Shown: in pieces, positions 1 to 64,000 of the stretch
How the letters are laid out: the number at the start of each line of letters is the position of its first letter
How positions within the stretch are numbered: position 1 is the first letter of the stretch
Assembly (NCBI RefSeq): GCF_005405385.1
Contig: NZ_BJDY01000002.1
Coordinates: 558,001-622,000 of the forward strand
Length of the DNA: 64,000 nt
From: Lactiplantibacillus mudanjiangensis
Lineage (GTDB): Bacteria > Bacillota > Bacilli > Lactobacillales > Lactobacillaceae
Direction: 5' to 3'
Position numbers and translations under genes: made by a program
Notes under the pieces: model-generated
Databases searched by the model: none
What the model was told of the DNA's origin: nothing
The model's input: only the letters and a program-made list of their open reading frames with translations

Positions 1-565
1 GCTCATAACCCGTCAAACTCTGCACAAAAATCGTGGCAAGTTCCGTTGATAACGTGGTTAAAAACTCACGTAATTCGGTAACAATCATCGCCACTAAATC
101 GGCAGAACGCCATCGACGAAACCACCCTTTGACGACCGCTTGAATCCCTGGATCAGTCGTGACCGGATAGTATCGTTTTGCCTGATGACTATATTCCGAC
201 ACTACCTGTAAGGCCAATTGACTTAACGCGGTGAATCGACGCACATCTACTTGTTGAAATTGTTGCCATGCAACGGGTTGATATAAGGTTTTCTTCAACT
301 TGACTTGCTGAGCTTCACCGGCGGGGGTTAATTGCCAATAGCCTGCTTGCGGCGCGGTTAACCAACCAGCTTCAACTAAGGTTTGCGCTGCGGCTTCAAA
401 TTTTTCTAGTGGGACCCCATGCCAGCTATCCAACCATGCTAACTCCTGATAAGTTAACCCGGCAAACAACGTTGACACCGTTCGGCGACCACGACAAACA
501 TTATAAACAGCCTTAGCCCGTCGCGGTTCCGTCGCAAACAACCCTAATAAATAATCAGCAAACAA
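1..565 (-). CDS. YpbB-like helix-turn-helix protein of the recQ operon (C-terminus beyond window)
   Basis: Open frame of at least 188 codons running off the left edge. I chose a TTG start at 563-565 because AAAGGA lies about nine bases upstream; the nearby GTG in another frame meets a stop after nine codons. The N-terminal part, with a K/R-rich CRGRRTVSTL stretch near residue 24 and a winged-helix-like LTPAGEAQQ near residue 80, resembles Bacillus YpbB, which sits next to recQ. The recQ link is inference, since the neighbour lies outside the window. The gene's upstream region is occupied by the repeat element at 628-1169. Family assignment is moderate; it may simply be an uncharacterised DNA-binding protein. 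Confidence 0.55.
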   Translation of the reverse strand, partial: MFADYLLGLFATEPRRAKAVYNVCRGRRTVSTLFAGLTYQELAWLDSWHGVPLEKFEAAAQTLVEAGWLTAPQAGYWQLTPAGEAQQVKLKKTLYQPVAWQQFQQVDVRRFTALSQLALQVVSEYSHQAKRYYPVTTDPGIQAVVKGWFRRWRSADLVAMIVTELREFLTTLSTELATIFVQSLTGYE

Positions 566-627
566 ACCGCCACGTCCTTTCGAAAATGAATACTATTAGC
601 ATAGCATGTTCACTGATAAGACGCGAC

Positions 628-1169
628 CTAAAGGTTGAAAGTTAAGTATGACGGTAAAAGTCTTACTAGAATTGACTTAAGTCACGCTAAATTAGTCACC
701 TACGCCAGCCAGTGATTCAGCCGGCTGTGGGGACCGGCTCCAGCCAAAGTGCGGGCTGCCACCTCGCTTTTGCGCCTAGCAAAAACCGCTAGTCTCAAAA
801 GTCGTCCATATCGTAAAGCCCGGGAAAATCACCCGAACTAACGATACTTTCACGGCCGGCGCCATCACTGGCTGACTTCGGTTAATTTGTTATGTCAATT
901 TAGCGATCGCTATTATAACCGAAAGTGCCTCCACATTGAGCCCAGCCGTGGGAGTCTCTTAACGATTTATTGCTTAGAGACTGGCGCTTTTGAAACACGA
1001 TTTTGGTGGTTCAAAACGACGGTTCAGACCGCTTTTTAGCTGAAGCGGTCCGCCCACAGTGTTCCGGCTCAAGGTGGGCGAACGTTAGGTGGCAAGTATG
1101 ACTTGTTTTGATCGATGAATGTTCATCAGATCAACGATTATTGCTAAAAAGGTAGCTTTCAACCTTTAG
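628..1169 (+). mobile_element. MITE-like non-coding element, copy 1 (complete, with target duplication)
   Basis: A 542-bp element with terminal inverted repeats CTAAAGGTTGAAAGTTA (628-644) and TAGCTTTCAACCTTTAG (1153-1169), 16 of 17 bases complementary. It is flanked by a perfect 8-bp direct repeat GACGCGAC at 620-627 and 1170-1177, as expected of a target duplication. It encodes no protein of useful length. Inside are paired arms: 706-729 with 851-874 (20 of 24 positions match), CGCCCAC 1051-1057 with GTGGGCG 1074-1080, and several smaller hairpins. Two shorter or degraded relatives lie at 6934-7380 and 24255-24602. It sits between the ribU terminator and the YpbB-like gene. No transposase is visible, so mobilisation would have to be in trans. 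Family unknown to me. Confidence 0.8.
887..916 (+). promoter_or_regulatory. Promoter-like sequence inside repeat copy 1
   Basis: TTGTTA (887-892), an 18-base spacer and TATTAT (911-916) on the plus strand. The same arrangement is kept in copy 2 as TTGCTA (7170-7175), 18 bases, TATTAT (7194-7199). It would start an RNA running into the structured right half of the element. The minus strand also reads TATAAT at 912-917, but without a good -35. Promoter activity is inference. Confidence 0.35.
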
Positions 1170-1177
1170 GACGCGAC

Positions 1178-1219
1178 TAAAAAACGGTACTAATCACTGT
1201 CTCAGCAATTAGTACCGTT
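1178..1219 (-). terminator. Intrinsic terminator of ribU
   Basis: Twelve-base perfect inverted repeat AACGGTACTAAT (1183-1194) and ATTAGTACCGTT (1208-1219). On the minus strand it is followed by a run of T (1178-1184). It lies 11 bp after the ribU stop, and the right target duplication of repeat copy 1 abuts its T-run. Confidence 0.88.
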
Positions 1220-1230
1220 GAATATTTTCG

Positions 1231-1821
1231 TTAATGTGAAACGCGGCTTAATAATTGATTTTGCTTACTCAACCATTTGGCCAATCGATTATAGACCAGC
1301 CAGAACACATTGCCGACCAATAATCCTTTGATTAGATTGAATGGCACGACGGCAACTAGCACTAAATAGTTTAGTGAGAAGCCAAGCTTCATGCCCATGA
1401 CTTGCATATAAAATGGCAAAACAAAAGTTAAATTGGCTAACGACTCAATAATGACTAATCCAATTGTCGCTAACGTAATGGCCAACGGCATCCGAAATTT
1501 AGGATCACCGTGGTAATAACGTAAGACTAACGCAAACGCAATAATCAAAATTGCCGAGCCCATGAAACTTGCCAATGAACCGATCAAGTCTGGTAACGCA
1601 AAGCCCATCGTTGCTGAATGAAGGACTAATTTAACGATGGTAATCGCAAAAGCACCACCCATCCCATACAAAAATAGCCCAATCAAAATCGGAATATCCG
1701 AAAAATCAATCTTCATCCATGACGCAATTGGGATGATCGGAAATTCGAGTAACATCAAAATATAAGCACACGCGCCGAGTAAGGCAATGCCCACTAGTCG
1801 GCGTAACGTTGTTTGTTGCAT
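1231..1821 (-). CDS. ribU: Riboflavin ECF transporter substrate-binding (S) protein RibU
   Basis: 196-residue, very hydrophobic protein with about six membrane segments, the size and shape of ECF S-components. It would bind riboflavin in the membrane and work with a shared EcfAA'T energising module encoded elsewhere. The assignment rests mainly on the FMN riboswitch and its terminator directly upstream (1868-2061), the usual arrangement for ribU in lactobacilli. The start ATG has GGAGGG seven bases upstream. The gene is monocistronic, with its own terminator at 1178-1219. It marks dependence on imported riboflavin; no rib biosynthesis genes other than ribT are present in the window. Confidence 0.9.
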   Translation of the reverse strand: MQQTTLRRLVGIALLGACAYILMLLEFPIIPIASWMKIDFSDIPILIGLFLYGMGGAFAITIVKLVLHSATMGFALPDLIGSLASFMGSAILIIAFALVLRYYHGDPKFRMPLAITLATIGLVIIESLANLTFVLPFYMQVMGMKLGFSLNYLVLVAVVPFNLIKGLLVGNVFWLVYNRLAKWLSKQNQLLSRVSH

Positions 1822-1867
1822 AACGCACCCTCCTATGGGTCATCTTCAACTGAACCGCATTGCCATA

Positions 1868-1923
1868 AAAATTAAAATAGCTCGCCTTGAAAACGTTTTC
1901 ACGTCATCAGGGCGGGCTATTTG
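1868..1923 (-). terminator. Riboswitch expression-platform terminator ahead of ribU
   Basis: Long hairpin on the minus strand: AAATAGCCCGCCCTGA pairs with TCAAGGCGAGCTATTT, followed by a T-rich stretch (ATTTTTA) before the ribU ribosome binding site. It lies between the FMN aptamer and ribU, so it would be the off-state terminator formed when FMN is bound. Confidence 0.85.
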
Positions 1924-1946
1924 CATTTTCATGTCAAATAAGCTCG

Positions 1947-2061
1947 ATCTTCTTCATACCAGACTTTAACTGTCGGCTTTGGAATTACACCAAATCACTA
2001 TCAAAAAACATAGGTCGCGGGCTTTAACCGCCGGTCGGGAATTACACCCTGCCCTGAAGAT
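1947..2061 (-). promoter_or_regulatory. FMN riboswitch (RFN element)
   Basis: On the minus strand the segment opens with ATCTTCAGGGCAGGGTG, continues with the conserved AATTCCCGACCGGCGGT and GGTGTAATTCCAAAGCCGAC blocks, and closes with GAAGAAGAT, which pairs with the opening ATCTTC as the P1 stem. These are the hallmark RFN blocks. A TATAAT at 2099-2104 could be the -10 of its promoter; the -35 is not convincing. Binding of FMN is expected to favour the terminator at 1868-1923 and lower ribU expression. Confidence 0.95.
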
Positions 2062-2120
2062 GAACCAATATAAAATTTTTACAATTACATCTTAACCAAT
2101 TATAACTAATATTGCAAGCG

Positions 2121-2837
2121 TTATCTTTCACCCTTTAATTTACTAATTTCAATCGGCTTAAGTTTCCGGTACTCACCAGGCTGTAAACTCTGCAAATCTA
2201 AGACACCATAACGTTCCCGTTTTAACTTCGTGACCGGATGTCCAATCGCTGCTAGCATCTTTTTAACTTGGTGATTATGGCCTTCATGAATGGTCAATTG
2301 AACCAAAGCATTATTCTTTTTATGGTCACTATCCATCAAATTAGACTTGGCTGGTGCCGTTTTACGACCATCAATTTCAACCCCTAACCGCAACTGCTTC
2401 AGATCAGCATTGGTCGGTACCCCTTCAACTTTCGCTAAATACGTCTTATTGACTTCATATTTAGGATGCGTTAAACGGTTCGCTAAGGCCCCATCATTGG
2501 TCATAATTAATAAACCTGACGTGTCATAATCTAAACGGCCAACCGGATAAATCCGTTCGGGAACATCCGCAAAGAAGTCCATCACCGTCTTACGGCCCTT
2601 TTCATCGTGAACCGTGGTTACAACCCCACGTGGTTTATAAAATAAATAATAAACCAATTTTTCAGCCGTCAATGGTAACCCATTAACTTCAATATGATCG
2701 CTAGGTTCAACCTTAACACCAAGTTCAGTCACGGTTTTACCGTTAACTTTGACATAACCGGTTGTAATCAAGACTTCTGATTTACGTCGGGATGCGACAC
2801 CGGCTTCGGCCATGACTTTTTGTAATCGTTCTGCCAT
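2121..2837 (-). CDS. rluB: Ribosomal large-subunit pseudouridine synthase RluB
   Basis: 238-residue RsuA/RluB-family pseudouridine synthase acting on 23S rRNA. An S4 RNA-binding domain occupies residues 1-60 (ERLQKVMAEAGVASRR), followed by the catalytic domain with GRLDYDTSGLLIMTNDG near residue 100, whose Asp is the family nucleophile. Length is normal for the family. The start ATG follows GAGG by eight bases, inside the end of scpB, with the two genes two bases apart. It is the last gene of the cvfB-xerD-ribT-scpA-scpB-rluB run. Specificity for RluB rather than another RsuA-family enzyme is inferred from the scpAB context. Confidence 0.93.
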   Translation of the reverse strand: MAERLQKVMAEAGVASRRKSEVLITTGYVKVNGKTVTELGVKVEPSDHIEVNGLPLTAEKLVYYLFYKPRGVVTTVHDEKGRKTVMDFFADVPERIYPVGRLDYDTSGLLIMTNDGALANRLTHPKYEVNKTYLAKVEGVPTNADLKQLRLGVEIDGRKTAPAKSNLMDSDHKKNNALVQLTIHEGHNHQVKKMLAAIGHPVTKLKRERYGVLDLQSLQPGEYRKLKPIEISKLKGER

Positions 2838-2839
2838 CT

Positions 2840-3451
2840 TTATTCCTCACTATCTTGATCAGGGACTGCACCCTGTAATTTATCTTGAAACGCTGTTAAA
2901 AAGAGATCTGTTTCAGGCGCTGGATTTTCAGTATCGGTCAACGCGGCTAAATCAATTGCTGGCAAGTCGTCTAGCGACTTCAACCCGAAATAATCTAAAA
3001 ACAATTCAGTCGTCCCGTACAAAATTGGTCGACCGGGTTCATTTAATCGACCCGTTTCGGTAACCAATTGTCGCAATACCAGCTTTTGAATGGTTGACCC
3101 ACTTTGTACACCACGAATTTCATCGATTTCAATCCGCGTCAATGGTTGTCGATAGGCAATAATCGCCAAAACTTCCAACGATGCTTGCGATAAACTCGTC
3201 GTCAACGGCGCTTCAAAGTATTTCTTCAACACGGGAGCCACGGTTGCTTTAGTGGCCAATCGATACGTGTTAGCCGTCGACAAGACAACTAACGCGCAGT
3301 CCGTATCCTGCTCATACTTCGTTGCTAAAGTGGTCACCAATGTCGTAATCGCTGGTTTTGCAAAACCAGTGGCATTTTCAATTTCAGCAACGGTAATCCC
3401 CTCATCGCCCGCTACAAATAATAAGGCTTCAATTTGTTCAATGTTCGTCAT
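2840..3451 (-). CDS. scpB: Segregation and condensation protein ScpB
   Basis: 203-residue ScpB, the winged-helix subunit that binds ScpA and SMC in the bacterial condensin complex for chromosome segregation. Features include [16 protein letters not shown] at the N-terminus and [29 protein letters not shown] in the second winged-helix domain, followed by an acidic C-terminal tail. I start at the ATG at 3449-3451, nine bases after AGG; an in-frame ATG at 3460 sits directly on that site. It follows scpA by ten bases and precedes rluB by two, so the three are probably cotranscribed. Confidence 0.95.
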
Positions 3452-3461
3452 TATGTTCATC

Positions 3462-4199
3462 CTATCGTAAATATAAATGCAGCGGCCCCATTGGATCAGT
3501 TTGGGCCAATTTTAACTGGGCTTGCTTGGTTAATTCTAACACGGCCATAAACGTGGTGACGAGTAAATCATCACTCGCATCTATTGGAAACAAGGTCGCA
3601 AAATCAGCGCCTTGTGGGTGTTGTTTTAACTGGGTCGTCACTTGTTGCATCCGGTCTTCAATGCTAATCGGATCGGCCGTGATTGTTTTAGTCAATGGTC
3701 GTGCTCGCCGCCGCTTGGCTACTAACTGCCGAAAAGCCGCTTGTAAATCAGCCACCGTAATTCCAGCCGTTAAAGTCGGCGTTGGTAAATCAGTTGGGAC
3801 ACTGGCTGCTGCACGCGTAAAATGCTGATGACGGGCTTGTTCTTTGACCCGCAACTCACCGGCAGCCTCTTGATAAACTTTATAAGCCAATAACTCCGCC
3901 ACTAATGAATCACGCGGATCATCTTCTAAATCTTCATCATCCAGATCCTCGGTTGGCTGTGGCAACAAGTCACGACTCTTAATGGTCATTAAAGTCGCGG
4001 CCATCACTAAATAATCGCCAGCAATATCTAACCGCAATTGTTGCATCGAATGCAAATAATCTAAATATTGTTGCGTGATTTCAGCGATCGGAATATCATA
4101 AATATCCATTTTATTTTGCCGAATCAAGTGTAACAATAAGTCTAATGGTCCTTCAAATTCCGAAATTTTAATTGTGATTGGTTGTTCGTTGTTTGCCAC
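3462..4199 (-). CDS. scpA: Segregation and condensation protein ScpA
   Basis: 245-residue kleisin subunit of the SMC-ScpAB condensin. The N-terminal [37 protein letters not shown] block is diagnostic and binds the SMC neck; the C-terminal winged helix binds the SMC cap. A GTG start at 4197-4199 is preferred because GGGAG lies seven bases upstream; an in-frame ATG at 4220 lacks a good site. Either start overlaps the end of ribT, indicating translational coupling. A long acidic, glutamine-rich linker lies in the middle. Confidence 0.93.
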
Positions 4200-4548
4200 G
4201 ATTTCGCTCCCATTCGCCAATAATTGGGGCCATTTCTAACGTGCCCATCACCCGTTTTTTTGGATATAAGTCCGCTAACTCATCTAACATCTGATGTTGA
4301 TTAGGCGCGGTACGATCCTCTGGCGATAATGAGTCGTGGTGGACCAAGACAAAGTCTGAGCCAATCTCAATCCCGATTACGCCACTAAAATCACCATCGG
4401 CCTTCCGCCACAATAATAATTGGTGGTCATCTGTCGCTTGATACCACTGCATTTCCGTCTGTAAATGCGTCAACGACTTAAAATCAGGAATCAATGACAG
4501 TAACCCCATGGCAACTTTTTCATAATCTTTGCGATATTTGACTAACAT
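4168..4548 (-). CDS. ribT: RibT-like GNAT-family acetyltransferase
   Basis: 126-residue protein beginning MLVKYRKDYEKVAMGLLSLIP, matching the RibT/YpuF type of small GNAT-fold proteins that sits at the end of the riboflavin operon next to scpA in Bacillus. Its substrate is not established. Here it has kept the scpAB neighbourhood although the riboflavin biosynthesis genes are absent nearby. GAGG lies upstream of the ATG. The 3' end overlaps the start of scpA by about 30 bases. Family call is good; function is uncertain. Confidence 0.8.
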   Translation of the reverse strand: MLVKYRKDYEKVAMGLLSLIPDFKSLTHLQTEMQWYQATDDHQLLLWRKADGDFSGVIGIEIGSDFVLVHHDSLSPEDRTAPNQHQMLDELADLYPKKRVMGTLEMAPIIGEWERNRGKQRTTNHN

Positions 4549-4563
4549 CTTGTTTCACCTCGA

Positions 4564-5481
4564 CTACGCTCGGGGATGATACTTTTGATAAACTTCCGCC
4601 AAGCGTTTTTTCGTAATATGCGTATAAATTTGGGTTGTAGAAATATCCGCGTGCCCAAGCAATTCTTGCACCACCCGTAAGTCGGCCCCATTTTCTAAAA
4701 TATGCGTCGCAAACGAGTGCCGCAACGTGTGCGGTGTGACATTTTTTTCAATACCCGCAGCTTTAACTGACGCTTTGAGATTTTTCCAAACCCCTTGACG
4801 AGTCAACTGTCCACCATGATTGTTCAAAAAAATAAACGTATTGCGGCGCTTGGGGCTCGCCAACTTAGGCCGGGCGTCTTTTAAATAACGAGTCACAAAA
4901 TCAATGGCAACATCGCCAATTGGAATAATTCGCTCTTTATCGCCCTTCCCAATCGTTTGAATCAAGCCTAAATCTAAATGTAAATCATCTAATTTAAGGC
5001 CGATTGCTTCGCTAACCCGTAAACCAGTCGCATACATGACCTCTAGCAAGGCTCGATCTCGCAAACCAAGTGGCGTTGACAAATCAGGGACCGCCAACAA
5101 ACGTTCCACTTCATGGGCTGATAAGACTTGGGGCAAATGTTGGGCTCGTTTCGGCGTATCAATTTTCAGCATCGGATCACGATCAATTTGATGACGTTGC
5201 GCTAAATATTGAAAAAATTTCCGTAAACTGGAGACAGCATGAATGATTGTATTCCGCGACTTACCGCCCTCGTCAAGCACTTGCAAATAATTCAAAATAA
5301 CGTACCGATCAACTTGTGCTAGCGAGTCAATCTTCTGCGTTGCTAAATAAAGACAAAATTCAGTTAAATCTTGGCGATAACTTTTAATGCTGTTCGCCAC
5401 CAACCCACGCTCGACTCGCAAAAAATGCAAGTAATCCGCGAGCTGATCTTGCATCGTTTGATTAATCGTCGGTTCCGTCAT
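4564..5481 (-). CDS. xerD: Site-specific tyrosine recombinase XerD
   Basis: 305-residue XerC/D-family recombinase that resolves chromosome dimers at dif. The N-terminal SAM-like core-binding domain spans residues 1-90 (FLRVERGLVANSIKSYRQDLTEF). The catalytic domain carries the R-K-H-R-H-Y set: TGLRVSE near 150, HTLRHSFATH near 245, GHADISTTQIYTH near 270. The second in-frame ATG (5479-5481) is nine bases from GAGG and preferred over the first. It overlaps the 3' end of cvfB. XerD rather than XerC is inferred from context beside scpAB. Confidence 0.92.
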   Translation of the reverse strand: MTEPTINQTMQDQLADYLHFLRVERGLVANSIKSYRQDLTEFCLYLATQKIDSLAQVDRYVILNYLQVLDEGGKSRNTIIHAVSSLRKFFQYLAQRHQIDRDPMLKIDTPKRAQHLPQVLSAHEVERLLAVPDLSTPLGLRDRALLEVMYATGLRVSEAIGLKLDDLHLDLGLIQTIGKGDKERIIPIGDVAIDFVTRYLKDARPKLASPKRRNTFIFLNNHGGQLTRQGVWKNLKASVKAAGIEKNVTPHTLRHSFATHILENGADLRVVQELLGHADISTTQIYTHITKKRLAEVYQKYHPRA

Positions 5482-6352
5482 CGGCATCCGCCTCGATTAA
5501 TTTAATTTCACCAGGTTGTTGACTAATGAGTCGTTGCTTCAACAAGTTCCCGATGGCCCGTTTAAATTGGGATTTACTAATGCCAAAATAGTTGCGAATA
5601 TCTTCAGGATCACTCTTATCCCAAAATGGCAAGGTATGATCGGCTTGATGTTCTAGTGCAGCTAACAACATATGCGCGTCATCGCCAATTTCTTCGTAAC
5701 CCCGTGGTTTTAATGATAAATTCAATTCACCATCACGTAAATGACCAATCACCCGCACTTTGACATGTTGGCCTAAACGTGGTTCTTGGTTACGTTCGGA
5801 TGGATGTACAAAACCTAAATAGCCATCATCGGTAATGACTGACGTGCCAGCCATTTTAAGTCGGAAAACGGTTGCCATCATATCTGTATTCTTAACTTGA
5901 GCCCGATCATAAGACTTCGCCATTTCAGCAAAAACAGCTTGGTCAGCCATCGTTCCCCAAAGGCGTTCTTTATTATCACGAGCTAGCTTAACTAATAAAC
6001 GATCGTCTTTTTTAGGCCATAACCGACTGATCGTTGGCAATTCATCCAGTGAAACGACCAAATCTTTATTGGGTAACCCGACATCGACGAAGACTCCTAA
6101 ATCATGACGGGTCCGCACAACGGTCCCCCAAACATAATGATCAAACGAAATTTCAGGGACAAACCGCGTCAATTGTAGTTGATGATCTTCATTTTCATAA
6201 ACAAACCCTTCGTACAAGCCTCCAATGTGCAATGGCTTTTCAGGTTCCATTTTATCCACCCATAAGGTTTGACCGTCCACCTGAACAAAATACGCGTTAT
6301 CATTTTCATCAGTGACTTTAGCCGTCACAACTGTTCCTATAATACTTGCCAT
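5462..6352 (-). CDS. cvfB: CvfB-family S1-like RNA-binding protein
   Basis: 296-residue protein with tandem S1-like OB domains (for example FDHYVWGTVVRTRHDLGVFVDVG near residue 90) and a C-terminal winged helix (DIRNYFGISKSQFKRAIGNL). This is the CvfB/YitL architecture, named for Staphylococcus aureus conserved virulence factor B. RNA-linked regulation is the family role; the target here is unknown. The C-terminus is strongly acidic (EADADDGTDD) and its coding end overlaps the xerD start, so the two are probably coupled. AAGGAG lies eleven bases before the ATG. Confidence 0.88.
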   Translation of the reverse strand: MASIIGTVVTAKVTDENDNAYFVQVDGQTLWVDKMEPEKPLHIGGLYEGFVYENEDHQLQLTRFVPEISFDHYVWGTVVRTRHDLGVFVDVGLPNKDLVVSLDELPTISRLWPKKDDRLLVKLARDNKERLWGTMADQAVFAEMAKSYDRAQVKNTDMMATVFRLKMAGTSVITDDGYLGFVHPSERNQEPRLGQHVKVRVIGHLRDGELNLSLKPRGYEEIGDDAHMLLAALEHQADHTLPFWDKSDPEDIRNYFGISKSQFKRAIGNLLKQRLISQQPGEIKLIEADADDGTDD

Positions 6353-6374
6353 GTTTTAATTAGCTCCTTAATTG

Positions 6375-6833
6375 TCAATTTAAACTTAAATGCAATACTT
6401 GAATAATACAATAAGTGATTCCGGCCGCAATAATTGGGCCCGCAGCAATCCCCTTGAGCAAAACGACACCCATGATAGTTCCAAAAACTAGGGCAACTGT
6501 AATTTCTGGCGTGGCCGATAATAAGCCAACACCATGAAATGATAATACCGAAACCAAAACACCACAAGCAACGGCAATCCAGCCAACCGGGGATTTAAAG
6601 GCATGCCATAGATCACGAAAACCGATCTGCCCCGTGGCAATTGGAATTAAAATCGCCACGGTAATGACCGTGACCCCCCAATTAATCCCCTTTTGCCCAA
6701 TTGTCGTTAACAATTTACTAGTATTTGGAATCAATTTAATAATTAACACAACCACCGTCGCAATTTGTAAGGATTGATTTTTCCCTAACCAAGCGACAAC
6801 TAAAATTGCGAGTAAAAATAACCAACTTTCCAT
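6375..6833 (-). CDS. DUF441-family membrane protein
   Basis: 152 residues with four or more membrane helices. The glycine-rich [20 protein letters not shown] near residue 80 and [31 protein letters not shown] toward the end are typical of the DUF441 (YeaL/YtwI) family. Function is not known. GAGAGG precedes the ATG. It is 22 bp upstream of cvfB and likely starts that transcription unit. Its upstream side faces repeat copy 2. Confidence 0.85.
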
Positions 6834-6933
6834 ACGACACCTCTCGTGATACTAATTGTAACTGAAAACGCCAGCGATAGCGAGGCGCCACCCGATTTAA
6901 TTCCAGTTTTCTCTTAATGTATTTGATAGATAT

Positions 6934-7380
6934 AATGACAGGAACCTTAACAATACTGATCTGGAGTCATGCTAAATTGTCACCTGAGCCAGCCAGTGAT
7001 TCTGCCGGCTGTGGGGACCGGTTCCAGCCAAAGGACGGGCTTCCACCTCGCTTTCAAGCCCAGCAAAAAACGCTAGTCTCAAAAGGCGTCCACATCGTAA
7101 GCCCGGTAAAATCATCCGGACTAACGATGTTTTCACGGCCGGCGCCATCACTAGCTGACTCCGGTTAGTTTGCTATATCAATTTAGCGATCACTATTATA
7201 ACCGAGAGTGAGTCCACATTGAGCCCAGCCGTGGGAGGCTCTTAGCGATTTATCGCTTAGAGCCTGGCGTTTTTGAAACACTTTTTTTGTGGTTCAAAAC
7301 GACGATTCAGACCGCACTTTGGCTGAATCGGTCCGCCCACAGCGTTCCGGCTCAAAGTGGGCGAACGGTAGGTGGCAAGT
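6934..7380 (+). repeat. MITE-like non-coding element, copy 2 (ends degraded)
   Basis: Same internal sequence and order as copy 1, with the same paired arms (6990-7013 with 7134-7157) and the same promoter-like TTGCTA-18-TATTAT. The terminal inverted repeats found in copy 1 are not recognisable: similarity fades near AATGACAGG on the left and after GGTGGCAAGT at 7380 on the right. The orientation is the same as in copy 1. It lies between the DUF441 gene's 5' end and the pyk terminator. The small open frames across it differ from copy 1 and are not credible genes. Confidence 0.85.
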
Positions 7381-7424
7381 AAAAGTACTTTTAGTCAATA
7401 AACATCTGTCCTAGTTATGTATAT

Positions 7425-7454
7425 AAAAAGTCGTCGCAAATGCGACGACTTTTT
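7425..7454 (-). terminator. Intrinsic terminator of pyk
   Basis: Perfect hairpin AAAAAGTCGTCGC / GCGACGACTTTTT with a four-base loop, symmetric so it could act on both strands. It lies 21 bp beyond the pyk stop. Confidence 0.9.
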
Positions 7455-7475
7455 ACAATCAATTAAACGTTGATT

Positions 7476-9236
7476 TTATAAAGCGTTTGATGCACCGCGG
7501 TAAACAAGACCACGACGTGAATCAACTGTGATCAATTGACCTTCAGCGATTACAGAAGTTGCATCCTTAACACCAACGATAACTGGAATCCCCATTGAGA
7601 TACCAACTACGGCTGCGTGTGAAGTTAAACCGCCATTTTCAACGATCAATGCACTTGATTTTTCGATAGCTGGCAAGTAGTCTTTGTCAGTGGTCTTAGT
7701 AACTAAGACGCCACCTTCAACGGCCTTGTCGATTGCTTCTTGAGCAGACGTTGCGATTACGGCTTTACCGATAACCGTTTCATCACCGACACCTTGACCA
7801 TCAGCTAACTTAGAACCAATTAATTGGATCTTCATGATATTAGTCGTACCGCGTTCGCCAACTGGCACACCGGCAGTGATCAAGATTAAGTCGCCTTCCT
7901 TAGCAAAGCCAAGTTCAACGGCCTTTGAAGCAGCTAAATCAAACATGTCATCAGTGGTTTCTGGCTTGTCAGCGATGATTGGTTGAACACCCCAGTTAAC
8001 CATCAAACCACGTTGAGTCCGTTCGTCAAAAGTGATTGCCAAGATATCAGCATTAGGACGGTACTTCGAGATCATCTTAGCAGTGTAGCCAGATTCAGTC
8101 GCAGCAACGATTGTCTTAATACCCAAGTTCTTAGCAGCCCGAGCAATCGCAATACCGATTGTTTCAGTAACACTAGTCTTGTCGAAACGGTTTAATTGTA
8201 AGTTGCCGTTTTCAGCCAAAGTGTTTTCAGCCTTTTCGTCGATCTTAGCCATCATGGCAACAGATTCAACAGGGTAAAGACCATTAGCACTTTCACCAGA
8301 AAGCATGGTTGCGTCAGTACCATCAAAGACGGCATTGGCAACGTCAGAAGCTTCGGCACGAGTAGGACGTGGGTTTTCTTGCATTGAATCAAGCATTTGA
8401 GTAGCAGTAATGACAGGCATGCCTAATGCATTACATTTACGGATTAAGCTCTTTTGTACCAATGGTACATTTTCAGCAGGAATTTCAACACCCATGTCAC
8501 CACGAGCAACCATCAACCCATCAGAAACTTTAAGAATTTCATCGATGTTGTCGATACCTTCTTGTGATTCGATCTTAGGGAAGATTTGAACGTGTTCCAT
8601 GTGCTTTTCTTCAAGTAATTCACGAATGTCTAAGACATCTTGTGGTTTACGAACGAAAGAAGCAGCGATGAAGTTGATTTCATGATCCAAACCAAAGCGA
8701 ATGTCGCTTGAGTCTTTTTCAGTGATCCCAGGTAAGTTGATTGAAACGCCAGGAGCGTTAGTACCCTTACGTGAGCCTAAGACACCAGCATTTTGTACAG
8801 TCGTAACCAATTCATTGTTAGCTTCGTCTTTTTCATCGATCTTCATGTCTAACAAACCATCATCGAAGAGGACGTGGCCACCAACGTGGACGTCGTCAAA
8901 AAGACCAGGATAAGTAACAGCAATCTTTTCTTTAGTCGTATCCAAAGATGCGTCCATTGAAATACGTACTTTGTCGCCGATCTTGTATTCTGACTTACCG
9001 TTCTTTTGAACAGTCGTCCGAATTTCAGCACCCTTAGTATCAAGCATGATACCAACGGTCTTACCAGTAATCTTTTCTGCTTCATGAACCTTGTTTAAAC
9101 GGTCCAAATGTTCTTCATGGTCACCATGTGAGAAGTTGAAACGGAAAATATTGGCACCGGCTTCGATCAATTTAACAATAGTGTCAACATCGGTACTGGC
9201 AGGTCCAAGTGTTGAAACAATCTTGGTTTTCTTCAT
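7476..9236 (-). CDS. pyk: Pyruvate kinase
   Basis: 586-residue pyruvate kinase making pyruvate and ATP from phosphoenolpyruvate and ADP in glycolysis. N-terminal MKKTKIVSTLGPAS, the RFNFSHG motif, FPKIESQEG with the catalytic Lys near 220, and TRAEASDVANAVFDGTDA near 293 are all present. The protein is about 110 residues longer than Escherichia coli PykF because it has the extra C-terminal PEP-utilising-like domain of Bacillus and lactobacilli, including GGLTSHAAVVGISMGIP near 534. It follows pfkA and shares its transcription unit; a symmetric terminator ends it. Confidence 0.98.
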   Translation of the reverse strand: MKKTKIVSTLGPASTDVDTIVKLIEAGANIFRFNFSHGDHEEHLDRLNKVHEAEKITGKTVGIMLDTKGAEIRTTVQKNGKSEYKIGDKVRISMDASLDTTKEKIAVTYPGLFDDVHVGGHVLFDDGLLDMKIDEKDEANNELVTTVQNAGVLGSRKGTNAPGVSINLPGITEKDSSDIRFGLDHEINFIAASFVRKPQDVLDIRELLEEKHMEHVQIFPKIESQEGIDNIDEILKVSDGLMVARGDMGVEIPAENVPLVQKSLIRKCNALGMPVITATQMLDSMQENPRPTRAEASDVANAVFDGTDATMLSGESANGLYPVESVAMMAKIDEKAENTLAENGNLQLNRFDKTSVTETIGIAIARAAKNLGIKTIVAATESGYTAKMISKYRPNADILAITFDERTQRGLMVNWGVQPIIADKPETTDDMFDLAASKAVELGFAKEGDLILITAGVPVGERGTTNIMKIQLIGSKLADGQGVGDETVIGKAVIATSAQEAIDKAVEGGVLVTKTTDKDYLPAIEKSSALIVENGGLTSHAAVVGISMGIPVIVGVKDATSVIAEGQLITVDSRRGLVYRGASNAL

Positions 9237-9317
9237 AAGAAAAATCTCTCCCTTGAAAGTTGTTTATAAAAAGACAATGACGTCATTTTTATCAAATTAA
9301 TAATAGATCACGACAAA

Positions 9318-10277
9318 TTAGAATGAAATATCTTCGTTCAATTTGCTTAATGAAAGTTCCGCTTCATGCTTAGAATCAAAAAGATCCAACATGTTATGCG
9401 TCACTAATTGGTTATTTTGAATCCCAACGGCTAAGCCACCCTTACCGTCAAGTAAGAGTTCAATAGCGTAGGCGCCCATCTTGCTGGCCATAACACGGTC
9501 TTTAGCAGTTGGACGGCCACCCCGTTGCATATGACCAATCGTGTTGGCCCGGGTATCAAAGTCACCATATTCAGATAACTTTTCAACGAATTCGTCGGCA
9601 CTCATCACACCTTCAGCCAAGACAACAATGTTGCAACGATGACCGTTGGCACGATTGCGCTTGATCTTGTTGGCGATGGTTTCCATATCCCAATCAATTT
9701 CAGGAATCACGATAGCATCGGCACCAGCCGATACCCCAGCCCACATGGCAACGTCACCGGCGCCACGACCCATAACTTCCACAACGAAAGTCCGGTCATG
9801 ACTAAGAGCCGTATCATGAATCCGATCAAGTGCTTCCACGTCAGTGTTAACTGCCGTATCAAACCCGATCGTAAAATCAGTAAATGGAATATCATTATCA
9901 ATTGTTCCGGGAAGACCAATCGTGTTATAGCCATGTTCAGTTAAACGTAAGGCCCCATGATAAGAACCGTCGCCACCGATAACAACTAAAGCATCGATAC
10001 CAAACCGTTTTAATTGTTCGATACCCTTTAACTGACCTTCTTCATGTGCAAATTCAGGATAACGGGCAGAATATAATAAAGTTCCACCTTCGTTAACAAC
10101 ATTATCTAAATCTGCAGCCACTAATTTATGAATGTCACCAGCAACTAAACCGGCAAAGCCGTAGTTGATGCCGTATGCTTCTAACCCTTCGGCCATTGCT
10201 TTACGAGCAACCGCACGAACGGCCGCATTCATACCAGGAGCGTCGCCGCCACTGGTTAAAATACCAATGCGTTTCAT
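9318..10277 (-). CDS. pfkA: ATP-dependent 6-phosphofructokinase
   Basis: 319-residue PfkA, committing fructose 6-phosphate to glycolysis. Visible motifs are the ATP-binding [16 protein letters not shown] at 7-22, GGDGSYHGA near 102, PGTIDNDIP near 124 with the catalytic Asp, and the substrate-binding EVMGRGAGD near 167. AGGTG precedes the ATG. It is first in a pfkA-pyk operon; a TAAAAT -10 is seen at 10322-10327, and a candidate CcpA site lies further upstream (10375-10388). Confidence 0.98.
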
Positions 10278-10374
10278 TTTTTCACCTCAGGCAATAAATT
10301 GAGTTCGTAACTCCATAAGTGATTTTAACACTTTTCATAAAACTTGTCTGTCCTTTTTTGAAATTAAATGTGAT

Positions 10375-10388
10375 TAAAAACGCTGTCA
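10375..10388 (-). promoter_or_regulatory. Candidate catabolite-responsive element upstream of pfkA-pyk
   Basis: TGACAGCGTTTTTA on the minus strand matches the cre consensus TGWNANCGNTNWCA at 13 of 14 positions; only the penultimate C is missing. Relative to the presumed -10 at 10322-10327 it is centred about 65 bases upstream of the start of transcription, a position where CcpA activates in other lactic acid bacteria. It lies between the dnaE stop and the promoter. Binding is inferred. Confidence 0.4.
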
Positions 10389-10390
10389 CA

Positions 10391-13300
10391 TCAAGGGTTT
10401 TCGCTTTTCATGACGACGTTATCCCGACCTATCAAGGTTGTAAGCGCTCCAATCATTTTTGCATTATCACTTACCCAATACTGTGAATTTAGTTCAACGG
10501 TCTTATGTGCAGCCGCTGAATAAATCAAAACCGGATTTGGCCCTGGGAATTGACGCAACGTCTGTAGAATGTTTTTCTGCACTTGCGCGTCTGTTTGTGC
10601 TGCTGACAAGCGTAAAAATAATTTTCCAGTAGGCGCTGGAAAACTTTCAGCCAATTGCCATTGATCAACAATCACTTGTAAATTCCGTTGTTGTTCCACT
10701 TTACCGCTAATTAATACGATGGTTTCTGGTTTCACACTGGCTTGAATGTGCTGATAAGTTTGCGGAAAAATGGTTAAATCAATTTCACCGGACAGATCAC
10801 TCCCCGTGGCGAATGCCATCGGTTGTCCCTTTTTGGTTCGAATCACCCGAATCTTGGTAATATAGACCAATATTTTAGTCCGTTGCTCAACGTTGAGCGC
10901 ACTAATTAGGGTCGTCCGTTGCTGCTGTGCTAACCAGCGATAGGACTCAACCGGATGACCAGAAACATAAGCTCCTAAAACCTCAGCTTCTTTAGCTAAT
11001 CGCTCACCTAAAGGTAACTCTGGCTGTTTTTTAATCTTAGGGGCTAACGAAGCAAACAAGCTCATACTATTTCCGGCTAGTTCAGCACTAGACATGATCT
11101 CGGGTACACCGGTTAAGAGTTCCGATCGATTGAGACCAAAATGATCCAAAGCACCCGCATAAATCAACGCCGTCATCAATTCTGGTTTCAACCATTTAGG
11201 ATCAAGTCGTTGCATAAATTGTTGTAAATTTTTAAAGGCGCCGTTAGCTTGACGTTCATCAAGAACACTCTTAATAAAGTCACGCCGTAAACCTTTAATT
11301 GAACTCAACCCAAACGTAATCGCCTGGCCGTCCCAATCAAAATACATGCCACTACGATTAATATCAGGCGCAATAATTTTGACTTGATGTTGTTTTGCTT
11401 CAGCCAAATATTGCTTCAATTTGGTGCCATTACCTAAAATGGAATTCATTAATGACGTGAAAAATGCACCTGGATAATGCGCCTTCAAATATGCCAATTC
11501 AAACGCCATCTTGCTATACGCAACCGCATGTGAGCGATTAAACCCATAATTGGCAAACTGCTCGATATATTGATAAACCTGGGTGGCAACCGTGACGTCA
11601 AAGCCTTTGTCGGTCGCACCAGTGATGAACTTTTGTCGCATCTCATCGATGACCGCTTTTTTCTTCTTACTCATTGCCCGACGCAATAAATCGGCTTCAC
11701 CCAAAGTAAAGCCCCCCATCACCGCTGCCACTTGCATAACTTGCTCTTGATAAACCAAGATACCATATGTTGGTCCTAAAATCGGTGCCAACGCAGCATC
11801 GGGGTAACTAACCGCTTCTTGTCCTTGTTTTCGGGCAATAAAGTGATCAATATTTTCCATGGGTCCCGGACGGTACAATGCGTTAACGGCCGCAACTAAT
11901 TCAAAATTATCAGGATGTAGCCGCCGCAACACATTCCGAATCCCGGCTGATTCAAATTGGAACACACCGGTGGTATCTCCCGCTTGAAATAGGCTCAACG
12001 TTGTTGGATCATTCAAGTCAACTTGATCAATCGCCAACGTTTGGCCTGTTTGCCGCGTGACATAATGCAACGCACTTGCTAATAAAGATAAATTTCGCAA
12101 GCCTAAGAAGTCCATTTTCAACAAACCAACCGCTTCGACCGTATCTTTGGTATACTGCGTCATCATCATCGTTTCGCTACCTGCTTGTAATGGCACAATG
12201 TTAATCAATGGCGCTTGACTCAATACGACCCCGGCCGCATGCGTTGAATAATGTCGCGGCAACCCTTCAAGCCGTTTAGCCGTTTGAAATAACAATTGAT
12301 TCTTACTCGAATCGGCGACTAAATTCTGCAACCGTTGTGAGCCCTGATAAGCTTGTTCCAACGTGATGTGCAACTGATTAGGAATGGCAGCACTCCAATC
12401 GCTCATCTCAAAGGTTGACATACCAAACACTCGACCAACATCCCGCAACGCCTGCTTAGCCGCTAGGGTCCCAAAAGTGACAATTTGTGCCACCCGATCA
12501 TGTCCATATTTATCATGAACATAAGTTAGTACTTGCTCACGCCGATTATCGGGAATATCCAAATCAATATCCGGCATATTCGCCCGTTTGGCATTCAAAA
12601 ATCGTTCAAACAACAGCCCATACTGGAGTGGATCAACGTCTGTGATTCGTAACACATAGGCCACTAGTGACCCAGCGGCTGAACCACGACCAGGACCGGT
12701 CATAATATCGGCCTGATGTGCATAATTCATCACATCCCACACAATTAAAAAGTAATCATCGAACCCCATTTGGTCAATAACGGTTAACTCGCGATCAAGC
12801 CGATCTCGGTAGGACTGGGTATCAACATCAGCTGATAACGCCGCTAAACGTTGTTGCAAGCCTTGCTCACATAATTGACGCAAGTATTGATTGGCTGGCT
12901 GTTGATCAGGCGTTGGAAACTTAGGTAATTGTGGTTTTTGAAACTGTAGCTCAACTTGACAATGAGCTGCAATTGTCGCTGTTGCGGTCACGGCAGCGGT
13001 CAAATCCAAGTCCTGATAACGAGCCATAAACGCTTCTGGTGACCGTAAAAAGTGCCCGCCAGTGACATCGCGTAAAGCTTCTGGTTGATCAATTTGTTGC
13101 CCGTTATCAATGGCACGCAGGACTGAAACCGCAAAATAATCCGTTGGCGCCATGTAATCAACCGGATCTAACGCCACAACCGGCACAGCAACTTGTTGCG
13201 CGAATGATACTAATGTCGATCTTAATGCTGGCGCTTGGTCTAATGACACCCCCAGATATAGGCTATTAGGATCGGTCGCTTGTTGTAAGTGATGAACCCA

Positions 13301-13741
13301 TTCAGTCGCACGTTGCGGCTGATCTTGCGTCAATAGCGTGATTAATTCACTGTCTTTAGCCGTGGTTAACACCATCAGATGAGCTAGGTCGGGGGTCACT
13401 CGATCTAATGTTAAAGGATCATCTTTAGTAGCTGTTTGTTTTAAGGTCGTTAGGCGCATCAAGGCTTGATAACCCGCCCAGTCTTTCGCTAACAAGACCA
13501 AACTAAATTCACGTTCTGGCGATTGTTCACTTGCTAATTTGAGTGTCAGCCCTAAAATCGGTGTGATGTCAGCCTGCCGACAAGCATTATAAAAGTCAAC
13601 AATGCCATACATAACATCGATATCCGTTAACGCTAAAGCTGAATAGCCTTGCTGCTTGGCCTGTTGAACAAGATCTGCTATCGTGCTCGTACTTTGCAAC
13701 AAGCTAAAAGTACTGATAACTTGTAATGGGACATAGGCCAT
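10391..13741 (-). CDS. dnaE: DNA polymerase III alpha subunit DnaE
   Basis: 1116-residue C-family replicative polymerase. An N-terminal PHP domain spans about residues 1-200. The polymerase active site lies around PDIDLDIPDNRR (near 395), with the palm/fingers block NYGFNRSHAVAYSKMAFELAYLK (near 735), and a C-terminal OB fold follows (about 960-1050). Low-GC Gram-positives use this enzyme alongside PolC for primer extension and the lagging strand. AAGGAG lies upstream of the ATG. It precedes pfkA without a visible terminator in the 113-base gap, so some read-through is possible. Confidence 0.97.
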   Translation of the reverse strand: MAYVPLQVISTFSLLQSTSTIADLVQQAKQQGYSALALTDIDVMYGIVDFYNACRQADITPILGLTLKLASEQSPEREFSLVLLAKDWAGYQALMRLTTLKQTATKDDPLTLDRVTPDLAHLMVLTTAKDSELITLLTQDQPQRATEWVHHLQQATDPNSLYLGVSLDQAPALRSTLVSFAQQVAVPVVALDPVDYMAPTDYFAVSVLRAIDNGQQIDQPEALRDVTGGHFLRSPEAFMARYQDLDLTAAVTATATIAAHCQVELQFQKPQLPKFPTPDQQPANQYLRQLCEQGLQQRLAALSADVDTQSYRDRLDRELTVIDQMGFDDYFLIVWDVMNYAHQADIMTGPGRGSAAGSLVAYVLRITDVDPLQYGLLFERFLNAKRANMPDIDLDIPDNRREQVLTYVHDKYGHDRVAQIVTFGTLAAKQALRDVGRVFGMSTFEMSDWSAAIPNQLHITLEQAYQGSQRLQNLVADSSKNQLLFQTAKRLEGLPRHYSTHAAGVVLSQAPLINIVPLQAGSETMMMTQYTKDTVEAVGLLKMDFLGLRNLSLLASALHYVTRQTGQTLAIDQVDLNDPTTLSLFQAGDTTGVFQFESAGIRNVLRRLHPDNFELVAAVNALYRPGPMENIDHFIARKQGQEAVSYPDAALAPILGPTYGILVYQEQVMQVAAVMGGFTLGEADLLRRAMSKKKKAVIDEMRQKFITGATDKGFDVTVATQVYQYIEQFANYGFNRSHAVAYSKMAFELAYLKAHYPGAFFTSLMNSILGNGTKLKQYLAEAKQHQVKIIAPDINRSGMYFDWDGQAITFGLSSIKGLRRDFIKSVLDERQANGAFKNLQQFMQRLDPKWLKPELMTALIYAGALDHFGLNRSELLTGVPEIMSSAELAGNSMSLFASLAPKIKKQPELPLGERLAKEAEVLGAYVSGHPVESYRWLAQQQRTTLISALNVEQRTKILVYITKIRVIRTKKGQPMAFATGSDLSGEIDLTIFPQTYQHIQASVKPETIVLISGKVEQQRNLQVIVDQWQLAESFPAPTGKLFLRLSAAQTDAQVQKNILQTLRQFPGPNPVLIYSAAAHKTVELNSQYWVSDNAKMIGALTTLIGRDNVVMKSENP

Positions 13742-13824
13742 CAGCGTTCACTCCTTTCAAATTTATTATTGGTTTCATTATACCAAACGGCTGTTCGAAA
13801 CAACATTAATTCACTAGTTAAGTC

Positions 13825-13868
13825 ACAAAAAGCCTCGATTCAAGGACATTTTCCATTGAATCGAGGCT
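13825..13868 (-). terminator. Intrinsic terminator of clpB
   Basis: Thirteen-base perfect stem AGCCTCGATTCAA (13831-13843) / TTGAATCGAGGCT (13856-13868), with TTTTTG following on the minus strand. It lies just beyond the clpB stop. Confidence 0.92.
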
Positions 13869-13875
13869 CATTTCA

Positions 13876-16476
13876 TTAAGCTGGTGTTGCTTGATTTTCA
13901 AAAACTAACTGATTATCGATTAAATTAATTTCAACCACTGATTGTGGCACCACCCGTCCAGCAATGATTTCTTTTGCCAACGGTGTTTCCACGTAATTCG
14001 TGATATAGCGCCGCAATGGCCGGGCCCCATACGCTGGTTCATAGCCTTGTTGGGCAATCCAGTGCTTCGCGGCATCGGAAATTTTTAACGTAATCTCACG
14101 ATCTTGTAACCGAGCTGATAGTCGATCAATCAACTTCACGACAATTTGTTCAATGGCCGCCAATTGTAATGGTGTGAACATGATAATATCATCAATTCGG
14201 TTCAAAAATTCTGGTTTGAAACGACTTTGAACCAGTTGCATGACTTGTTGATGAGTCTCATCACTCAAGTGGCCTTGATCGTCCATCCCAGCCAATAACA
14301 ATTCAGAACCCAAATTAGAGGTCATGATCAAAATTGTATTTTTGAAATCAACCGTGCGCCCTTGACCATCCGTCAAGCGACCATCGTCTAACACTTGTAA
14401 TAAAATATTAAAAACATCCGGATGCGCTTTTTCGATTTCATCAAATAATACGATCGAATACGGATTCCGACGAACGGCTTCCGTTAATTGGCCACCTTCT
14501 TCGTAACCAATATACCCAGGCGCTGCCCCAACTAACCGCGAAACAGATTCTTTTTCCATATATTCACTCATATCGATTCGAACCATATGATCATCGGCAT
14601 CAAATAAGTTTTCTGCTAAGGCTTTAGCCAGTTCAGTTTTCCCGACCCCAGTTGGCCCTAGGAACATGAATGAGCCGAGTGGTCGATTAGGATCTTGTAA
14701 ACCAGCACGAGACCGCAAAACAGCATCGGCTACCGCGTTAACAGCTTGATCTTGGCCCACAACACGTTCGTGCAAATTATCAGCCAAATGCAACAGTTTT
14801 TCACGTTCACCGGCCACCAATTTATTCACAGGAATCCCGGTCATCCGTGAAACGACATTAGCAACTTGATCGGCAGTCACTGATTCTTCAACGAGCCAGT
14901 CATCGTGATGATCATTGGCTTCCATTTGTTTCAGTTCAGCTTCCAACTTGGGAATGGTCCCATGTTGTAATTTAGCTGCCGTCTCAAGATCGTATTTACT
15001 TTCGGCATTTTCCAAATCATGCTTGGCTTTGTCTAACGCCGATTTCTTATCACTTAACGCTTGTAAACTCTTCTTCTCGCTGTCCCAACGTTCAGCCAAG
15101 GTACGTTGCTTTTCCTTCGCACTGGCTAACTCTTGTTGTAAATCAGCTAAACGCTTAACCGAAGCATCGTCAGTTTCAGTTTTAAGCGCAGCTTCTTCAA
15201 CTTCTAACCGCATCAATTGCCGGTTAACTTGATCAAGTTCAGTTGGATTCGAATTCATTTCCACTCGAATTTCAGCCGACGCTTCATCGACCAAGTCCAA
15301 CGCCTTATCTGGTAAGAAATGATCAGTAATGTAACGATCTGATAACTTAGCTGCGGCAACCAGGGCGTTGTCATGAATTCGTACGCCATGATGAATTTCA
15401 AAGCGTTCTTTTAGCCCCCGCAAAATACTGATCGTATCATCAACGGACGGTTCAGCCACCAAGACCCGTTGGAATCGACGTTCAAGTGCTTTGTCCTTTT
15501 CCAAATATTGACGATATTCATCTAACGTCGTGGCCCCAATCAAATGGAGTTCGCCACGAGCCAACATCGGCTTGAGTAAGTTACCGGCATCCATACTGCC
15601 TTCGGTTTTACCAGCACCAACAATATTATGAATTTCATCGATAAACATAATAATCTGGCCGTCGCTCTTTTTAATTTCTTTGAGGACTGCTTTAAGTCGT
15701 TCTTCAAATTCCCCACGATATTTAGCCCCAGCAATCAAAGCCCCCATATCGAGTGAAAAAATTGTTTTATTTTTAAGATTTTCTGGCACATCGCCCCGAA
15801 CGATCCGTTGAGCTAAGCCTTCAACAATCGCTGTTTTCCCAACACCGGGTTCACCGATTAAGACCGGATTATTTTTGGTTTTCCGTGATAAGATGCGAAT
15901 CACATCAAGAATTTCTTCATCACGACCAATGACTGGATCTTGATTCCCTTGACGAGCCGCTTTAACCAAATCAACGCCGTATTTTTCTAAGGCTTGGTAT
16001 TGATCTTCTTGGTTACGTGACACCACGCGTTGACCACCACGAATGCGGTCAACCGCATTTTTAATTTGACCAGCCGTCGTCCCATGTTGTTGTAAGTATT
16101 TTGTTAACTGATCACCAGTTTGATCCATTAAGGCCAACACAATGGTATCCGTGGCTAAATACTCATCACCCAGATCTTGCCGTTTTTGATCAGCCGTTTG
16201 CATTAAACTAGCTAAACTGCTGCTAAAACTTTGACCATACTGCACATTAGCACCGCTAACCGTGCTAATATCATCGAGTTCCCGGTCCAATTCGGTTTGG
16301 AGTTGATCCAAATCCGTGCCGGCTTCACTAAAGATCTGCCGAACTAATTCACCAGGTTGCGTTAAAAACTTAAATAGATGTGGCACACCAATTTCTTGAT
16401 GGTGCCGCGTTTGGGCAATTTGTTGTGCCTGTGCCAAGGCTTGTTGTAAACTTTCCGTAAATTGTTCTGGATTCAT
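13876..16476 (-). CDS. clpB: ATP-dependent chaperone ClpB
   Basis: 866-residue Hsp100 disaggregase. The double Clp N-domain ([18 protein letters not shown]) is followed by AAA module 1 with GEPGVGKTA and FIDEIHN, a middle coiled coil of about 120 residues, and AAA module 2 with GPTGVGKTE and [14 protein letters not shown] use the ATG at 16474-16476, with GGGGAGG just upstream; a frame extension to 16545 runs back through the leader hairpin and operator and is not used. It is monocistronic and controlled by CtsR (16534-16550). Confidence 0.97.
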
Positions 16477-16500
16477 CGCAATTCCTCCCCAAAATGGTAG

Positions 16501-16525
16501 CAAAAAGGCAGCTTTGTCAGCTGCC
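16501..16525 (-). terminator. Terminator-like hairpin in the clpB leader
   Basis: On the minus strand GGCAGCT-GACAA-AGCTGCC is followed by TTTTTG, the form of an intrinsic terminator. It lies downstream of the clpB -10 and operator but upstream of the ribosome binding site, so every clpB transcript must pass it. It may end pepT transcription, attenuate clpB, or both. Confidence 0.65.
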
Positions 16526-16533
16526 AAGTTTTG

Positions 16534-16561
16534 TTTGACCTTCATTGACCATTACATTATA
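16534..16561 (-). promoter_or_regulatory. CtsR operator and -10 of clpB
   Basis: GGTCAATGAAGGTCAAA on the minus strand (16534-16550) matches the CtsR heptad repeat GGTCAAANANRGTCAAA with one mismatch. A TATAAT (16556-16561) lies just upstream, so the operator covers the expected transcription start. The -35 is weak. CtsR would repress clpB until heat or protein stress. Confidence 0.9.
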
Positions 16562-16584
16562 TAACGAATCAATCGGTTTGCCTA

Positions 16585-17826
16585 CTATTTTGCTTCTTTG
16601 ACGTTATCCGTGGCAATTTGAAGCACCACATCAACGGCGCGTGCCATAATTTGTTCTGAAACAAATTCAAAACGACCATGCATGTTTTCGCCACCAGCAA
16701 ACAAGTTAGGGGTTGGCAAGCCCATGAAGGAAATCTTAGAACCATCAGTGCCACCCCGAACTGGGAAGATTAATGGTTCAATGTCCAATTCATGCATCGC
16801 TTTTTCAGCCAATTCAACGACTGACATATCTTTTTCTAAGACTTCGCGCATATTGTAATATTGATCTTTCATATCGACGTGTACCCGTTCAACATCATAA
16901 CGCGCATTGATCGCATCAGCAGCTGCTTGGAACGTCTTTTTACGATCTTCAAATTTAGCCCGATCATGATCACGAATAATGTAAACTAATTTTGCACTAT
17001 CGACAGTGCCATCTAAGTTTAACAAGTGATAGAACCCTTCACGACCACTGGTTTCAGCCGGATTTTCATGAGCTGGTAAGGCACTTTGAAAGTCAACGGC
17101 CAATTGCAACGCATTAATCATAACGCCGGTCGCTTCACCAGGATGCACATCGACTCCATCAATCGTCACAACGGCTTGAGCCGCGTTGAAGGTTTCATAT
17201 TCCAATTCACCTAAAGGCCCACCATCAACGGTATAAGCCCAATCAGCACCAAAGGCCGGCACGTTAAAGTGATCAGCTCCCGTCCCGATTTCTTCATCAG
17301 GGCCAAAGGCTAAACGAAGCTTACCATGCTTGATTTCAGGATGAGCCAATAAGTATTCGGCCGCACTAATGATTTCCGCTACCCCGGCTTTGTCATCGGC
17401 ACCAAGTAACGTGGTCCCATCAGTGGTAATTAACGTATGCCCCGCATAGTTCTTTAAGTTACTAAAAACTTTAGGATCTAGTTCAAAACCACTTTGACCA
17501 AGTTTGATGATTGACTGACCGTCATAGTTTTCAACGATTTGTGGCTTAATATTTTCACTATTAAAGTCAGCGGTATCAATATGGGAAATAAAGCCCAACG
17601 TTTTAACGGGAGCATCCGTCGTTGCTGGTACCGTCGCAAACACATAAGCGCTTTGGGCGTCTTGTTCAACATCACTTAACCCTAGCTCAGTTAATTTGGT
17701 CATTAACTTTTGCAAAAATTCAGTTTCACGTGGTGATGACGGAATGGTCGTTGATGCCTCATCGGAACGACTGTTTTGTTTTACAAACCCTAAAAAATCA
17801 GAAATTAAGTGTGGATATTTTGCCAT
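16585..17826 (-). CDS. pepT: Peptidase T (tripeptide aminopeptidase)
   Basis: 413-residue M20 metallopeptidase releasing the N-terminal residue from tripeptides in the cytoplasm. Metal and catalytic sites are visible: GFISHIDTAD (near 77), TLLGADDKAGVAE (near 140), GPDEEIGTGAD (near 175), YTVDGG, and the late NMHGRFE. I start at the ATG at 17824-17826, nine bases after GGAGG; the frame's first ATG overlaps that site. It stands alone between clpB and the NIF3-like gene and fits the peptide-fed amino-acid economy of lactic acid bacteria. Confidence 0.95.
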   Translation of the reverse strand: MAKYPHLISDFLGFVKQNSRSDEASTTIPSSPRETEFLQKLMTKLTELGLSDVEQDAQSAYVFATVPATTDAPVKTLGFISHIDTADFNSENIKPQIVENYDGQSIIKLGQSGFELDPKVFSNLKNYAGHTLITTDGTTLLGADDKAGVAEIISAAEYLLAHPEIKHGKLRLAFGPDEEIGTGADHFNVPAFGADWAYTVDGGPLGELEYETFNAAQAVVTIDGVDVHPGEATGVMINALQLAVDFQSALPAHENPAETSGREGFYHLLNLDGTVDSAKLVYIIRDHDRAKFEDRKKTFQAAADAINARYDVERVHVDMKDQYYNMREVLEKDMSVVELAEKAMHELDIEPLIFPVRGGTDGSKISFMGLPTPNLFAGGENMHGRFEFVSEQIMARAVDVVLQIATDNVKEAK

Positions 17827-17851
17827 GAGAATCATCCTCCAAAATTAAGTT

Positions 17852-18877
17852 TTAAATAAAGGTAAACGGATCCGTATTTAATTGGGACGCAACTACTGAT
17901 AATGACCACTGATTTTCAGCTTGCCATTTTTTAAACAAGCGCGTTAATTGTGGTTTACAAATGCTTTCAATATGGTGACCAGGATCAATGACTGAAATTC
18001 CCGCTGCCAACATGTCATGACCTGTATGGTAGTAAACATCGCCAGTGACATAAACTTGGGCGCCTTGTTGTTGGGCAGTTTGATAAAATTTACCCCCATC
18101 ACCACCAAGTACCGCCACTCGCTGAATGAGTTGATCGGGTTGATTACTGATTAAGCGTAACCCATCAACATGAAAGGCCGCCTTACAAGCTAGCGCAAAA
18201 TTTTGCACCGTCATTGGTTTGACTAAATCACCGATGCGACCCATCGCGTATTGTTTACCACCGGTTAACAATGGTGTCACTTGATAATCCCAATTATCAA
18301 CCCCCACCAAGCCCGTAATGGCCGTCACTGCCGCTGACAAATCAGCTTTCAATAAATCAACGCTGAATTGTTCACCAGAATTTAACGCATAGCGATCAAC
18401 TTGGGCCTGATGCTGGCTAACCAAACATTCTTGGACCATTTCAGCTTGAGCTGCTGGTACAGTAACCGTCAATTTGACTGCCGGTTCGCGGTAGCCAGGC
18501 ACTAACCCAGTTACATGTTGCAGTTGCAGGGCTTGGGCTAACCAATCATTCATGCCACCTTCAGCGCAATCCAAGTTTGTATGCGCTGCGTAGACCAAGA
18601 TATGATGTGCTGCAATTTTGCCATACATCGCTTTTTGAGGTTCTTGATAATCTAAGTTATCTGCTGGCCGAAACATGACTGGATGATGCGCAAAAATCAT
18701 ATCCGCCCCAACCGCAATCGCTTCATCGACAACTTCTGGTCGTACATCCAGGGTCACTAAGACTTTATGAATTTCTTGTTGCGGATCACCAATTTGTAAT
18801 CCCGTTGGATCATGATGCCATTTCAACTTCAATGGTGCAAATTCTTCAAATCGGGCAATTAATTCACTTGCCAGCAT
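17852..18877 (-). CDS. NIF3-like dinuclear metal-centre protein (YqfO family)
   Basis: 341-residue NIF3/DUF34 protein. Metal-ligand motifs FAHHPVMF (near 63), YAAHTNLD (near 97) and a late PGHHIES are present. The insert between the two conserved halves is the PII-like domain seen in Bacillus YqfO. Members form hexamers; the reaction is not firmly established despite the historical name GTP cyclohydrolase 1 type 2. The start overlaps the end of trmK by 14 bases, a conserved pairing. Confidence 0.9.
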   Translation of the reverse strand: MLASELIARFEEFAPLKLKWHHDPTGLQIGDPQQEIHKVLVTLDVRPEVVDEAIAVGADMIFAHHPVMFRPADNLDYQEPQKAMYGKIAAHHILVYAAHTNLDCAEGGMNDWLAQALQLQHVTGLVPGYREPAVKLTVTVPAAQAEMVQECLVSQHQAQVDRYALNSGEQFSVDLLKADLSAAVTAITGLVGVDNWDYQVTPLLTGGKQYAMGRIGDLVKPMTVQNFALACKAAFHVDGLRLISNQPDQLIQRVAVLGGDGGKFYQTAQQQGAQVYVTGDVYYHTGHDMLAAGISVIDPGHHIESICKPQLTRLFKKWQAENQWSLSVVASQLNTDPFTFI

Positions 18878-19571
18878 CTTCCAAGACTCCTTTGATTAAA
18901 GTAATTTTAGCCTGTGCCGCGGCTAAATGTGCCGTCGGTTCAACTTTAGCTTGTTGCATTTGTTGAACTGCTTGCTGGGCACGAGCTAATTCATGTTGCC
19001 ATTTGGCGATAAAAACCGGCGACTTTTCGGCTAATAAGAATGGCCCAAATAACGTTTCAGCAGGCGAATACGTTACCGGGGTTGTCGCCCGATCGGCCAC
19101 TAAGATTTCATACGTATGGCCATCTTCAGCTAAGATCCGTTCATCAACCAACTCAAAGCCATTTTGACTCAACCACTCACGGACCGTTGCCGCACCAACA
19201 TTTGGTTGCAAGATTAGCCGCTTGACACCAACTAATTGCGCCGGGCCTTGCGTCAAAATCTGTCGAATCAATGGGCCACCCATCCCAGCAATCGTAATCG
19301 TATCGATATGATCATCTGGCTCAATGGCGGCCAATCCATCGGCTAACCGTGGGTGCACAAGTTCTGATAAGGCTAATTTCTGAATTTCATGATGGGCATT
19401 TTCATAGGGGCCACGAACCACTTCGCCTGCTACCGCGTAACTAATTTGCTTTTTTAACGCCAAATGCGCGGGTAAATAGGCATGGTCCGACCCAATATCT
19501 GCGATTCGGGCGCCAGATGGCACAAACGCCCCCACTGTCGCTAATCGTTTTGATAACTGTTTGGCATCCAC
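18864..19571 (-). CDS. trmK: tRNA (adenine(22)-N1)-methyltransferase TrmK
   Basis: 235-residue class-I SAM methyltransferase making m1A22 in tRNA. Visible motifs are IADIGSDHAYLPAHLA (SAM motif I, near 23) and TITIAGMGGPLIRQIL (near 90), followed by RLILQPNVGAATVREWL, all characteristic of YqfN/TrmK. A GTG start at 19569-19571 fits AAGGGG at eight bases; the ATG two codons earlier is only two bases from it. It is coupled to the downstream NIF3-like gene by overlap. Confidence 0.93.
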   Translation of the reverse strand: MDAKQLSKRLATVGAFVPSGARIADIGSDHAYLPAHLALKKQISYAVAGEVVRGPYENAHHEIQKLALSELVHPRLADGLAAIEPDDHIDTITIAGMGGPLIRQILTQGPAQLVGVKRLILQPNVGAATVREWLSQNGFELVDERILAEDGHTYEILVADRATTPVTYSPAETLFGPFLLAEKSPVFIAKWQHELARAQQAVQQMQQAKVEPTAHLAAAQAKITLIKGVLEDAGK

Positions 19572-19794
19572 CGACATAACCCCTTTAATAAATTATAGTT
19601 AATCTCTGCTTTTATTTTAACATGCACACACCAGGATTAACGATTTACAACTAATAATTTATGATTTTATTGCGGTTAAAAACATAAATTCTGCTGAAGA
19701 CAACTAAGATTTCATTAACATCCGGTTAACCCACCAACGAACATGGCATAATAAAACAATGGCTAAAAATTAGACAGAAAGCTTGCGTTCACTT

Positions 19795-20985
19795 ATGTTA
19801 AAGAAATCGACCTTAACTGCCCCACAATTCTTGCTAGGGCTCAAGCTCTTGGCCATCTTACCGCCGGTTGGCATCGGCTGGTTAATTTATTTAAGTCGCT
19901 GGCAATGGCTACGACTATTTCGGCATCCCAAGAATATTTGGCATGACCAAATGCTTTTATTTATTTTATTATTACTCGGCATTACCGGGCTCAATTTGAA
20001 TCATCACGATTATCGTAGTGTCTTGCTCTCGGCCATGATGTTAATCGTCCTAATGAACTTGTGGTTGCTATGTCGGCAATCGGCTCATTTGATTACCTTA
20101 GCCCAAATTCGCCAGTTCATTATTCAGTTTGGCGTGTACATCACCATCAGTGGCAATCTCTTCCAATGGCTCAATCAGTGGATTACCTTACCAAACTGGG
20201 TGAAATTTTTAGTGGGTGACCTCTTATGGGGCTACGCGGCTAATCAAGATCGGCTCTTTGGTTCTGCTTACAATCCCAATGATGCCTGTTTTTTGTTACT
20301 CATCGCGTTAGGCCTTAGTTTGGCGCAGTTCAAGACACCGACCGCCCTAGATCGGCTCACTTCTCGACAGCGCCTCTTGAATTGGCTAACAGTCGGCTTG
20401 TTGATGTTAGGCATTTACCAGACACAGTCGCGTACCGGACTCATCTTGATGGTTATTCTCGTCTTATGGACCAGCTATCATTTAAACTGGCGCTACGGAC
20501 TACTGACAACCGGGATTGTCGGCCTAATCAGTGCCCTGGCTTTAAACTGGTTACCACGTAGCTATTCCTGGGAAACTGGCTTAACGTCACGATTGACCAT
20601 TTGGAAAAATAGTTTAGCACTCTTCAAAGATGCACCGTGGTTAGGTGTAACTTATTTTGGTTTCGCGCCACAATACTTAAAATTAACTGGAACTTACGTG
20701 CCTCATGCCCATGATATTTTGATCATGTTACTAGCGTCATTCGGGCTACTTGGCGGCCTCGGATTTTTGGCATTAGTTATCGCTAACGGCTGGGCATTCA
20801 CCAAGCATTGGCGTCGACCAACATTGCCCAACTTACGTTACTTCGGCATGACCCTGCCGATTATCTTAGCTTATGGCTTAACGGATTTCGTTTTGTCTTC
20901 TTTACAAGTCTTAATCATTGTTTTAATTCTCGTGGCATACTGGCGCTATGAGCAACAGCACCCTAGTTTCTCAACCACAATTTGA
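19795..20985 (+). CDS. O-antigen ligase / polysaccharide polymerase-like membrane protein
   Basis: 396 residues with roughly ten membrane helices. The loop QTQSRTGLILMVILVLW, then RLTIWKNSLALFKDAPWLGV and a periplasm-side type loop ending VPHAHDILIMLLASFG, resembles the Wzy/WaaL family that polymerises or ligates surface glycans. It is the only plus-strand gene between 1 and 32 kb and has no glycosyltransferase neighbours, so it is an orphan. The start is uncertain: ATG at 19795, or TTG at 19783 directly after AGAAAG. A shared terminator follows at 20989-21031. Substrate unknown. Confidence 0.75.
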   Translation: MLKKSTLTAPQFLLGLKLLAILPPVGIGWLIYLSRWQWLRLFRHPKNIWHDQMLLFILLLLGITGLNLNHHDYRSVLLSAMMLIVLMNLWLLCRQSAHLITLAQIRQFIIQFGVYITISGNLFQWLNQWITLPNWVKFLVGDLLWGYAANQDRLFGSAYNPNDACFLLLIALGLSLAQFKTPTALDRLTSRQRLLNWLTVGLLMLGIYQTQSRTGLILMVILVLWTSYHLNWRYGLLTTGIVGLISALALNWLPRSYSWETGLTSRLTIWKNSLALFKDAPWLGVTYFGFAPQYLKLTGTYVPHAHDILIMLLASFGLLGGLGFLALVIANGWAFTKHWRRPTLPNLRYFGMTLPIILAYGLTDFVLSSLQVLIIVLILVAYWRYEQQHPSFSTTI

Positions 20986-20988
20986 CAC

Positions 20989-21031
20989 AAAAAGGACCGC
21001 GACTACCTTCATCGGTAATCGCGGCCTTTTT
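20989..21031. terminator. Bidirectional terminator between the polymerase-like gene and rpoD
   Basis: AAAAAGGACCGCGACTACC and GGTAATCGCGGCCTTTTT form a nearly perfect stem with A and T tracts on both sides. It can end both converging transcripts. Confidence 0.9.
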
Positions 21032-21039
21032 GCGTGATG

Positions 21040-22143
21040 CTATTCCAAGAAATCTTTTAATTGTTTACTGCGTGATGGGTGGCGTAACTTCCGCAACGCC
21101 TTGGCTTCGATTTGACGAATCCGTTCCCGAGTTACACCGAAGACTTTCCCAACTTCTTCCAAAGTCCGGGTCCGGCCATCATCCAAACCGAAACGTAACC
21201 GTAAGACGTTTTCTTCCCGATCCGTTAAGGTATCAAGGACGCCTTCCAATTGTTCCTTCAATAATTCATAAGCTGCTGCATCGGCTGGTGAGGTCGCATC
21301 TTGGTCTTCAATGAAGTCACCCAAATGCGAATCATCTTCTTCACCGATTGGGGTTTCCAATGAAACAGGTTCTTGCGCAATCTTCAAGATTTCACGAACC
21401 TTTTCCGTTGGCATATCCATTTCAGCCCCGATTTCTTCCGGTGTTGGTTCCCGGCCTAAATCTTGCAACAATTGCCGTTGAATCCGGATTAACTTGTTAA
21501 TCGTTTCAACCATGTGCACAGGAATCCGAATCGTCCGTGCTTGGTCAGCAATGGCCCGCGTAATCGCTTGACGAATCCACCAAGTGGCATACGTTGAGAA
21601 CTTAAACCCTTTACGGTAATCAAACTTTTCGACGGCCTTCATCAAGCCCATGTTTCCTTCTTGAATTAAATCCAAGAATTGCATGCCCCGACCAACGTAC
21701 CGTTTAGCAATTGAAACAACCAACCGCAAGTTAGCTTCTGCTAATTCTTGTTTGGCTTCTTCGTCGCCTTGTTCGATCCGTAAGGCTAACGCAACTTCTT
21801 CATCAGCGGTTAACAAGTCAACCCGACCAATTTCTTTCAAGTACATCCGGACTGGATCATTAATCTTAATCCCAGTCGCAGAACCAGCACTCTTTAATTC
21901 AGATTTAGTGACCGTTTTAACACTCTTAACGGCCCGCGCATCAGGATCACCGTTTTCATCGACGACACTAATCCCAGCATCTTCCACCTTTTGTAATAAC
22001 TTATCAATGGCCGTTGCATCTAATTTATAAGGTGCAGCCAATTTATCTGACAAGTCATCATACTTAATGCTACCCGTTTTCTTGAATTCTTTGATAAAAG
22101 CTTTAACAGCTTTGTCATAATCCGTGGTTGTTGATTTTGCCAT
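21040..22143 (-). CDS. rpoD: Primary sigma factor RpoD/SigA
   Basis: 367-residue sigma-70. Region 1.2 begins at [14 protein letters not shown]. Region 2 contains [59 protein letters not shown] split across core binding and -10 recognition. Region 4.2 ends with [23 protein letters not shown] for -35 recognition. A Lys-rich N-terminal region 1.1 is short, as in Firmicutes. It lies 12 bp after dnaG with a GGAGG site and forms the dnaG-rpoD part of the macromolecular synthesis operon; rpsU is separate here (32237). Confidence 0.98.
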
Positions 22144-22155
22144 GAAGTGGACCTC

Positions 22156-24060
22156 CTATAAGCTATTCGCTTGTTTAACTTGTTGTTGTTGACGATATAA
22201 TTCAATTAATTCCAACGTCAATTGTTGGACTAAATCCTGATTACCTAATTGTTTAGCGGCAGTGAGTTCAGTCTGCTTACGACTGATCTGTTCCGCCACA
22301 GGATGCTGATTCATAATGACATTAACTAAATCCGCAATTTCTTCAGTTGACGTTTCAGTCGCAATATCTTTGAATTCTAAACTAGTCACCACTTGTTTTA
22401 AACGGCTATCGGTCATAAAATCCGTGAAACTCGCGAGGTCAAATTGACGATGATTATCAAAATAAGCTTCAGCCTCCGTCAACACGTTTTGATAGTCATC
22501 ATGAACGAAATGAAAATCAGCTAACGCCATCACCCGTAACCAGACATCGTGATCGTGCAATAATCGGAACAAGAGTAATTGCTCCGCTCGCTCGACACGA
22601 CTCAATGGCACATTATTGATCTGCTGCGATTGTTGTTGCGGTGTCGCGACCGCCTCATCTAACTCCGGCGGCGGTGGCGTTAAACCGGTCGCTTCTGGCG
22701 GCAAACTTGGTGCCGCCTGGGTTGGTTTCCGATGAACGGTTTGACTCCCAACCACTGAACGCAATTGTTGCCGCAAATCAGCTTTATCCAAGCCAAATTC
22801 TTGGACCAATTGATTGAGATATAAATCCTGCTCAACTGGTGACGACAATTGTGCCAGCTGTTTCAACACAGCTTCTAGATAAGTTAATTGATCTTGTGTA
22901 TTTTGTAAATTTAAATCACGACGTAAATACCGCATCTCAAAAGCCGTGGGTGTTTGTTTGCCATTGTCAAAGACTTGGACAAACTTTTCTTTCCCCGCAG
23001 CACGTAAGTACTCATCGGGGTCCATTCCATCAGGCATCTGAACGACACCTAATTTTAACCGACTTTGCGATCCCAGTAATTTTAAAGCGCGATCGGTCGC
23101 TTTTTGACCAGGCATGTCACTGTCATAACAAATATACAGCTGATCGGTGACCCGTTCTAACATGTAGATCTGCTCATTGGTTAAACTGGTCCCCATCGAG
23201 GCGACTCCGTTTTGAATGCCGGCACGGTAAGCCGCAATGACATCCATGAACCCTTCAAACAAAATGACTTGCTTGCGTTGACGAATCACCCCGCGCGCTA
23301 AATCAAAGTTAAAGAGCACTGATCGTTTATTGAACAACTTGGTTTCCGGACTGTTCAGATACTTAGGTTCATCAGGTGATTTCGTTAAAATCCGCCCTGA
23401 AAACGCGATAACGCGTCCACTGGCATCTTTAATCGGAAATAAGACCCGATCTACAAACCGATCACGCAACTCACCAGCCTGATTTTCGATAAACAATCCT
23501 GACTGTCGTAACAATTGATAGTCCGTCTTATGGGCCTTAAAAAAATCGAGTAATAATTGATTTTTCGGCGCATAACCAATACCAAACGTTGCGATGGTTT
23601 CATCATCTAAGCCCCGCTCATGTAAATAAGCTAACGCCGGTTCACCTAATTCGGTATTCACCAAAATATGTTGATACATCTTGGCACTATCGGCATAGAG
23701 ACTTAACAGATCGCTTTGTAATTGATCTTTAGGTTGGGCAGACTTAGCTTGCGCCGTATAAGTTGCCGGTAAATCAATGTGACCAAAATCAGCCACTTTG
23801 GCAACGGCTTCCGGAAAACTAAGATTTTCCAGTTCCATGATAAATGAAAAGACGTTACCACCGCGACCACAACTAAAACAATGAAAAATCTGTTTCGGTT
23901 CATTCACCGAAAATGAGGGTGTCCGTTCTTCATGGAACGGACATAACCCGAATAAGTTCTTGCCGGCTTTTTTCAGCTGGACGTATTGACCGATAAAATC
24001 CGCAATATTCACTGATGAGCGAACTTCATCGACCTTTTCTTCGGGAATCAAACTGGCCAC
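22156..24060 (-). CDS. dnaG: DNA primase DnaG
   Basis: 634-residue primase making RNA primers at the fork. The N-terminal CHC2 zinc motif (CPFHEERTPSFSV ... HCFSCG) falls near residues 40-65. The TOPRIM catalytic core includes ILFEGFMDVIAAYRAG near 260 and YICYDSDMPGQKA near 305. A proline-rich linker (about 450-485) leads to the helicase-binding C-terminal domain. A GTG start at 24058-24060 follows a GGGGTGG site; the frame stays open for 57 more codons upstream, but that part is not primase-like. The upstream side carries repeat copy 3. Confidence 0.96.
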   Translation of the reverse strand: MASLIPEEKVDEVRSSVNIADFIGQYVQLKKAGKNLFGLCPFHEERTPSFSVNEPKQIFHCFSCGRGGNVFSFIMELENLSFPEAVAKVADFGHIDLPATYTAQAKSAQPKDQLQSDLLSLYADSAKMYQHILVNTELGEPALAYLHERGLDDETIATFGIGYAPKNQLLLDFFKAHKTDYQLLRQSGLFIENQAGELRDRFVDRVLFPIKDASGRVIAFSGRILTKSPDEPKYLNSPETKLFNKRSVLFNFDLARGVIRQRKQVILFEGFMDVIAAYRAGIQNGVASMGTSLTNEQIYMLERVTDQLYICYDSDMPGQKATDRALKLLGSQSRLKLGVVQMPDGMDPDEYLRAAGKEKFVQVFDNGKQTPTAFEMRYLRRDLNLQNTQDQLTYLEAVLKQLAQLSSPVEQDLYLNQLVQEFGLDKADLRQQLRSVVGSQTVHRKPTQAAPSLPPEATGLTPPPPELDEAVATPQQQSQQINNVPLSRVERAEQLLLFRLLHDHDVWLRVMALADFHFVHDDYQNVLTEAEAYFDNHRQFDLASFTDFMTDSRLKQVVTSLEFKDIATETSTEEIADLVNVIMNQHPVAEQISRKQTELTAAKQLGNQDLVQQLTLELIELYRQQQQVKQANSL

Positions 24061-24254
24061 TCTGCCACCCCATTTCTGACATTTAGCGCCAACAAAATCA
24101 CAAAAATCCGCCAAGCATTGAAAAGCCGCATCACAAAAATGAGATGCGACTATTAACGTGCGAATTTCTACAAAATATAGCTTACCACAAGGTTGACAGG
24201 TCTGCAACAATAAGTTTCGCTTATTAAACACTTTGGCAATTTATGTCTTGATAA

Positions 24255-24602
24255 TTAAAGGTTGAAAGCTAAATATGACCGTAGCAGTCAATCAATATGA
24301 CTAAATTAGCCATTTATGCTAGTCCGCGATTCTGTCCTGACTCCGGTCGTATTACGAGCACAAATCGACCTAGTGATCACTAATATAACCGAGTGATCAC
24401 TAATATAACCGAGTGAGCTCACATTGAGCCCAGCCGTGGGAACTCTTAGCGATTTTATCGCTTAGAGTTCGGCGCTTTTAAAACGCGGTGTTGGCGGTTT
24501 AAAACAACGGTTCAGACCGCTCTTTGGCTGAACCGGTCCTTCCCACAGCGTTCCGGCCCAATGTGGGCGAACGGAGAGGTGGCAAATTGGTCTACCTTTA
24601 AA
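24255..24602 (+). repeat. MITE-like non-coding element, copy 3 (internally deleted)
   Basis: Left end TTAAAGGTTGAAAGCTA (24255-24271) matches the terminal repeat of copy 1 and has the copy-1 right-end form GCTA. The right end keeps only ACCTTTAA (24595-24602). The left half, which forms the long paired arm in copies 1 and 2, is missing. The right half (from CACATTGAGCCCAGCCGTGGG) is well kept. A 20-bp unit GTGATCACTAATATAACCGA is duplicated in tandem at 24373-24392 and 24393-24412 where the other copies have their promoter-like segment. No flanking direct repeat was found. Confidence 0.85.
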
Positions 24603-24608
24603 TCATAG

Positions 24609-24652
24609 CAAAAAAGAACAAGGCAACTCACCCTAGTGAGACCTTGTTCTTC
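24609..24652 (-). terminator. Intrinsic terminator of glyS
   Basis: Stem AAGAACAAGG (24615-24624) / CCTTGTTCTT (24643-24652), followed on the minus strand by TTTTTT. It ends the glyQ-glyS transcript 18 bp after the stop codon and lies six bases from the right end of repeat copy 3. Confidence 0.9.
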
Positions 24653-24670
24653 ATTATAAGACGTTTTACC

Positions 24671-26755
24671 CTATTTCACGATTAATTGGTTCAAGTCACC
24701 CATGACGTTGATCATCCGCGCAATAATTAATAATTGCGTCAAATGATTGTCACGGATTTTTTCGTCTTCACTCATAACCATCGTTTGTTCGAAATAATCC
24801 ACGATCAATGGCCGTAACCCCGCCAAAGCTTGGAAACGATCGCCCATGCTCATCGCTGGGGTAACCGTGGTCTTCAATTTTTCAACGGCATCATACAAAC
24901 GTTGTTCCGCATCATTTTCAAATAAAGCTGGGTCAACTTGTAAGTCCGCAATATCATGATCTGCTTTAGCCGTAATCCGAAGTAAACGCGTGAATGCTTC
25001 AATCGTTTCCCGGAATTCAGGATCGTCTTGATGCTTATTCAAGACATCGGCTGCTTTGAACATTTCGCGGATATCTTGACGACTACCTTTAATAACCGTG
25101 TCAACAATATCATAACGTAATTGATGGTTGCTGAACCATTGCTTAACCCGATCCGTTAAGAAGTCGGCTACCGATTGCGTTTGTTCGCCGAAATCTAAGT
25201 CAAAGGTGGCATCATGGGCCACTAATTCAGCTTGGATCGCTTGTTCGAGTTCTTTAATTGGGAAGTCCCAACCTTGATCACGGACAATCCGAACGATCCC
25301 AAAGGCTTGACGACGCAAGGCAAATGGATCATTAGACCCACTAGGAGTTAACCCAACAGCGAAGAAACTAGTGATAGAATCAATCTTATCAGCTAAAGCC
25401 AAAACAGCGCCAACTTTTGATTTTGGCAGATCACCATCAGCACTGGTCGGCATGTAATGTTCCCGAATAGCTTGAGCTACAGCTGGGTTTTCACCCTTCA
25501 AGACGGCATACTTTTCACCCATTACCCCTTGTAATTCAGGGAATTCGCCAACCATCCCAGTCACGAGGTCAAATTTATAAATTTGAGCAGCTCGGTGAAC
25601 TTGGTTAATTTCGGTTTCGCTCAAGCCAAAGTGCTTGGCTAAAAAGTCGCCGATAACCATGACCCGTTGCATCTTTTCATACATCGTCCCGATCTTGTCA
25701 TGGAAACTAACCTTCTTCAAACGTTCCACGTATTCTTGGATCGAATGTTGTTGGTCTTCATGATAGAAGAAAGCAGCGTCTTCCAAACGCGCCGTTAAGA
25801 CCTTTTGATTTCCTAACGCGACATTTTGCAGATGTTCTGTGTTCCCATTACGAACCGAAACAAAGTGTGGCAACAAGTTGTCATCAGCATCGGTCACATA
25901 GAAGAACCGTTGATGGTCACGCATTGACGTAATTAACACTTCATCAGGAATTGGCAAATACTTCGTGTCGAAATCACCGGCAAAAGCGGTTGGATATTCA
26001 ACTAAGTTGTTAACTTCTTCCAACAAGTCTTCGTTAACCACAATATGCCAATCATGATCTTTAGCTAACGTGGCGATTTGTTCGCGAATCTTGGCCTTCC
26101 GTTTGTCGGCATCGGCAATGACAAAAACGTCCGCTAAAGTGGTTTCATAGTCAGCGGCTTGCTTGATTTCTACATCATGGCCCAAGAAACGATGACCACG
26201 ACTCACACGACCAGCTGCCACATCCAAAATTTGAATTGGGACAATTTCATCATCTAATAATGAAACCATCCAACGAATAGGCCGAATATACTTGAAGCTA
26301 AACGTTGACCATTTCATCATGGTTGGGAAGTTCATCTTGGTGATGACCGCCTTAATCCCATCTGCTAAGACATCCTTAGCGGCTTTACCAGCCGTGAAGG
26401 TTTGAACGAAGACATATGGCGTGCCCTTAATTTCTTTAAAGACAATATCATCGGTTGAAGCGCCTTGGCCTTTAGAAAACCCAATCGCAGCCTTAGTCCA
26501 GTTACCATCAGCGTCTTGGGCGATTTTTTTAGCTGGTCCACGAACTTCTTTTTTCACATCCGCTTGTTTGTCGGCTAACCCTTCAATTTGAATTGCTAAG
26601 CGCCGCGGCGTTGAAAATAAATTAATTTGATCAAAATCTAACCGTTGTTCTTTTAAAAACGCGGTAACACGTTCCTTTAATTGCAAAATGCTAGGCGTTA
26701 CGACATGCGCTGGCATTTCTTCTAAACCAATTTCAAGTAAATAAGTTTTAGCCAT
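24671..26755 (-). CDS. glyS: Glycyl-tRNA synthetase beta subunit
   Basis: 694-residue beta subunit of the tetrameric bacterial GlyRS. The N-terminus YLLEIGLEEMPAHVV and the block MMKWSTFSFKYIRPIRWMVSLLDDEIVPI are diagnostic; an HD-like domain and a C-terminal anticodon-binding DALR-type domain follow. Length is as expected. The ATG overlaps the glyQ stop (TAATG), so translation is coupled. Controlled by the upstream glycine T-box. Confidence 0.97.
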   Translation of the reverse strand: MAKTYLLEIGLEEMPAHVVTPSILQLKERVTAFLKEQRLDFDQINLFSTPRRLAIQIEGLADKQADVKKEVRGPAKKIAQDADGNWTKAAIGFSKGQGASTDDIVFKEIKGTPYVFVQTFTAGKAAKDVLADGIKAVITKMNFPTMMKWSTFSFKYIRPIRWMVSLLDDEIVPIQILDVAAGRVSRGHRFLGHDVEIKQAADYETTLADVFVIADADKRKAKIREQIATLAKDHDWHIVVNEDLLEEVNNLVEYPTAFAGDFDTKYLPIPDEVLITSMRDHQRFFYVTDADDNLLPHFVSVRNGNTEHLQNVALGNQKVLTARLEDAAFFYHEDQQHSIQEYVERLKKVSFHDKIGTMYEKMQRVMVIGDFLAKHFGLSETEINQVHRAAQIYKFDLVTGMVGEFPELQGVMGEKYAVLKGENPAVAQAIREHYMPTSADGDLPKSKVGAVLALADKIDSITSFFAVGLTPSGSNDPFALRRQAFGIVRIVRDQGWDFPIKELEQAIQAELVAHDATFDLDFGEQTQSVADFLTDRVKQWFSNHQLRYDIVDTVIKGSRQDIREMFKAADVLNKHQDDPEFRETIEAFTRLLRITAKADHDIADLQVDPALFENDAEQRLYDAVEKLKTTVTPAMSMGDRFQALAGLRPLIVDYFEQTMVMSEDEKIRDNHLTQLLIIARMINVMGDLNQLIVK

Positions 26756-27654
26756 TATTCTGCCGCCTCCTGTGCATGTTTAAGTAATGGGAAGCCCCGT
26801 TTTTCACGTTGCGCCACAAATTCTTTGGCAATGGACTTGGCCATGTTCCGAATCCGGTCTAAGTAACCGGCCCGTTCCGTCACAGAAACCATCCCACGTG
26901 CATCCATCAAGTTAAAGGTATGGCTACACTTCAAGCAATAGTCATAGGCTGGATGAACCAACCCCGCCTTAATTTGGCGTTTGGCTTCTTTTTCATATTC
27001 ATCGAATAACATCAACAGCAAGTCTTCGTTGCTTTCTTCAAAGGCATAAGTTGAGTTTTCAAATTCTGGTTCCAAGAAGATATCGCCATATTTGACGCCA
27101 TCGCCCCATTCAAGATCGAAGACAGAATTGACATCTTGAATATAAGATGACAACCGTTCCAACCCATAAGTAATTTCAGACGTGACAGGATCAACTTCAA
27201 GACCCCCAACTTGTTGGAAGTAAGTGAATTGACTGATTTCCATCCCATCAAGCCAAACTTCCCAACCAACACCGGCACAACCCATTGATGGGTTTTCCCA
27301 GTTGTCTTCAACGAAACGAATATCATGTTCTAACGGATTAATCCCTAATTTTTCCAAACTTTGTAAGTACAAGTCTTGGATGTTTTCAGGTGAAGGCTTC
27401 ATCACGACTTGGAATTGATGATGTTGATATAACCGGTTTGGATTTTCACCGTACCGACCATCCGCTGGCCGCCGTGATGGTTCAACATAGGCCGCATTCC
27501 ATGGTTCGGGACCAATTGCACGTAAGAAGGTGTAAGGACTCATTGTCCCGGCCCCTTTTTCCGTATCGTAAGATTGCATTAACATACAACCTTGATCTGA
27601 CCAAAATTCTTGCAAGGTTAAGATAATCTCTTGCACTGATAACTTTTTGCTCAT
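26755..27654 (-). CDS. glyQ: Glycyl-tRNA synthetase alpha subunit
   Basis: 299-residue catalytic alpha subunit. [43 protein letters not shown] near the N-terminus is the class-II active-site start, and [28 protein letters not shown] lies near 140. The ATG at 27652-27654 follows GGGAGG; an upstream frame extension lies inside the T-box leader and is rejected. It forms an operon with glyS. Confidence 0.97.
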
Positions 27655-27699
27655 TGTTTTCCTCCCAAAAATTAGTGACTGAATCCAGGTTAACCGCAC

Positions 27700-27915
27700 A
27701 AAAAAAGTCCCCTGCCGTTTCACAAAAAACGACATAGGGACGATTGATTTCGCGGTTCCACCCTACTTCTGAGGAAACCCTCAGCAGCTTGATTAATTGG
27801 TAAAAAGCTCCGAGAGCGCCAATCACGTCGTTAACTTAACCATTTCTCACCACCATGGTCTCACTTAAAGTCGTTCAACGTCACTTTCTCTCATCAACAC
27901 TTAACTATTCAGTTC
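27700..27915 (-). promoter_or_regulatory. Glycine T-box leader of glyQS
   Basis: On the minus strand AGGGTGGAACCGCG (27751-27764) is the conserved T-box/antiterminator sequence. It is followed by a long terminator hairpin (GTCCCTATGTCGTTT / AAACGGCAGGGGAC) and a T-run at 27700-27706. The upstream part forms the stem I region. A GGC triplet at 27818-27820 is a candidate glycine specifier, not proved. Uncharged tRNA-Gly would favour antitermination. Confidence 0.93.
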
Positions 27916-27921
27916 TTCATC

Positions 27922-27950
27922 ATCATAGCCGACTGTCTGCACTTTGTCAA
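27922..27950 (-). promoter_or_regulatory. Promoter of the glyQS T-box operon
   Basis: TTGACA (27945-27950), a 17-base spacer and TATGAT (27922-27927) on the minus strand, about 250 bases before glyQ and directly after the recO stop. Confidence 0.85.
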
Positions 27951-27962
27951 TGCACCACACCG

Positions 27963-28751
27963 CTAATCATCTTGTGATCTTGGTTGCAGCGGTTGGTACC
28001 AACTGCCCATCTGATCAATAAACCGTTTAGCCTTTAAATGCAACCCGACCGAATTATCATAAATCGTGTCCAGAATATGCCGCAACTGTTTAGCTGTGGT
28101 TGGCTTCACGTTAATCGAATGCACCTTAGCTAAATCCAGTACTGAAAAACGCCGCAAATAAAATAGCGCAGCTTGACTGGCATGTAGTCGATGCGGATCT
28201 AAGTGCCAATGCTGCTGACACAACAAGCCCCCATAACTTTCAGAATAGTCAAATGGCAAGTCTTGTCGACCACACACCGTGCACCATCGTAATTCTGGTG
28301 CGACCCCGAAGACACCCAATAATTGAATCTCAACGACATTGGTCACTAATGCCGGCGCCACATGCTGATCAATCAACTGTAAAGCGCTCGTGATCTGTTG
28401 AAACCACTGACCAACGGGTTGATTATCTGGGTAAGCCACATCGATTAAACTCATGATATAAGTTGCATACGCATTCAGCTCAATATCCTGACTGATCTGT
28501 TCAAAATATTGTACAGTTTTCACACTATTAATATATGACAACCCTTGATCACGTAAGTCGCCAACGTACTCGCCCATGGTAAACGGCAACAGTTCCGCCG
28601 CCATTTTAAAACCACGTTTACGAGCACCGCGAATAAAAAACATTTTTTTACCATATTCCGCAGTTAAAAATTTAATCAACATATCGCGTTCACGATAGTC
28701 ACGGCGATACAATAAAATACCATTAAAATTGGTGACGAGTTGTTGAGCCAT
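27963..28751 (-). CDS. recO: DNA repair protein RecO
   Basis: 262-residue recombination mediator that loads RecA with RecR. The N-terminal OB fold (FNGILLYRRDYRERDMLIKFLTAEYGKK) and the zinc-finger-like CTVCGRQDLPFDYSESYGGLLCQQH near residue 150 fit RecO. AGGTGA precedes the ATG. It follows era by 17 bp, the usual era-recO order. Confidence 0.95.
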   Translation of the reverse strand: MAQQLVTNFNGILLYRRDYRERDMLIKFLTAEYGKKMFFIRGARKRGFKMAAELLPFTMGEYVGDLRDQGLSYINSVKTVQYFEQISQDIELNAYATYIMSLIDVAYPDNQPVGQWFQQITSALQLIDQHVAPALVTNVVEIQLLGVFGVAPELRWCTVCGRQDLPFDYSESYGGLLCQQHWHLDPHRLHASQAALFYLRRFSVLDLAKVHSINVKPTTAKQLRHILDTIYDNSVGLHLKAKRFIDQMGSWYQPLQPRSQDD

Positions 28752-28768
28752 GTTATCACCTAATGTTT

Positions 28769-29674
28769 CTAATAATCATCTTGCCGGTAACCATAACTGG
28801 CTAATAAGTTTTCCCGGTCTTTCCAGTTTTCTTGCACTTTAACCCATAATTCCAAGTAAACCTTATCTCCAAGGAGCCGTTCAATATCACGTCGTGCTAG
28901 AGAACCGATCTTCTTGAGCATACTCCCACCTTTACCAATGATGATCCCTTTTTGTGAGGAACGTTCAATGATAATTGTGGCTTGGATATGCACTTTTTCT
29001 TCGTCTTGACGCTTGATGGAATCAATAACCACCGCCGTTGAATGTGGCACTTCCTGACGCGTTAATTCCAACACTTTTTCCCGAATCAATTCAGAAATAA
29101 CAAATCGTTCTGGATGATCAGTAATTTGATCAGATGGATAGTATTGTGGACCTTCTGGTAATTTACCCTTTAAGGTTGCTAATAATTCGTCAACATTATT
29201 ACCCTCCAAGGCCGAAATAGGGTAAACTTCCGTCCAAGGTAAAGCATCCTTATACTGATCCATAATTTCCAATAAATGATCAGGATGAACTTGGTCAATT
29301 TTGTTAATAACCAAGTAAATTGGCTTTTTAACACTCTTTAACCGATCAATAATGAAATTATCACCGGCACCACGCCGTTCGTCCGCATTGATCATGAACA
29401 AGACGGCGTCAACTTCACCTAAAGTTGATAATGCTGATTTGACCATGAAATCGCCTAAACGACTATGGGGCTTGTGAATCCCAGGAGTGTCGATGAAGAC
29501 CATTTGAGTGTCTTTAGTCGTATAAATCCCTTGAATTCGGTTTCGAGTCGTTTGGGCCTTATCTGACATGATGGCCACTTTTTGACCCACAATTCGATTT
29601 AATAACGTTGATTTACCGACATTTGGTCGTCCAATAATGGCGACGAAGCCGGAATGAAATGCTGTGTTTTCCAT
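28769..29674 (-). CDS. era: GTPase Era
   Basis: 301-residue Era, a 30S assembly and 16S rRNA-binding GTPase. It has G1 [13 protein letters not shown] (near 14), G3 [15 protein letters not shown] (near 61), G4 LVINKIDQ, and a C-terminal KH domain around [30 protein letters not shown] lies upstream of the ATG. It sits in the conserved phoH-ybeY-dgkA-era-recO run. Confidence 0.97.
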
Positions 29675-29678
29675 AAAT

Positions 29679-30107
29679 CTATCCTTTCGTTGTCCAAGCT
29701 AAGACGAGCGGCCAAAGCTTGGGAACAAATAAAATTAAGCCAACAATGACGGCAAACGCTGCCGCAAAGACCACCGCACCGGCCGCAATATCTTTGACCT
29801 TTTTTGCTAACGGATGGTAATGTGGTCCGGTTACTAAGTCACAGATGTTTTCTGCAATGGTATTGTTAATCTCACATAACATAACCAAAAAGATCGCCAG
29901 GCACAGCCATAACCAGTCACTTGTGGTTAAATGAACAGCCCATCCGATCAGCAGCGCAACCGCACCTAAGACCAAATGAGTTTGCATATTACGCTCTTCT
30001 TTAACAACCGTCTTCAGCCCGTTCCAAGCGTGCTGCCAAGATTGCCAAAACGAGTGGTTTTTATCAATCTGCGGCGGTTTGGGGCTATTTTTCGAGGCCA
30101 TAGTCAT
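29679..30107 (-). CDS. dgkA: Diacylglycerol/undecaprenol kinase family membrane protein
   Basis: 142 residues with a soluble N-terminus (about 40 residues) and three membrane helices. The family signature [29 protein letters not shown], with an EINNTIAE segment, is intact. Gram-positive members phosphorylate mainly undecaprenol, linking it to cell-wall carrier recycling. The 5' end overlaps ybeY by 23 bases and the 3' end is four bases from era, so the genes are translated together. Confidence 0.93.
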
Positions 30108-30564
30108 CTAAAATCTTCCTTTGTAACTGGAACATGGTTTTTTCATCCGCTGGTTGTAAGTGATCATACCCATTTAAATGAAGAAAACCATGGACCACTA
30201 AATAACCAAGTTCGCGTTCCGGTGAATGCTGTAAAAAGGCGGCTTGTTCCGCCACCTTATCCACTGAAATCATGATATCGCCTAAATTTAGTGGCATTTC
30301 AGCCGCCATTTCCGGATCCATCACAATTAAATCATCGTCATCATCATCGTGCATCGCAAAACTAATCACATCAGTTGGGCGGTCAACACCACGATACTGT
30401 TCATTGATTTTTTGAATATCGTCATTATTCATCAGTGTCACTGAAACTTCGGTATCATCTTTGAGTTTAAGCTCTTTACCGGCTGCCGCAATGAGGTCTT
30501 GCACTAATTGTAACTCACCGGTTGTCGCACCATCTTTGGTTTGATCGTATAATTCTAAATCCAT
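30085..30564 (-). CDS. ybeY: Endoribonuclease YbeY (rRNA maturation)
   Basis: 159-residue metalloprotein. The zinc-binding HGFLHLNGYDH motif near residue 124 is complete, and the DVISFAM segment near 65 is conserved. It takes part in 16S rRNA 3'-end maturation and 70S quality control. GGAGG precedes the ATG. It lies 12 bp after phoH and overlaps dgkA. Confidence 0.96.
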   Translation of the reverse strand: MDLELYDQTKDGATTGELQLVQDLIAAAGKELKLKDDTEVSVTLMNNDDIQKINEQYRGVDRPTDVISFAMHDDDDDDLIVMDPEMAAEMPLNLGDIMISVDKVAEQAAFLQHSPERELGYLVVHGFLHLNGYDHLQPADEKTMFQLQRKILDDYGLEK

Positions 30565-30576
30565 TGTGTCCTCCGT

Positions 30577-31554
30577 CTAGCCTTGTTCGACTGCTTCATA
30601 CGCGGTAATAATCTTAGCAACGACTGGATTTCTAACCACGTCATCTGCTGTAAACTTAACAAACGCAATGTTAGTCACATGACTTAAGATTTGTTCCGCT
30701 TGAATCAACCCACTTTTAGTATGATGGGGTAAATCAATTTGCGAAATATCACCATTAACAATCATTTTAGCGCCAAAACCGAGCCGAGTTAAAAACATCT
30801 TCATTTGCGCATTCGTCGTATTTTGCGCTTCATCTAAGATAACAAACGCATGATCTAACGTCCGCCCACGCATATAAGCTAGCGGCGCAATCTCAATGAC
30901 ACCGCGATCCATCAACCGTTGGGTATGTTCAGCCCCGTAGATATCATATAAGGCATCGTAAATTGGCCGTAAATAAGGATCAACCTTTTCTTTTAAATCA
31001 CCTGGTAAGAAGCCCAAACTTTCTCCGGCTTCAACCGCTGGCCGCGTTAGAATGATCTTTTCAACATCGCCACGTTTTAACGCTGCAATGGCCATCACCA
31101 CGGCTAAATATGTTTTCCCAGTCCCAGCGGGGCCAATCCCAAACGTGATGTCGCTTTTGGCAACTGCTTGAACGTACTGCCGTTGACCAAAGTTTTTGAC
31201 CCGGATTGGTCGGCCACGATTATCTTTAATTAACGTTTCTGCATATAAATCTTGAAAATAGTCTAAAGTGCCGCGATTGACCATTTTAATCGCACTAATC
31301 ACATCAGGCGCACCAATTTGGATGTCTTGTTGGATCAAATGCGCTAAATTGTCTAACACAGCTTGAGTGTTATGAACTGCCGCTTCGTCATCGCCACTAA
31401 TGGTAATTTGATCACCAAATACGTGCAGATTAACGTGCAATCCGTCTTCTAGCATCGCAATATATTGGTCTTCTGGACCAAGTAACGCCACTGATTGAGC
31501 CGGATTCGCAATTAAAAACTTTTGTTCATATTTTGAGTTTTCGGTCAAAAACAT
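30577..31554 (-). CDS. PhoH-like P-loop ATPase
   Basis: 325-residue PhoH family protein. An N-terminal KH-like part is followed by Walker A GPAGTGKTYLAVVMA near 137 and Walker B FVILDEAQNTTNAQMKMFLTRLG near 235. It always neighbours ybeY in Firmicutes and is thought to act on RNA, but its exact job is unclear. AAGGAG precedes the ATG. It is first in the operon; two hairpins lie in its leader (31582-31640). Confidence 0.93.
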   Translation of the reverse strand: MFLTENSKYEQKFLIANPAQSVALLGPEDQYIAMLEDGLHVNLHVFGDQITISGDDEAAVHNTQAVLDNLAHLIQQDIQIGAPDVISAIKMVNRGTLDYFQDLYAETLIKDNRGRPIRVKNFGQRQYVQAVAKSDITFGIGPAGTGKTYLAVVMAIAALKRGDVEKIILTRPAVEAGESLGFLPGDLKEKVDPYLRPIYDALYDIYGAEHTQRLMDRGVIEIAPLAYMRGRTLDHAFVILDEAQNTTNAQMKMFLTRLGFGAKMIVNGDISQIDLPHHTKSGLIQAEQILSHVTNIAFVKFTADDVVRNPVVAKIITAYEAVEQG

Positions 31555-31581
31555 GGACTCCTTTATTAACAGATTTATGAC

Positions 31582-31640
31582 GCATCACCGCAGTAATGCG
31601 CCCCGTTTATCCGACCACTGATTGCTAGTCGCTAAACGGG
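31582..31640 (-). other. Two hairpins in the phoH leader
   Basis: CCCGTTTA (31602-31609) pairs with TAAACGGG (31633-31640), and GCATCACCGC/GTAATGC forms a smaller hairpin at 31582-31599. Neither is followed by a T-run on the minus strand, so they are leader structures rather than terminators. Role unknown. Confidence 0.45.
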
Positions 31641-31717
31641 TTTAATGTTAACTAATCATAGCATAAAACCCCCACCGCGACCAGCTTTGCGCCCAACGAC
31701 GTTTTAAAATTTGGTCA

Positions 31718-31746
31718 CAAAAAAACCAGAGCACGAGGCTCTGGTT
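31718..31746 (-). terminator. Intrinsic terminator of the rpsU-yqeY unit
   Basis: Perfect stem AACCAGAGC / GCTCTGGTT with a five-base loop, followed by TTTTTTT on the minus strand. It overlaps the yqeY surroundings just before its stop. Confidence 0.92.
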
Positions 31747-31751
31747 AACTG

Positions 31752-32195
31752 TTAATTCAATAATGATTTAACTGTTTGGTTGATAAGCTTGCCATCAGCT
31801 TGACCTTTAAGTTTTGGCATAACTGCACCCATCACTTTACCGAAGTCACCTTTACCGGTCGCTCCGACTTGTTCAATCGTTGCTGCCACAATTTGTTTGA
31901 CTTCATCGTCAGACAATTGTTTTGGCATATACGTTTCAACAATCGCAATTTCAGCTTTTACCCCAGCTACTAGATCGTCCCGATGACCGTTTTCAAATTC
32001 GGTCAATGATTCACGACGCTGCTTCAATTCACGTGAAACCACGCTCACTTCTTCAGTTTCAGTTAAATCATGACCGGCATTGATTTGTTCGTTCATCAAG
32101 GCTGATTTAAGCATTCGAATGACGCTTAAGCGTTGCTTATCGCGTGCTTTCATCGCAGCTTTAAGATCACCATTGAGTGTATCAACTAAACTCAT
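31752..32195 (-). CDS. GatB/YqeY domain protein
   Basis: 147-residue YqeY family protein resembling the tRNA-binding tail domain of GatB. It has LNGDLKAAMKARDKQRLSVIRMLKSALMN at the N-terminus and ETYMPKQLSDDEV plus GKVMGAVMPKLKGQADG toward the C-terminus. The function of the stand-alone form is not known; the domain suggests tRNA binding. It follows rpsU by 41 bp, the standard Firmicute pairing. Confidence 0.94.
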   Translation of the reverse strand: MSLVDTLNGDLKAAMKARDKQRLSVIRMLKSALMNEQINAGHDLTETEEVSVVSRELKQRRESLTEFENGHRDDLVAGVKAEIAIVETYMPKQLSDDEVKQIVAATIEQVGATGKGDFGKVMGAVMPKLKGQADGKLINQTVKSLLN

Positions 32196-32236
32196 TGGTT
32201 GCCCTCCTTCATTTCAAGTGACTTAGTTTACACTAA

Positions 32237-32425
32237 TTACTTGAAACGACGACGGTTCTTACGCTTACGAGCGGCTTCTGATTTTAACTTCTTCTTCACA
32301 CTTGGTTTTTCGTAGAATTCCCGTTTGCGGTATTCTTGTAAAGTACCACTTTTTGAAACGGTACGTTTAAAGCGACGAAGAGCATCATCAAGAGATTCGT
32401 TTTTACGAACGACTGTTTTTGCCAT
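32237..32425 (-). CDS. rpsU: 30S ribosomal protein S21
   Basis: 62-residue, very basic S21: the conserved start [16 protein letters not shown] is followed by [14 protein letters not shown] and an Arg-rich end [19 protein letters not shown] is a strong ribosome binding site. It is cotranscribed with yqeY; the promoter lies in the 32426-32654 gap shared with the divergent ppsR. Confidence 0.98.
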
Positions 32426-32654
32426 TAAAATTCCCTCCCTCCGAGCTTAAAAAGTAACCGTCAAACTATGCATACTTACATAATACAACTGTTCTAGTAA
32501 ATTATACATAAATAGAAAAACCACGTCAACAAAAGTTTTACGTTAATTTGAATTATTATGCCAAATCCTTAGTTTAACGTGAATAAATCGTTTTCATAAA
32601 TCAGGCGCTATGCTACACTATAGTCACTATTGATACTGAAATGAGGTTGTTAAC

Positions 32655-33473
32655 ATGCAAGCCATTAAAATTTTCATTTTATCCGATTCTGTCGGTGAAA
32701 CGGCCCACGCAGTTGCGCAAGCCGGCGCGGCCCAATTTTCTGATTTAGATATTACTTATCAACGCTTTCCATTCGTTCGGACTGCATCATTATTACAGTC
32801 GATTCTCACCCAAGCGTTAAAAGAACACGCCACAATTTACTATACTTTTGTTGATCGTCACTTAAGTCAAACCGTGACCACCTTCTGTCGTGAACACGAT
32901 CTGCCTTACAATGACGTCATGACACCGACACTGGACTTATTCTCAGGGATCACACATGAGCAGCCTGCTAACAAGCCAGGTAAAATGCATGATCTGAATA
33001 CCAACTACTTTGATCGCATCAATGCGATTGAGTTCGCAGTCACTTATGATGATGGCAAGAATCCCACTGGCTTCTTAGATGCCGATGTCGTCTTATTAGG
33101 AGTTTCTCGGACCTCGAAGACCCCATTATCACTCTACTTGGCTAATCGCAACTTAAAGGTGGCTAATTTACCATTAGTCCCTAAAGCGCAAATTCCAGAT
33201 GAGATTTGGCGGGTTGACCCGAAAAAGATCTTCGGGTTAACTAACGATCCGGAACAATTGAATACCATTCGGCGTCAACGCATGATCCAATATGGCTTAA
33301 ATCCAGATACGATGTATTCCAATACGGATGAAATCAAAGCCGAATTGGAATACGCCAACGAAATTTTCAAGAAGATCGGTTGTCTGGTTATTAACGTCGC
33401 CAACAAATCAATTGAAGAAACTGCCACACTCATTACTGAAAGCTTAGGTTATAACGAACCCGCACATCATTAA
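32655..33473 (+). CDS. ppsR: Putative pyruvate, phosphate dikinase regulatory protein (PSRP / DUF299)
   Basis: 272-residue DUF299 kinase/phosphorylase. The N-terminus IFILSDSVGETAHAVAQAG and the P-loop-like LLGVSRTSKTPLSLYLANR near 148 are diagnostic. Members switch pyruvate phosphate dikinase or PEP synthase on and off by ADP-dependent threonine phosphorylation. No ppdK is in the window, so the target is open. TGAGG precedes the ATG. An extended TGCTACACT -10 lies just upstream, and a bidirectional terminator follows. Confidence 0.9.
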   Translation: MQAIKIFILSDSVGETAHAVAQAGAAQFSDLDITYQRFPFVRTASLLQSILTQALKEHATIYYTFVDRHLSQTVTTFCREHDLPYNDVMTPTLDLFSGITHEQPANKPGKMHDLNTNYFDRINAIEFAVTYDDGKNPTGFLDADVVLLGVSRTSKTPLSLYLANRNLKVANLPLVPKAQIPDEIWRVDPKKIFGLTNDPEQLNTIRRQRMIQYGLNPDTMYSNTDEIKAELEYANEIFKKIGCLVINVANKSIEETATLITESLGYNEPAHH

Positions 33474-33492
33474 TATAGAGATAATAGCAGTA

Positions 33493-33547
33493 GTTAAAAA
33501 TACCAGCTTACCCACTTTTGTTTTGTGAGTAAACTGGTATTTTTAAC
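33493..33547. terminator. Bidirectional terminator between ppsR and nfo
   Basis: GTTAAAAATACCAG (33493-33506) pairs perfectly with CTGGTATTTTTAAC (33534-33547). It serves the converging ppsR and nfo transcripts. Confidence 0.88.
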
Positions 33548-33550
33548 TTA

Positions 33551-34444
33551 TCATTGATTCTCAACATCAGCAACTAAGTTGGGATTGAATTTTCCCGCCT
33601 TGAGCATCGCCAATTCATAGCGGTACGGCGCAAATTGATGTTTTTTGTCTTCCCCAATATAAGGCGTTTCCAAAATCTTACTAATATCAGCCAATTGCGG
33701 ATGATGCGCCACATAATTCAAGGTGTCAAAACCAATCGTTCCCAATCCTAGATTGGTATGGCGATCCTTATGGGCCCCTTGTGGATTTTTAGAATCATTC
33801 AGATGCACCACTTTTAACCGATCTAACCCAATCACATGGTCAAATTCATTGAGGACCCCGTCAAAATCATCTTTAATCGCATAACCCGCATCACTTGTAT
33901 GACACGTATCAAAGGTCACAGATAATTTTTCATTGTAAGTCACACCATCAATCATAGCGGCTAACTCTTCAAAGGTTCGGCCGACCTCGGTTCCTTTACC
34001 CGCCATCGTTTCCAAGGCGATCTGAATCTTTTGGTCTGGCCGAATCACTTCATTTAAGCCTTTCACGATTTGTGCAATTGCTGCCGGCGCTCCAGCCCCG
34101 ACATGGGCCCCTGGGTGTAAGGTCAATTGTGTGGCCCCCACCGCTTCGGCTCGTTCAATTTCGTGAGCTAAAAACTCAGTGGCAAAATCAAAATAACCCG
34201 GTTTCGTCGTATTGCCAAGATTCACAATATATGGTGCATGTACGACGATCTGACTTAAGTCGTGAGCTTCCATAAAGGCTTTTCCAGCTGGAATATTCAG
34301 TTCATCAATTGGCTTACGCTTCGTATTTTGCGGCGCACCCGTATAAATCATGAACGTATTAGCCCCATAACTGGCAGCTTCCTCCGCTGACCCCAATAGC
34401 ATCTTCGGTGCCTTCATCGACACATGTGATCCAATTCGTAACAT
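33551..34444 (-). CDS. nfo: Endonuclease IV (AP endonuclease)
   Basis: 297-residue TIM-barrel zinc endonuclease cutting at abasic sites in base excision repair. Metal-ligand segments include [13 protein letters not shown] (near 66), [60 protein letters not shown] and the final LETPY. The ATG at 34442-34444 has GAGGGG upstream; that site lies in the last codons of the glycerophosphotransferase-like gene ending at 34449. It is thus the last gene of the teichoic-acid transcription unit. Confidence 0.95.
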
Positions 34445-34448
34445 CGGC

Positions 34449-35654
34449 TTACCCCTCAATTCCAATTTGGTTTAAAACTTTCTCACTGGCATGACCATCT
34501 TCCCAACCGCAGAAGCGTTCATAAAAGGCCTCAGTCGCTTCGGTTGGTGTCCACTGACCAGCAGTATAAGCATCAAGCGCTTGATACAACGCAGTGGCGG
34601 TCGTCACTAACGGCCCTGGTAATTCTGTTTCATAATCAAAATAAAACCCTCGTAATTGATCACGATAATGTTCCAAATCATAAGCGTAAAACAGTTGTGG
34701 TCGTTTTAAATTGGCAAAATCAAACATCACTGACGAATAATCTGTAATCATTAAATCACTAATCAAATAGAGCATCGTGATATCGTCATCTGCCAAGATT
34801 TTAACGCGATCTTCAAAACCCGTAATATCAATCTGATCTTTCACTAAATAGTGTGGTCGTAAGACTAAAATGGTATCTGGGGCCACATGTTGAAAAAATG
34901 TGGCCAAATCAAATGGCAATTTAAAGTTATAGCGACCGACATATTGAAAGTCATCATCACGCCAAGTTGGCGCATACAAGATCACCTGTTGTGGTTGACG
35001 ACCCAGCAACTGTTGTTTTAAATCAGCAATTTCAGTTGCGGTTGCATTATACAACCGATCATTACGCGGATACCCCGTATCCAGCCACTGATGATTAAAC
35101 CCAAAGGCTTGCGTGAAAATATCATGGGAATATTGATTAGGTGCAATCAAATAATCCCATCGATGCGCTTCATCTAAAAACTTTTGATGATACGTTTGCG
35201 TATCAGTCCCCGGAATTTCAACGGCCGCAATATCCAACCCCAAATGTTTTAAAGGCGTCCCATGCCATGTCTGCACATAGGTTGTCTGATCATTTTTACG
35301 CCACCACCGCGGCATCCGTGAATTAAAAATCCAAAAATTCGCGCGAGCCATGACCCAAACCCACTTTAAATGAAACCGTTTGACCAGTTGCATATCTGGA
35401 TATTTAGCATGCAACGTGGCATATAACCGCGGTTTGACGTTAAAATAACAATCCGACGCATACTCCGGATGCTGTCGCAATAAGGCCTGATATAAGGCCA
35501 TTGGATTATCGTTAATATCGTTGCCATTAAAACTCTCAAACACGAAGCTGTGTTTTTTTATTGGTAATAAAATGAACCCATCGTTTAACACGATGAGTCC
35601 ACCCCGGATGAGAATCTTAATTGCCATCTTTAAACGATGTTTAAGACTAGCCAT
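34449..35654 (-). CDS. CDP-glycerol glycerophosphotransferase family protein (TagF/TagB-like)
   Basis: 401-residue protein with the Glyphos_transf domain: [11 protein letters not shown], a [11 protein letters not shown] turn, [18 protein letters not shown], and the catalytic-region [28 protein letters not shown]. These enzymes transfer glycerol phosphate (or a related polyol phosphate) in wall teichoic-acid synthesis at the inner membrane face. At about 400 residues it lacks the long N-terminal part of TagF. It forms an operon with a TagG-like permease and a second paralogue. Donor and acceptor are not determinable here. Confidence 0.85.
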
Positions 35655-35669
35655 TAAGTTACCCCTTTT

Positions 35670-36488
35670 TTATATTAAATCAACAAATCGTGATCGGAAC
35701 TTATAGTGTAAGTGTGAACCTACTAACAAGACTAATAGGACAAAACTCCAGAAAATCAAAGTTAGTAATGGCCGACTCCACATGTAGGAATCACTGCTTT
35801 GGTGGAACATCGATTGCCGGAAGCCGGAGATGATATACCAAAACGGATTCAATTCTAATATTCGCACAAACGGTGCTGGAAAGCCAGTCGTTTGGAAGTT
35901 GAATAAGACCCCGGATAAGTAAAATAGCATCCGCATCATAGATTGTAACAAGATTTGCCAGTCACGCACTAACACCGAAACGGTGGAGTTAAACGTGCTC
36001 AAGGCAAACATCAAGCACATCATCGCGAAGAAATAATAGATCCATTGTAGCCAGGCAAGGGCCGGATAAATCCCATTGAAGAAGCCCAAGGCGATTGAGA
36101 AGACCAGCATCGTCCAGAAAGAATTCAAGTTACCGACAATTCGAATCGATGGTAACACTGACACTGGAAACTTCATTTTAGAAACCATACCAACCCGTTG
36201 GTAAATGGCTTTAGAACCATCAAGAATGGCCCGGTTCATGAAGAACCAAGGGGTAATCCCGATGACCATCCACATCAAGTAGGATACACCGTCAAGATCG
36301 CTCCCTTTTTTGAAGCCACCACTAAAGACGATCCAATAAATCCCAATTTGAATTAACGGATATAAATATTCCCAAGCTAATCCCAAATAATGGCTTTGAT
36401 AACTAGCTTGATCTTCATAATTCGAAATCCGCCAGATAATCCCCATATTTTGGAACTGCTCTTTAATAATCGTTACGACCTCTTTCAA
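35670..36488 (-). CDS. Teichoic acid ABC transporter permease (TagG-like)
   Basis: 272-residue ABC-2 type permease with six membrane helices. The N-terminal WRISNYEDQASYQSHYLGLAWEYLYPLIQIGIYWIVF and the late LELNPFWYIISGFRQSMF are typical of TagG/TarG, which exports teichoic acid across the membrane. A TTG start is used, followed by KEVVTIIKEQF as in Bacillus TagG. The matching ATPase (TagH/TarH) is not adjacent and must lie elsewhere. It sits between the two glycerophosphotransferase-like genes. Confidence 0.87.
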   Translation of the reverse strand: MKEVVTIIKEQFQNMGIIWRISNYEDQASYQSHYLGLAWEYLYPLIQIGIYWIVFSGGFKKGSDLDGVSYLMWMVIGITPWFFMNRAILDGSKAIYQRVGMVSKMKFPVSVLPSIRIVGNLNSFWTMLVFSIALGFFNGIYPALAWLQWIYYFFAMMCLMFALSTFNSTVSVLVRDWQILLQSMMRMLFYLSGVLFNFQTTGFPAPFVRILELNPFWYIISGFRQSMFHQSSDSYMWSRPLLTLIFWSFVLLVLLVGSHLHYKFRSRFVDLI

Positions 36489-36508
36489 GGCTTAGCCACT
36501 TCCTATCT

Positions 36509-37663
36509 CTATTTCTGATATGGTTTTGTTTGCTGGTGAAAATATCTCACCGTTCGTTGCCCAGCTTGACCATCATTATGTGTATTCCATAGGGCATTAA
36601 ACGCTGGTAACTGTTGCGGTGTCGCGGGTTGTGCTAATGCTTGATTAAGAGCCGTCACAGTCCGAACTAACGGGCCCGGCGCCCATTGCTCAAAATCAAG
36701 CTGTAGACCAACACGCTGTTGATAGTTTTGCCAGTCAAAAACATAGAATACCATTTTTTGACAATTTGGCAAGAGGGCATAGTCAAAAATCACCGATGAG
36801 TAATCGCTAATTAGTGTGTCCGTCACCGTTAATAAGTCGTCCGTGCTAAAATCAGTCGCGGTTGTCAACAAATTCGGATATTGGGCAATTAAAGCGGCCG
36901 TTTGTGCCTGTAAATGCGGATGAAGCTTCAGAACTAGTACCTGGTCGGGCGCTAGCTGCAACTGGCCAAAGTCTGCTGGCAACTCAAACGTCACGCCTTC
37001 ACGATACGTCGGCGCATATAAAACGATGCGTCGATCACGCCACTCAGGATGAGCTTGATAAATTGCGGTCCGTGTTTGATCAAGCCATTGTGCATCCCGA
37101 TAACGATCAGAACGTGGATAACCGAGCACGCGCATCCGATCAACGTCAACATGGTAACTTGCCGCAAAAACTTGCCCCATCTTTGGTGAACCCACGACAT
37201 AATCTGTAAATTGATTATAAACCCGTTGGAATCGCCGTTGATCAGCCCGTGACCGTTGACTAGTTTGAGGATCTCCCCACCCAAACGCTTTAACCGCACC
37301 ATCTGCATGCCACAATTGCACGATTCGTTGCGCTGATCGGCGGGTTAGTCCACCCAGAAACGCATAGTAATTATCACAGTAAATGATATCCGCTTGAGTA
37401 AGCACCGGAATACCAGTAAGGGCAAAACCAAGTGAATCACGAAACGGTCGAACCGCAATACCGGTTTCAGCTAGTTCGTCAGCGGCAGTTGTCGCTGACG
37501 GTAAATAATACACCGTTAACCGCGACCCGACTTGCGTTTGCAGCTCCCGAATAAAGGCCAAATTATCCGCAAAACTCATCAAATATATCACTTGATTGGT
37601 TGTTTTAAAATGCGCCAGCCAGGACATAATCGTCACTAGCCACATATACACTATTTTTTTCAC
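36509..37663 (-). CDS. CDP-glycerol glycerophosphotransferase family protein (TagB-like)
   Basis: 384-residue paralogue of the 34449-35654 product. A membrane-associating N-terminus is followed by QLWHADGAVKAFGW, a GYPRSDRYRD turn, YAPTYREGVTF, LKLHPHLQ and ISDYSSVIFDYALLPNCQKMVFYVFDW. It would act as primer (TagB) or polymerase in wall teichoic-acid synthesis. The GTG start (37661-37663) has AGGGG upstream. It is first in a tagB-like / tagG-like / tagF-like / nfo run. TTGACA with an 18-base spacer to TATAGA lies just upstream but would leave a very short leader. Confidence 0.85.
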   Translation of the reverse strand: MKKIVYMWLVTIMSWLAHFKTTNQVIYLMSFADNLAFIRELQTQVGSRLTVYYLPSATTAADELAETGIAVRPFRDSLGFALTGIPVLTQADIIYCDNYYAFLGGLTRRSAQRIVQLWHADGAVKAFGWGDPQTSQRSRADQRRFQRVYNQFTDYVVGSPKMGQVFAASYHVDVDRMRVLGYPRSDRYRDAQWLDQTRTAIYQAHPEWRDRRIVLYAPTYREGVTFELPADFGQLQLAPDQVLVLKLHPHLQAQTAALIAQYPNLLTTATDFSTDDLLTVTDTLISDYSSVIFDYALLPNCQKMVFYVFDWQNYQQRVGLQLDFEQWAPGPLVRTVTALNQALAQPATPQQLPAFNALWNTHNDGQAGQRTVRYFHQQTKPYQK

Positions 37664-37792
37664 GGTAGCCCCTTCTATATTTCCCGGTCATTCCCGGTGT
37701 CAAGTCATTTTAGTTAACATCTAGTAGTTTATCATATTTAAAAACCTTATGACTGGTGTTCACTGAAAATAACCTAATTTTAAAATTTCGTT

Positions 37793-37820
37793 AAAAAAAG
37801 TCGCTGGTCTCCCAACGACT
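37793..37820 (-). terminator. Intrinsic terminator of the yitT-like gene
   Basis: Stem AGTCGCTGG / CCAACGACT (one wobble) with a short loop, followed by TTTTTTT on the minus strand. Confidence 0.85.
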
Positions 37821-37828
37821 CCATTTGG

Positions 37829-38704
37829 TTATGGTTCGGGCTCATAAAAGTGGCCCAAAATTTTAACGGTATTCGAAATACTGACAAAGGCATGTGGATC
37901 AGATTCTGCCATCGCTGCCGTTAATTCCGACATTTCATAACGGGTAATCACCGTAAATAAAATGGTCTTGTCATCATGACGATAGGCCCCTTCGGCATTG
38001 TGCACGATGGTGACCCCACGGCGAATGCGGTTTTGGACACTATCAATCACCGTTTTCGGCCGACTGGTAATAATCATCACTTGCATCTTTTGTTGACGCG
38101 TATAAGTCATATCCATCACCCGGCCATTAACTAGCAATCCTAGCGCAGAATAAAACGCATATGGCCAGCCGTAAACAGCTCCGGCGGAAATGACAATAAT
38201 CGAGTTGAAAGCCATGTTGATGGTCCCAATGCTACGTCCTGTTTTACGACGCAGGACAATCCCGATAATATCCAGCCCACCAGTCGAAATCCCATTTTTA
38301 AGCGCCGTCCCAGTCCCAAATCCGTTCAGTGCACCACCAAAAATGGCACAAATAATCGGATCATGAGTCAGTCCCTCTGGTGCCACAATCTTGATCATAA
38401 TACTAGAGAGGACAACCGCTAAAAATGTATAAACGGTGAAGCGATGGCCAATTGATCGCCAGGCAATAATAAACATTGGTACGTTTAATAAAAATAGCAA
38501 AATCGCGGTCGACAATTGGAAAGGTAAAAATTTAGTCATTAAACTGTTGACCAATTGTGCTAACCCGGTAATTCCTGAAGAATAAATATGACCTGGGGTC
38601 CAGAAAAAGTTCATGGCCACAGAAACTAAAATGGCATAAATAAATGCGGTTGACGCTTTAAAAACATCGCGATGACGTTTGGTCAACTGCTGAAAATCAT
38701 CCAT
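37829..38704 (-). CDS. YitT family membrane protein
   Basis: 291-residue YitT/DUF161 protein with about five membrane helices in the first 200 residues (SVAMNFFWTPGHIYSSGITGLAQL; GIGTGTALKNGISTGGLDIIG-like block) and a soluble C-terminal DUF2179 domain of about 80 residues (MQVMIITSRPKTVIDSV). Function is not established in the family. It stands alone between terminators, divergent from nothing, on the same strand as msrA. Confidence 0.9.
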   Translation of the reverse strand: MDDFQQLTKRHRDVFKASTAFIYAILVSVAMNFFWTPGHIYSSGITGLAQLVNSLMTKFLPFQLSTAILLFLLNVPMFIIAWRSIGHRFTVYTFLAVVLSSIMIKIVAPEGLTHDPIICAIFGGALNGFGTGTALKNGISTGGLDIIGIVLRRKTGRSIGTINMAFNSIIVISAGAVYGWPYAFYSALGLLVNGRVMDMTYTRQQKMQVMIITSRPKTVIDSVQNRIRRGVTIVHNAEGAYRHDDKTILFTVITRYEMSELTAAMAESDPHAFVSISNTVKILGHFYEPEP

Positions 38705-38822
38705 GATTTAATGTGCTCCTTTATCATTGCTATCCGTTATTTTACCATTTTAAAACTGCGGCTAGCAGGTTTTAGCCCATTTCTACCGAAAGTCTCACGC
38801 TTCTCAGCAAAATCCCATTAAG

Positions 38823-39362
38823 CTAATCAACTTTCGGTGCTTGAGCCCACTTTTCGGCAATGAAATCAGCCCGACCACCGGCCTCTTGTTCAGCGTAGAC
38901 TACCGGATTGTTTTTGTAGAACCGTTGATGTTCGGCTTCGGCAGGATAAAACGGTTTTTCGTCTTCAATCTTCGTGACAATCGGTTTATCAAATAACTCA
39001 GCCGCTTGTAGTTTTGCTTTAGAAGCTTCGGCAATTGCCCGTTGTTCAGGACTATTCACAAAAATCACCGGGCGATAATTATCACCACGATCTTGAAACT
39101 GGCCCATCGCATCGGTTGGATCAGTTTGATGCCAATAAATTTCAACTAAATCTGCATAACTAATCTGTTGCGGATCAAACGTGATCTTAACCGCTTCGGT
39201 ATGTCCAGTTTGATGAGCTTTCACTTGTTGATAGGTTGGATTAACGGTGTGACCACCAGTAAAACCGGATACAACACTCACGATTCCTGGTTGACTATCA
39301 AATGGTTGGACCATACACCAGAAGCACCCACCGGCAAAAATTGCTGTTTCAGTAGCTGACAT
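38823..39362 (-). CDS. msrA: Peptide methionine-S-sulfoxide reductase MsrA
   Basis: 179-residue MsrA repairing methionine S-sulfoxide in proteins. The catalytic GGCFWC motif is at residues 11-16, and [27 protein letters not shown] lies near 90. GGAGG precedes the ATG. Unlike fused MsrAB proteins it has no MsrB domain, and no msrB is adjacent. Confidence 0.96.
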
Positions 39363-39405
39363 TAAAATTCCTCCAATTAAATTTTAATTTAAACCTAACA
39401 CGAAC

Positions 39406-39446
39406 ATAAAAGAACGTCCAGTCTAAATAACTGGACGTTCCTTTTA
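39406..39446 (-). terminator. Intrinsic terminator of hisS-aspS
   Basis: Perfect stem GAACGTCCAGT (39412-39422) / ACTGGACGTTC (39430-39440), with A and T tracts on both sides. It ends the synthetase operon and may also work on the other strand. Confidence 0.9.
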
Positions 39447-39465
39447 TCGTTATGATTATTGTTAA

Positions 39466-41262
39466 TTAAGCTTCAGGTTCATCATCAGTGTCCGTCCGAT
39501 TAATCAACAAGTCTAAATCGGCTAATTGTTGATCAGAAACTGGCGCTGGTGCGTTGGTCATTGGTTCGGAAGCTTTCGAGTTCTTAGGGAACGCGATCAC
39601 TTCACGAATGTTATCGTTACCGGATAGCAACATGGCAAATCGGTCTAACCCGATTGCTAAACCGCCATGAGGTGGGAAGCCCATGTCTAAGGCATCTAAT
39701 AAGAATCCAAATTGTTCTTTGGCCCGTTCTGGGGTAAAGTTCAACGCTTTAAACATCTTTTCTTGAAGTTCACGCGTATGGATCCGGATCGAACCGCCAC
39801 CCAATTCGTAACCGTTCAAAACAATATCGTAAGATTGAGCATGCGCTTGATGAGGGTCTTCACCATCGTTCAAGTAATGCACATCTTCTTCATTTGGCAT
39901 CGTGAATGGATGATGGGCAGGAACCCAGCGTTCAATCCCTTCATCGTATTCAAACAATGGCCAGTCAACAACCCACAAATAAGCGTACTTGTTGTCATCG
40001 ATCATATCTTGTTCTTTGGCAATGGCTTTACGCAAGTAACCTAACGTTTCCGAAACAACCTTAAAGCTGTCAGCCGCAAACAAGAGTAAGTCCCCTGGTT
40101 TTGCATCAGCGGCAGCAGTAATCTTAGCAAAGTCATCATCATTCTTGAAGAACTTCGCCACAGGACCACTAAAGCCATCATCCGTAACTTTCATCCAGGC
40201 TAAGCCTTTCGCCCCAAAGCGTTCAACATAGCTCGTATAGGCATCAATGGCTTTACGTGAATACTTGTCAGCACCACCAGGAACGGCGATTGCTTTAACT
40301 ACGCCACCATTGTCTAAGGCACCCGTAAAGACCTTGAACCCAGAGTCGGCGACAGCTTTAGACATGTCCTTTAATTCCATCCCAAAACGCACATCGGGTT
40401 TGTCAGAACCAAAGCGACTCATGGCATCTTGCCACGTGATCCGGTCAAATGGTGTCTTCACGTCAATCCCTTTAACATCATGCATGACTTTTTTAATCAA
40501 GCCTTCAGTATAGCTTTGAATTTCTTCAGCAGATAAGAATGACGTTTCCATATCGATCTGCGTAAATTCAGGTTGACGGTCACCCCGTAAATCTTCATCC
40601 CGGAAACAACGGGCAATTTGATAGTAACGATCAAAACCAGCACCCATTAATAGTTGTTTAAACAATTGTGGTGATTGAGGCAAGGCGTAGAAGTGACCTT
40701 GATAAACCCGTGAAGGCACCAAATAATCCCGAGCCCCTTCAGGCGTTGATTTCGTTAAGAATGGCGTTTCGATGTCATAGAAGCCGTTAGCGTCAAAATA
40801 GCTATGAACCGCTTGGGTGATCCCGTTACGAATCTTCAAGCCTTTTTGCATTTCTGGCCGCCGTAAGTCTAAATAACGATACTTCAAACGCAATTCATCA
40901 GAAACATTGATGTCATCTTGAATGTAAAATGGTGGCGTCTTCGCCTTGTTTAAAATCTTAGCTTCATGGATTTCAACTTCGACTTTACCGGTCTTCATGT
41001 TCGGGTTAATTGCACTACCATTACGGTTAACAACTTTCCCTTGCACTTCAATCACATATTCGCCCCGTAATTGATCAGCAACGTCTAACGCCGCTTGTGA
41101 AAATTCTTGACTGAAGACTAATTGCACAATGCCTTCCCGGTCGCGTAAATCAATAAAAATCAAGCTCCCAAGGTCTCGGCGCTTTTGCACCCAACCTTGT
41201 AAGACCACGTCTTGGCCTAAATAATCTTCATTAACTAAGCCAGCATAAGTGGTTCGTTTCAT
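39466..41262 (-). CDS. aspS: Aspartyl-tRNA synthetase
   Basis: 598-residue bacterial-type class-II synthetase. An N-terminal OB anticodon-binding domain ([29 protein letters not shown]) leads to motif 2 ([21 protein letters not shown], near 220), the GAD insertion domain (about 280-430) and motif 3 ([15 protein letters not shown], near 540). GGAGG precedes the ATG. It lies 18 bp after hisS in a T-box-controlled operon. Whether it is discriminating cannot be told here. Confidence 0.97.
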
Positions 41263-41280
41263 ATCACAATTCCTCCTCGT

Positions 41281-42564
41281 CTATTTACCGGTTAATACTT
41301 GTTGTGCATGGTTTAACACATCTGCCATCGCAACTTGAGTTTCTTCACCAGTTGCCATTGCCTTTAAGTTAACCACACCTTGTTCGATTTCACTTTCGCC
41401 CACCGTCATCGTGTAACGCGCGTTTAAGCGATCAGCACTCTTGAACTGGGCCTTAGGTTTACGATCCAAGTAATCGCGTTCGGCACTAAACCCAGCACCA
41501 CGTAATGCTTGAGCTAACTTCAACGTTGTGGCACTAGCTTCTGAACCAATCCCAACCACGTAAACATCTAGTTGATCATTATTTGGAAAGGCGATGTTTT
41601 CAGCGTCCATTAAAACTAAGAGCCGTTCAACCCCGAGACCAAACCCAACACCAGACGTTTCTGGACCGCCAAGTTCTTTCACTAAACCGTTGTAACGACC
41701 ACCGGCACAAATCGTCGTGTAGCCTTGGCCTAATGATTTCGAATTCGTCATAATTTCGAAGATCGTGTGGTTATAGTAATCTAATCCACGAACCATCGTT
41801 GCATCGATTTCAAACGGAATCTCTAACGCCGTGAGTAACGCTTTAGTTTCATCAAAATGAGCTTGGGCATCATCGCTCAAGTAATCTAAGATTGATGGCG
41901 CATCAGCCACGAACTTTTGATCTTCTGGCGCTTTGCTATCCAAGACCCGTAATGGATTCTTGTGCAAGCGTTCCTTAGAATCATCACTTAATTCTTCAAA
42001 ATGAGGTTCCAAGTAATCAATCAAGGCTTGACGATAATCGTCACGCGTTTGTTGATCGCCTAAGGTATTAATCACTAACTTTAAGTCGTTTAAACCAAAC
42101 TTTTTAAGTAAGCTAACCCCCATTGCGATGACTTCCACATCCAAAGCCGCACTTTCACTCCCGAATGCTTCCACCCCTAATTGATGGAATTCGCGAAGCC
42201 GACCTGATTGAGGACGTTCGTAACGATACATTGGTCCCATGTAATAAACTTTGTAAGGCTTTAAAACTTGGGGGCCATATAATTTATTTTCCACAAAAGC
42301 CCGGACAACACCGGCAGTGCCTTCTGGACGTAAGGTAATATGGCGATCACCCTTATCATGGAAATCATACATTTCCTTCGTTACAATATCTGAAGTATCC
42401 CCTGCAGAACGGGAGAAAACTTCAAAGTTTTCGAATAATGGCGTCCGAATTTCTTTAAATTGGTACGTCTTAAAAATGTCACGCGCCGTCTCTTCAACAA
42501 ATTGCCATTTTTCACTGTCGCCTGGCAAAATGTCCGCGGTGCCTTTTGGCCGTTGATATCTCAT
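41281..42564 (-). CDS. hisS: Histidyl-tRNA synthetase
   Basis: 427-residue class-II synthetase starting [15 protein letters not shown]. Motif 2 lies in [20 protein letters not shown]-like sequence near 105-130; the histidine-specific [11 protein letters not shown] and CAGGRYNGL blocks are near 255-285, and a C-terminal anticodon-binding domain follows. The ATG at 42562-42564 follows GGAGG; the upstream frame extension is leader sequence. First gene of hisS-aspS. Confidence 0.97.
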
Positions 42565-42591
42565 TGTTGTTCCTCCTTCATTTAAATCGAC

Positions 42592-42810
42592 AAAAAAGCG
42601 CCCCTGATTATTAATCAAGGGCGCTTTTTGCGCGGTACCACCTTATATGAGCACTAACTGATAACGTCTGTGTTACACAGGCGGAACTTTCCGTTCACCT
42701 CAAAAGCGTCTCCTCATTGTGCGTTTTCCGGATTTTCAGCCCCACCGGTCTCTGTCTAAAACGTTGGACAATGCTCTTACTTTCTCTGCGGTCGATTTAT
42801 TAACTTATGG
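42592..42810 (-). promoter_or_regulatory. T-box leader of hisS-aspS
   Basis: On the minus strand AAGGTGGTACCGCG (near 42630-42643) is the T-box sequence. It is followed by the terminator GCGCCCTTGATTA / TAATCAGGGGCGC with TTTTTT (42592-42625). Stem I sequence fills the 5' part. A CAC triplet at 42719-42721 sits in a plausible specifier position and would select tRNA-His. Specifier placement is inferred. Confidence 0.92.
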
Positions 42811-42813
42811 TTA

Positions 42814-42842
42814 AAGTTACACGACTCCGTTGGAAAAGTCAA
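42814..42842 (-). promoter_or_regulatory. Promoter of hisS-aspS
   Basis: TTGACT (42837-42842), 17-base spacer and TAACTT (42814-42819) on the minus strand, just ahead of the T-box leader. The -10 is imperfect. Confidence 0.6.
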
Positions 42843-42890
42843 CTGTGCACAGTAGAATTATTAGCGACGTGACTCCCTTTCTAGTTCAGT

Positions 42891-42901
42891 TTTGGTATAC
42901 T
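42891..42901 (+). promoter_or_regulatory. Extended -10 promoter of the amidase gene
   Basis: TTTTGGTATACT carries TATACT (42896-42901) with a TG one base upstream, an extended -10. No good -35 is seen. It shows that a longer amidase reading frame starting at 42892 is not translated from its first codon. Confidence 0.5.
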
Positions 42902-42936
42902 GGAAACGTTACGCTGAATCTAAATCAAACGAGTTG

Positions 42937-43794
42937 GTGAACCTCTTGCAAGTTTTAAAACGCTTTTGGCGTCAAATTTTAATCACGGTCGTTTTTATCG
43001 GCCTCGTCGCCGGTTTCACGACCATTCTAGCCACCCACAACACCGCCGTTGTCAACATTGCAAATGTCAATATCCGCAAAGGTCCGGGCATGAGTTACGG
43101 TGTGAGTGACTCGACAACTAAGGGAACTAAAGTACACATTATGCGACGCAAAAATAATTGGCTCTATGTTCGTTACGCCGATCATAAGTTTGGTTGGATT
43201 GCCAGTTGGCTCGTTAATGAAAAAAATAGTCAACTTAGCAAGACGACCAAAATCTCCGAAGCCACAATTGTTTTAGATCCTGGTCACGGTGGTTCTGATT
43301 CTGGGGCTCTTTCTAGTAAAAATAAAATGGAAAAGACCTATACGTTACGCGTTGCTAAAGCCGTCGCCAAACGATTACGTGCAGCTGGTGCCCACGTTGT
43401 TTTAACGCGAAATACCGATACTTATGTTGGCCTCAGTGCCCGACCAGCCTTAGCAAACAAACTTAACGCTGACGCCTTTATTAGTTTTCATTTTGATAGT
43501 TCACCGGAAAATAACCAAGGTTCCGGGATTACGACTTATTACTACCACAAGTCAACGTCGCTGGCCTTGGCAAAAGCTTTAAGTAATGATGTCGTCGGCT
43601 TACCGATCAAAAATAAAGGTACTGCTTTTGGTGATTTCTTAGTCATTCGAGATAATTCTGTACCAGCAGTTTTAATGGAACTTGGCTACATCAATGACGA
43701 TAGTGATTTCAAAACCATTAGTTCAAAGAAATACCCTAATGAAGTGGCTCAAGCCGTTTACGCCGGCTTATCGAGTTACTTCGCCAATCATTAA
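42937..43794 (+). CDS. N-acetylmuramoyl-L-alanine amidase with SH3b domain
   Basis: About 285 residues. A short cytoplasmic N-terminus and one membrane segment (ILITVVFIGLVAGFTTILA) act as signal anchor, then a bacterial SH3 domain (NVNIRKGPGMSYGVSDSTTKG) and an Amidase_3 catalytic domain with zinc and catalytic residues in VLDPGHGGSDSGA, ISFHFDSS and LMELGYINDDSDF. It would cleave the amide between muramic acid and stem peptide during wall turnover. The start is uncertain: GTG at 42937 or TTG at 42946. It is divergent from hisS. Confidence 0.9.
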   Translation: MNLLQVLKRFWRQILITVVFIGLVAGFTTILATHNTAVVNIANVNIRKGPGMSYGVSDSTTKGTKVHIMRRKNNWLYVRYADHKFGWIASWLVNEKNSQLSKTTKISEATIVLDPGHGGSDSGALSSKNKMEKTYTLRVAKAVAKRLRAAGAHVVLTRNTDTYVGLSARPALANKLNADAFISFHFDSSPENNQGSGITTYYYHKSTSLALAKALSNDVVGLPIKNKGTAFGDFLVIRDNSVPAVLMELGYINDDSDFKTISSKKYPNEVAQAVYAGLSSYFANH

Positions 43795-43807
43795 ACTTGT
43801 CACACCC

Positions 43808-43846
43808 AAAAAGGCCAACCATCAAGCAATCGATGGTTGGCCTTTT
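43808..43846. terminator. Bidirectional terminator between amidase and HAD gene
   Basis: AAAAGGCCAACCATC pairs perfectly with GATGGTTGGCCTTTT around an eight-base loop, serving two converging genes. Confidence 0.93.
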
Positions 43847-43856
43847 GAGCTTCATA

Positions 43857-44486
43857 TTAACCGATCAATGGCAATAATGATGCTAGTTTGGTCACTTGCG
43901 CTTCCGGATGACTAGTAACGGTCACTAACTCATCATAATCGAATAACCAACCAGCAATACCGGCATTGTGCCCGGCATCAATATCTAGGTTACGATCACC
44001 GACCATGACGGCAACCTCCCGATTGGCTTGATGCTTATCGAGTAAATAGTTTAAAGCGGCAGGATCTGGCTTACGTGGAAACGGCTGAGCAGCGGTCACA
44101 AAATCGGTAAAGTATTGTTTTAAATCCGCCTGCTCTAAATAGGCTAAGGCAGCCGCATTACGATGTGTCATTAAATAATTGCGACCACCAACCGCTTGCA
44201 CTTTAGCCAACACGGCCTGGGCATCAGCAAATGGGGCTGGCTGTGTTTGAAATTGCTGCTCATAGCGTTGATACCCGGCCCGCAAATCATGCAAGTCCCA
44301 ACCATATTTGGCTGCCAATTGTCGTTCGGCCACGCCCACAGATTGTTGGCGCATGAGTTGATACGTCGTCTCGTTATCCACTTGACCACCTAGCTCAGTC
44401 ACCGCTGCCACGAAAGCCCGAACCATCGCCGGATACGTATCCATTAGCGTCCCATCAAAATCCCAAATCAATTCTCTTTTTAACAT
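43857..44486 (-). CDS. HAD-superfamily hydrolase (phosphoglycolate phosphatase-like)
   Basis: 209-residue HAD hydrolase. Motif I IWDFDGTLMDTYP at the N-terminus, motif II as LMTHRNAAA near 105, and motif IV VGDRNLDIDAGHNAG near 170. A helical cap follows motif I, as in subfamily IA phosphatases of the Gph/PgmB type. Substrate unknown. ATG at 44484-44486 or the TTG one codon earlier could start it after GGAGG. Confidence 0.88.
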   Translation of the reverse strand: MLKRELIWDFDGTLMDTYPAMVRAFVAAVTELGGQVDNETTYQLMRQQSVGVAERQLAAKYGWDLHDLRAGYQRYEQQFQTQPAPFADAQAVLAKVQAVGGRNYLMTHRNAAALAYLEQADLKQYFTDFVTAAQPFPRKPDPAALNYLLDKHQANREVAVMVGDRNLDIDAGHNAGIAGWLFDYDELVTVTSHPEAQVTKLASLLPLIG

Positions 44487-44520
44487 CAATCACAGTGCCT
44501 CCTAGATTAATTGCATGCAA

Positions 44521-44561
44521 CAAAAAGCTGAAATAGTCAGCATTGGCTACTCCAGCTTTTG
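44521..44561. terminator. Terminator-like hairpin after dtd
   Basis: AAAAAGCTG and CAGCTTTTG form a stem with an internal AGTCAGC/GGCTACT part. T-runs appear on both strands. It separates dtd from the HAD gene. Confidence 0.75.
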
Positions 44562-44562
44562 T

Positions 44563-45009
44563 TTATTTTTGATCAGTATCGTAACAAATCGTCACTGGAC
44601 CGTCATTGACTAATGACACTTGCATATCCGCACCAAAGACGCCAGTCGCGACTGGCACACCCGCCGCAGCTAATTGTTCGTTAAATGTATCATACAATTG
44701 ACTGGCCACTTGCGGATCACCAGCATCAGTAAAACTAGGCCGATTGCCATGACGCGTATCGGCATACAACGTAAATTGAGAAATCGATAAAATCGATCCC
44801 TGCACTTGTTGCACGTTCAAATTTAATTTACCGTCAGCATCACTAAAAATACGCAAATTTAAAATTTTTCGTACCAAGTAAGCTAGTTCAGCCTCACCAT
44901 CGCCATCTTGGAATCCAACTAAGAGCACTAACCCTTGATCGATCTGGCCGTGAACCTGACCGGCAATACTAACTTGCGCCTGTTGCGCGCGTTGAACAAC
45001 GACTCGCAC
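44563..45009 (-). CDS. dtd: D-aminoacyl-tRNA deacylase
   Basis: 148-residue Dtd removing D-amino acids from mischarged tRNA. The signature [18 protein letters not shown] near 77 and the late [14 protein letters not shown] (GPVT motif) are intact. The GTG start (45007-45009) follows GGAGG. It lies 12 bp after the RelA/SpoT homologue, the usual rel-dtd pair. Confidence 0.97.
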
Positions 45010-45021
45010 GATCGGACCCTC

Positions 45022-47286
45022 CTAAAACATTTTCCGTTCAACAACATAAACATCTTGAACATTCTTCAAACTTTCGATAATTCGTTGTAAATGTTCTAAA
45101 TTACGAACGCCTAAAGAAACACTAATAATCACCATCTTGTTATGGTCAACTTTCCCATTAACATTCGTCAAAAACTTGGTATTATTGTTGATTACTTTCA
45201 AGACATCATTCAACATACCATTACGGTTATAACCTTGAATTTCTAAGTCAGAATTGTAATTTGTCCGATCGCCCTCAGGATCTTCCCATTGGACATCGAT
45301 TAGCCGTTCACCTTGGGCTTCAGCATTCTTGACATTGGGGCAACCAATCCGATGCACGGAAACGCCGCGCCCTTTGGTAATATAGCCCACAATATCATCA
45401 CCCGGAATTGGCGAACAACAGTGACTTAATCGAACTAACAAGTTATCGACGCCTTGAATGATCACGCCACCCGAAGAAGAGACTTTCTTACGCTTTTCAT
45501 CATTCTTTTCTTGGGCTTCAGCTTGTTCTTTTTTCTTTTTCTTTGACGTTTGCTCGTTGTGTTCAGCCAGAATTTCACGTTCACGTTCGCGTTGTCGATC
45601 GGCTTCACGCTGCTTACGCACATCACTCGTTAACCGATTGGCAATCCCAACTGGTTGCACATCGCCAAAACCTAACGCCGCATACAAGTCATCCTCGCCA
45701 CCATAGTGCATCTTCTTGGCGACAGCTTCAACCTTCTCCTTGTTCATCACCGTTTTAGGATCGAATTCAAAGTCACGTAATTGGCGTTCCAACATGTCGC
45801 GACCAGTGACAATATTGCCTTCACGATCCGCATTACGGAAAAATTGTTTAATCTTATTCCGAGCTCGTCGTGTGTAAACTAACTTTTGCCAATCACGACT
45901 AGGCCCCGTCGAACTAGTTGACGTTAAAATATCGACAATGTCGCCATTTTTAATCTGATAGTCCAACGGCACAATCTTGCCGTTAACTTTGGCACCGGTT
46001 GTGTGATTACCAACTTCAGTATGAATGGAGTATGCCATGTCAAGGGGACCAGCACCCTTTGGTAATTCAGTGACATCACCTTTAGGCGTAAAGGCATAAA
46101 CACGATCACTAAAGAGATCACCTTTGACGCCTTCCATAAAGTCAGCGGCATCTTTACTTTCATCTTGAAGTTCAATAATCTCTTTAACTAAGTTTAGCTT
46201 GTCACCAGATTGCGTGGCTTGCACTTGATCGCGTACGCCTTCTTTGTACGCCCAATGCGCCGCAACCCCATATTCAGCCACTCGGTGCATCTCAAAGGTC
46301 CGAATTTGAATTTCTAAGGGTTTACCTTCAGGACCGACCACCGTCGTATGCAAGGATTGATACATATTGGCTTTAGGCATCGCAATATAATCCTTAAACC
46401 GACCTGGCATCGGCTTCCATTGGGTATGAATCGCCCCTAAAACTGCATAACAGTCTTTAATCGAATCAACGACCACCCGAATAGCCAGTAGGTCATACAA
46501 TTGACTAAATTGCTTGTGCTTATCACGCATCTTTTTGTAGATCGAATAAATATGCTTTGGCCGACCATAAATTTCAGCATCCGGCAAATTCAAATCTGTT
46601 AACGCTTTTTGAATATCTTGCAACGCAATTTCAATGTACTTTTCACGATCTTCGCGCCGTGAATTCATCAAATGAACAATCCGATAATATTGTTGTGGGT
46701 TTAAATATCGTAACGATATATCTTCAAGTTCCCATTTGATGGTACTGATCCCTAAGCGATCCGCAATGGGCGCATAGATTTCCAACGTTTCATTGGCAAT
46801 TCGCCGTTGCTTATCCGGCCGCAAGTGTTTCAAGGTCCGCATATTGTGCAACCGATCCGCTAATTTAACAATCATCACCCGAATGTCTTTAGACATAGCC
46901 AACAACAATTTACGGTGATTTTCAGCTAATTGTTCTTTATTCGACTTATAGCGAATTTTGCCTAATTTGGTGACCCCATCGACAATGACGGCCACATCTT
47001 TGCCAAACAGTTCTTCCACATCGCCGAGTGTCACCCCAGTATCCTCCACAACATCGTGTAAGAAACCGGACGCAACTGTTTCAGGATCCATTTTTAGTTC
47101 TGCTAAAATCCCAGCTACTTGAATCGGATGCATAATATAAGGTTCGCCAGATTGACGATATTGATCCCGATGCACATAGGTTGCAAAATCACAGGCACGT
47201 TTCACTAGTGCAACGTGATCTTCATTCATATAAGCTTGGACCATTTCTAGGACGTCTTGAGCCGTCCAAGTCGGTTGTTTGGGCAT
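45022..47286 (-). CDS. rel: Bifunctional (p)ppGpp synthetase/hydrolase (RelA/SpoT homologue)
   Basis: 754-residue RSH. The HD hydrolase domain (about 45-180) keeps H53, the HD pair 77-78 and EDTG. The synthetase domain (about 240-350) has GRFKDYIAMPKANMYQSLHTTV. TGS follows near 395-455 (RVYAFTPKGDVTELPKGAGPLDMAYSIH), and a C-terminal ACT domain near 680. The RFKD motif is the form of bifunctional Gram-positive enzymes. A Lys/Glu-rich stretch (about 555-600) separates helical and zinc-finger parts. It controls the stringent response and is cotranscribed with dtd. Confidence 0.96.
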   Translation of the reverse strand: MPKQPTWTAQDVLEMVQAYMNEDHVALVKRACDFATYVHRDQYRQSGEPYIMHPIQVAGILAELKMDPETVASGFLHDVVEDTGVTLGDVEELFGKDVAVIVDGVTKLGKIRYKSNKEQLAENHRKLLLAMSKDIRVMIVKLADRLHNMRTLKHLRPDKQRRIANETLEIYAPIADRLGISTIKWELEDISLRYLNPQQYYRIVHLMNSRREDREKYIEIALQDIQKALTDLNLPDAEIYGRPKHIYSIYKKMRDKHKQFSQLYDLLAIRVVVDSIKDCYAVLGAIHTQWKPMPGRFKDYIAMPKANMYQSLHTTVVGPEGKPLEIQIRTFEMHRVAEYGVAAHWAYKEGVRDQVQATQSGDKLNLVKEIIELQDESKDAADFMEGVKGDLFSDRVYAFTPKGDVTELPKGAGPLDMAYSIHTEVGNHTTGAKVNGKIVPLDYQIKNGDIVDILTSTSSTGPSRDWQKLVYTRRARNKIKQFFRNADREGNIVTGRDMLERQLRDFEFDPKTVMNKEKVEAVAKKMHYGGEDDLYAALGFGDVQPVGIANRLTSDVRKQREADRQREREREILAEHNEQTSKKKKKEQAEAQEKNDEKRKKVSSSGGVIIQGVDNLLVRLSHCCSPIPGDDIVGYITKGRGVSVHRIGCPNVKNAEAQGERLIDVQWEDPEGDRTNYNSDLEIQGYNRNGMLNDVLKVINNNTKFLTNVNGKVDHNKMVIISVSLGVRNLEHLQRIIESLKNVQDVYVVERKMF

Positions 47287-47325
47287 ACTTTAATCACCAC
47301 GTTTTCCAAAAATTTCTACTTTGAT

Positions 47326-47362
47326 AAAAAGACACGTCCGTTTTGATTAAACTAACGTGTCT
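47326..47362 (-). terminator. Terminator of the small membrane-protein gene
   Basis: AGACACGT (47330-47337) pairs with ACGTGTCT (47355-47362); TTTTT follows on the minus strand. It separates the unit ending at 47375 from the RSH gene. Confidence 0.8.
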
Positions 47363-47374
47363 GTTGCACTCATT

Positions 47375-47707
47375 TTAAACCTGACTCGCCTGACCAGCCA
47401 TCCCGTATGCTAAGTAAGAAATACCCAAATATACGATTGCTAAATAATAAACGTAGCTTGGGAAAAACAAATAAAGCCCTAGCAAACAAAACAATGGCAT
47501 GAGCCAAACTAACCAGCCGGTACGTTCAGTTCGACGAATTTGCCAACCAATAATCGCCGCAATGACAAAGTCAGCCACAAATAATAACCACACAATTTGA
47601 TGTAGACGCCCGATGCTAAGTAGCTTTAATAACCACGGCATTCCAACACCAACAAGTATCGCGACTAGCCAATACTGACCACTGAACTTACGAAACTTTT
47701 CCGTCAC
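47375..47707 (-). CDS. Small membrane protein of unknown function
   Basis: 110 residues and about four hydrophobic segments (YWLVAILVGVGMPWLL; QIVWLLFVADFVIAAIIGW; LVWLMPLFCLLGLYLFF; VYYLAIVYLGISYLAYGM). I do not recognise a family. A GTG start at 47705-47707 has GGGGG six bases upstream; an ATG eight codons earlier lacks a site. It lies after rsmE and before the RSH gene with its own terminator. Confidence 0.7.
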   Translation of the reverse strand: MTEKFRKFSGQYWLVAILVGVGMPWLLKLLSIGRLHQIVWLLFVADFVIAAIIGWQIRRTERTGWLVWLMPLFCLLGLYLFFPSYVYYLAIVYLGISYLAYGMAGQASQV

Positions 47708-47777
47708 GTTAATCCCCCACTTATGTCTCATTAACTCATTATGATAATTACTTAATTGTACACCACCAACTCGTAAA

Positions 47778-48530
47778 TTACACTAATTCACGCCAAAAAG
47801 AAACTGCGCTTAACAAGTAGAGTGGCGCCGTTTCGGCCCGCATAATTCGTGGTCCTAATCCAGCTGGTTGAACCCCCGCTGCCGTTAAGGTCTCAATTTC
47901 AGCTGGTGTGAGGCCGCCCTCTGGACCAAAGATAGCTAATAACGGTTCACCAGTCGGTAATTGTTGCAACGTTTGGACTAATTGGCTGTGTTCACCTTGC
48001 TTCGCTGATTCTTCCCATGCCACGACGCTCGCTGCATGGGGAACGGCCGTCACTAATGTAGCTAGATCCGGCTGATAACTCACCGTTGGCACCATCGTTC
48101 GATGCGATTGTTCAGCGGCCGACTCAGCAATTTTAGCCAAACGCGCTAATTTGCGCGCCCGTTTATTCGGCGCCCACTTGGCAACCGCATATTGGCAATC
48201 AAAAAACACAAAGCCAGCCGCACCTAATTCGGTCCCACGTTGCACAATTTGTTCCGTTTTGTCCCCTTTAGAGACACCACACGCAATCATCACCGGTGTC
48301 GAGAGTTCAACTTGCGGCGTGGTCACTGACATGACTTGCACCGTTGCCGCCGCTTTGGTAGCTGTAACTAGGGTCCCCACGACCACGTCACGGGCAATCG
48401 TCACAAATTCAGCCTGATCACCAGGTTGAGCGCGCATGACGGTCAGCCAATGATGGACGGCATCACCCGTGAGTTCAAAAGTTTGTTCCGGGACGGCTTC
48501 AATGGCGCTTTTTAAGAAATAACGTTGCAT
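47778..48530 (-). CDS. rsmE: 16S rRNA (uracil(1498)-N3)-methyltransferase RsmE
   Basis: 250-residue SPOUT methyltransferase. An N-terminal PUA-like domain (MQRYFLKSAIEAVP...VHHWLTVMRAQPGD) is followed by the knotted SAM-binding part with LLAIFGPEGGLTPAEIE near 195 and LGPRIMRAETAPLYLLS near 228. GGAGG precedes the ATG. It follows prmA by 12 bp, the conserved prmA-rsmE pair. Confidence 0.96.
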   Translation of the reverse strand: MQRYFLKSAIEAVPEQTFELTGDAVHHWLTVMRAQPGDQAEFVTIARDVVVGTLVTATKAAATVQVMSVTTPQVELSTPVMIACGVSKGDKTEQIVQRGTELGAAGFVFFDCQYAVAKWAPNKRARKLARLAKIAESAAEQSHRTMVPTVSYQPDLATLVTAVPHAASVVAWEESAKQGEHSQLVQTLQQLPTGEPLLAIFGPEGGLTPAEIETLTAAGVQPAGLGPRIMRAETAPLYLLSAVSFWRELV

Positions 48531-48542
48531 CGATTGACCTCC

Positions 48543-49493
48543 CTAGTCTTCATCGGTTGGCAAATAAGCCACGATACTGTGCCAGTCACCCATTTGTGTG
48601 TGTTGGGTAATCTGGAATCCAGCGTCCTTAATGGCCGTCATCACCATCGTGAATTTATCATCAATAATGCCAGATGTAATGAAGTAACCGCCTTGTTTCA
48701 AGTTAGCTTTCGCTTGTGGCACTAATGGAATGATAATCTCAGCTAAAATATTAGCCACAATAATATCTGCCTGAGTATGAATACCAGTCAACAAATCATT
48801 AGCTGCCACTTTAACATCGGCCGCAACTGGGTTTAAATCCAAGTTAGTTTGTGCAGCTTCCACCGCCACATCATCAAGGTCATAGGCTTCTACTTGGCCC
48901 ACACCCATTGCTTTGGCCGCAATGCTTAAAACGCCAGAGCCGGTTCCGACATCAATTAAATGTTCACCACCATTAATGACGGTTTCTAGATTTTGTAATG
49001 ATAGCTTCGTGGTTGGATGGGTCCCAGTCCCAAAAGCCATACCGGGATCTAATCGTAAAACTAGTTCATTTGATTGCGCTGGTTGATAGTCTTCCCAACT
49101 AGGCACAATCGTCAAATAACGGGTCACCCGAACTGGATGATAGTACTTCTTCCAAGCCGTCGCCCAAGCTTCATCAGACAAATCTGCCATCGTCACTTCA
49201 TTGGGGGCTGGATTCAACCCATAATCCGCTAACTTCGCCACACGCTGCTTGATGGTTGGCAAAATTTCGGGCACAAAGACGGTTTCTGGATAATAAGCCG
49301 AAATTAAGGCACCACTCGTGACGTGCGGAATCGTCGCAAGATCAATAATTTCACCATAACGATTAGGTTTTAGATTTTGATAATCTAAGGCGTCATCAAT
49401 CTTGACACCACTTGCACCGGCCTCCATTAAAATATTCGAAACTGCTTCAACTGCTTCATTTGAGGTACTAACTGTTACTTCAGTCCATTTCAT
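48543..49493 (-). CDS. prmA: Ribosomal protein L11 methyltransferase PrmA
   Basis: 316-residue SAM methyltransferase for L11. An N-terminal substrate-binding domain begins [21 protein letters not shown]; the catalytic part shows [40 protein letters not shown] and [20 protein letters not shown] precedes the ATG. It starts a prmA-rsmE unit. Confidence 0.97.
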
Positions 49494-49508
49494 GATTAAA
49501 AACTCCTT

Positions 49509-50144
49509 CTAAATTATTGTGGCTTGCCAACCATGCTGAGCCAGATCTTGATCGCGCTTTTTCACTTGTGACACAAACGGATTACCAGCAACGTAATATC
49601 GTAGTGGCGCAGTGGACCAGTCGCCCTTATTGACAATACCAATCCGCGGACTAGTCGCAATCTGTTGTGGGTTTCGAGCCGGCGTTAACCTTAAATCCAA
49701 GGTCGTTGAACTTAATGGTGTGCCATTCAATGTTTTGTCTAAGCCTAACGCCTGCATTAATTTACCAGGCCCCGTTGTCAAATTAGCTAACGGGACTGGT
49801 CGGTTCCGCTGCATCTGAGCCACCCCTTCGACCGGCTCAATCCCACGAATCAACACACACTCCGGCACACCAGCTGATTGCGTGACCAAATTCAATAAGA
49901 ATTGGGTTCTCATTTGATAAATATAAATCGTTCCCGCCGGTTGCCATAAAGCCTGATTACGAGCCGTTTGATGGTTTTTAAAGGCGTGGGCACCCGCGTC
50001 AGTGGCACCTAGGTAAGCTTCGGTCTCGGTAATCCAAGCGGTTAAGATGCCAGTTGGCGTTGCCAGCCGCAGTTGTTTACCTAGTAACAACGCCGCAATT
50101 TTTGGCGTTGTGGTGTTCGATAAAAATTCCGTTACCCCTACCAT
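49509..50144 (-). CDS. 3-methyladenine DNA glycosylase (AAG/MPG family)
   Basis: 211-residue Aag-type glycosylase removing alkylated purines. ITETEAYLGATDAGAHAF carries the catalytic Glu; PAGTIYIYQMRTQFLLNLVT, PECVLIRGIEP and TGPGKLMQALGLD fit the family. The ATG at 50142-50144 follows GGAGG by eight bases and is chosen over one five codons upstream. It is 15 bp before prmA and may be cotranscribed. Confidence 0.92.
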   Translation of the reverse strand: MVGVTEFLSNTTTPKIAALLLGKQLRLATPTGILTAWITETEAYLGATDAGAHAFKNHQTARNQALWQPAGTIYIYQMRTQFLLNLVTQSAGVPECVLIRGIEPVEGVAQMQRNRPVPLANLTTGPGKLMQALGLDKTLNGTPLSSTTLDLRLTPARNPQQIATSPRIGIVNKGDWSTAPLRYYVAGNPFVSQVKKRDQDLAQHGWQATII

Positions 50145-50170
50145 CAACTTTACCTCCACTTTAACTTACG

Positions 50171-50199
50171 AAAAAAGCGACTAATCAGTCGCCTTTTTT
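50171..50199. terminator. Terminator overlapping the end of the 94-residue gene
   Basis: AAAAAAGCGACT / AGTCGCCTTTTTT, near perfect with a four-base loop and tracts on both sides. The stop codon of the 50181-50465 gene lies inside the stem. Confidence 0.88.
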
Positions 50200-50465
50200 G
50201 GTAAATGCTTATTCAAATACTTGACCAGATCCGCTTCGTGTTTAAAAATCCGAGGATGCTTCTGCTTATGCAGTCGCAAGGCAATCTCATTAATTTTAAC
50301 GCGACCCGTCCAAGTATGGCTATACTTCACGACCACGCGATTGTTTCGATGGTCCTTGCCGAATTTCAACACGTAAACGCTATCGGGAACCATCAGCGGT
50401 CTGATATATGTTTTATCGTATTCATAATGCATCGATCGCAAAAATTGTTTCGTGCGTTTTAACAT
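50181..50465 (-). CDS. Hypothetical protein, 94 residues
   Basis: Basic protein (MLKRTKQFLRSMHYEYDKTYI...) with no signal peptide or membrane segment and no motif I recognise. The ATG at 50463-50465 has GGAGAG nine bases upstream; a longer frame exists but lacks a site. It has its own terminator. Function unknown. Confidence 0.7.
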   Translation of the reverse strand: MLKRTKQFLRSMHYEYDKTYIRPLMVPDSVYVLKFGKDHRNNRVVVKYSHTWTGRVKINEIALRLHKQKHPRIFKHEADLVKYLNKHLPKKATD

Positions 50466-50724
50466 GTCGTTAATCTCTCCTTCACCACGTGAAATTGATT
50501 TATTTACGGAACTGACACTCAGTTCCAATCAGTCATATATCTGTTCAATATTATAACAGATTTTAAACAGTTATTGTATCAATTCAACATCGGTTAGGCA
50601 AGAAACTCGAATTAATTCATGAATATTTGCTTAAAACTGACACTAATTTTAATTCAATCAACTCCGCTATGATAAACTAGTCATAGTTAAGTTTAAGCTT
50701 TACTTTATTTGAGGGGGAACCAAC

Positions 50725-51015
50725 ATGATTTTAATCGAAAGAATTTACCATCGGGGCCACGCCGAAGTGACTTCGGTTGATCAAATCGATAGTTTTCAAA
50801 CCAACGATGGTTATGTCACGAAGAACCAAGTCTTGGCTCGTGAAATTGGGGCTGACAATGAAAATTGTTTTTATAAAAACAGTGAAGGTAAACGTAAAAA
50901 AGTGGTTGCCGCTAAAGCTGACGATGGGCAATGGCACTTAAAAACCATTGGCAGTACTGATGCGACCAGTGATGGGCTATTACAACTGCCGCATATGGAT
51001 AACGTGTGGGGCTAG
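50725..51015 (+). CDS. Hypothetical protein, 96 residues
   Basis: Small soluble protein (MILIERIYHRGHAEVTSVDQ...) with GAGGGGGA eight bases before the ATG and a strong bidirectional terminator after it. A TATGAT lies about 55 bases upstream as possible -10. No family recognised. The region 50466-50724 upstream holds nothing else visible. Confidence 0.75.
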   Translation: MILIERIYHRGHAEVTSVDQIDSFQTNDGYVTKNQVLAREIGADNENCFYKNSEGKRKKVVAAKADDGQWHLKTIGSTDATSDGLLQLPHMDNVWG

Positions 51016-51037
51016 TTGTAGCCTACAAAAAGCTGTT

Positions 51038-51076
51038 AAAAGGACTGATACGGTTTAAACCGCATCAGTCCTTTTT
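51038..51076. terminator. Bidirectional terminator, 96-residue gene / permease
   Basis: AAAAGGACTGATACGGTTT pairs with AAACCGCATCAGTCCTTTTT (one mismatch), serving converging transcripts. Confidence 0.92.
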
Positions 51077-51082
51077 GTGTGC

Positions 51083-52516
51083 TTATTTATGTTTTTGACC
51101 TAAATATGAATGGTGCATGCCGTATGTGAAGTAAATGATGAGCCCTAAGACAAACCAGACACCGGCATAAATCTTGGCTTGAATATCTAATCCCATGAAA
51201 ACAAATAAAGCACCTAAAAACGCCAAAGCTGGTAAGACTGGATATAATGGCATTTTAAACGCTGGTTCCGGAATGTCACGCCCTTCTCGTTTACGTAAAG
51301 CATAAATTCCTAATGAAACGAACATAAAAGCAATCAACGTTCCGGCGGAAATCAGTTGTGCTAAAAAGGCAAATGGACAAAGTGCGCCAATGACAATGGC
51401 AACGATTGTTAATACCAATAAGGCGTTGCCTGGCTGGTTGTGTTTTAATTTACCGAGCCAGCCCGGCAACATACCATCACGACCAAATGAATAAATCAAG
51501 CGTGATCCGGCTAACGTCATCCCGATTAAAGCCGTAAACATCCCAATGACCGCAATGGCTTGAATCACACTAGCCACTACCGGGTGACCGGCATGCCGTA
51601 ATGCCCAGCCAACAGGTTCCGCATTGTTAGCGTAAGCCGTATATTTGAACATCCCAACCAATACTAATGCCACTGCGACGAACAAGACTACCGCGATAAC
51701 TAATGACCCCAGAATCCCACGTGGCATGGTTTTGCCAGGGTTCTTAGCTTCGGCCGAATTAGCTGCGATGGAGTCAAATCCAATATAGGACAAGAAAATC
51801 ATTGAGACACCCGCATAAATACCAGGCCAGCCGCCAAAGGCACTGCCATCTGCATTAACGTGGTATTTGGGAACAAACGGCACATAGTTCTTCAAATGAA
51901 TGGCCGTGGCCCCAACAACAATAAACGTTAAAATTGCTAGCACTTTTAACACAACTAAGACATTTTCAACCCGTGAGGCTTGGCTAACACCACGTGACAA
52001 TAGCAACGAAACTAAAGCAATCACGACCACTGCCACTAAATCCACAATTCCACCATTGGTCCCAAAGGTATTCGATAAACTCTTCGGCAATGTTAAGCCA
52101 AGTGGTGATAATAACCCACGCAAATTAGCTGACAGTCCGGACCCGACAAAGGCCAGCGCAATAAAATATTCAGCTAATAATGCCCAGCCGGCAATCCACC
52201 CAAAGAATTCACCAAACATCACGTTAATCCAAGAATATGCTGAACCGGCGAATGGCATTGCGGCCGCCATTTCAGCATACGCAAATGCGACTAATCCCGC
52301 CACAATGGCGGCAACGATGAACGAAAAGACCACGGCGGGACCGGCATGTTCCGCGGCGACTACTCCTGGCAACGTAAAGATTGATGTCGAGACAATTGTC
52401 CCCACTCCTAAAGCTAAAAAGTCTTTAACTGTCAAAACCCGCACTAAATGGGAATCTTTGTCTTCATAAATTGATGGATCTTCTTTTAACGTCAACCGTT
52501 TTAACCAACGTTGCAT
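51083..52516 (-). CDS. APC-family amino acid permease
   Basis: 477-residue transporter with about 12 to 13 membrane helices. The N-terminal LALGVGTIVSTSIFTLPGVVAAEHAGPAVVFSFIVAAI is the APC substrate-binding helix 1 motif, and FIGFDSIAANSAEAKNPGKTMPRGI around helix 6-7 is typical of the cationic amino-acid/YfnA group. GGAGG precedes the ATG. It lies 16 bp after a class-III aminotransferase and is probably cotranscribed, suggesting uptake of an amino acid that is then transaminated. The substrate is not identified. Confidence 0.9.
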   Translation of the reverse strand: MQRWLKRLTLKEDPSIYEDKDSHLVRVLTVKDFLALGVGTIVSTSIFTLPGVVAAEHAGPAVVFSFIVAAIVAGLVAFAYAEMAAAMPFAGSAYSWINVMFGEFFGWIAGWALLAEYFIALAFVGSGLSANLRGLLSPLGLTLPKSLSNTFGTNGGIVDLVAVVVIALVSLLLSRGVSQASRVENVLVVLKVLAILTFIVVGATAIHLKNYVPFVPKYHVNADGSAFGGWPGIYAGVSMIFLSYIGFDSIAANSAEAKNPGKTMPRGILGSLVIAVVLFVAVALVLVGMFKYTAYANNAEPVGWALRHAGHPVVASVIQAIAVIGMFTALIGMTLAGSRLIYSFGRDGMLPGWLGKLKHNQPGNALLVLTIVAIVIGALCPFAFLAQLISAGTLIAFMFVSLGIYALRKREGRDIPEPAFKMPLYPVLPALAFLGALFVFMGLDIQAKIYAGVWFVLGLIIYFTYGMHHSYLGQKHK

Positions 52517-52532
52517 CTAATTTCCTCCTCTA

Positions 52533-53885
52533 TTACCAACCAATCTTGCCAGTTGGGCGTTGCACTTGTCCTTGTTCCGCCGCCGTGAGCGCATGGTCGA
52601 TCACCATTAATGCGCGATCTAACTGTGGTCGTGTGATAACCAGTGGTGGCTGGAACCGTAAAATATTGCCTTTGAGTGTAATCATCACAACACCATGTTG
52701 AAAGGCCTCATAAATCACATCACTGGCAAATTCAGGATCTGGTTCCTTGGTCGTCGGATCTTTAACCAGTTCGATCCCCCCGTCTAAACCATATAGCCGA
52801 ACATCGCCAATTTTAGGATGACGCTGTTGTAAGGCTAAGAATCGTTGTTTGACGTAGGCACCATCCACAATAGACTTATGTAATAAATCTTCAGCAGCTA
52901 AAGCGTCTAATGTTGCCAGTGAGGCCGCACAACAAACCGGATTGGCGCTTGTGGTAAAAACATGTGCCGGCGCAGCTAAACTTTCCATCACGTCGCGGCG
53001 ACCAATCACCGCACTAAGTGGCATACCAGACGCTAATGATTTTCCAACTGACATCAGATCTGGTTGAACACCCGGAAAATGTTCAATGCTCCACATTTTA
53101 CCAGTGCGGCCCATCCCTTGATTAACTTCATCAACGGCAAATAAGATCCCATGGTCATGACAAAATTGGTAAACCAGTTGTATGTATTCTGTGGGCGCTT
53201 TGCGAATCCCACCATCGCCTTGGATCGGTTCAATCAAGACGCAAGCCGTTTCATCCACGGGTAAGTAGGAGTCAAATGGCGCTTTAAAAGCCGCAAAATA
53301 GCGTAATGATAACTTGTGTTCACTTTCACCGGGTAACCGTCGATAAAGGTCGGGATATGGCACATGAACGACGCCTGGTAACATCGGCCCCATTTTGCGG
53401 GCCATGTTTAAGCTCACTCCTGATAGCGTCATTGAGCCATATGTCGACCCATGATAAGCATCCATGTAAGACACAATGTATTGTCGACCGGTGTAAGCCC
53501 GAGAAAACTTAATAATGGCATCGTTGGCATCTGACCCAGAATTACCAAATGCAACCTCGTTATCATCACCCGGTGCTAGCTTGGAAAGTCTTTCGGCCAG
53601 TTGTTGTTCTGGTTGATGATGAAAATAAGCTGGCGTGTAGTGGATCAACTTTTCAGCTTGATTTTGGATCGCCCGCACAACTCTAGCATTAGTATGACCG
53701 ACATTAATCGCCGAAGCACTCGCTAATAAGTCGATGTAGTCGTTGCCAGCCACGTCCGTTAAAACGGCACCGTGGGCATGATCAATAATTAAATCATAGT
53801 AATTAATCCGCGCAGCCGTTGCAAGGTAGTGAGCCTCACGAGCAATTAATTGATGCGCGTCTAAATGATGAGCTTCAGCTGTCAT
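52533..53885 (-). CDS. Class-III PLP-dependent aminotransferase
   Basis: 450-residue fold-type I omega-aminotransferase. The block LIEPIQGDGGIRKAP near 210, ILFAVDEVNQGMGRTGKMWSIEHF near 245 (Asp binds PLP nitrogen) and SVGKSLASGMPLSAVIGR near 280 (Schiff-base Lys) are conserved. Close possibilities are 4-aminobutyrate, ornithine/acetylornithine or putrescine-type enzymes; sequence alone does not decide. GAGGG precedes the ATG. It is paired with the permease downstream. Confidence 0.9.
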   Translation of the reverse strand: MTAEAHHLDAHQLIAREAHYLATAARINYYDLIIDHAHGAVLTDVAGNDYIDLLASASAINVGHTNARVVRAIQNQAEKLIHYTPAYFHHQPEQQLAERLSKLAPGDDNEVAFGNSGSDANDAIIKFSRAYTGRQYIVSYMDAYHGSTYGSMTLSGVSLNMARKMGPMLPGVVHVPYPDLYRRLPGESEHKLSLRYFAAFKAPFDSYLPVDETACVLIEPIQGDGGIRKAPTEYIQLVYQFCHDHGILFAVDEVNQGMGRTGKMWSIEHFPGVQPDLMSVGKSLASGMPLSAVIGRRDVMESLAAPAHVFTTSANPVCCAASLATLDALAAEDLLHKSIVDGAYVKQRFLALQQRHPKIGDVRLYGLDGGIELVKDPTTKEPDPEFASDVIYEAFQHGVVMITLKGNILRFQPPLVITRPQLDRALMVIDHALTAAEQGQVQRPTGKIGW

Positions 53886-54228
53886 TGGGGTTCCCTCCTC
53901 TAATTAATAAAAGTAGGTTTATTCTAATTTATTTTTAATTTTAATGCAAATCTTATTTTGTGTTTTAAATCGATTGTTAATTACAATAATCACTGTTAAT
54001 AAAGGAATGTATGTATTAAGTATTATTTTAATTAATAAATTTATCAATCTGTTTTCTCATCATAGTAATAACTGACTTTCCTAACTCACGTCACAACCCG
54101 ATATTAATATCTAAATAATATGGAATTAATTTAGCTATTAATATAAAATTAATTGACTGATTTAAAACTCAGTTCAGGGGGATGACTGAACGAGCTTTCA
54201 TCAGCACAATTAAAAGGAGTTGATTACT
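53886..54228. other. AT-rich intergenic region between divergent genes
   Basis: 343 bases, strongly AT-rich, holding the promoters of the aminotransferase (minus) and the nuclease (plus). A hairpin GTTCA / TGAAC around GGGGGATGAC lies near 54172-54190, 40 bases before the nuclease start. I see no gene, no repeat element copy and no clear operator. Confidence 0.5.
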
Positions 54229-55107
54229 TTGCAACCAAATCATTACCGGTCTCATCATTCTTGGTGGGGCCCATTGATCATACTAATTCTTAGTTTGACC
54301 GTTATCACTATCGCCCTACCGGCTGCTCCAGTTCAGGCTACAACCGTGTATGTCACTCGTACTGGTAAACATTATTTTTATAACCGACACGATCGCGGCT
54401 TAAACCGGGCTAAAAAGATCTTTGCGGTATCGTTAAGTACGGCTAAAAAACGTGGATTGACCTTATCAGCTACTGAAACGGCACCCAAGAAAACCACTAC
54501 CGTAAAAAAGGCCACACCGAAAAAACAGGCAACCGTTAAACGAACGACCACCAAAACTTATCAGGTCACATCAGTAAATCACAATCGTCCTACATTTAAA
54601 ACAGCCACATTATCTACTAAACATGGCGCTTGGCAAAAATATGGTCAATTAGATACGCTAAACCGGGTCACAACTGCTAATGCATTACTAAATCAAAAAC
54701 TGATGCCAAAAGCCACTCGCTCAGCCTTAACAATCAATCCCACTGGCTGGCACAATAAACAAATTGGCAGTGGTTGGCTATACAATCGTTGCCATTTGAT
54801 TGGGTATCAGTTGACCGGACAAAATAATAACTGGCGCAACTTAATGACGGGAACCCGGCAATTAAATGATCCCGGGATGACTAAGTATGAAAATCAAGTT
54901 GCAAGCTATTTAAAAAGTAGCCGTAAACACTACGTTCGCTATCAGGTCAAACCCGTGTTTAAAAATCACGAATTATTAGCCCGTGGCGTAAAAATGCAAG
55001 CTAGATCAATCGGTTCAAAAGCAATTAGTTTCAATGTCTACCTTCCCAACACACAAGCAGGCATGAAACTAAATTATCAAACTGGAACCAGTAAAGTTGC
55101 TAAATAA
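54229..55107 (+). CDS. Secreted DNA/RNA non-specific endonuclease (EndA-like)
   Basis: 292 residues. Signal peptide or anchor to about residue 37 (ILILSLTVITIALPAAPVQA). Then a 45-residue module (YVTRTGKHYFYNRHDRGLNRAKKI), a Lys/Thr-rich linker (about 80-110) and the nuclease domain with GSGWLYNRCHLIGYQLTGQ, catalytic His near 189, and NLMTGTRQLN. Streptococcal EndA has DRGH; here it is NRCH. The TTG at 54229 is nine bases from AAAGGAG; an in-frame TTG at 54220 abuts the site. It may degrade extracellular DNA. The module repeats in the next gene. Confidence 0.87.
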   Translation: MQPNHYRSHHSWWGPLIILILSLTVITIALPAAPVQATTVYVTRTGKHYFYNRHDRGLNRAKKIFAVSLSTAKKRGLTLSATETAPKKTTTVKKATPKKQATVKRTTTKTYQVTSVNHNRPTFKTATLSTKHGAWQKYGQLDTLNRVTTANALLNQKLMPKATRSALTINPTGWHNKQIGSGWLYNRCHLIGYQLTGQNNNWRNLMTGTRQLNDPGMTKYENQVASYLKSSRKHYVRYQVKPVFKNHELLARGVKMQARSIGSKAISFNVYLPNTQAGMKLNYQTGTSKVAK

Positions 55108-55149
55108 ACAATTTGCTACTAACAAAGATAACTTAGGAGGATTTCAAAA

Positions 55150-55392
55150 ATGACGACTTTAAAACGTTTAACCGCTATGATTATGATCACCTTTACACTC
55201 GGTGGTGGCTTAGTGAGCCTACCGCCTGAAAACGTTCAGGCCAAAACCGCCTATGTCTACATTGCACCAAATCATGGAAAAAAATATCACTTTACGAGCA
55301 ATTGTCGGGGCTTAAATCGAGCTAAACGGATCAAACATGTCAAACTTTCTTGGGCTAAGCGACATGGCTATAAGCGTTGTAAGCTTGGATAG
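55150..55392 (+). CDS. Small secreted two-cysteine protein
   Basis: 80 residues. Signal peptide (to about residue 31, ending NVQA), then a single module YIAPNHGKKYHFTSNCRGLNRAKRIKHVKLSWAKRHGYKRCKLG with C52 and C77. The same module, without cysteines, is the N-terminal part of the nuclease just upstream. Such GKKYH...C modules are common in Gram-positive secreted proteins; function is unknown. GGAGG precedes the ATG. Only 42 bp separates it from the nuclease, so they are likely cotranscribed. Confidence 0.8.
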   Translation: MTTLKRLTAMIMITFTLGGGLVSLPPENVQAKTAYVYIAPNHGKKYHFTSNCRGLNRAKRIKHVKLSWAKRHGYKRCKLG

Positions 55393-55443
55393 CATTTGTG
55401 GATAATATTTAGAGCGTTATTATATTTTCGGGGAGACCTCACA

Positions 55444-56061
55444 TTGAAAAATAGAAAATGGCTTTTACTGATTTTTGCAGCTATCGGCGCATGGCTAACA
55501 GTCAGTCAAGCGGCTTCAGCACATACTGTATGGAATGATAACGGCAACTGGGTCACCATGACTCGTGATGTAAAGGTTCTTAAGATTCACAACACTGTGC
55601 CACGCTACAAAAGTTATCAAGTCGCCTCATACACCGCTAAAAAAGGTAGCCATTATAAGCTTGAACATTGGGGCGTTGAACACTCTTGGGTATTAAACTC
55701 TGGTAAATTTAACTCTAACGATCGTTACACTTATGTCGTTTCAGCTGGCAGTATGAGTACTAGCTGGTTTAAATTCGGTATCCATAAAATTGCTCATACG
55801 TCAAAGTATAAGTCATTCCATGGTTACCGAATTGCACGCGCCAAAAGTGATTTAACTTTTAACACATTTTACATTAAGTTTACTCATGATATTGTTTCCG
55901 ATTATGCACCAACTCAAACATCTAAAGTGATTTTCAAACATGGTAGTCACGTTTATCCCAAAAGACATGAATGGGATAAAATTGTCGGTGATTATGTGAC
56001 GTCATACACTTATAAATCTGGTGCTTGGCATAAGGGCGATACGATGTATGTCCCTGATTAA
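55444..56061 (+). CDS. Secreted protein of unknown function
   Basis: 205 residues with a signal peptide ending near SQAASA (residues 1-25), then a Tyr, His, Lys and Ser-rich mature part without cysteines and no cell-wall sorting motif. A TTG start at 55444 follows GGGGAG; an upstream ATG at 55396 gives a less signal-like N-terminus. It belongs to the secreted-protein block with the nuclease. Similar in style to the broken gene at 56555, though I could not align them with confidence. Confidence 0.72.
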   Translation: MKNRKWLLLIFAAIGAWLTVSQAASAHTVWNDNGNWVTMTRDVKVLKIHNTVPRYKSYQVASYTAKKGSHYKLEHWGVEHSWVLNSGKFNSNDRYTYVVSAGSMSTSWFKFGIHKIAHTSKYKSFHGYRIARAKSDLTFNTFYIKFTHDIVSDYAPTQTSKVIFKHGSHVYPKRHEWDKIVGDYVTSYTYKSGAWHKGDTMYVPD

Positions 56062-56127
56062 ACTATCGTTAATTTAACTGTCTTGACTCATGAAACGCAA
56101 TTCATTTTAAACAAGTGCTATCCTTTA

Positions 56128-56165
56128 GTACCGGCAACTCTTCTAGTGTTGCGGGTACTTTTTTT
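56128..56165 (+). terminator. Terminator of the secreted-protein unit
   Basis: GTACCGGCAAC (56128-56138) pairs with GTTGCGGGTAC (56148-56158), followed by TTTTTTT. Confidence 0.85.
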
Positions 56166-56247
56166 AATGCTAAGATTCACGATGATACGACGTATTCTGT
56201 AAAGCTATAATTAATTCATCAAATTTCTTTTAAGGAGATTTATAACT

Positions 56248-56464
56248 ATGGCTAATCATATTAACTTAAATGATCCAGATATCATGTCCTCTGTGGAGGC
56301 CGCTAAGCTTTGGGGAAAAAGCACCTGACTACGTTCGTCAAACTTTACGTGCCAATCCTGAACGTTTTCCAGAAGGCACCGTACGACTACTTGGTCGTAC
56401 GCTAATTGTCACTCGCGAAGGCATGGAGGCTGTAACTGGACATCCAGCTAACACGACTAAGTAA
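56248..56464 (+). pseudogene. Frameshifted small helix-turn-helix gene
   Basis: From ATG 56248 (AAGGAG ten bases upstream) the frame reads MANHINLNDPDIMSSVEAAKLWGKST and meets TGA at 56326. The following frame gives DYVRQTLRANPERFPEGTVRL then LLGRTLIVTREGMEAVTG to a stop at 56464. Removing one T in ACCTGAC (56324-56329) would join them into a protein of about 71 residues of a helix-turn-helix type common in lactobacilli. Either a recent pseudogene or a single-base sequence error. Confidence 0.8.
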
Positions 56465-56554
56465 CACCACATAATTGCTTTTGTAAAACTAATTTAAGAG
56501 ATATGACCAAAAACTGATGTCTTAAAAAGCTGACTTATTTTGGAGAATTATTTT

Positions 56555-57462
56555 ATGAAGAAACATCGGGGAACAGCCCTACTTTTGGCTGTCGTTTCAT
56601 TAGGATTGTCACTGATTACCACGAGTAAACCAGCTAGCGCTAGAAGTTACACAACGGTACCAGCATCGTTACGGGGACATTGGTATCACTACGATAGTGA
56701 ATACGGAATGTCTCAATTAAAAGCGTCGAAGTATCATTTTGATACGAAAAGTGACTACTCTGGTAGTTGGTATCGATTGTCAGGTAAGAAATTTCCAAGT
56801 TATGCGATGGGCCATTCTGAAATGGTCGTGAAACAAACGCCTAAACATTACTATGTCGTGGCAAAATACGCCACTGATTCATTTCATTATTGGAAAAAAG
56901 TAACCCACTTCATGTGGCATTACGTGCTGTTGTACCTAATAACGCAGAAACTGAAGGTAGCACGACGTACTGGTATAAGTCTAAGGCAATTGCTAAGCAT
57001 CCTAGCATCACCTACCACTATGCAGCTAGTAATGATTCTTACTATTATAACTCCTACACATCAGCTTTCTTGCAAGCAGACGGCCAACCAGTAAAGCTCT
57101 ACACAACACCAACTAACGCCATTGCCAATTCTGGCAAGCATGTAACACTCAGCAGTATCTTTAAAAAAGTTGCCGTTCGTTGGGATGAAAAATATGACAA
57201 GCAAGATGTCCTCTATATTCGGGTTAACGGTAAAACCTACTATGTTGTCGACACAGCTGACATTCAAAGTTCCAACTCTTGGAAAACCGGCACCACAATT
57301 TCGTCACCATACGTGCCAACCTCAACGTCAAAAATCGTCTTACGTCGCGGTGATAAAGTTGCTAGCGCCACTACTTGGCATAAGGTTATCCATTATGGTA
57401 AGGGCACTCGAACGGTTGCATCATGGCATAAAAACAAGGGTATATGGGTTAAAAATAAATAA
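56555..57462 (+). pseudogene. Frameshifted secreted/surface protein gene
   Basis: ATG 56555 with GGAG upstream encodes a signal peptide (about 1-30, ending PASA) and a Tyr/His/Lys-rich mature part up to FHYWKK. At the six-A run 56894-56899 the frame passes into junk. The correct continuation, SNPLHVALRAVVPNNAETEG and onwards to GIWVKNK, lies in the next frame and stops at 57462. One extra A restores a protein of about 300 residues. A homopolymer slip, real or technical, explains it. No family recognised. Confidence 0.8.
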
Positions 57463-57492
57463 TAAAGATTTGATCTATTGCTGTTATTAATT

Positions 57493-57542
57493 AGATGATC
57501 TTGCTACGAGTTTAACTAAACTTTTAGCAGATCATCTTTTTT
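57493..57542 (+). terminator. Terminator of the broken surface-protein gene
   Basis: AGATGATC (57493-57500) pairs with GATCATCT (57530-57537), with an inner TGCTA/TAGCA stem and TTTTTT after it. Confidence 0.85.
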
Positions 57543-57577
57543 AATATGCTGTCCCAATACTGCCAAAATAACAAGCT

Positions 57578-57604
57578 AAAAAGAGCCCTGCTTACGCAGA
57601 ACCC
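57578..57604 (-). terminator. Terminator of lepA
   Basis: On the minus strand GGGTTCTGC-GTAA-GCAGGGCTC (GU pairs included) is followed by TTTTT. Confidence 0.75.
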
Positions 57605-57620
57605 TTTAACAACCACCCTA

Positions 57621-59456
57621 TTACGACGGCTTCTCTTCCTCGTCCGTTTTCAAAACAGCCATGAAGGCTTCCTGCGGGATTTCCACCCGGCCGACAGCCT
57701 TCATCCGTTTCTTCCCGGCTTTTTGCTTCTCCAATAACTTCATCCGGCGAGTCCGGTCACCACCATATAAGTGGGCCGTCACGTCTTTCCGATAAGCCTT
57801 GATATTGGTCCGCGCAATAACTTTGGCACCAATCGTTGCTTGCACTGGAATTTCAAAGTTTTGTCGTGGAATGATGGTCTTCAATTTTGATGCAATTTCA
57901 CGACCACGTGCTGCCGCAAAGTCCTTATGCGCAATAAAACTCAACGCATCGACCTTGTCACCATTTAGCAAGATATCAATCTTCACTAATTCACTAGCGC
58001 GATACCCATCAATTTCATAATCCAATGATGCATATCCATGCGTATTGGACTTCAATTTATCAAAGAAATCAAAGATAATTTCTGATAACGGAATATGATA
58101 GACCACGTTTACCCGGTTACTATCTAAATACGCCATCGTATCGAACTCACCGCGTTTGCGTTGGGCCAATTCCATGACTGCGCCAACATAGTCGTTAGGC
58201 ACCATGATTTGCGCCTTAACGTAAGGTTCTTGAATCTCTTTAATCGAAGACGCTTCCGGCATTTCGGCTGGATTTTCGACTTCTTTTTCGGTGCCATCGG
58301 TCATCTTCACATGATAGGTTACGGATGGCGCCGTAGTGATCAAATCAAGATTGAATTCACGTTCAAGCCGTTCTTGAATGACGTCCATATGCAAGAGACC
58401 TAAGAACCCACACCGGAACCCAAAACCTAACGCTTGTGATGATTCGGCTTCAAATTCCAATGCCGCATCATTTAGCTTCAATTTTTCCAACGCTTCACGC
58501 AAATCAGTAAACTTCGCATTATCGGTTGGATAAATCCCGGCATACACCATTGGATTCATTTCCCGATAGCCTTCCAAGGCCTTTTCAGTTGGCCGTTTTG
58601 CGTTGGTTACGGTATCCCCAACACGAGTATCTTGAATATCCTTGATGCTGGCCGTAATATACCCAACATCACCGGCCATCAAGTAGTCTCTGGCAATTGG
58701 CTTAGGTGAGTTAACCCCAACTTCGGTCACTTCATATTCACTACCGCTGTTCATTAAGCGGATCTTATCGCCAGGCCGCACAATGCCTTCATGAATCCGA
58801 ATACTCAACACAACCCCACGATAATCGTCATAGATTGAGTCAAACACCAAGGCTTTCAACGGTGCCTCGAGATCACCAGTTGGTGCCGGAATCTTAGCCA
58901 CTACTTGTTCAAGCAAATCTTCGATCCCGATACCAGCCTTAGCCGATGCCAACACGGCGTCTTCAGCATCAATCCCGATATCATCTTCAATTTCTTGTCG
59001 AACTTTTTCTGGCTCCGCTGAAGGTAAATCAATCTTATTGATCACTGGCACAATTTCCAAGTCGTCATCAATCGCTAAATAAACGTTAGCGAGCGTTTGC
59101 GCTTCGACCCCTTGTGCTGCATCCACGACCAACACAGCGCCTTCACAGGCCGCTAAACTCCGTGACACTTCATACGTAAAATCCACATGTCCTGGGGTAT
59201 CAATCAAATGAAAGATATAAGTTTCGCCATCTTTAGCTTGATAGTGTAATTCCACCGCATTTAACTTAATTGTAATCCCACGCTCACGTTCAAGATCCAT
59301 TGAATCGAGGACTTGATCTTGCATTTCACGCTTGGAAATCGTATCCGTTAATTCCAAAATTCGATCCGCCAATGTTGACTTACCATGGTCAATATGGGCG
59401 ACGATTGAGAAATTACGAATATGCTGTTGCCGATCTTGCATTGTCGCTTTATCCAT
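57621..59456 (-). CDS. lepA: Translation elongation factor 4 (LepA)
   Basis: 611-residue translational GTPase. G1 [15 protein letters not shown]3 [17 protein letters not shown]4 [11 protein letters not shown] are in the first 150 residues; EF-G-like domains follow, and the LepA-specific C-terminal domain ends with [23 protein letters not shown] at 59454-59456 follows AGGAAA; a 13-codon upstream extension is not used. It assists ribosomes under stress or initiation defects. Monocistronic. Confidence 0.97.
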
Positions 59457-59555
59457 TGATTTTCCTACTTTCTTACGAATTCCTAGTCTTGTCAATTATA
59501 CCAACTAAACCCAGCAATCTCAATTTTTCTGGTAACACTTCCCTAATTAGTCTGA

Positions 59556-59595
59556 TAAAAAAGTCGTCAATCCAGATTAACTGGATTGACGACTT
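59556..59595. terminator. Terminator of the dlt operon
   Basis: Fifteen-base perfect stem AAGTCGTCAATCCAG (59561-59575) / CTGGATTGACGACTT (59581-59595), with TTTTTT on the minus strand, 14 bp after the dltD stop. Confidence 0.93.
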
Positions 59596-59609
59596 CAATT
59601 TAAACCAAG

Positions 59610-60893
59610 CTATTTTGCCGCATACGAACTCAAGTCGGCAGGATCTAACTGTTGCCATTGCTTACTATAGAACTTACTACTAATCTTATAGGTTGGGGTC
59701 TTTTGTTGCTTAGTTAAGAACGGATCAACTTGTTTGTCAACCGCTAACCAACCGCGCCAACCTAAATGAATGGTATCGGTCATAAAGTAATCTTGGCCAC
59801 CATCTTGTGACAAGTCACAGATATTATTGAACCCTTGACTCTGTAATTGGTAGCGAATCTTCTTATCAAACTGCGCAATCATCTTCATTGATAAGCCGGT
59901 ATAATCGGCCCAACGTTGATTGATTGGTGGAATGATAAACATCACATTGGTATTATTCTTAGCAAACTGATTAAGCACTAACTGGAAGTCCGCAAATTCT
60001 GGCGATTTGGTGTAATCCAAAGTCGTTTGCGAGTTTGCTAACCGCTTGTAGTTCCGTTTCAGTTTTGTTTTCCAGAACTTATTACTAATTTCTAGACTAT
60101 TAGATGTCGTTTGTTGCTTCCCAATCTTACCCGCCAATTGATCCAACTTATTAAAGTTGTAAGTGGCTGGCAATAGATTAGTTTGCTGCTGAACGATATT
60201 TAAGTTTTTACCAGAGATACCAAACCGTGAGAAGAATTCGTCTTCACTCCCCAAAACTCGAGCCTTGTAATTGATATAGGCACGTTGCACACTCGTTGGT
60301 TTGAAACCAGCAGCAACTCGAGCCAAGGCGCCGGCTAACACCTTATCAGACGAACCTGATGGCATCTGTAATAACCGCTTAGCGGCATACCGATCCATCG
60401 CCGTATTTTGTTCTGTTTGTAACCAGTCAGTTGTTTGTAACGGTGAGTAATAATACCCAAACGCATCTTTACGCGTCCCTTGCGGTACAAACCACTGTGG
60501 CGAAATTACAAAGACAGCTTTCTTATTTGTTAACTGCTTTTTAACCGATTGCATCACGAAGTATTGGGTTAAAGACTGCGTACCACGCGCCCCCAGCAAG
60601 AATGGCCGATAATTACGATGGTACTTAGCCGCCAAAACCGATGGATGCATTGGATCAAATCGGGACCATTCAGATGAACCAAAGAATGGCACATAATTAT
60701 CGCTTAAAGCCCGTCGTTTAATCAACCGACCTTTTAAAACATTGGCTGATAATGAAACTGCCGCCGTTTTTTCGGTTGATTTTGAAACGCGATTTAAGCC
60801 AAATGAGAATGGTGAAAGCAGGACGGCCAATAACAGGATCGCTGCCAGAATAATTGGCCCAAAAATCTTAAACAGGCGTTTTGAAACGCTCAT
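59610..60893 (-). CDS. dltD: D-alanyl transfer protein DltD
   Basis: 427 residues. One N-terminal membrane anchor ([20 protein letters not shown]), then an extracytoplasmic SGNH-like domain with [16 protein letters not shown] near 70 and the late [15 protein letters not shown], keeping Ser and Asp/His of the proposed catalytic set. It completes D-alanine transfer to lipoteichoic acid. The ATG overlaps the dltC stop by four bases (ATGA). Confidence 0.96.
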
Positions 60894-61126
60894 TGCATGC
60901 TCTCGACCTTAGCAACAATTTTAGCTGGGGTGTCCCATTCGGAACGTTCAAATTCAGAAACTGGCACTTCAATGCCAAGTTGGTTTTGTAATTCAAGTAA
61001 AAGTTGTACTGAACCCATTGAGTCTAAAATACCTTCATCAAATAAGTTCGTATCCATATTGCTAGAAACATCTTCACCTGTTAAATCTTGTAAAATTGAA
61101 AGTACTGTTGATTGTGTTTCGTCCAT
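60890..61126 (-). CDS. dltC: D-alanine carrier protein DltC
   Basis: 78-residue acyl-carrier protein. The phosphopantetheine Ser lies in [18 protein letters not shown] near residue 36. It receives D-alanine from DltA as a thioester. GGGGAG precedes the ATG. It lies between dltB and dltD. Confidence 0.97.
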
Positions 61127-61163
61127 GATAATGACTCCCCTTATTTAGTAATATTTTTATTTT

Positions 61164-62378
61164 TTATGGTCTAGCGCCAAACCAAAGCTGGTTTAAAAAG
61201 CCAGAGAAGATTAGGAAACTAAAACAGACCACGTTAAACGTTAAGAAAATTGCGAAGTATTCCGTAAACTTATTGTGTGGTATTTGCGCTTGATTTTTCT
61301 TCTTGAATCGCAACCAAGCATCATTAACAACCATTGCTAAGCCATGGAATAGCCCGTAAACGATATAGTACCAAGTTTCCCCGTGCCAGAACCCCATGAT
61401 TAACATGTTAATCACGTAAGCCACGTTCGCGGTGGTAATCCGACTCTTAAAGATCTTATGCTTCATCATAAAGAAGACTAACCGCATGTAGATGAAGTCA
61501 CGGAACCAAAATGACAACGTCATGTGCCAACGATTCCAGAAATCTTTAATGTTTTTAGATTTGAAAGGTTGGTTAAAGTTCATTGGGGTTTCAATTCCCA
61601 TCAAGTAACTAACCCCAACCGCGAATAAACTGTACCCGGCAAAGTCGAAGAACAAATCCATACTGTAGGTGTACATAACACCAACTAAGGCCCACGAGAT
61701 CCCATGGGCTTGTAATGCCGCATGTTCAACCGTTGGTAACATCACTGTCCCAAAAATGTAGGCCAAGATGAATTTGTAGAAGAAGCCGATAAAAATATAT
61801 CGAACCCCTTTTTCAACTAATTCTAAATACTTTTCCCGTGTTGGCACACTCTCGTAATCCTTAACAAACCGCCGGTACCGATCAATCGGCCCCGAAGAAA
61901 TGGTTGGGAAGAAGAGTAAGAATTGACCGAAGAGTACCGGATGAAATTCTTTAATCGTCCCATCACGAGTTTCCATGATCATCTGAACAACTTTAAAGGT
62001 TAAATAGGAAATCCCCAAAAAGCCAATGATCGAACTAGCGCCATGATGCACTGCCGGTGTAATTTTAACAATGGCAAGCGGAATAATTGCTAAAATCACA
62101 CTCACAACGAAAATCCAGCCTTTATTCGGCGAATCGGGACGCTGCCGATATCGTGAATATAACCAAACCAAGGTGATTTGGTAAATTAAATAAATGATTA
62201 AGGCAATCCCAGTGCGCCATTTAATGCCCCCAAAGGTTAGCATCAAGAACACAAATGAGATTAAAGATTCATACCAGTGCGAACGCCGACCATAGAGTAG
62301 CCCAATCATCAACGGTAACAGCGCAATAAAGAGTAAAACGAAGTACGTTGGGTTACCGTAAGGATCAAATGACATCAT
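61164..62378 (-). CDS. dltB: D-alanyl transferase DltB (MBOAT family)
   Basis: 404-residue membrane O-acyltransferase with about eleven helices. The MBOAT histidine is in MGFWHGETWYYIVYGLFHG near 328, and FNQPFKSKNIKDFWNRWHMTLSFWFRDFIYMRL is the family core. It passes D-alanine from DltC across the membrane. The start overlaps the dltA stop (ATGATG/TGA). Confidence 0.97.
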   Translation of the reverse strand: MMSFDPYGNPTYFVLLFIALLPLMIGLLYGRRSHWYESLISFVFLMLTFGGIKWRTGIALIIYLIYQITLVWLYSRYRQRPDSPNKGWIFVVSVILAIIPLAIVKITPAVHHGASSIIGFLGISYLTFKVVQMIMETRDGTIKEFHPVLFGQFLLFFPTISSGPIDRYRRFVKDYESVPTREKYLELVEKGVRYIFIGFFYKFILAYIFGTVMLPTVEHAALQAHGISWALVGVMYTYSMDLFFDFAGYSLFAVGVSYLMGIETPMNFNQPFKSKNIKDFWNRWHMTLSFWFRDFIYMRLVFFMMKHKIFKSRITTANVAYVINMLIMGFWHGETWYYIVYGLFHGLAMVVNDAWLRFKKKNQAQIPHNKFTEYFAIFLTFNVVCFSFLIFSGFLNQLWFGARP

Positions 62379-63901
62379 TCGGGATTAACCTCTTTGATAA
62401 TCGATTTTACATCGATCTTGCCGTTTGGCGTCAATGGCAAGCTCGTTTTATAAACAAAACGTTGCGGAATCATGTATTCCATCATCATTCCTTGCAAGTC
62501 TTTTTTAATCGCCGTGGTCAAAGCAAAATCACTTTCAAAGTCATTCTCCTTTGGCACTACGTAAGCGATCATTTGCGTCACCTTATGCTCTTTATTGTAC
62601 TTCGGTACGGCAACGGCTTGTTCAATGTGTTGTTGTTGACCTAAGAAATGGTCGACTTCCTCTAATTCAATCCGATAGCCATGCATCTTAATTTGGAAAT
62701 CAACTCGACCACGATAACGGAATAGACCATCTTCGTCCATCACACCAATATCACCAGAATGATAAGCCCGTTCGCCATCTAACATGAAGAAGGCTTTTTC
62801 AGTTTTAGCCGGATTGTTTAAATAACCCTTAGAAACGCTTGGCCCACTAATAATGATTTCACCTTCAGTGCCAGCAGGAACCGATTCCCCATTGACATCA
62901 ACGATACTCATCTTGGTATCTGCCTTAGCATAACCAATTGGCAACCGATCATATTTTGCTAATGCTTCATCGGTAACTTCAATCTGAGTAACCGCCACAC
63001 AAGTTTCAGTTGGACCATACGTATTGAAGATCCGTGCAGCTGGGAAACGTTGTTTTAACGTCGCCGCCGTCTTGTGGGTTAATTCTTCCCCACAGAATAG
63101 AAAGTGTGTTAAGTTTGGCAAATGTTCAGCATCAAATTTAGGTTCCAACAAGCAAATATCCATAAAGGATGGTGTCGACACCCAAACGTTAATTGGTAAT
63201 TGTGGTAACGCTGCAAATAACTGTTTAAAGTCATCGGTCACCGTCTTTGGTAACGCATATAACGTCCCACCTAAGGCCAATGTTGGATAAACGTCCATAA
63301 CTGACAAGTCAAATGAATATGGTGGTTGTGAGAGCGAATTAGGCTGTTTTGGCAACCCGAAGCCGTCACTAAGCATCCAGTTCACATAACTTAGCAAGTT
63401 ATCGTGGCTGATTTCAACCCCCTTAGGCTTCCCAGTGGTTCCGGATGTAAAGATAATATAGTAATCATCATCACCACTGACGGCATGGTCAGCGGTATAG
63501 TCGACTGGCTTAGCAAAAGTTTGTGCTAATTCAGTTGGTGTAATGACTGGTGTATCAGCCACGGTTGTTGGTAAATCAACAACGGCAATCACCGCCGCTG
63601 GTTCAGCAATTTCATTAATCATGGTCAACCGTTCGTTTGGCGAATGCGTATCAATTGGAATATAAGCCCGACCAGCTTTGACGACCCCTAAAAAGGTGGC
63701 AATCATTTCAAACGTTTGTCCACCAAAGACAATAATCGGTGCTTTTGGTTTTAGATCTAATGAATCTAAATGAGCTGCCAACGCATCTGAGTACGCCTTT
63801 AATTCAGCGTAAGTATGTGTGGCGCCTTGCACATCGTAGACCACTTTCGTTGGTTGTGTGCGTGCAAAATCATCAATTGTTTTGATCATATTTTCAATCA
63901 T
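62375..63901 (-). CDS. dltA: D-alanine--D-alanyl carrier protein ligase DltA
   Basis: 508-residue adenylation enzyme that activates D-alanine and loads DltC. A3 YYIIFTSGTTGKPKGVEISH near 150, A5 FNTYGPTETCVAV near 295, YHSGDIG near 380 and the C-terminal PNGKID with catalytic Lys near 492 are present. ATG at 63899-63901 follows GGGGGAAAG. D-alanylation lowers negative wall charge and resistance to cationic peptides depends on it. Confidence 0.98.
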   Translation of the reverse strand: MIENMIKTIDDFARTQPTKVVYDVQGATHTYAELKAYSDALAAHLDSLDLKPKAPIIVFGGQTFEMIATFLGVVKAGRAYIPIDTHSPNERLTMINEIAEPAAVIAVVDLPTTVADTPVITPTELAQTFAKPVDYTADHAVSGDDDYYIIFTSGTTGKPKGVEISHDNLLSYVNWMLSDGFGLPKQPNSLSQPPYSFDLSVMDVYPTLALGGTLYALPKTVTDDFKQLFAALPQLPINVWVSTPSFMDICLLEPKFDAEHLPNLTHFLFCGEELTHKTAATLKQRFPAARIFNTYGPTETCVAVTQIEVTDEALAKYDRLPIGYAKADTKMSIVDVNGESVPAGTEGEIIISGPSVSKGYLNNPAKTEKAFFMLDGERAYHSGDIGVMDEDGLFRYRGRVDFQIKMHGYRIELEEVDHFLGQQQHIEQAVAVPKYNKEHKVTQMIAYVVPKENDFESDFALTTAIKKDLQGMMMEYMIPQRFVYKTSLPLTPNGKIDVKSIIKEVNPE

Positions 63902-63948
63902 TGTGCTTTCCCCCAAAAATAATCTCAGGCATAAAACTGCTTGCCCAT

Positions 63949-64000
63949 TTAGAACTCGTTATAAATAAACTTAGCCTGGTTGATACCACTGTACCCATAG
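63949..64000 (-). CDS. dltX: DltX, C-terminal end (partial at right edge)
   Basis: The last 16 codons read YGYSGINQAKFIYNEF before TAA at 63949-63951. The FIYNEF ending is the conserved tail of DltX, the small membrane protein that starts Gram-positive dlt operons, and it lies 47 bp before dltA. The start is beyond the window. Confidence 0.9.
   Translation of the reverse strand, partial: YGYSGINQAKFIYNEF

Follow-up and report, generated by a model that had tools for sequence, protein, structure and literature searches.

What is the 542-bp non-coding segment at 628-1169 in Lactiplantibacillus mudanjiangensis, how did it reach its place behind a RibU-like gene, and what does it carry? The window, by which we mean the whole stretch of 64,000 nucleotides that was analysed, has the segment lying behind both this gene (1231-1821, minus strand) and a terminator-like hairpin; the gene was named by eye and from the FMN riboswitch upstream of it (1943-2065, minus strand, 107.9 bits). 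Its closest named ribU records are those of L. songbeiensis (92%), L. dongliensis (91%) and L. daowaiensis (90%), and our genome labels (G000 for the own genome, and so on) are paired with species names by ribU identity only.

The element and its copies

A preliminary description had proposed a MITE-like element from an 8-bp duplication, GACGCGAC, on both sides of 17-bp inverted ends that are alike at 16 of 17 positions, with no useful protein frame between them. Direct reading bears out all three points, the longest ORF listed within the element being 50 aa. The features of the window are these:

620-627, no strand: target-site duplication, left copy, GACGCGAC; read in the sequence, and genome G006, whose site is empty, has GACGCGA there as a lone near-copy
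628-644, plus strand: left terminal inverted repeat, CTAAAGGTTGAAAGTTA; read in the sequence and common to the IS4-type IS of locus L097 (genome G008)
688-889, sense on the plus strand: foldable unit A; core at 722-860 by covariance model (105.7 bits), outer limits by eye
918-1094, sense on the minus strand: foldable unit B; core at 941-1062 by covariance model (58.7 bits), outer limits by eye
1153-1169, minus strand: right terminal inverted repeat, complement of CTAAAGGTTGAAAGCTA; read in the sequence
1170-1177, no strand: target-site duplication, right copy, GACGCGAC; read in the sequence
6926-7419, plus strand: second copy, with decayed ends and with both units, at 7006-7143 (plus) and 7224-7345 (minus); G006 site empty
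24256-24601, plus strand: third copy, internally shortened; unit B kept at 24429-24551 (minus); G006 site empty

The two damaged copies and the make-up of the interior, two inverted copies of one foldable unit, were absent from the preliminary description. Searching window positions 1-3000 against Rfam brought only the FMN riboswitch to the cut-off, with no family for the element or the window copy of the unit, and the element had no match in plasmid and phage collections.

The own genome (3.29 Mb, 13 contigs) holds at least 40 scored matches to the element, itself included, the others being 82-90% identical, and many of the 30 copies retrieved from it have intact ends. At up to one mismatch, this genome contains the 14-bp end CTAAAGGTTGAAAG 63 + 69 (132) times and a reversed control pattern not at all. 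Contig C2 (798 kb), which was wholly read, carries 31 element loci, a portion of them truncated, and scaling up from it suggests a genome total of about 130 elements. None of the 31 lies inside a longer called ORF; six overlap short ORFs, which are contained in the element or extend slightly beyond it, and the flanking ORFs are convergent at 15 loci, tandem at 15 and divergent at one. Internally deleted short forms of 201-293 bp with ends still recognisable stand at G000:C2:496414-496706, 386871-387071 and 756471-756750.

Short direct repeats accompany other copies as well. Among 35 two-ended copies (C2, loci L003-L030 and L094-L096, duplicates removed), 23 have perfect flush repeats, of 7 bp in nine, 8 bp in ten and 9 bp in four, and 12 have no perfect repeat of 5-10 bp. 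When left flanks are paired with right flanks from other copies, the chance level is 0.088, 0.029 and 0.0 for 7, 8 and 9 bp, or about 0.1 expected overall. The commonest length is therefore the 8 bp first described, within a range of 7-9 bp. Over 15 copies with at least seven of eight positions matching, the target duplications are 73% A+T.

Relatives show that the site can be empty. The ribU locus of each of the 21 genus genomes was searched with a profile, and a unit within 1.5 kb of ribU came up in G000 and G007 alone, 19 of the 20 other genomes showing none there. At the site of the window element, G006, which is 78-84% identical to G000 across long aligned blocks, carries the target a single time, as the near-copy GACGCGA, and no element, and the two other window elements are likewise missing from it. 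In G007, a single unit sits behind ribU and before a terminator-like hairpin, without the CTAAAGGTTGAAAGTTA-type ends; this looks like an independent event. The stretches read contain three weak units in G017 and none in G008, G006 or G020. At two of these three places the G008 alignment lacks the segment; at one of the two, what look by eye like outer parts of the unit remain in G008, so that we take this case for a deletion instead of an empty site. Two G017 places (L241:10736-10831 and L243:1192-1287) have a short, weakly matching variant of the unit, most of the segment being missing from the aligned DNA of G008; the outer parts apparently retained in G008 belong to the first of them.

A foldable unit inside and outside the element

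The interior of the element consists of two copies of one unit of about 200 bp that face each other, and the fold of this unit is branched and strongly covarying. A first alignment (A1), of 50 units from this and other species, has 28 pairs, 23 of them with double changes; 112 unit hits were reduced to 76 by length and end filters and removal of duplicates, and the 50 were chosen around those, some with shifted ends. The covariance model was built from A1, and two larger alignments, A2 (84 units) and A3 (94 units), take all matches of their searches. In A2, which covers five species and, like the other unit alignments, was fitted to the structure model and is hence biased towards it, 94.0% of cells are paired and 31 of 34 pairs show double changes; its covariation score of 0.538 compares with at most 0.097 when slid, and none of 500 shuffles scored as high.

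The unit is far more widespread than the window suggests. Covariance-model searches found it in 19 of the 21 genus genomes and zero times in two, with at least 150 units in G000, from 128 to at least 150 in nine others (at least 150 in five of them) and 3-72 in nine more. An order-wide sample of 295 genomes, searched with stricter filters under which weak matches are lost, had 11 positives from five of 74 genera; all belong to the same family, and they include G000 and two others of its genus. No viral contig contained the one exact unit pattern that was searched for.

The unit can also stand by itself, and one species has it within ends unrelated to those of the window element. That species is G007, where two elements, 352 and 358 bp long, are bounded by inverted ends of the sequence GGGTCTTTCCA... 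or close to it and by perfect 8-bp duplications:

L219:7367-7718 and L224:18369-18726 (G007): different MITE type, one unit each

The 23-bp end of this second type, at up to two mismatches, occurs 19 times in G007 and not once in the other 20 genomes or in the control; the 12-bp motif alone is noisy, with 22 control hits in the same stretches, and two of five listed end pairs have a duplication. At least two end systems, unrelated to each other, thus carry the unit. No source transposase was found for the second (GGGTCTTTCC) ends, and the sole ISL3 transposase found in G007 was rejected as the source, its locus having no close match to them.

Orientation, and the level at which pairing is kept

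Where single units stand next to genes, they are strongly oriented. In four species, 29 of 33 lie behind a same-strand gene. Because convergent contexts fit either orientation, only tandem contexts are informative on gene direction, and in these the unit is sense in 16 of 16 cases in a smaller set and in 34 of 35 in a larger set that partly includes it. Two-unit groups face inward in 21 of 23 cases and outward in none. Of 66 single units, 57 also follow the leading strand as defined by GC skew, with 20 of 24 doing so in convergent contexts and three of seven in divergent ones. The tandem units divide into 33 sense-leading, one sense-lagging and one antisense-leading, and 42 of 182 tandem regions are lagging. 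For these counts, genes are ORFs of at least 90 codons, not annotation, and the stretches were selected for high-scoring units; the smaller set uses 83 of 84 matches (the weakest, L227:6571, excluded), and the need for a called gene on both sides leaves 33 of 34 and 49 of 54 single units counted. An orientation effect is present, with gene direction and replication direction confounded in tandem contexts, and it could stem from a role in 3' untranslated regions as well as from replication-linked insertion or selection.

The unit could be a functional RNA of 3' untranslated regions, acting as an mRNA stabiliser or as a processing or termination signal, with the MITE only spreading it and hosts keeping the sense copies. 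We regard this as unlikely, though a serious candidate. The tandem counts fit it, as do the 29 units behind same-strand genes (13 of these are convergent and would fit in either orientation), the inward-facing pairs, which give each convergent gene a sense unit, and the strong covariation. However, terminator-like sites precede the unit in 15 and follow it in 17 of 33 cases, the unit is found at ribU in only two of 21 species, and the window copy belongs to no Rfam family.

The kind of base change also weighs against an RNA. On an RNA strand, G-U pairs and A-C does not, whereas in double-stranded DNA the two are the same kind of change viewed from either strand. Cells with G-U and with A-C number 47:49 in A1, 63:64 in A2 and 61:52 in A3, the last from G007, and single units alone give 27:24, so that G-U is not clearly above A-C. 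By contrast, a tRNA control from the same sequence set gives 13:1, for the acceptor and T stems only of 20 distinct tRNAs, at the offset picked to maximise pairing. The similar frequency of G-U and A-C in the units suggests that pairing is kept at the DNA level.

Folding on the two strands bears on the same question. The whole element folds beyond shuffles on both, with z of -9.3 on the plus strand (620-1177) and, on the minus strand (628-1169), -11.4 as RNA and -8.5 as DNA. For four of five single unit cores z differs little between the strands; the exception, which counts against a DNA-level account, is window unit B (-5.3 sense versus -2.5 antisense). We read the base changes and these strand data as neutral decay of individual copies, pairing having been kept at the DNA level in source lineages.

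With a confidence that stops just short of even, we favour pairing of the unit being kept at the DNA level, either by hairpin repair linked to replication or because single-stranded DNA has to fold, and not as one RNA strand. Template switching at hairpins is one known process by which pairing is maintained in DNA, as described in the available text of PMC8794818, and it may act on these units. A DNA-level account must ascribe the 34:1 orientation in tandem contexts to replication direction, target choice or selection, which are largely confounded.

Replication direction could also enter through the way in which single units spread, if they moved via single-stranded DNA at the fork, for example by a Y1/HUH transposase as in IS200/IS605 or REP elements. 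The leading-strand preference speaks for such spread, above all in convergent contexts, in which the direction of the genes is not enough to fix it; divergent contexts, at three to four, show nothing. Yet the Y1 transposase was not found in the unit-rich genomes G004, G016, G014, G020 and G008, is only broken in unit-rich G007, and is intact in G001 and G002, both of which lack the unit, and in G007 two elements with one unit each show the inverted ends and 8-bp duplications that DDE transposition would leave. We consider fork-linked spread improbable, and reject a Y1 transposase as mover of the single units on its distribution.

The source transposon and what the element means

The exact ends of the element are found in 12 of the 21 genus genomes. 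The preliminary description had named an IS with the same ends as something to look for, and two genus genomes hold an intact one. In G008 (locus L097), the ends stand 1565 bp apart around an intact 451-aa ORF, which scores 481.6 bits (cut-off 250) against the NCBIfam model NF049925 for IS4 family transposases and also matches Pfam DDE_5 and DDE_Tnp_1; a YREK motif (YGRRWQIECYFKVAK) was read by eye in its translation. The second intact IS, in G020, encodes a transposase with 56% amino acid identity to that of L097 and has the ends and a flush 7-bp duplication, ATAGGAG. The L097 IS apparently lies within an ABC-transporter-like ORF (noted at L097:1-1245, G008) and is without a clean target duplication, perhaps as the result of a rearrangement.

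The transposase is in pieces in G019, G011 and G017, and relatives of it are on named plasmid records of L. plantarum and L. fermentum. In G000 only a relic was found, at about G000:C2:537758-538150 (in L083), with residues 1-51 and 422-451 side by side and the IS right end present; the copies in this genome therefore look orphaned.

Within the IS4 family, the available text of PMC2266710 gives the ISPepr1 subgroup a size of 1500-1600, duplications of 7-8 bp, AT-rich targets, 5'-CT ends and the end consensus YT-AA-YTT---A. By these descriptions the L097 IS resembles ISPepr1 in its length, its YREK motif and its 5'-CT ends, and the MITE copies do so in their AT-rich duplications of 7-9 bp, the four 9-bp cases going beyond the published 7-8 (PMC2266710). 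Compared by hand with the end consensus, the ends match at eight of nine positions and depart from it at position 7, which is G instead of Y. Unlike ISPepr1-type ISs, the MITE has no transposase and only the ends in common with them: its identity with the L097 IS is confined to the outermost 18 bp on the left and 14 bp on the right, so simple internal deletion of that IS does not account for it. Mobilisation by ISL3, IS6 or IS256, which the preliminary description had offered as examples and in which 8-bp duplications also occur, fits the duplication length but is highly implausible, since the intact ISs with these ends are of IS4 type (NF049925) and the 7-9-bp duplications agree with ISPepr1; against ISL3 there is also the search of G000, in which no ISL3 transposase was found.

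Many copies with their own duplications, empty sites in a sister species and an intact IS with the same ends uphold the first proposal of a transposed, non-autonomous element, and neither observation that the preliminary description had named as refuting it was made. Jointly, the evidence makes it very probable that this is an IS4/ISPepr1-type MITE, moved in trans and orphaned here, with two inward-facing foldable units whose pairing is kept at the DNA level, this last part being held by itself as tentatively as above; mobilisation in trans and orphan status are what we infer from the ends, the IS and the relic. An IS4-family, ISPepr1-type transposase would move the element in trans via its 17-bp ends, and insertion would make 7-9-bp AT-rich target duplications in intergenic DNA, mostly beside at least one gene end. 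The cargo would be two inward-facing copies of a foldable unit more widespread than the MITE itself, found alone, paired or inside other ends, and the G000 copies, with only a transposase relic found, would probably now merely decay.

As a mobile element, then, the window element is an ordinary kind of thing, newly assigned to the IS4/ISPepr1-type MITEs. Among the matches listed from the open-licence PMC literature, we found no description of it in lactobacilli. By description only, it recalls the bcr1 repeats of the Bacillus cereus group, a group-specific structured mobile repeat. It also resembles Correia, QMITE2, ERIC, BOX and RUP, as these are described in the available text of the review PMC10969869, in being short, non-coding, intergenic and multicopy, with stably folding predicted transcripts and end-less decayed copies; the same descriptions set it apart from them in its two inward-facing branched units, its dense covariation, and the presence of the same unit alone and under a second end type.

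The foldable unit is the less ordinary part of the element, and its function is unproven. A bolder and more doubtful proposal is that it represents a new class of structured DNA repeat, spread genome-wide in Lactobacillaceae, with a four-way-junction fold, DNA-level pairing and replication-oriented placement at gene ends, which two or more unrelated transposon end systems have taken up as a passenger. The present analysis places a so far unnamed repeat of lactobacilli in a transposon family. Covariation of this strength is commonly regarded as proving a functional RNA, yet here it comes without the G-U signature of RNA, and with more than 100 copies of the unit per genome in ten species of the genus, maintenance at the DNA or the RNA level is directly testable. 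If the proposal of a new class is true, the unit would spread as a passenger module and not as a property of one IS.
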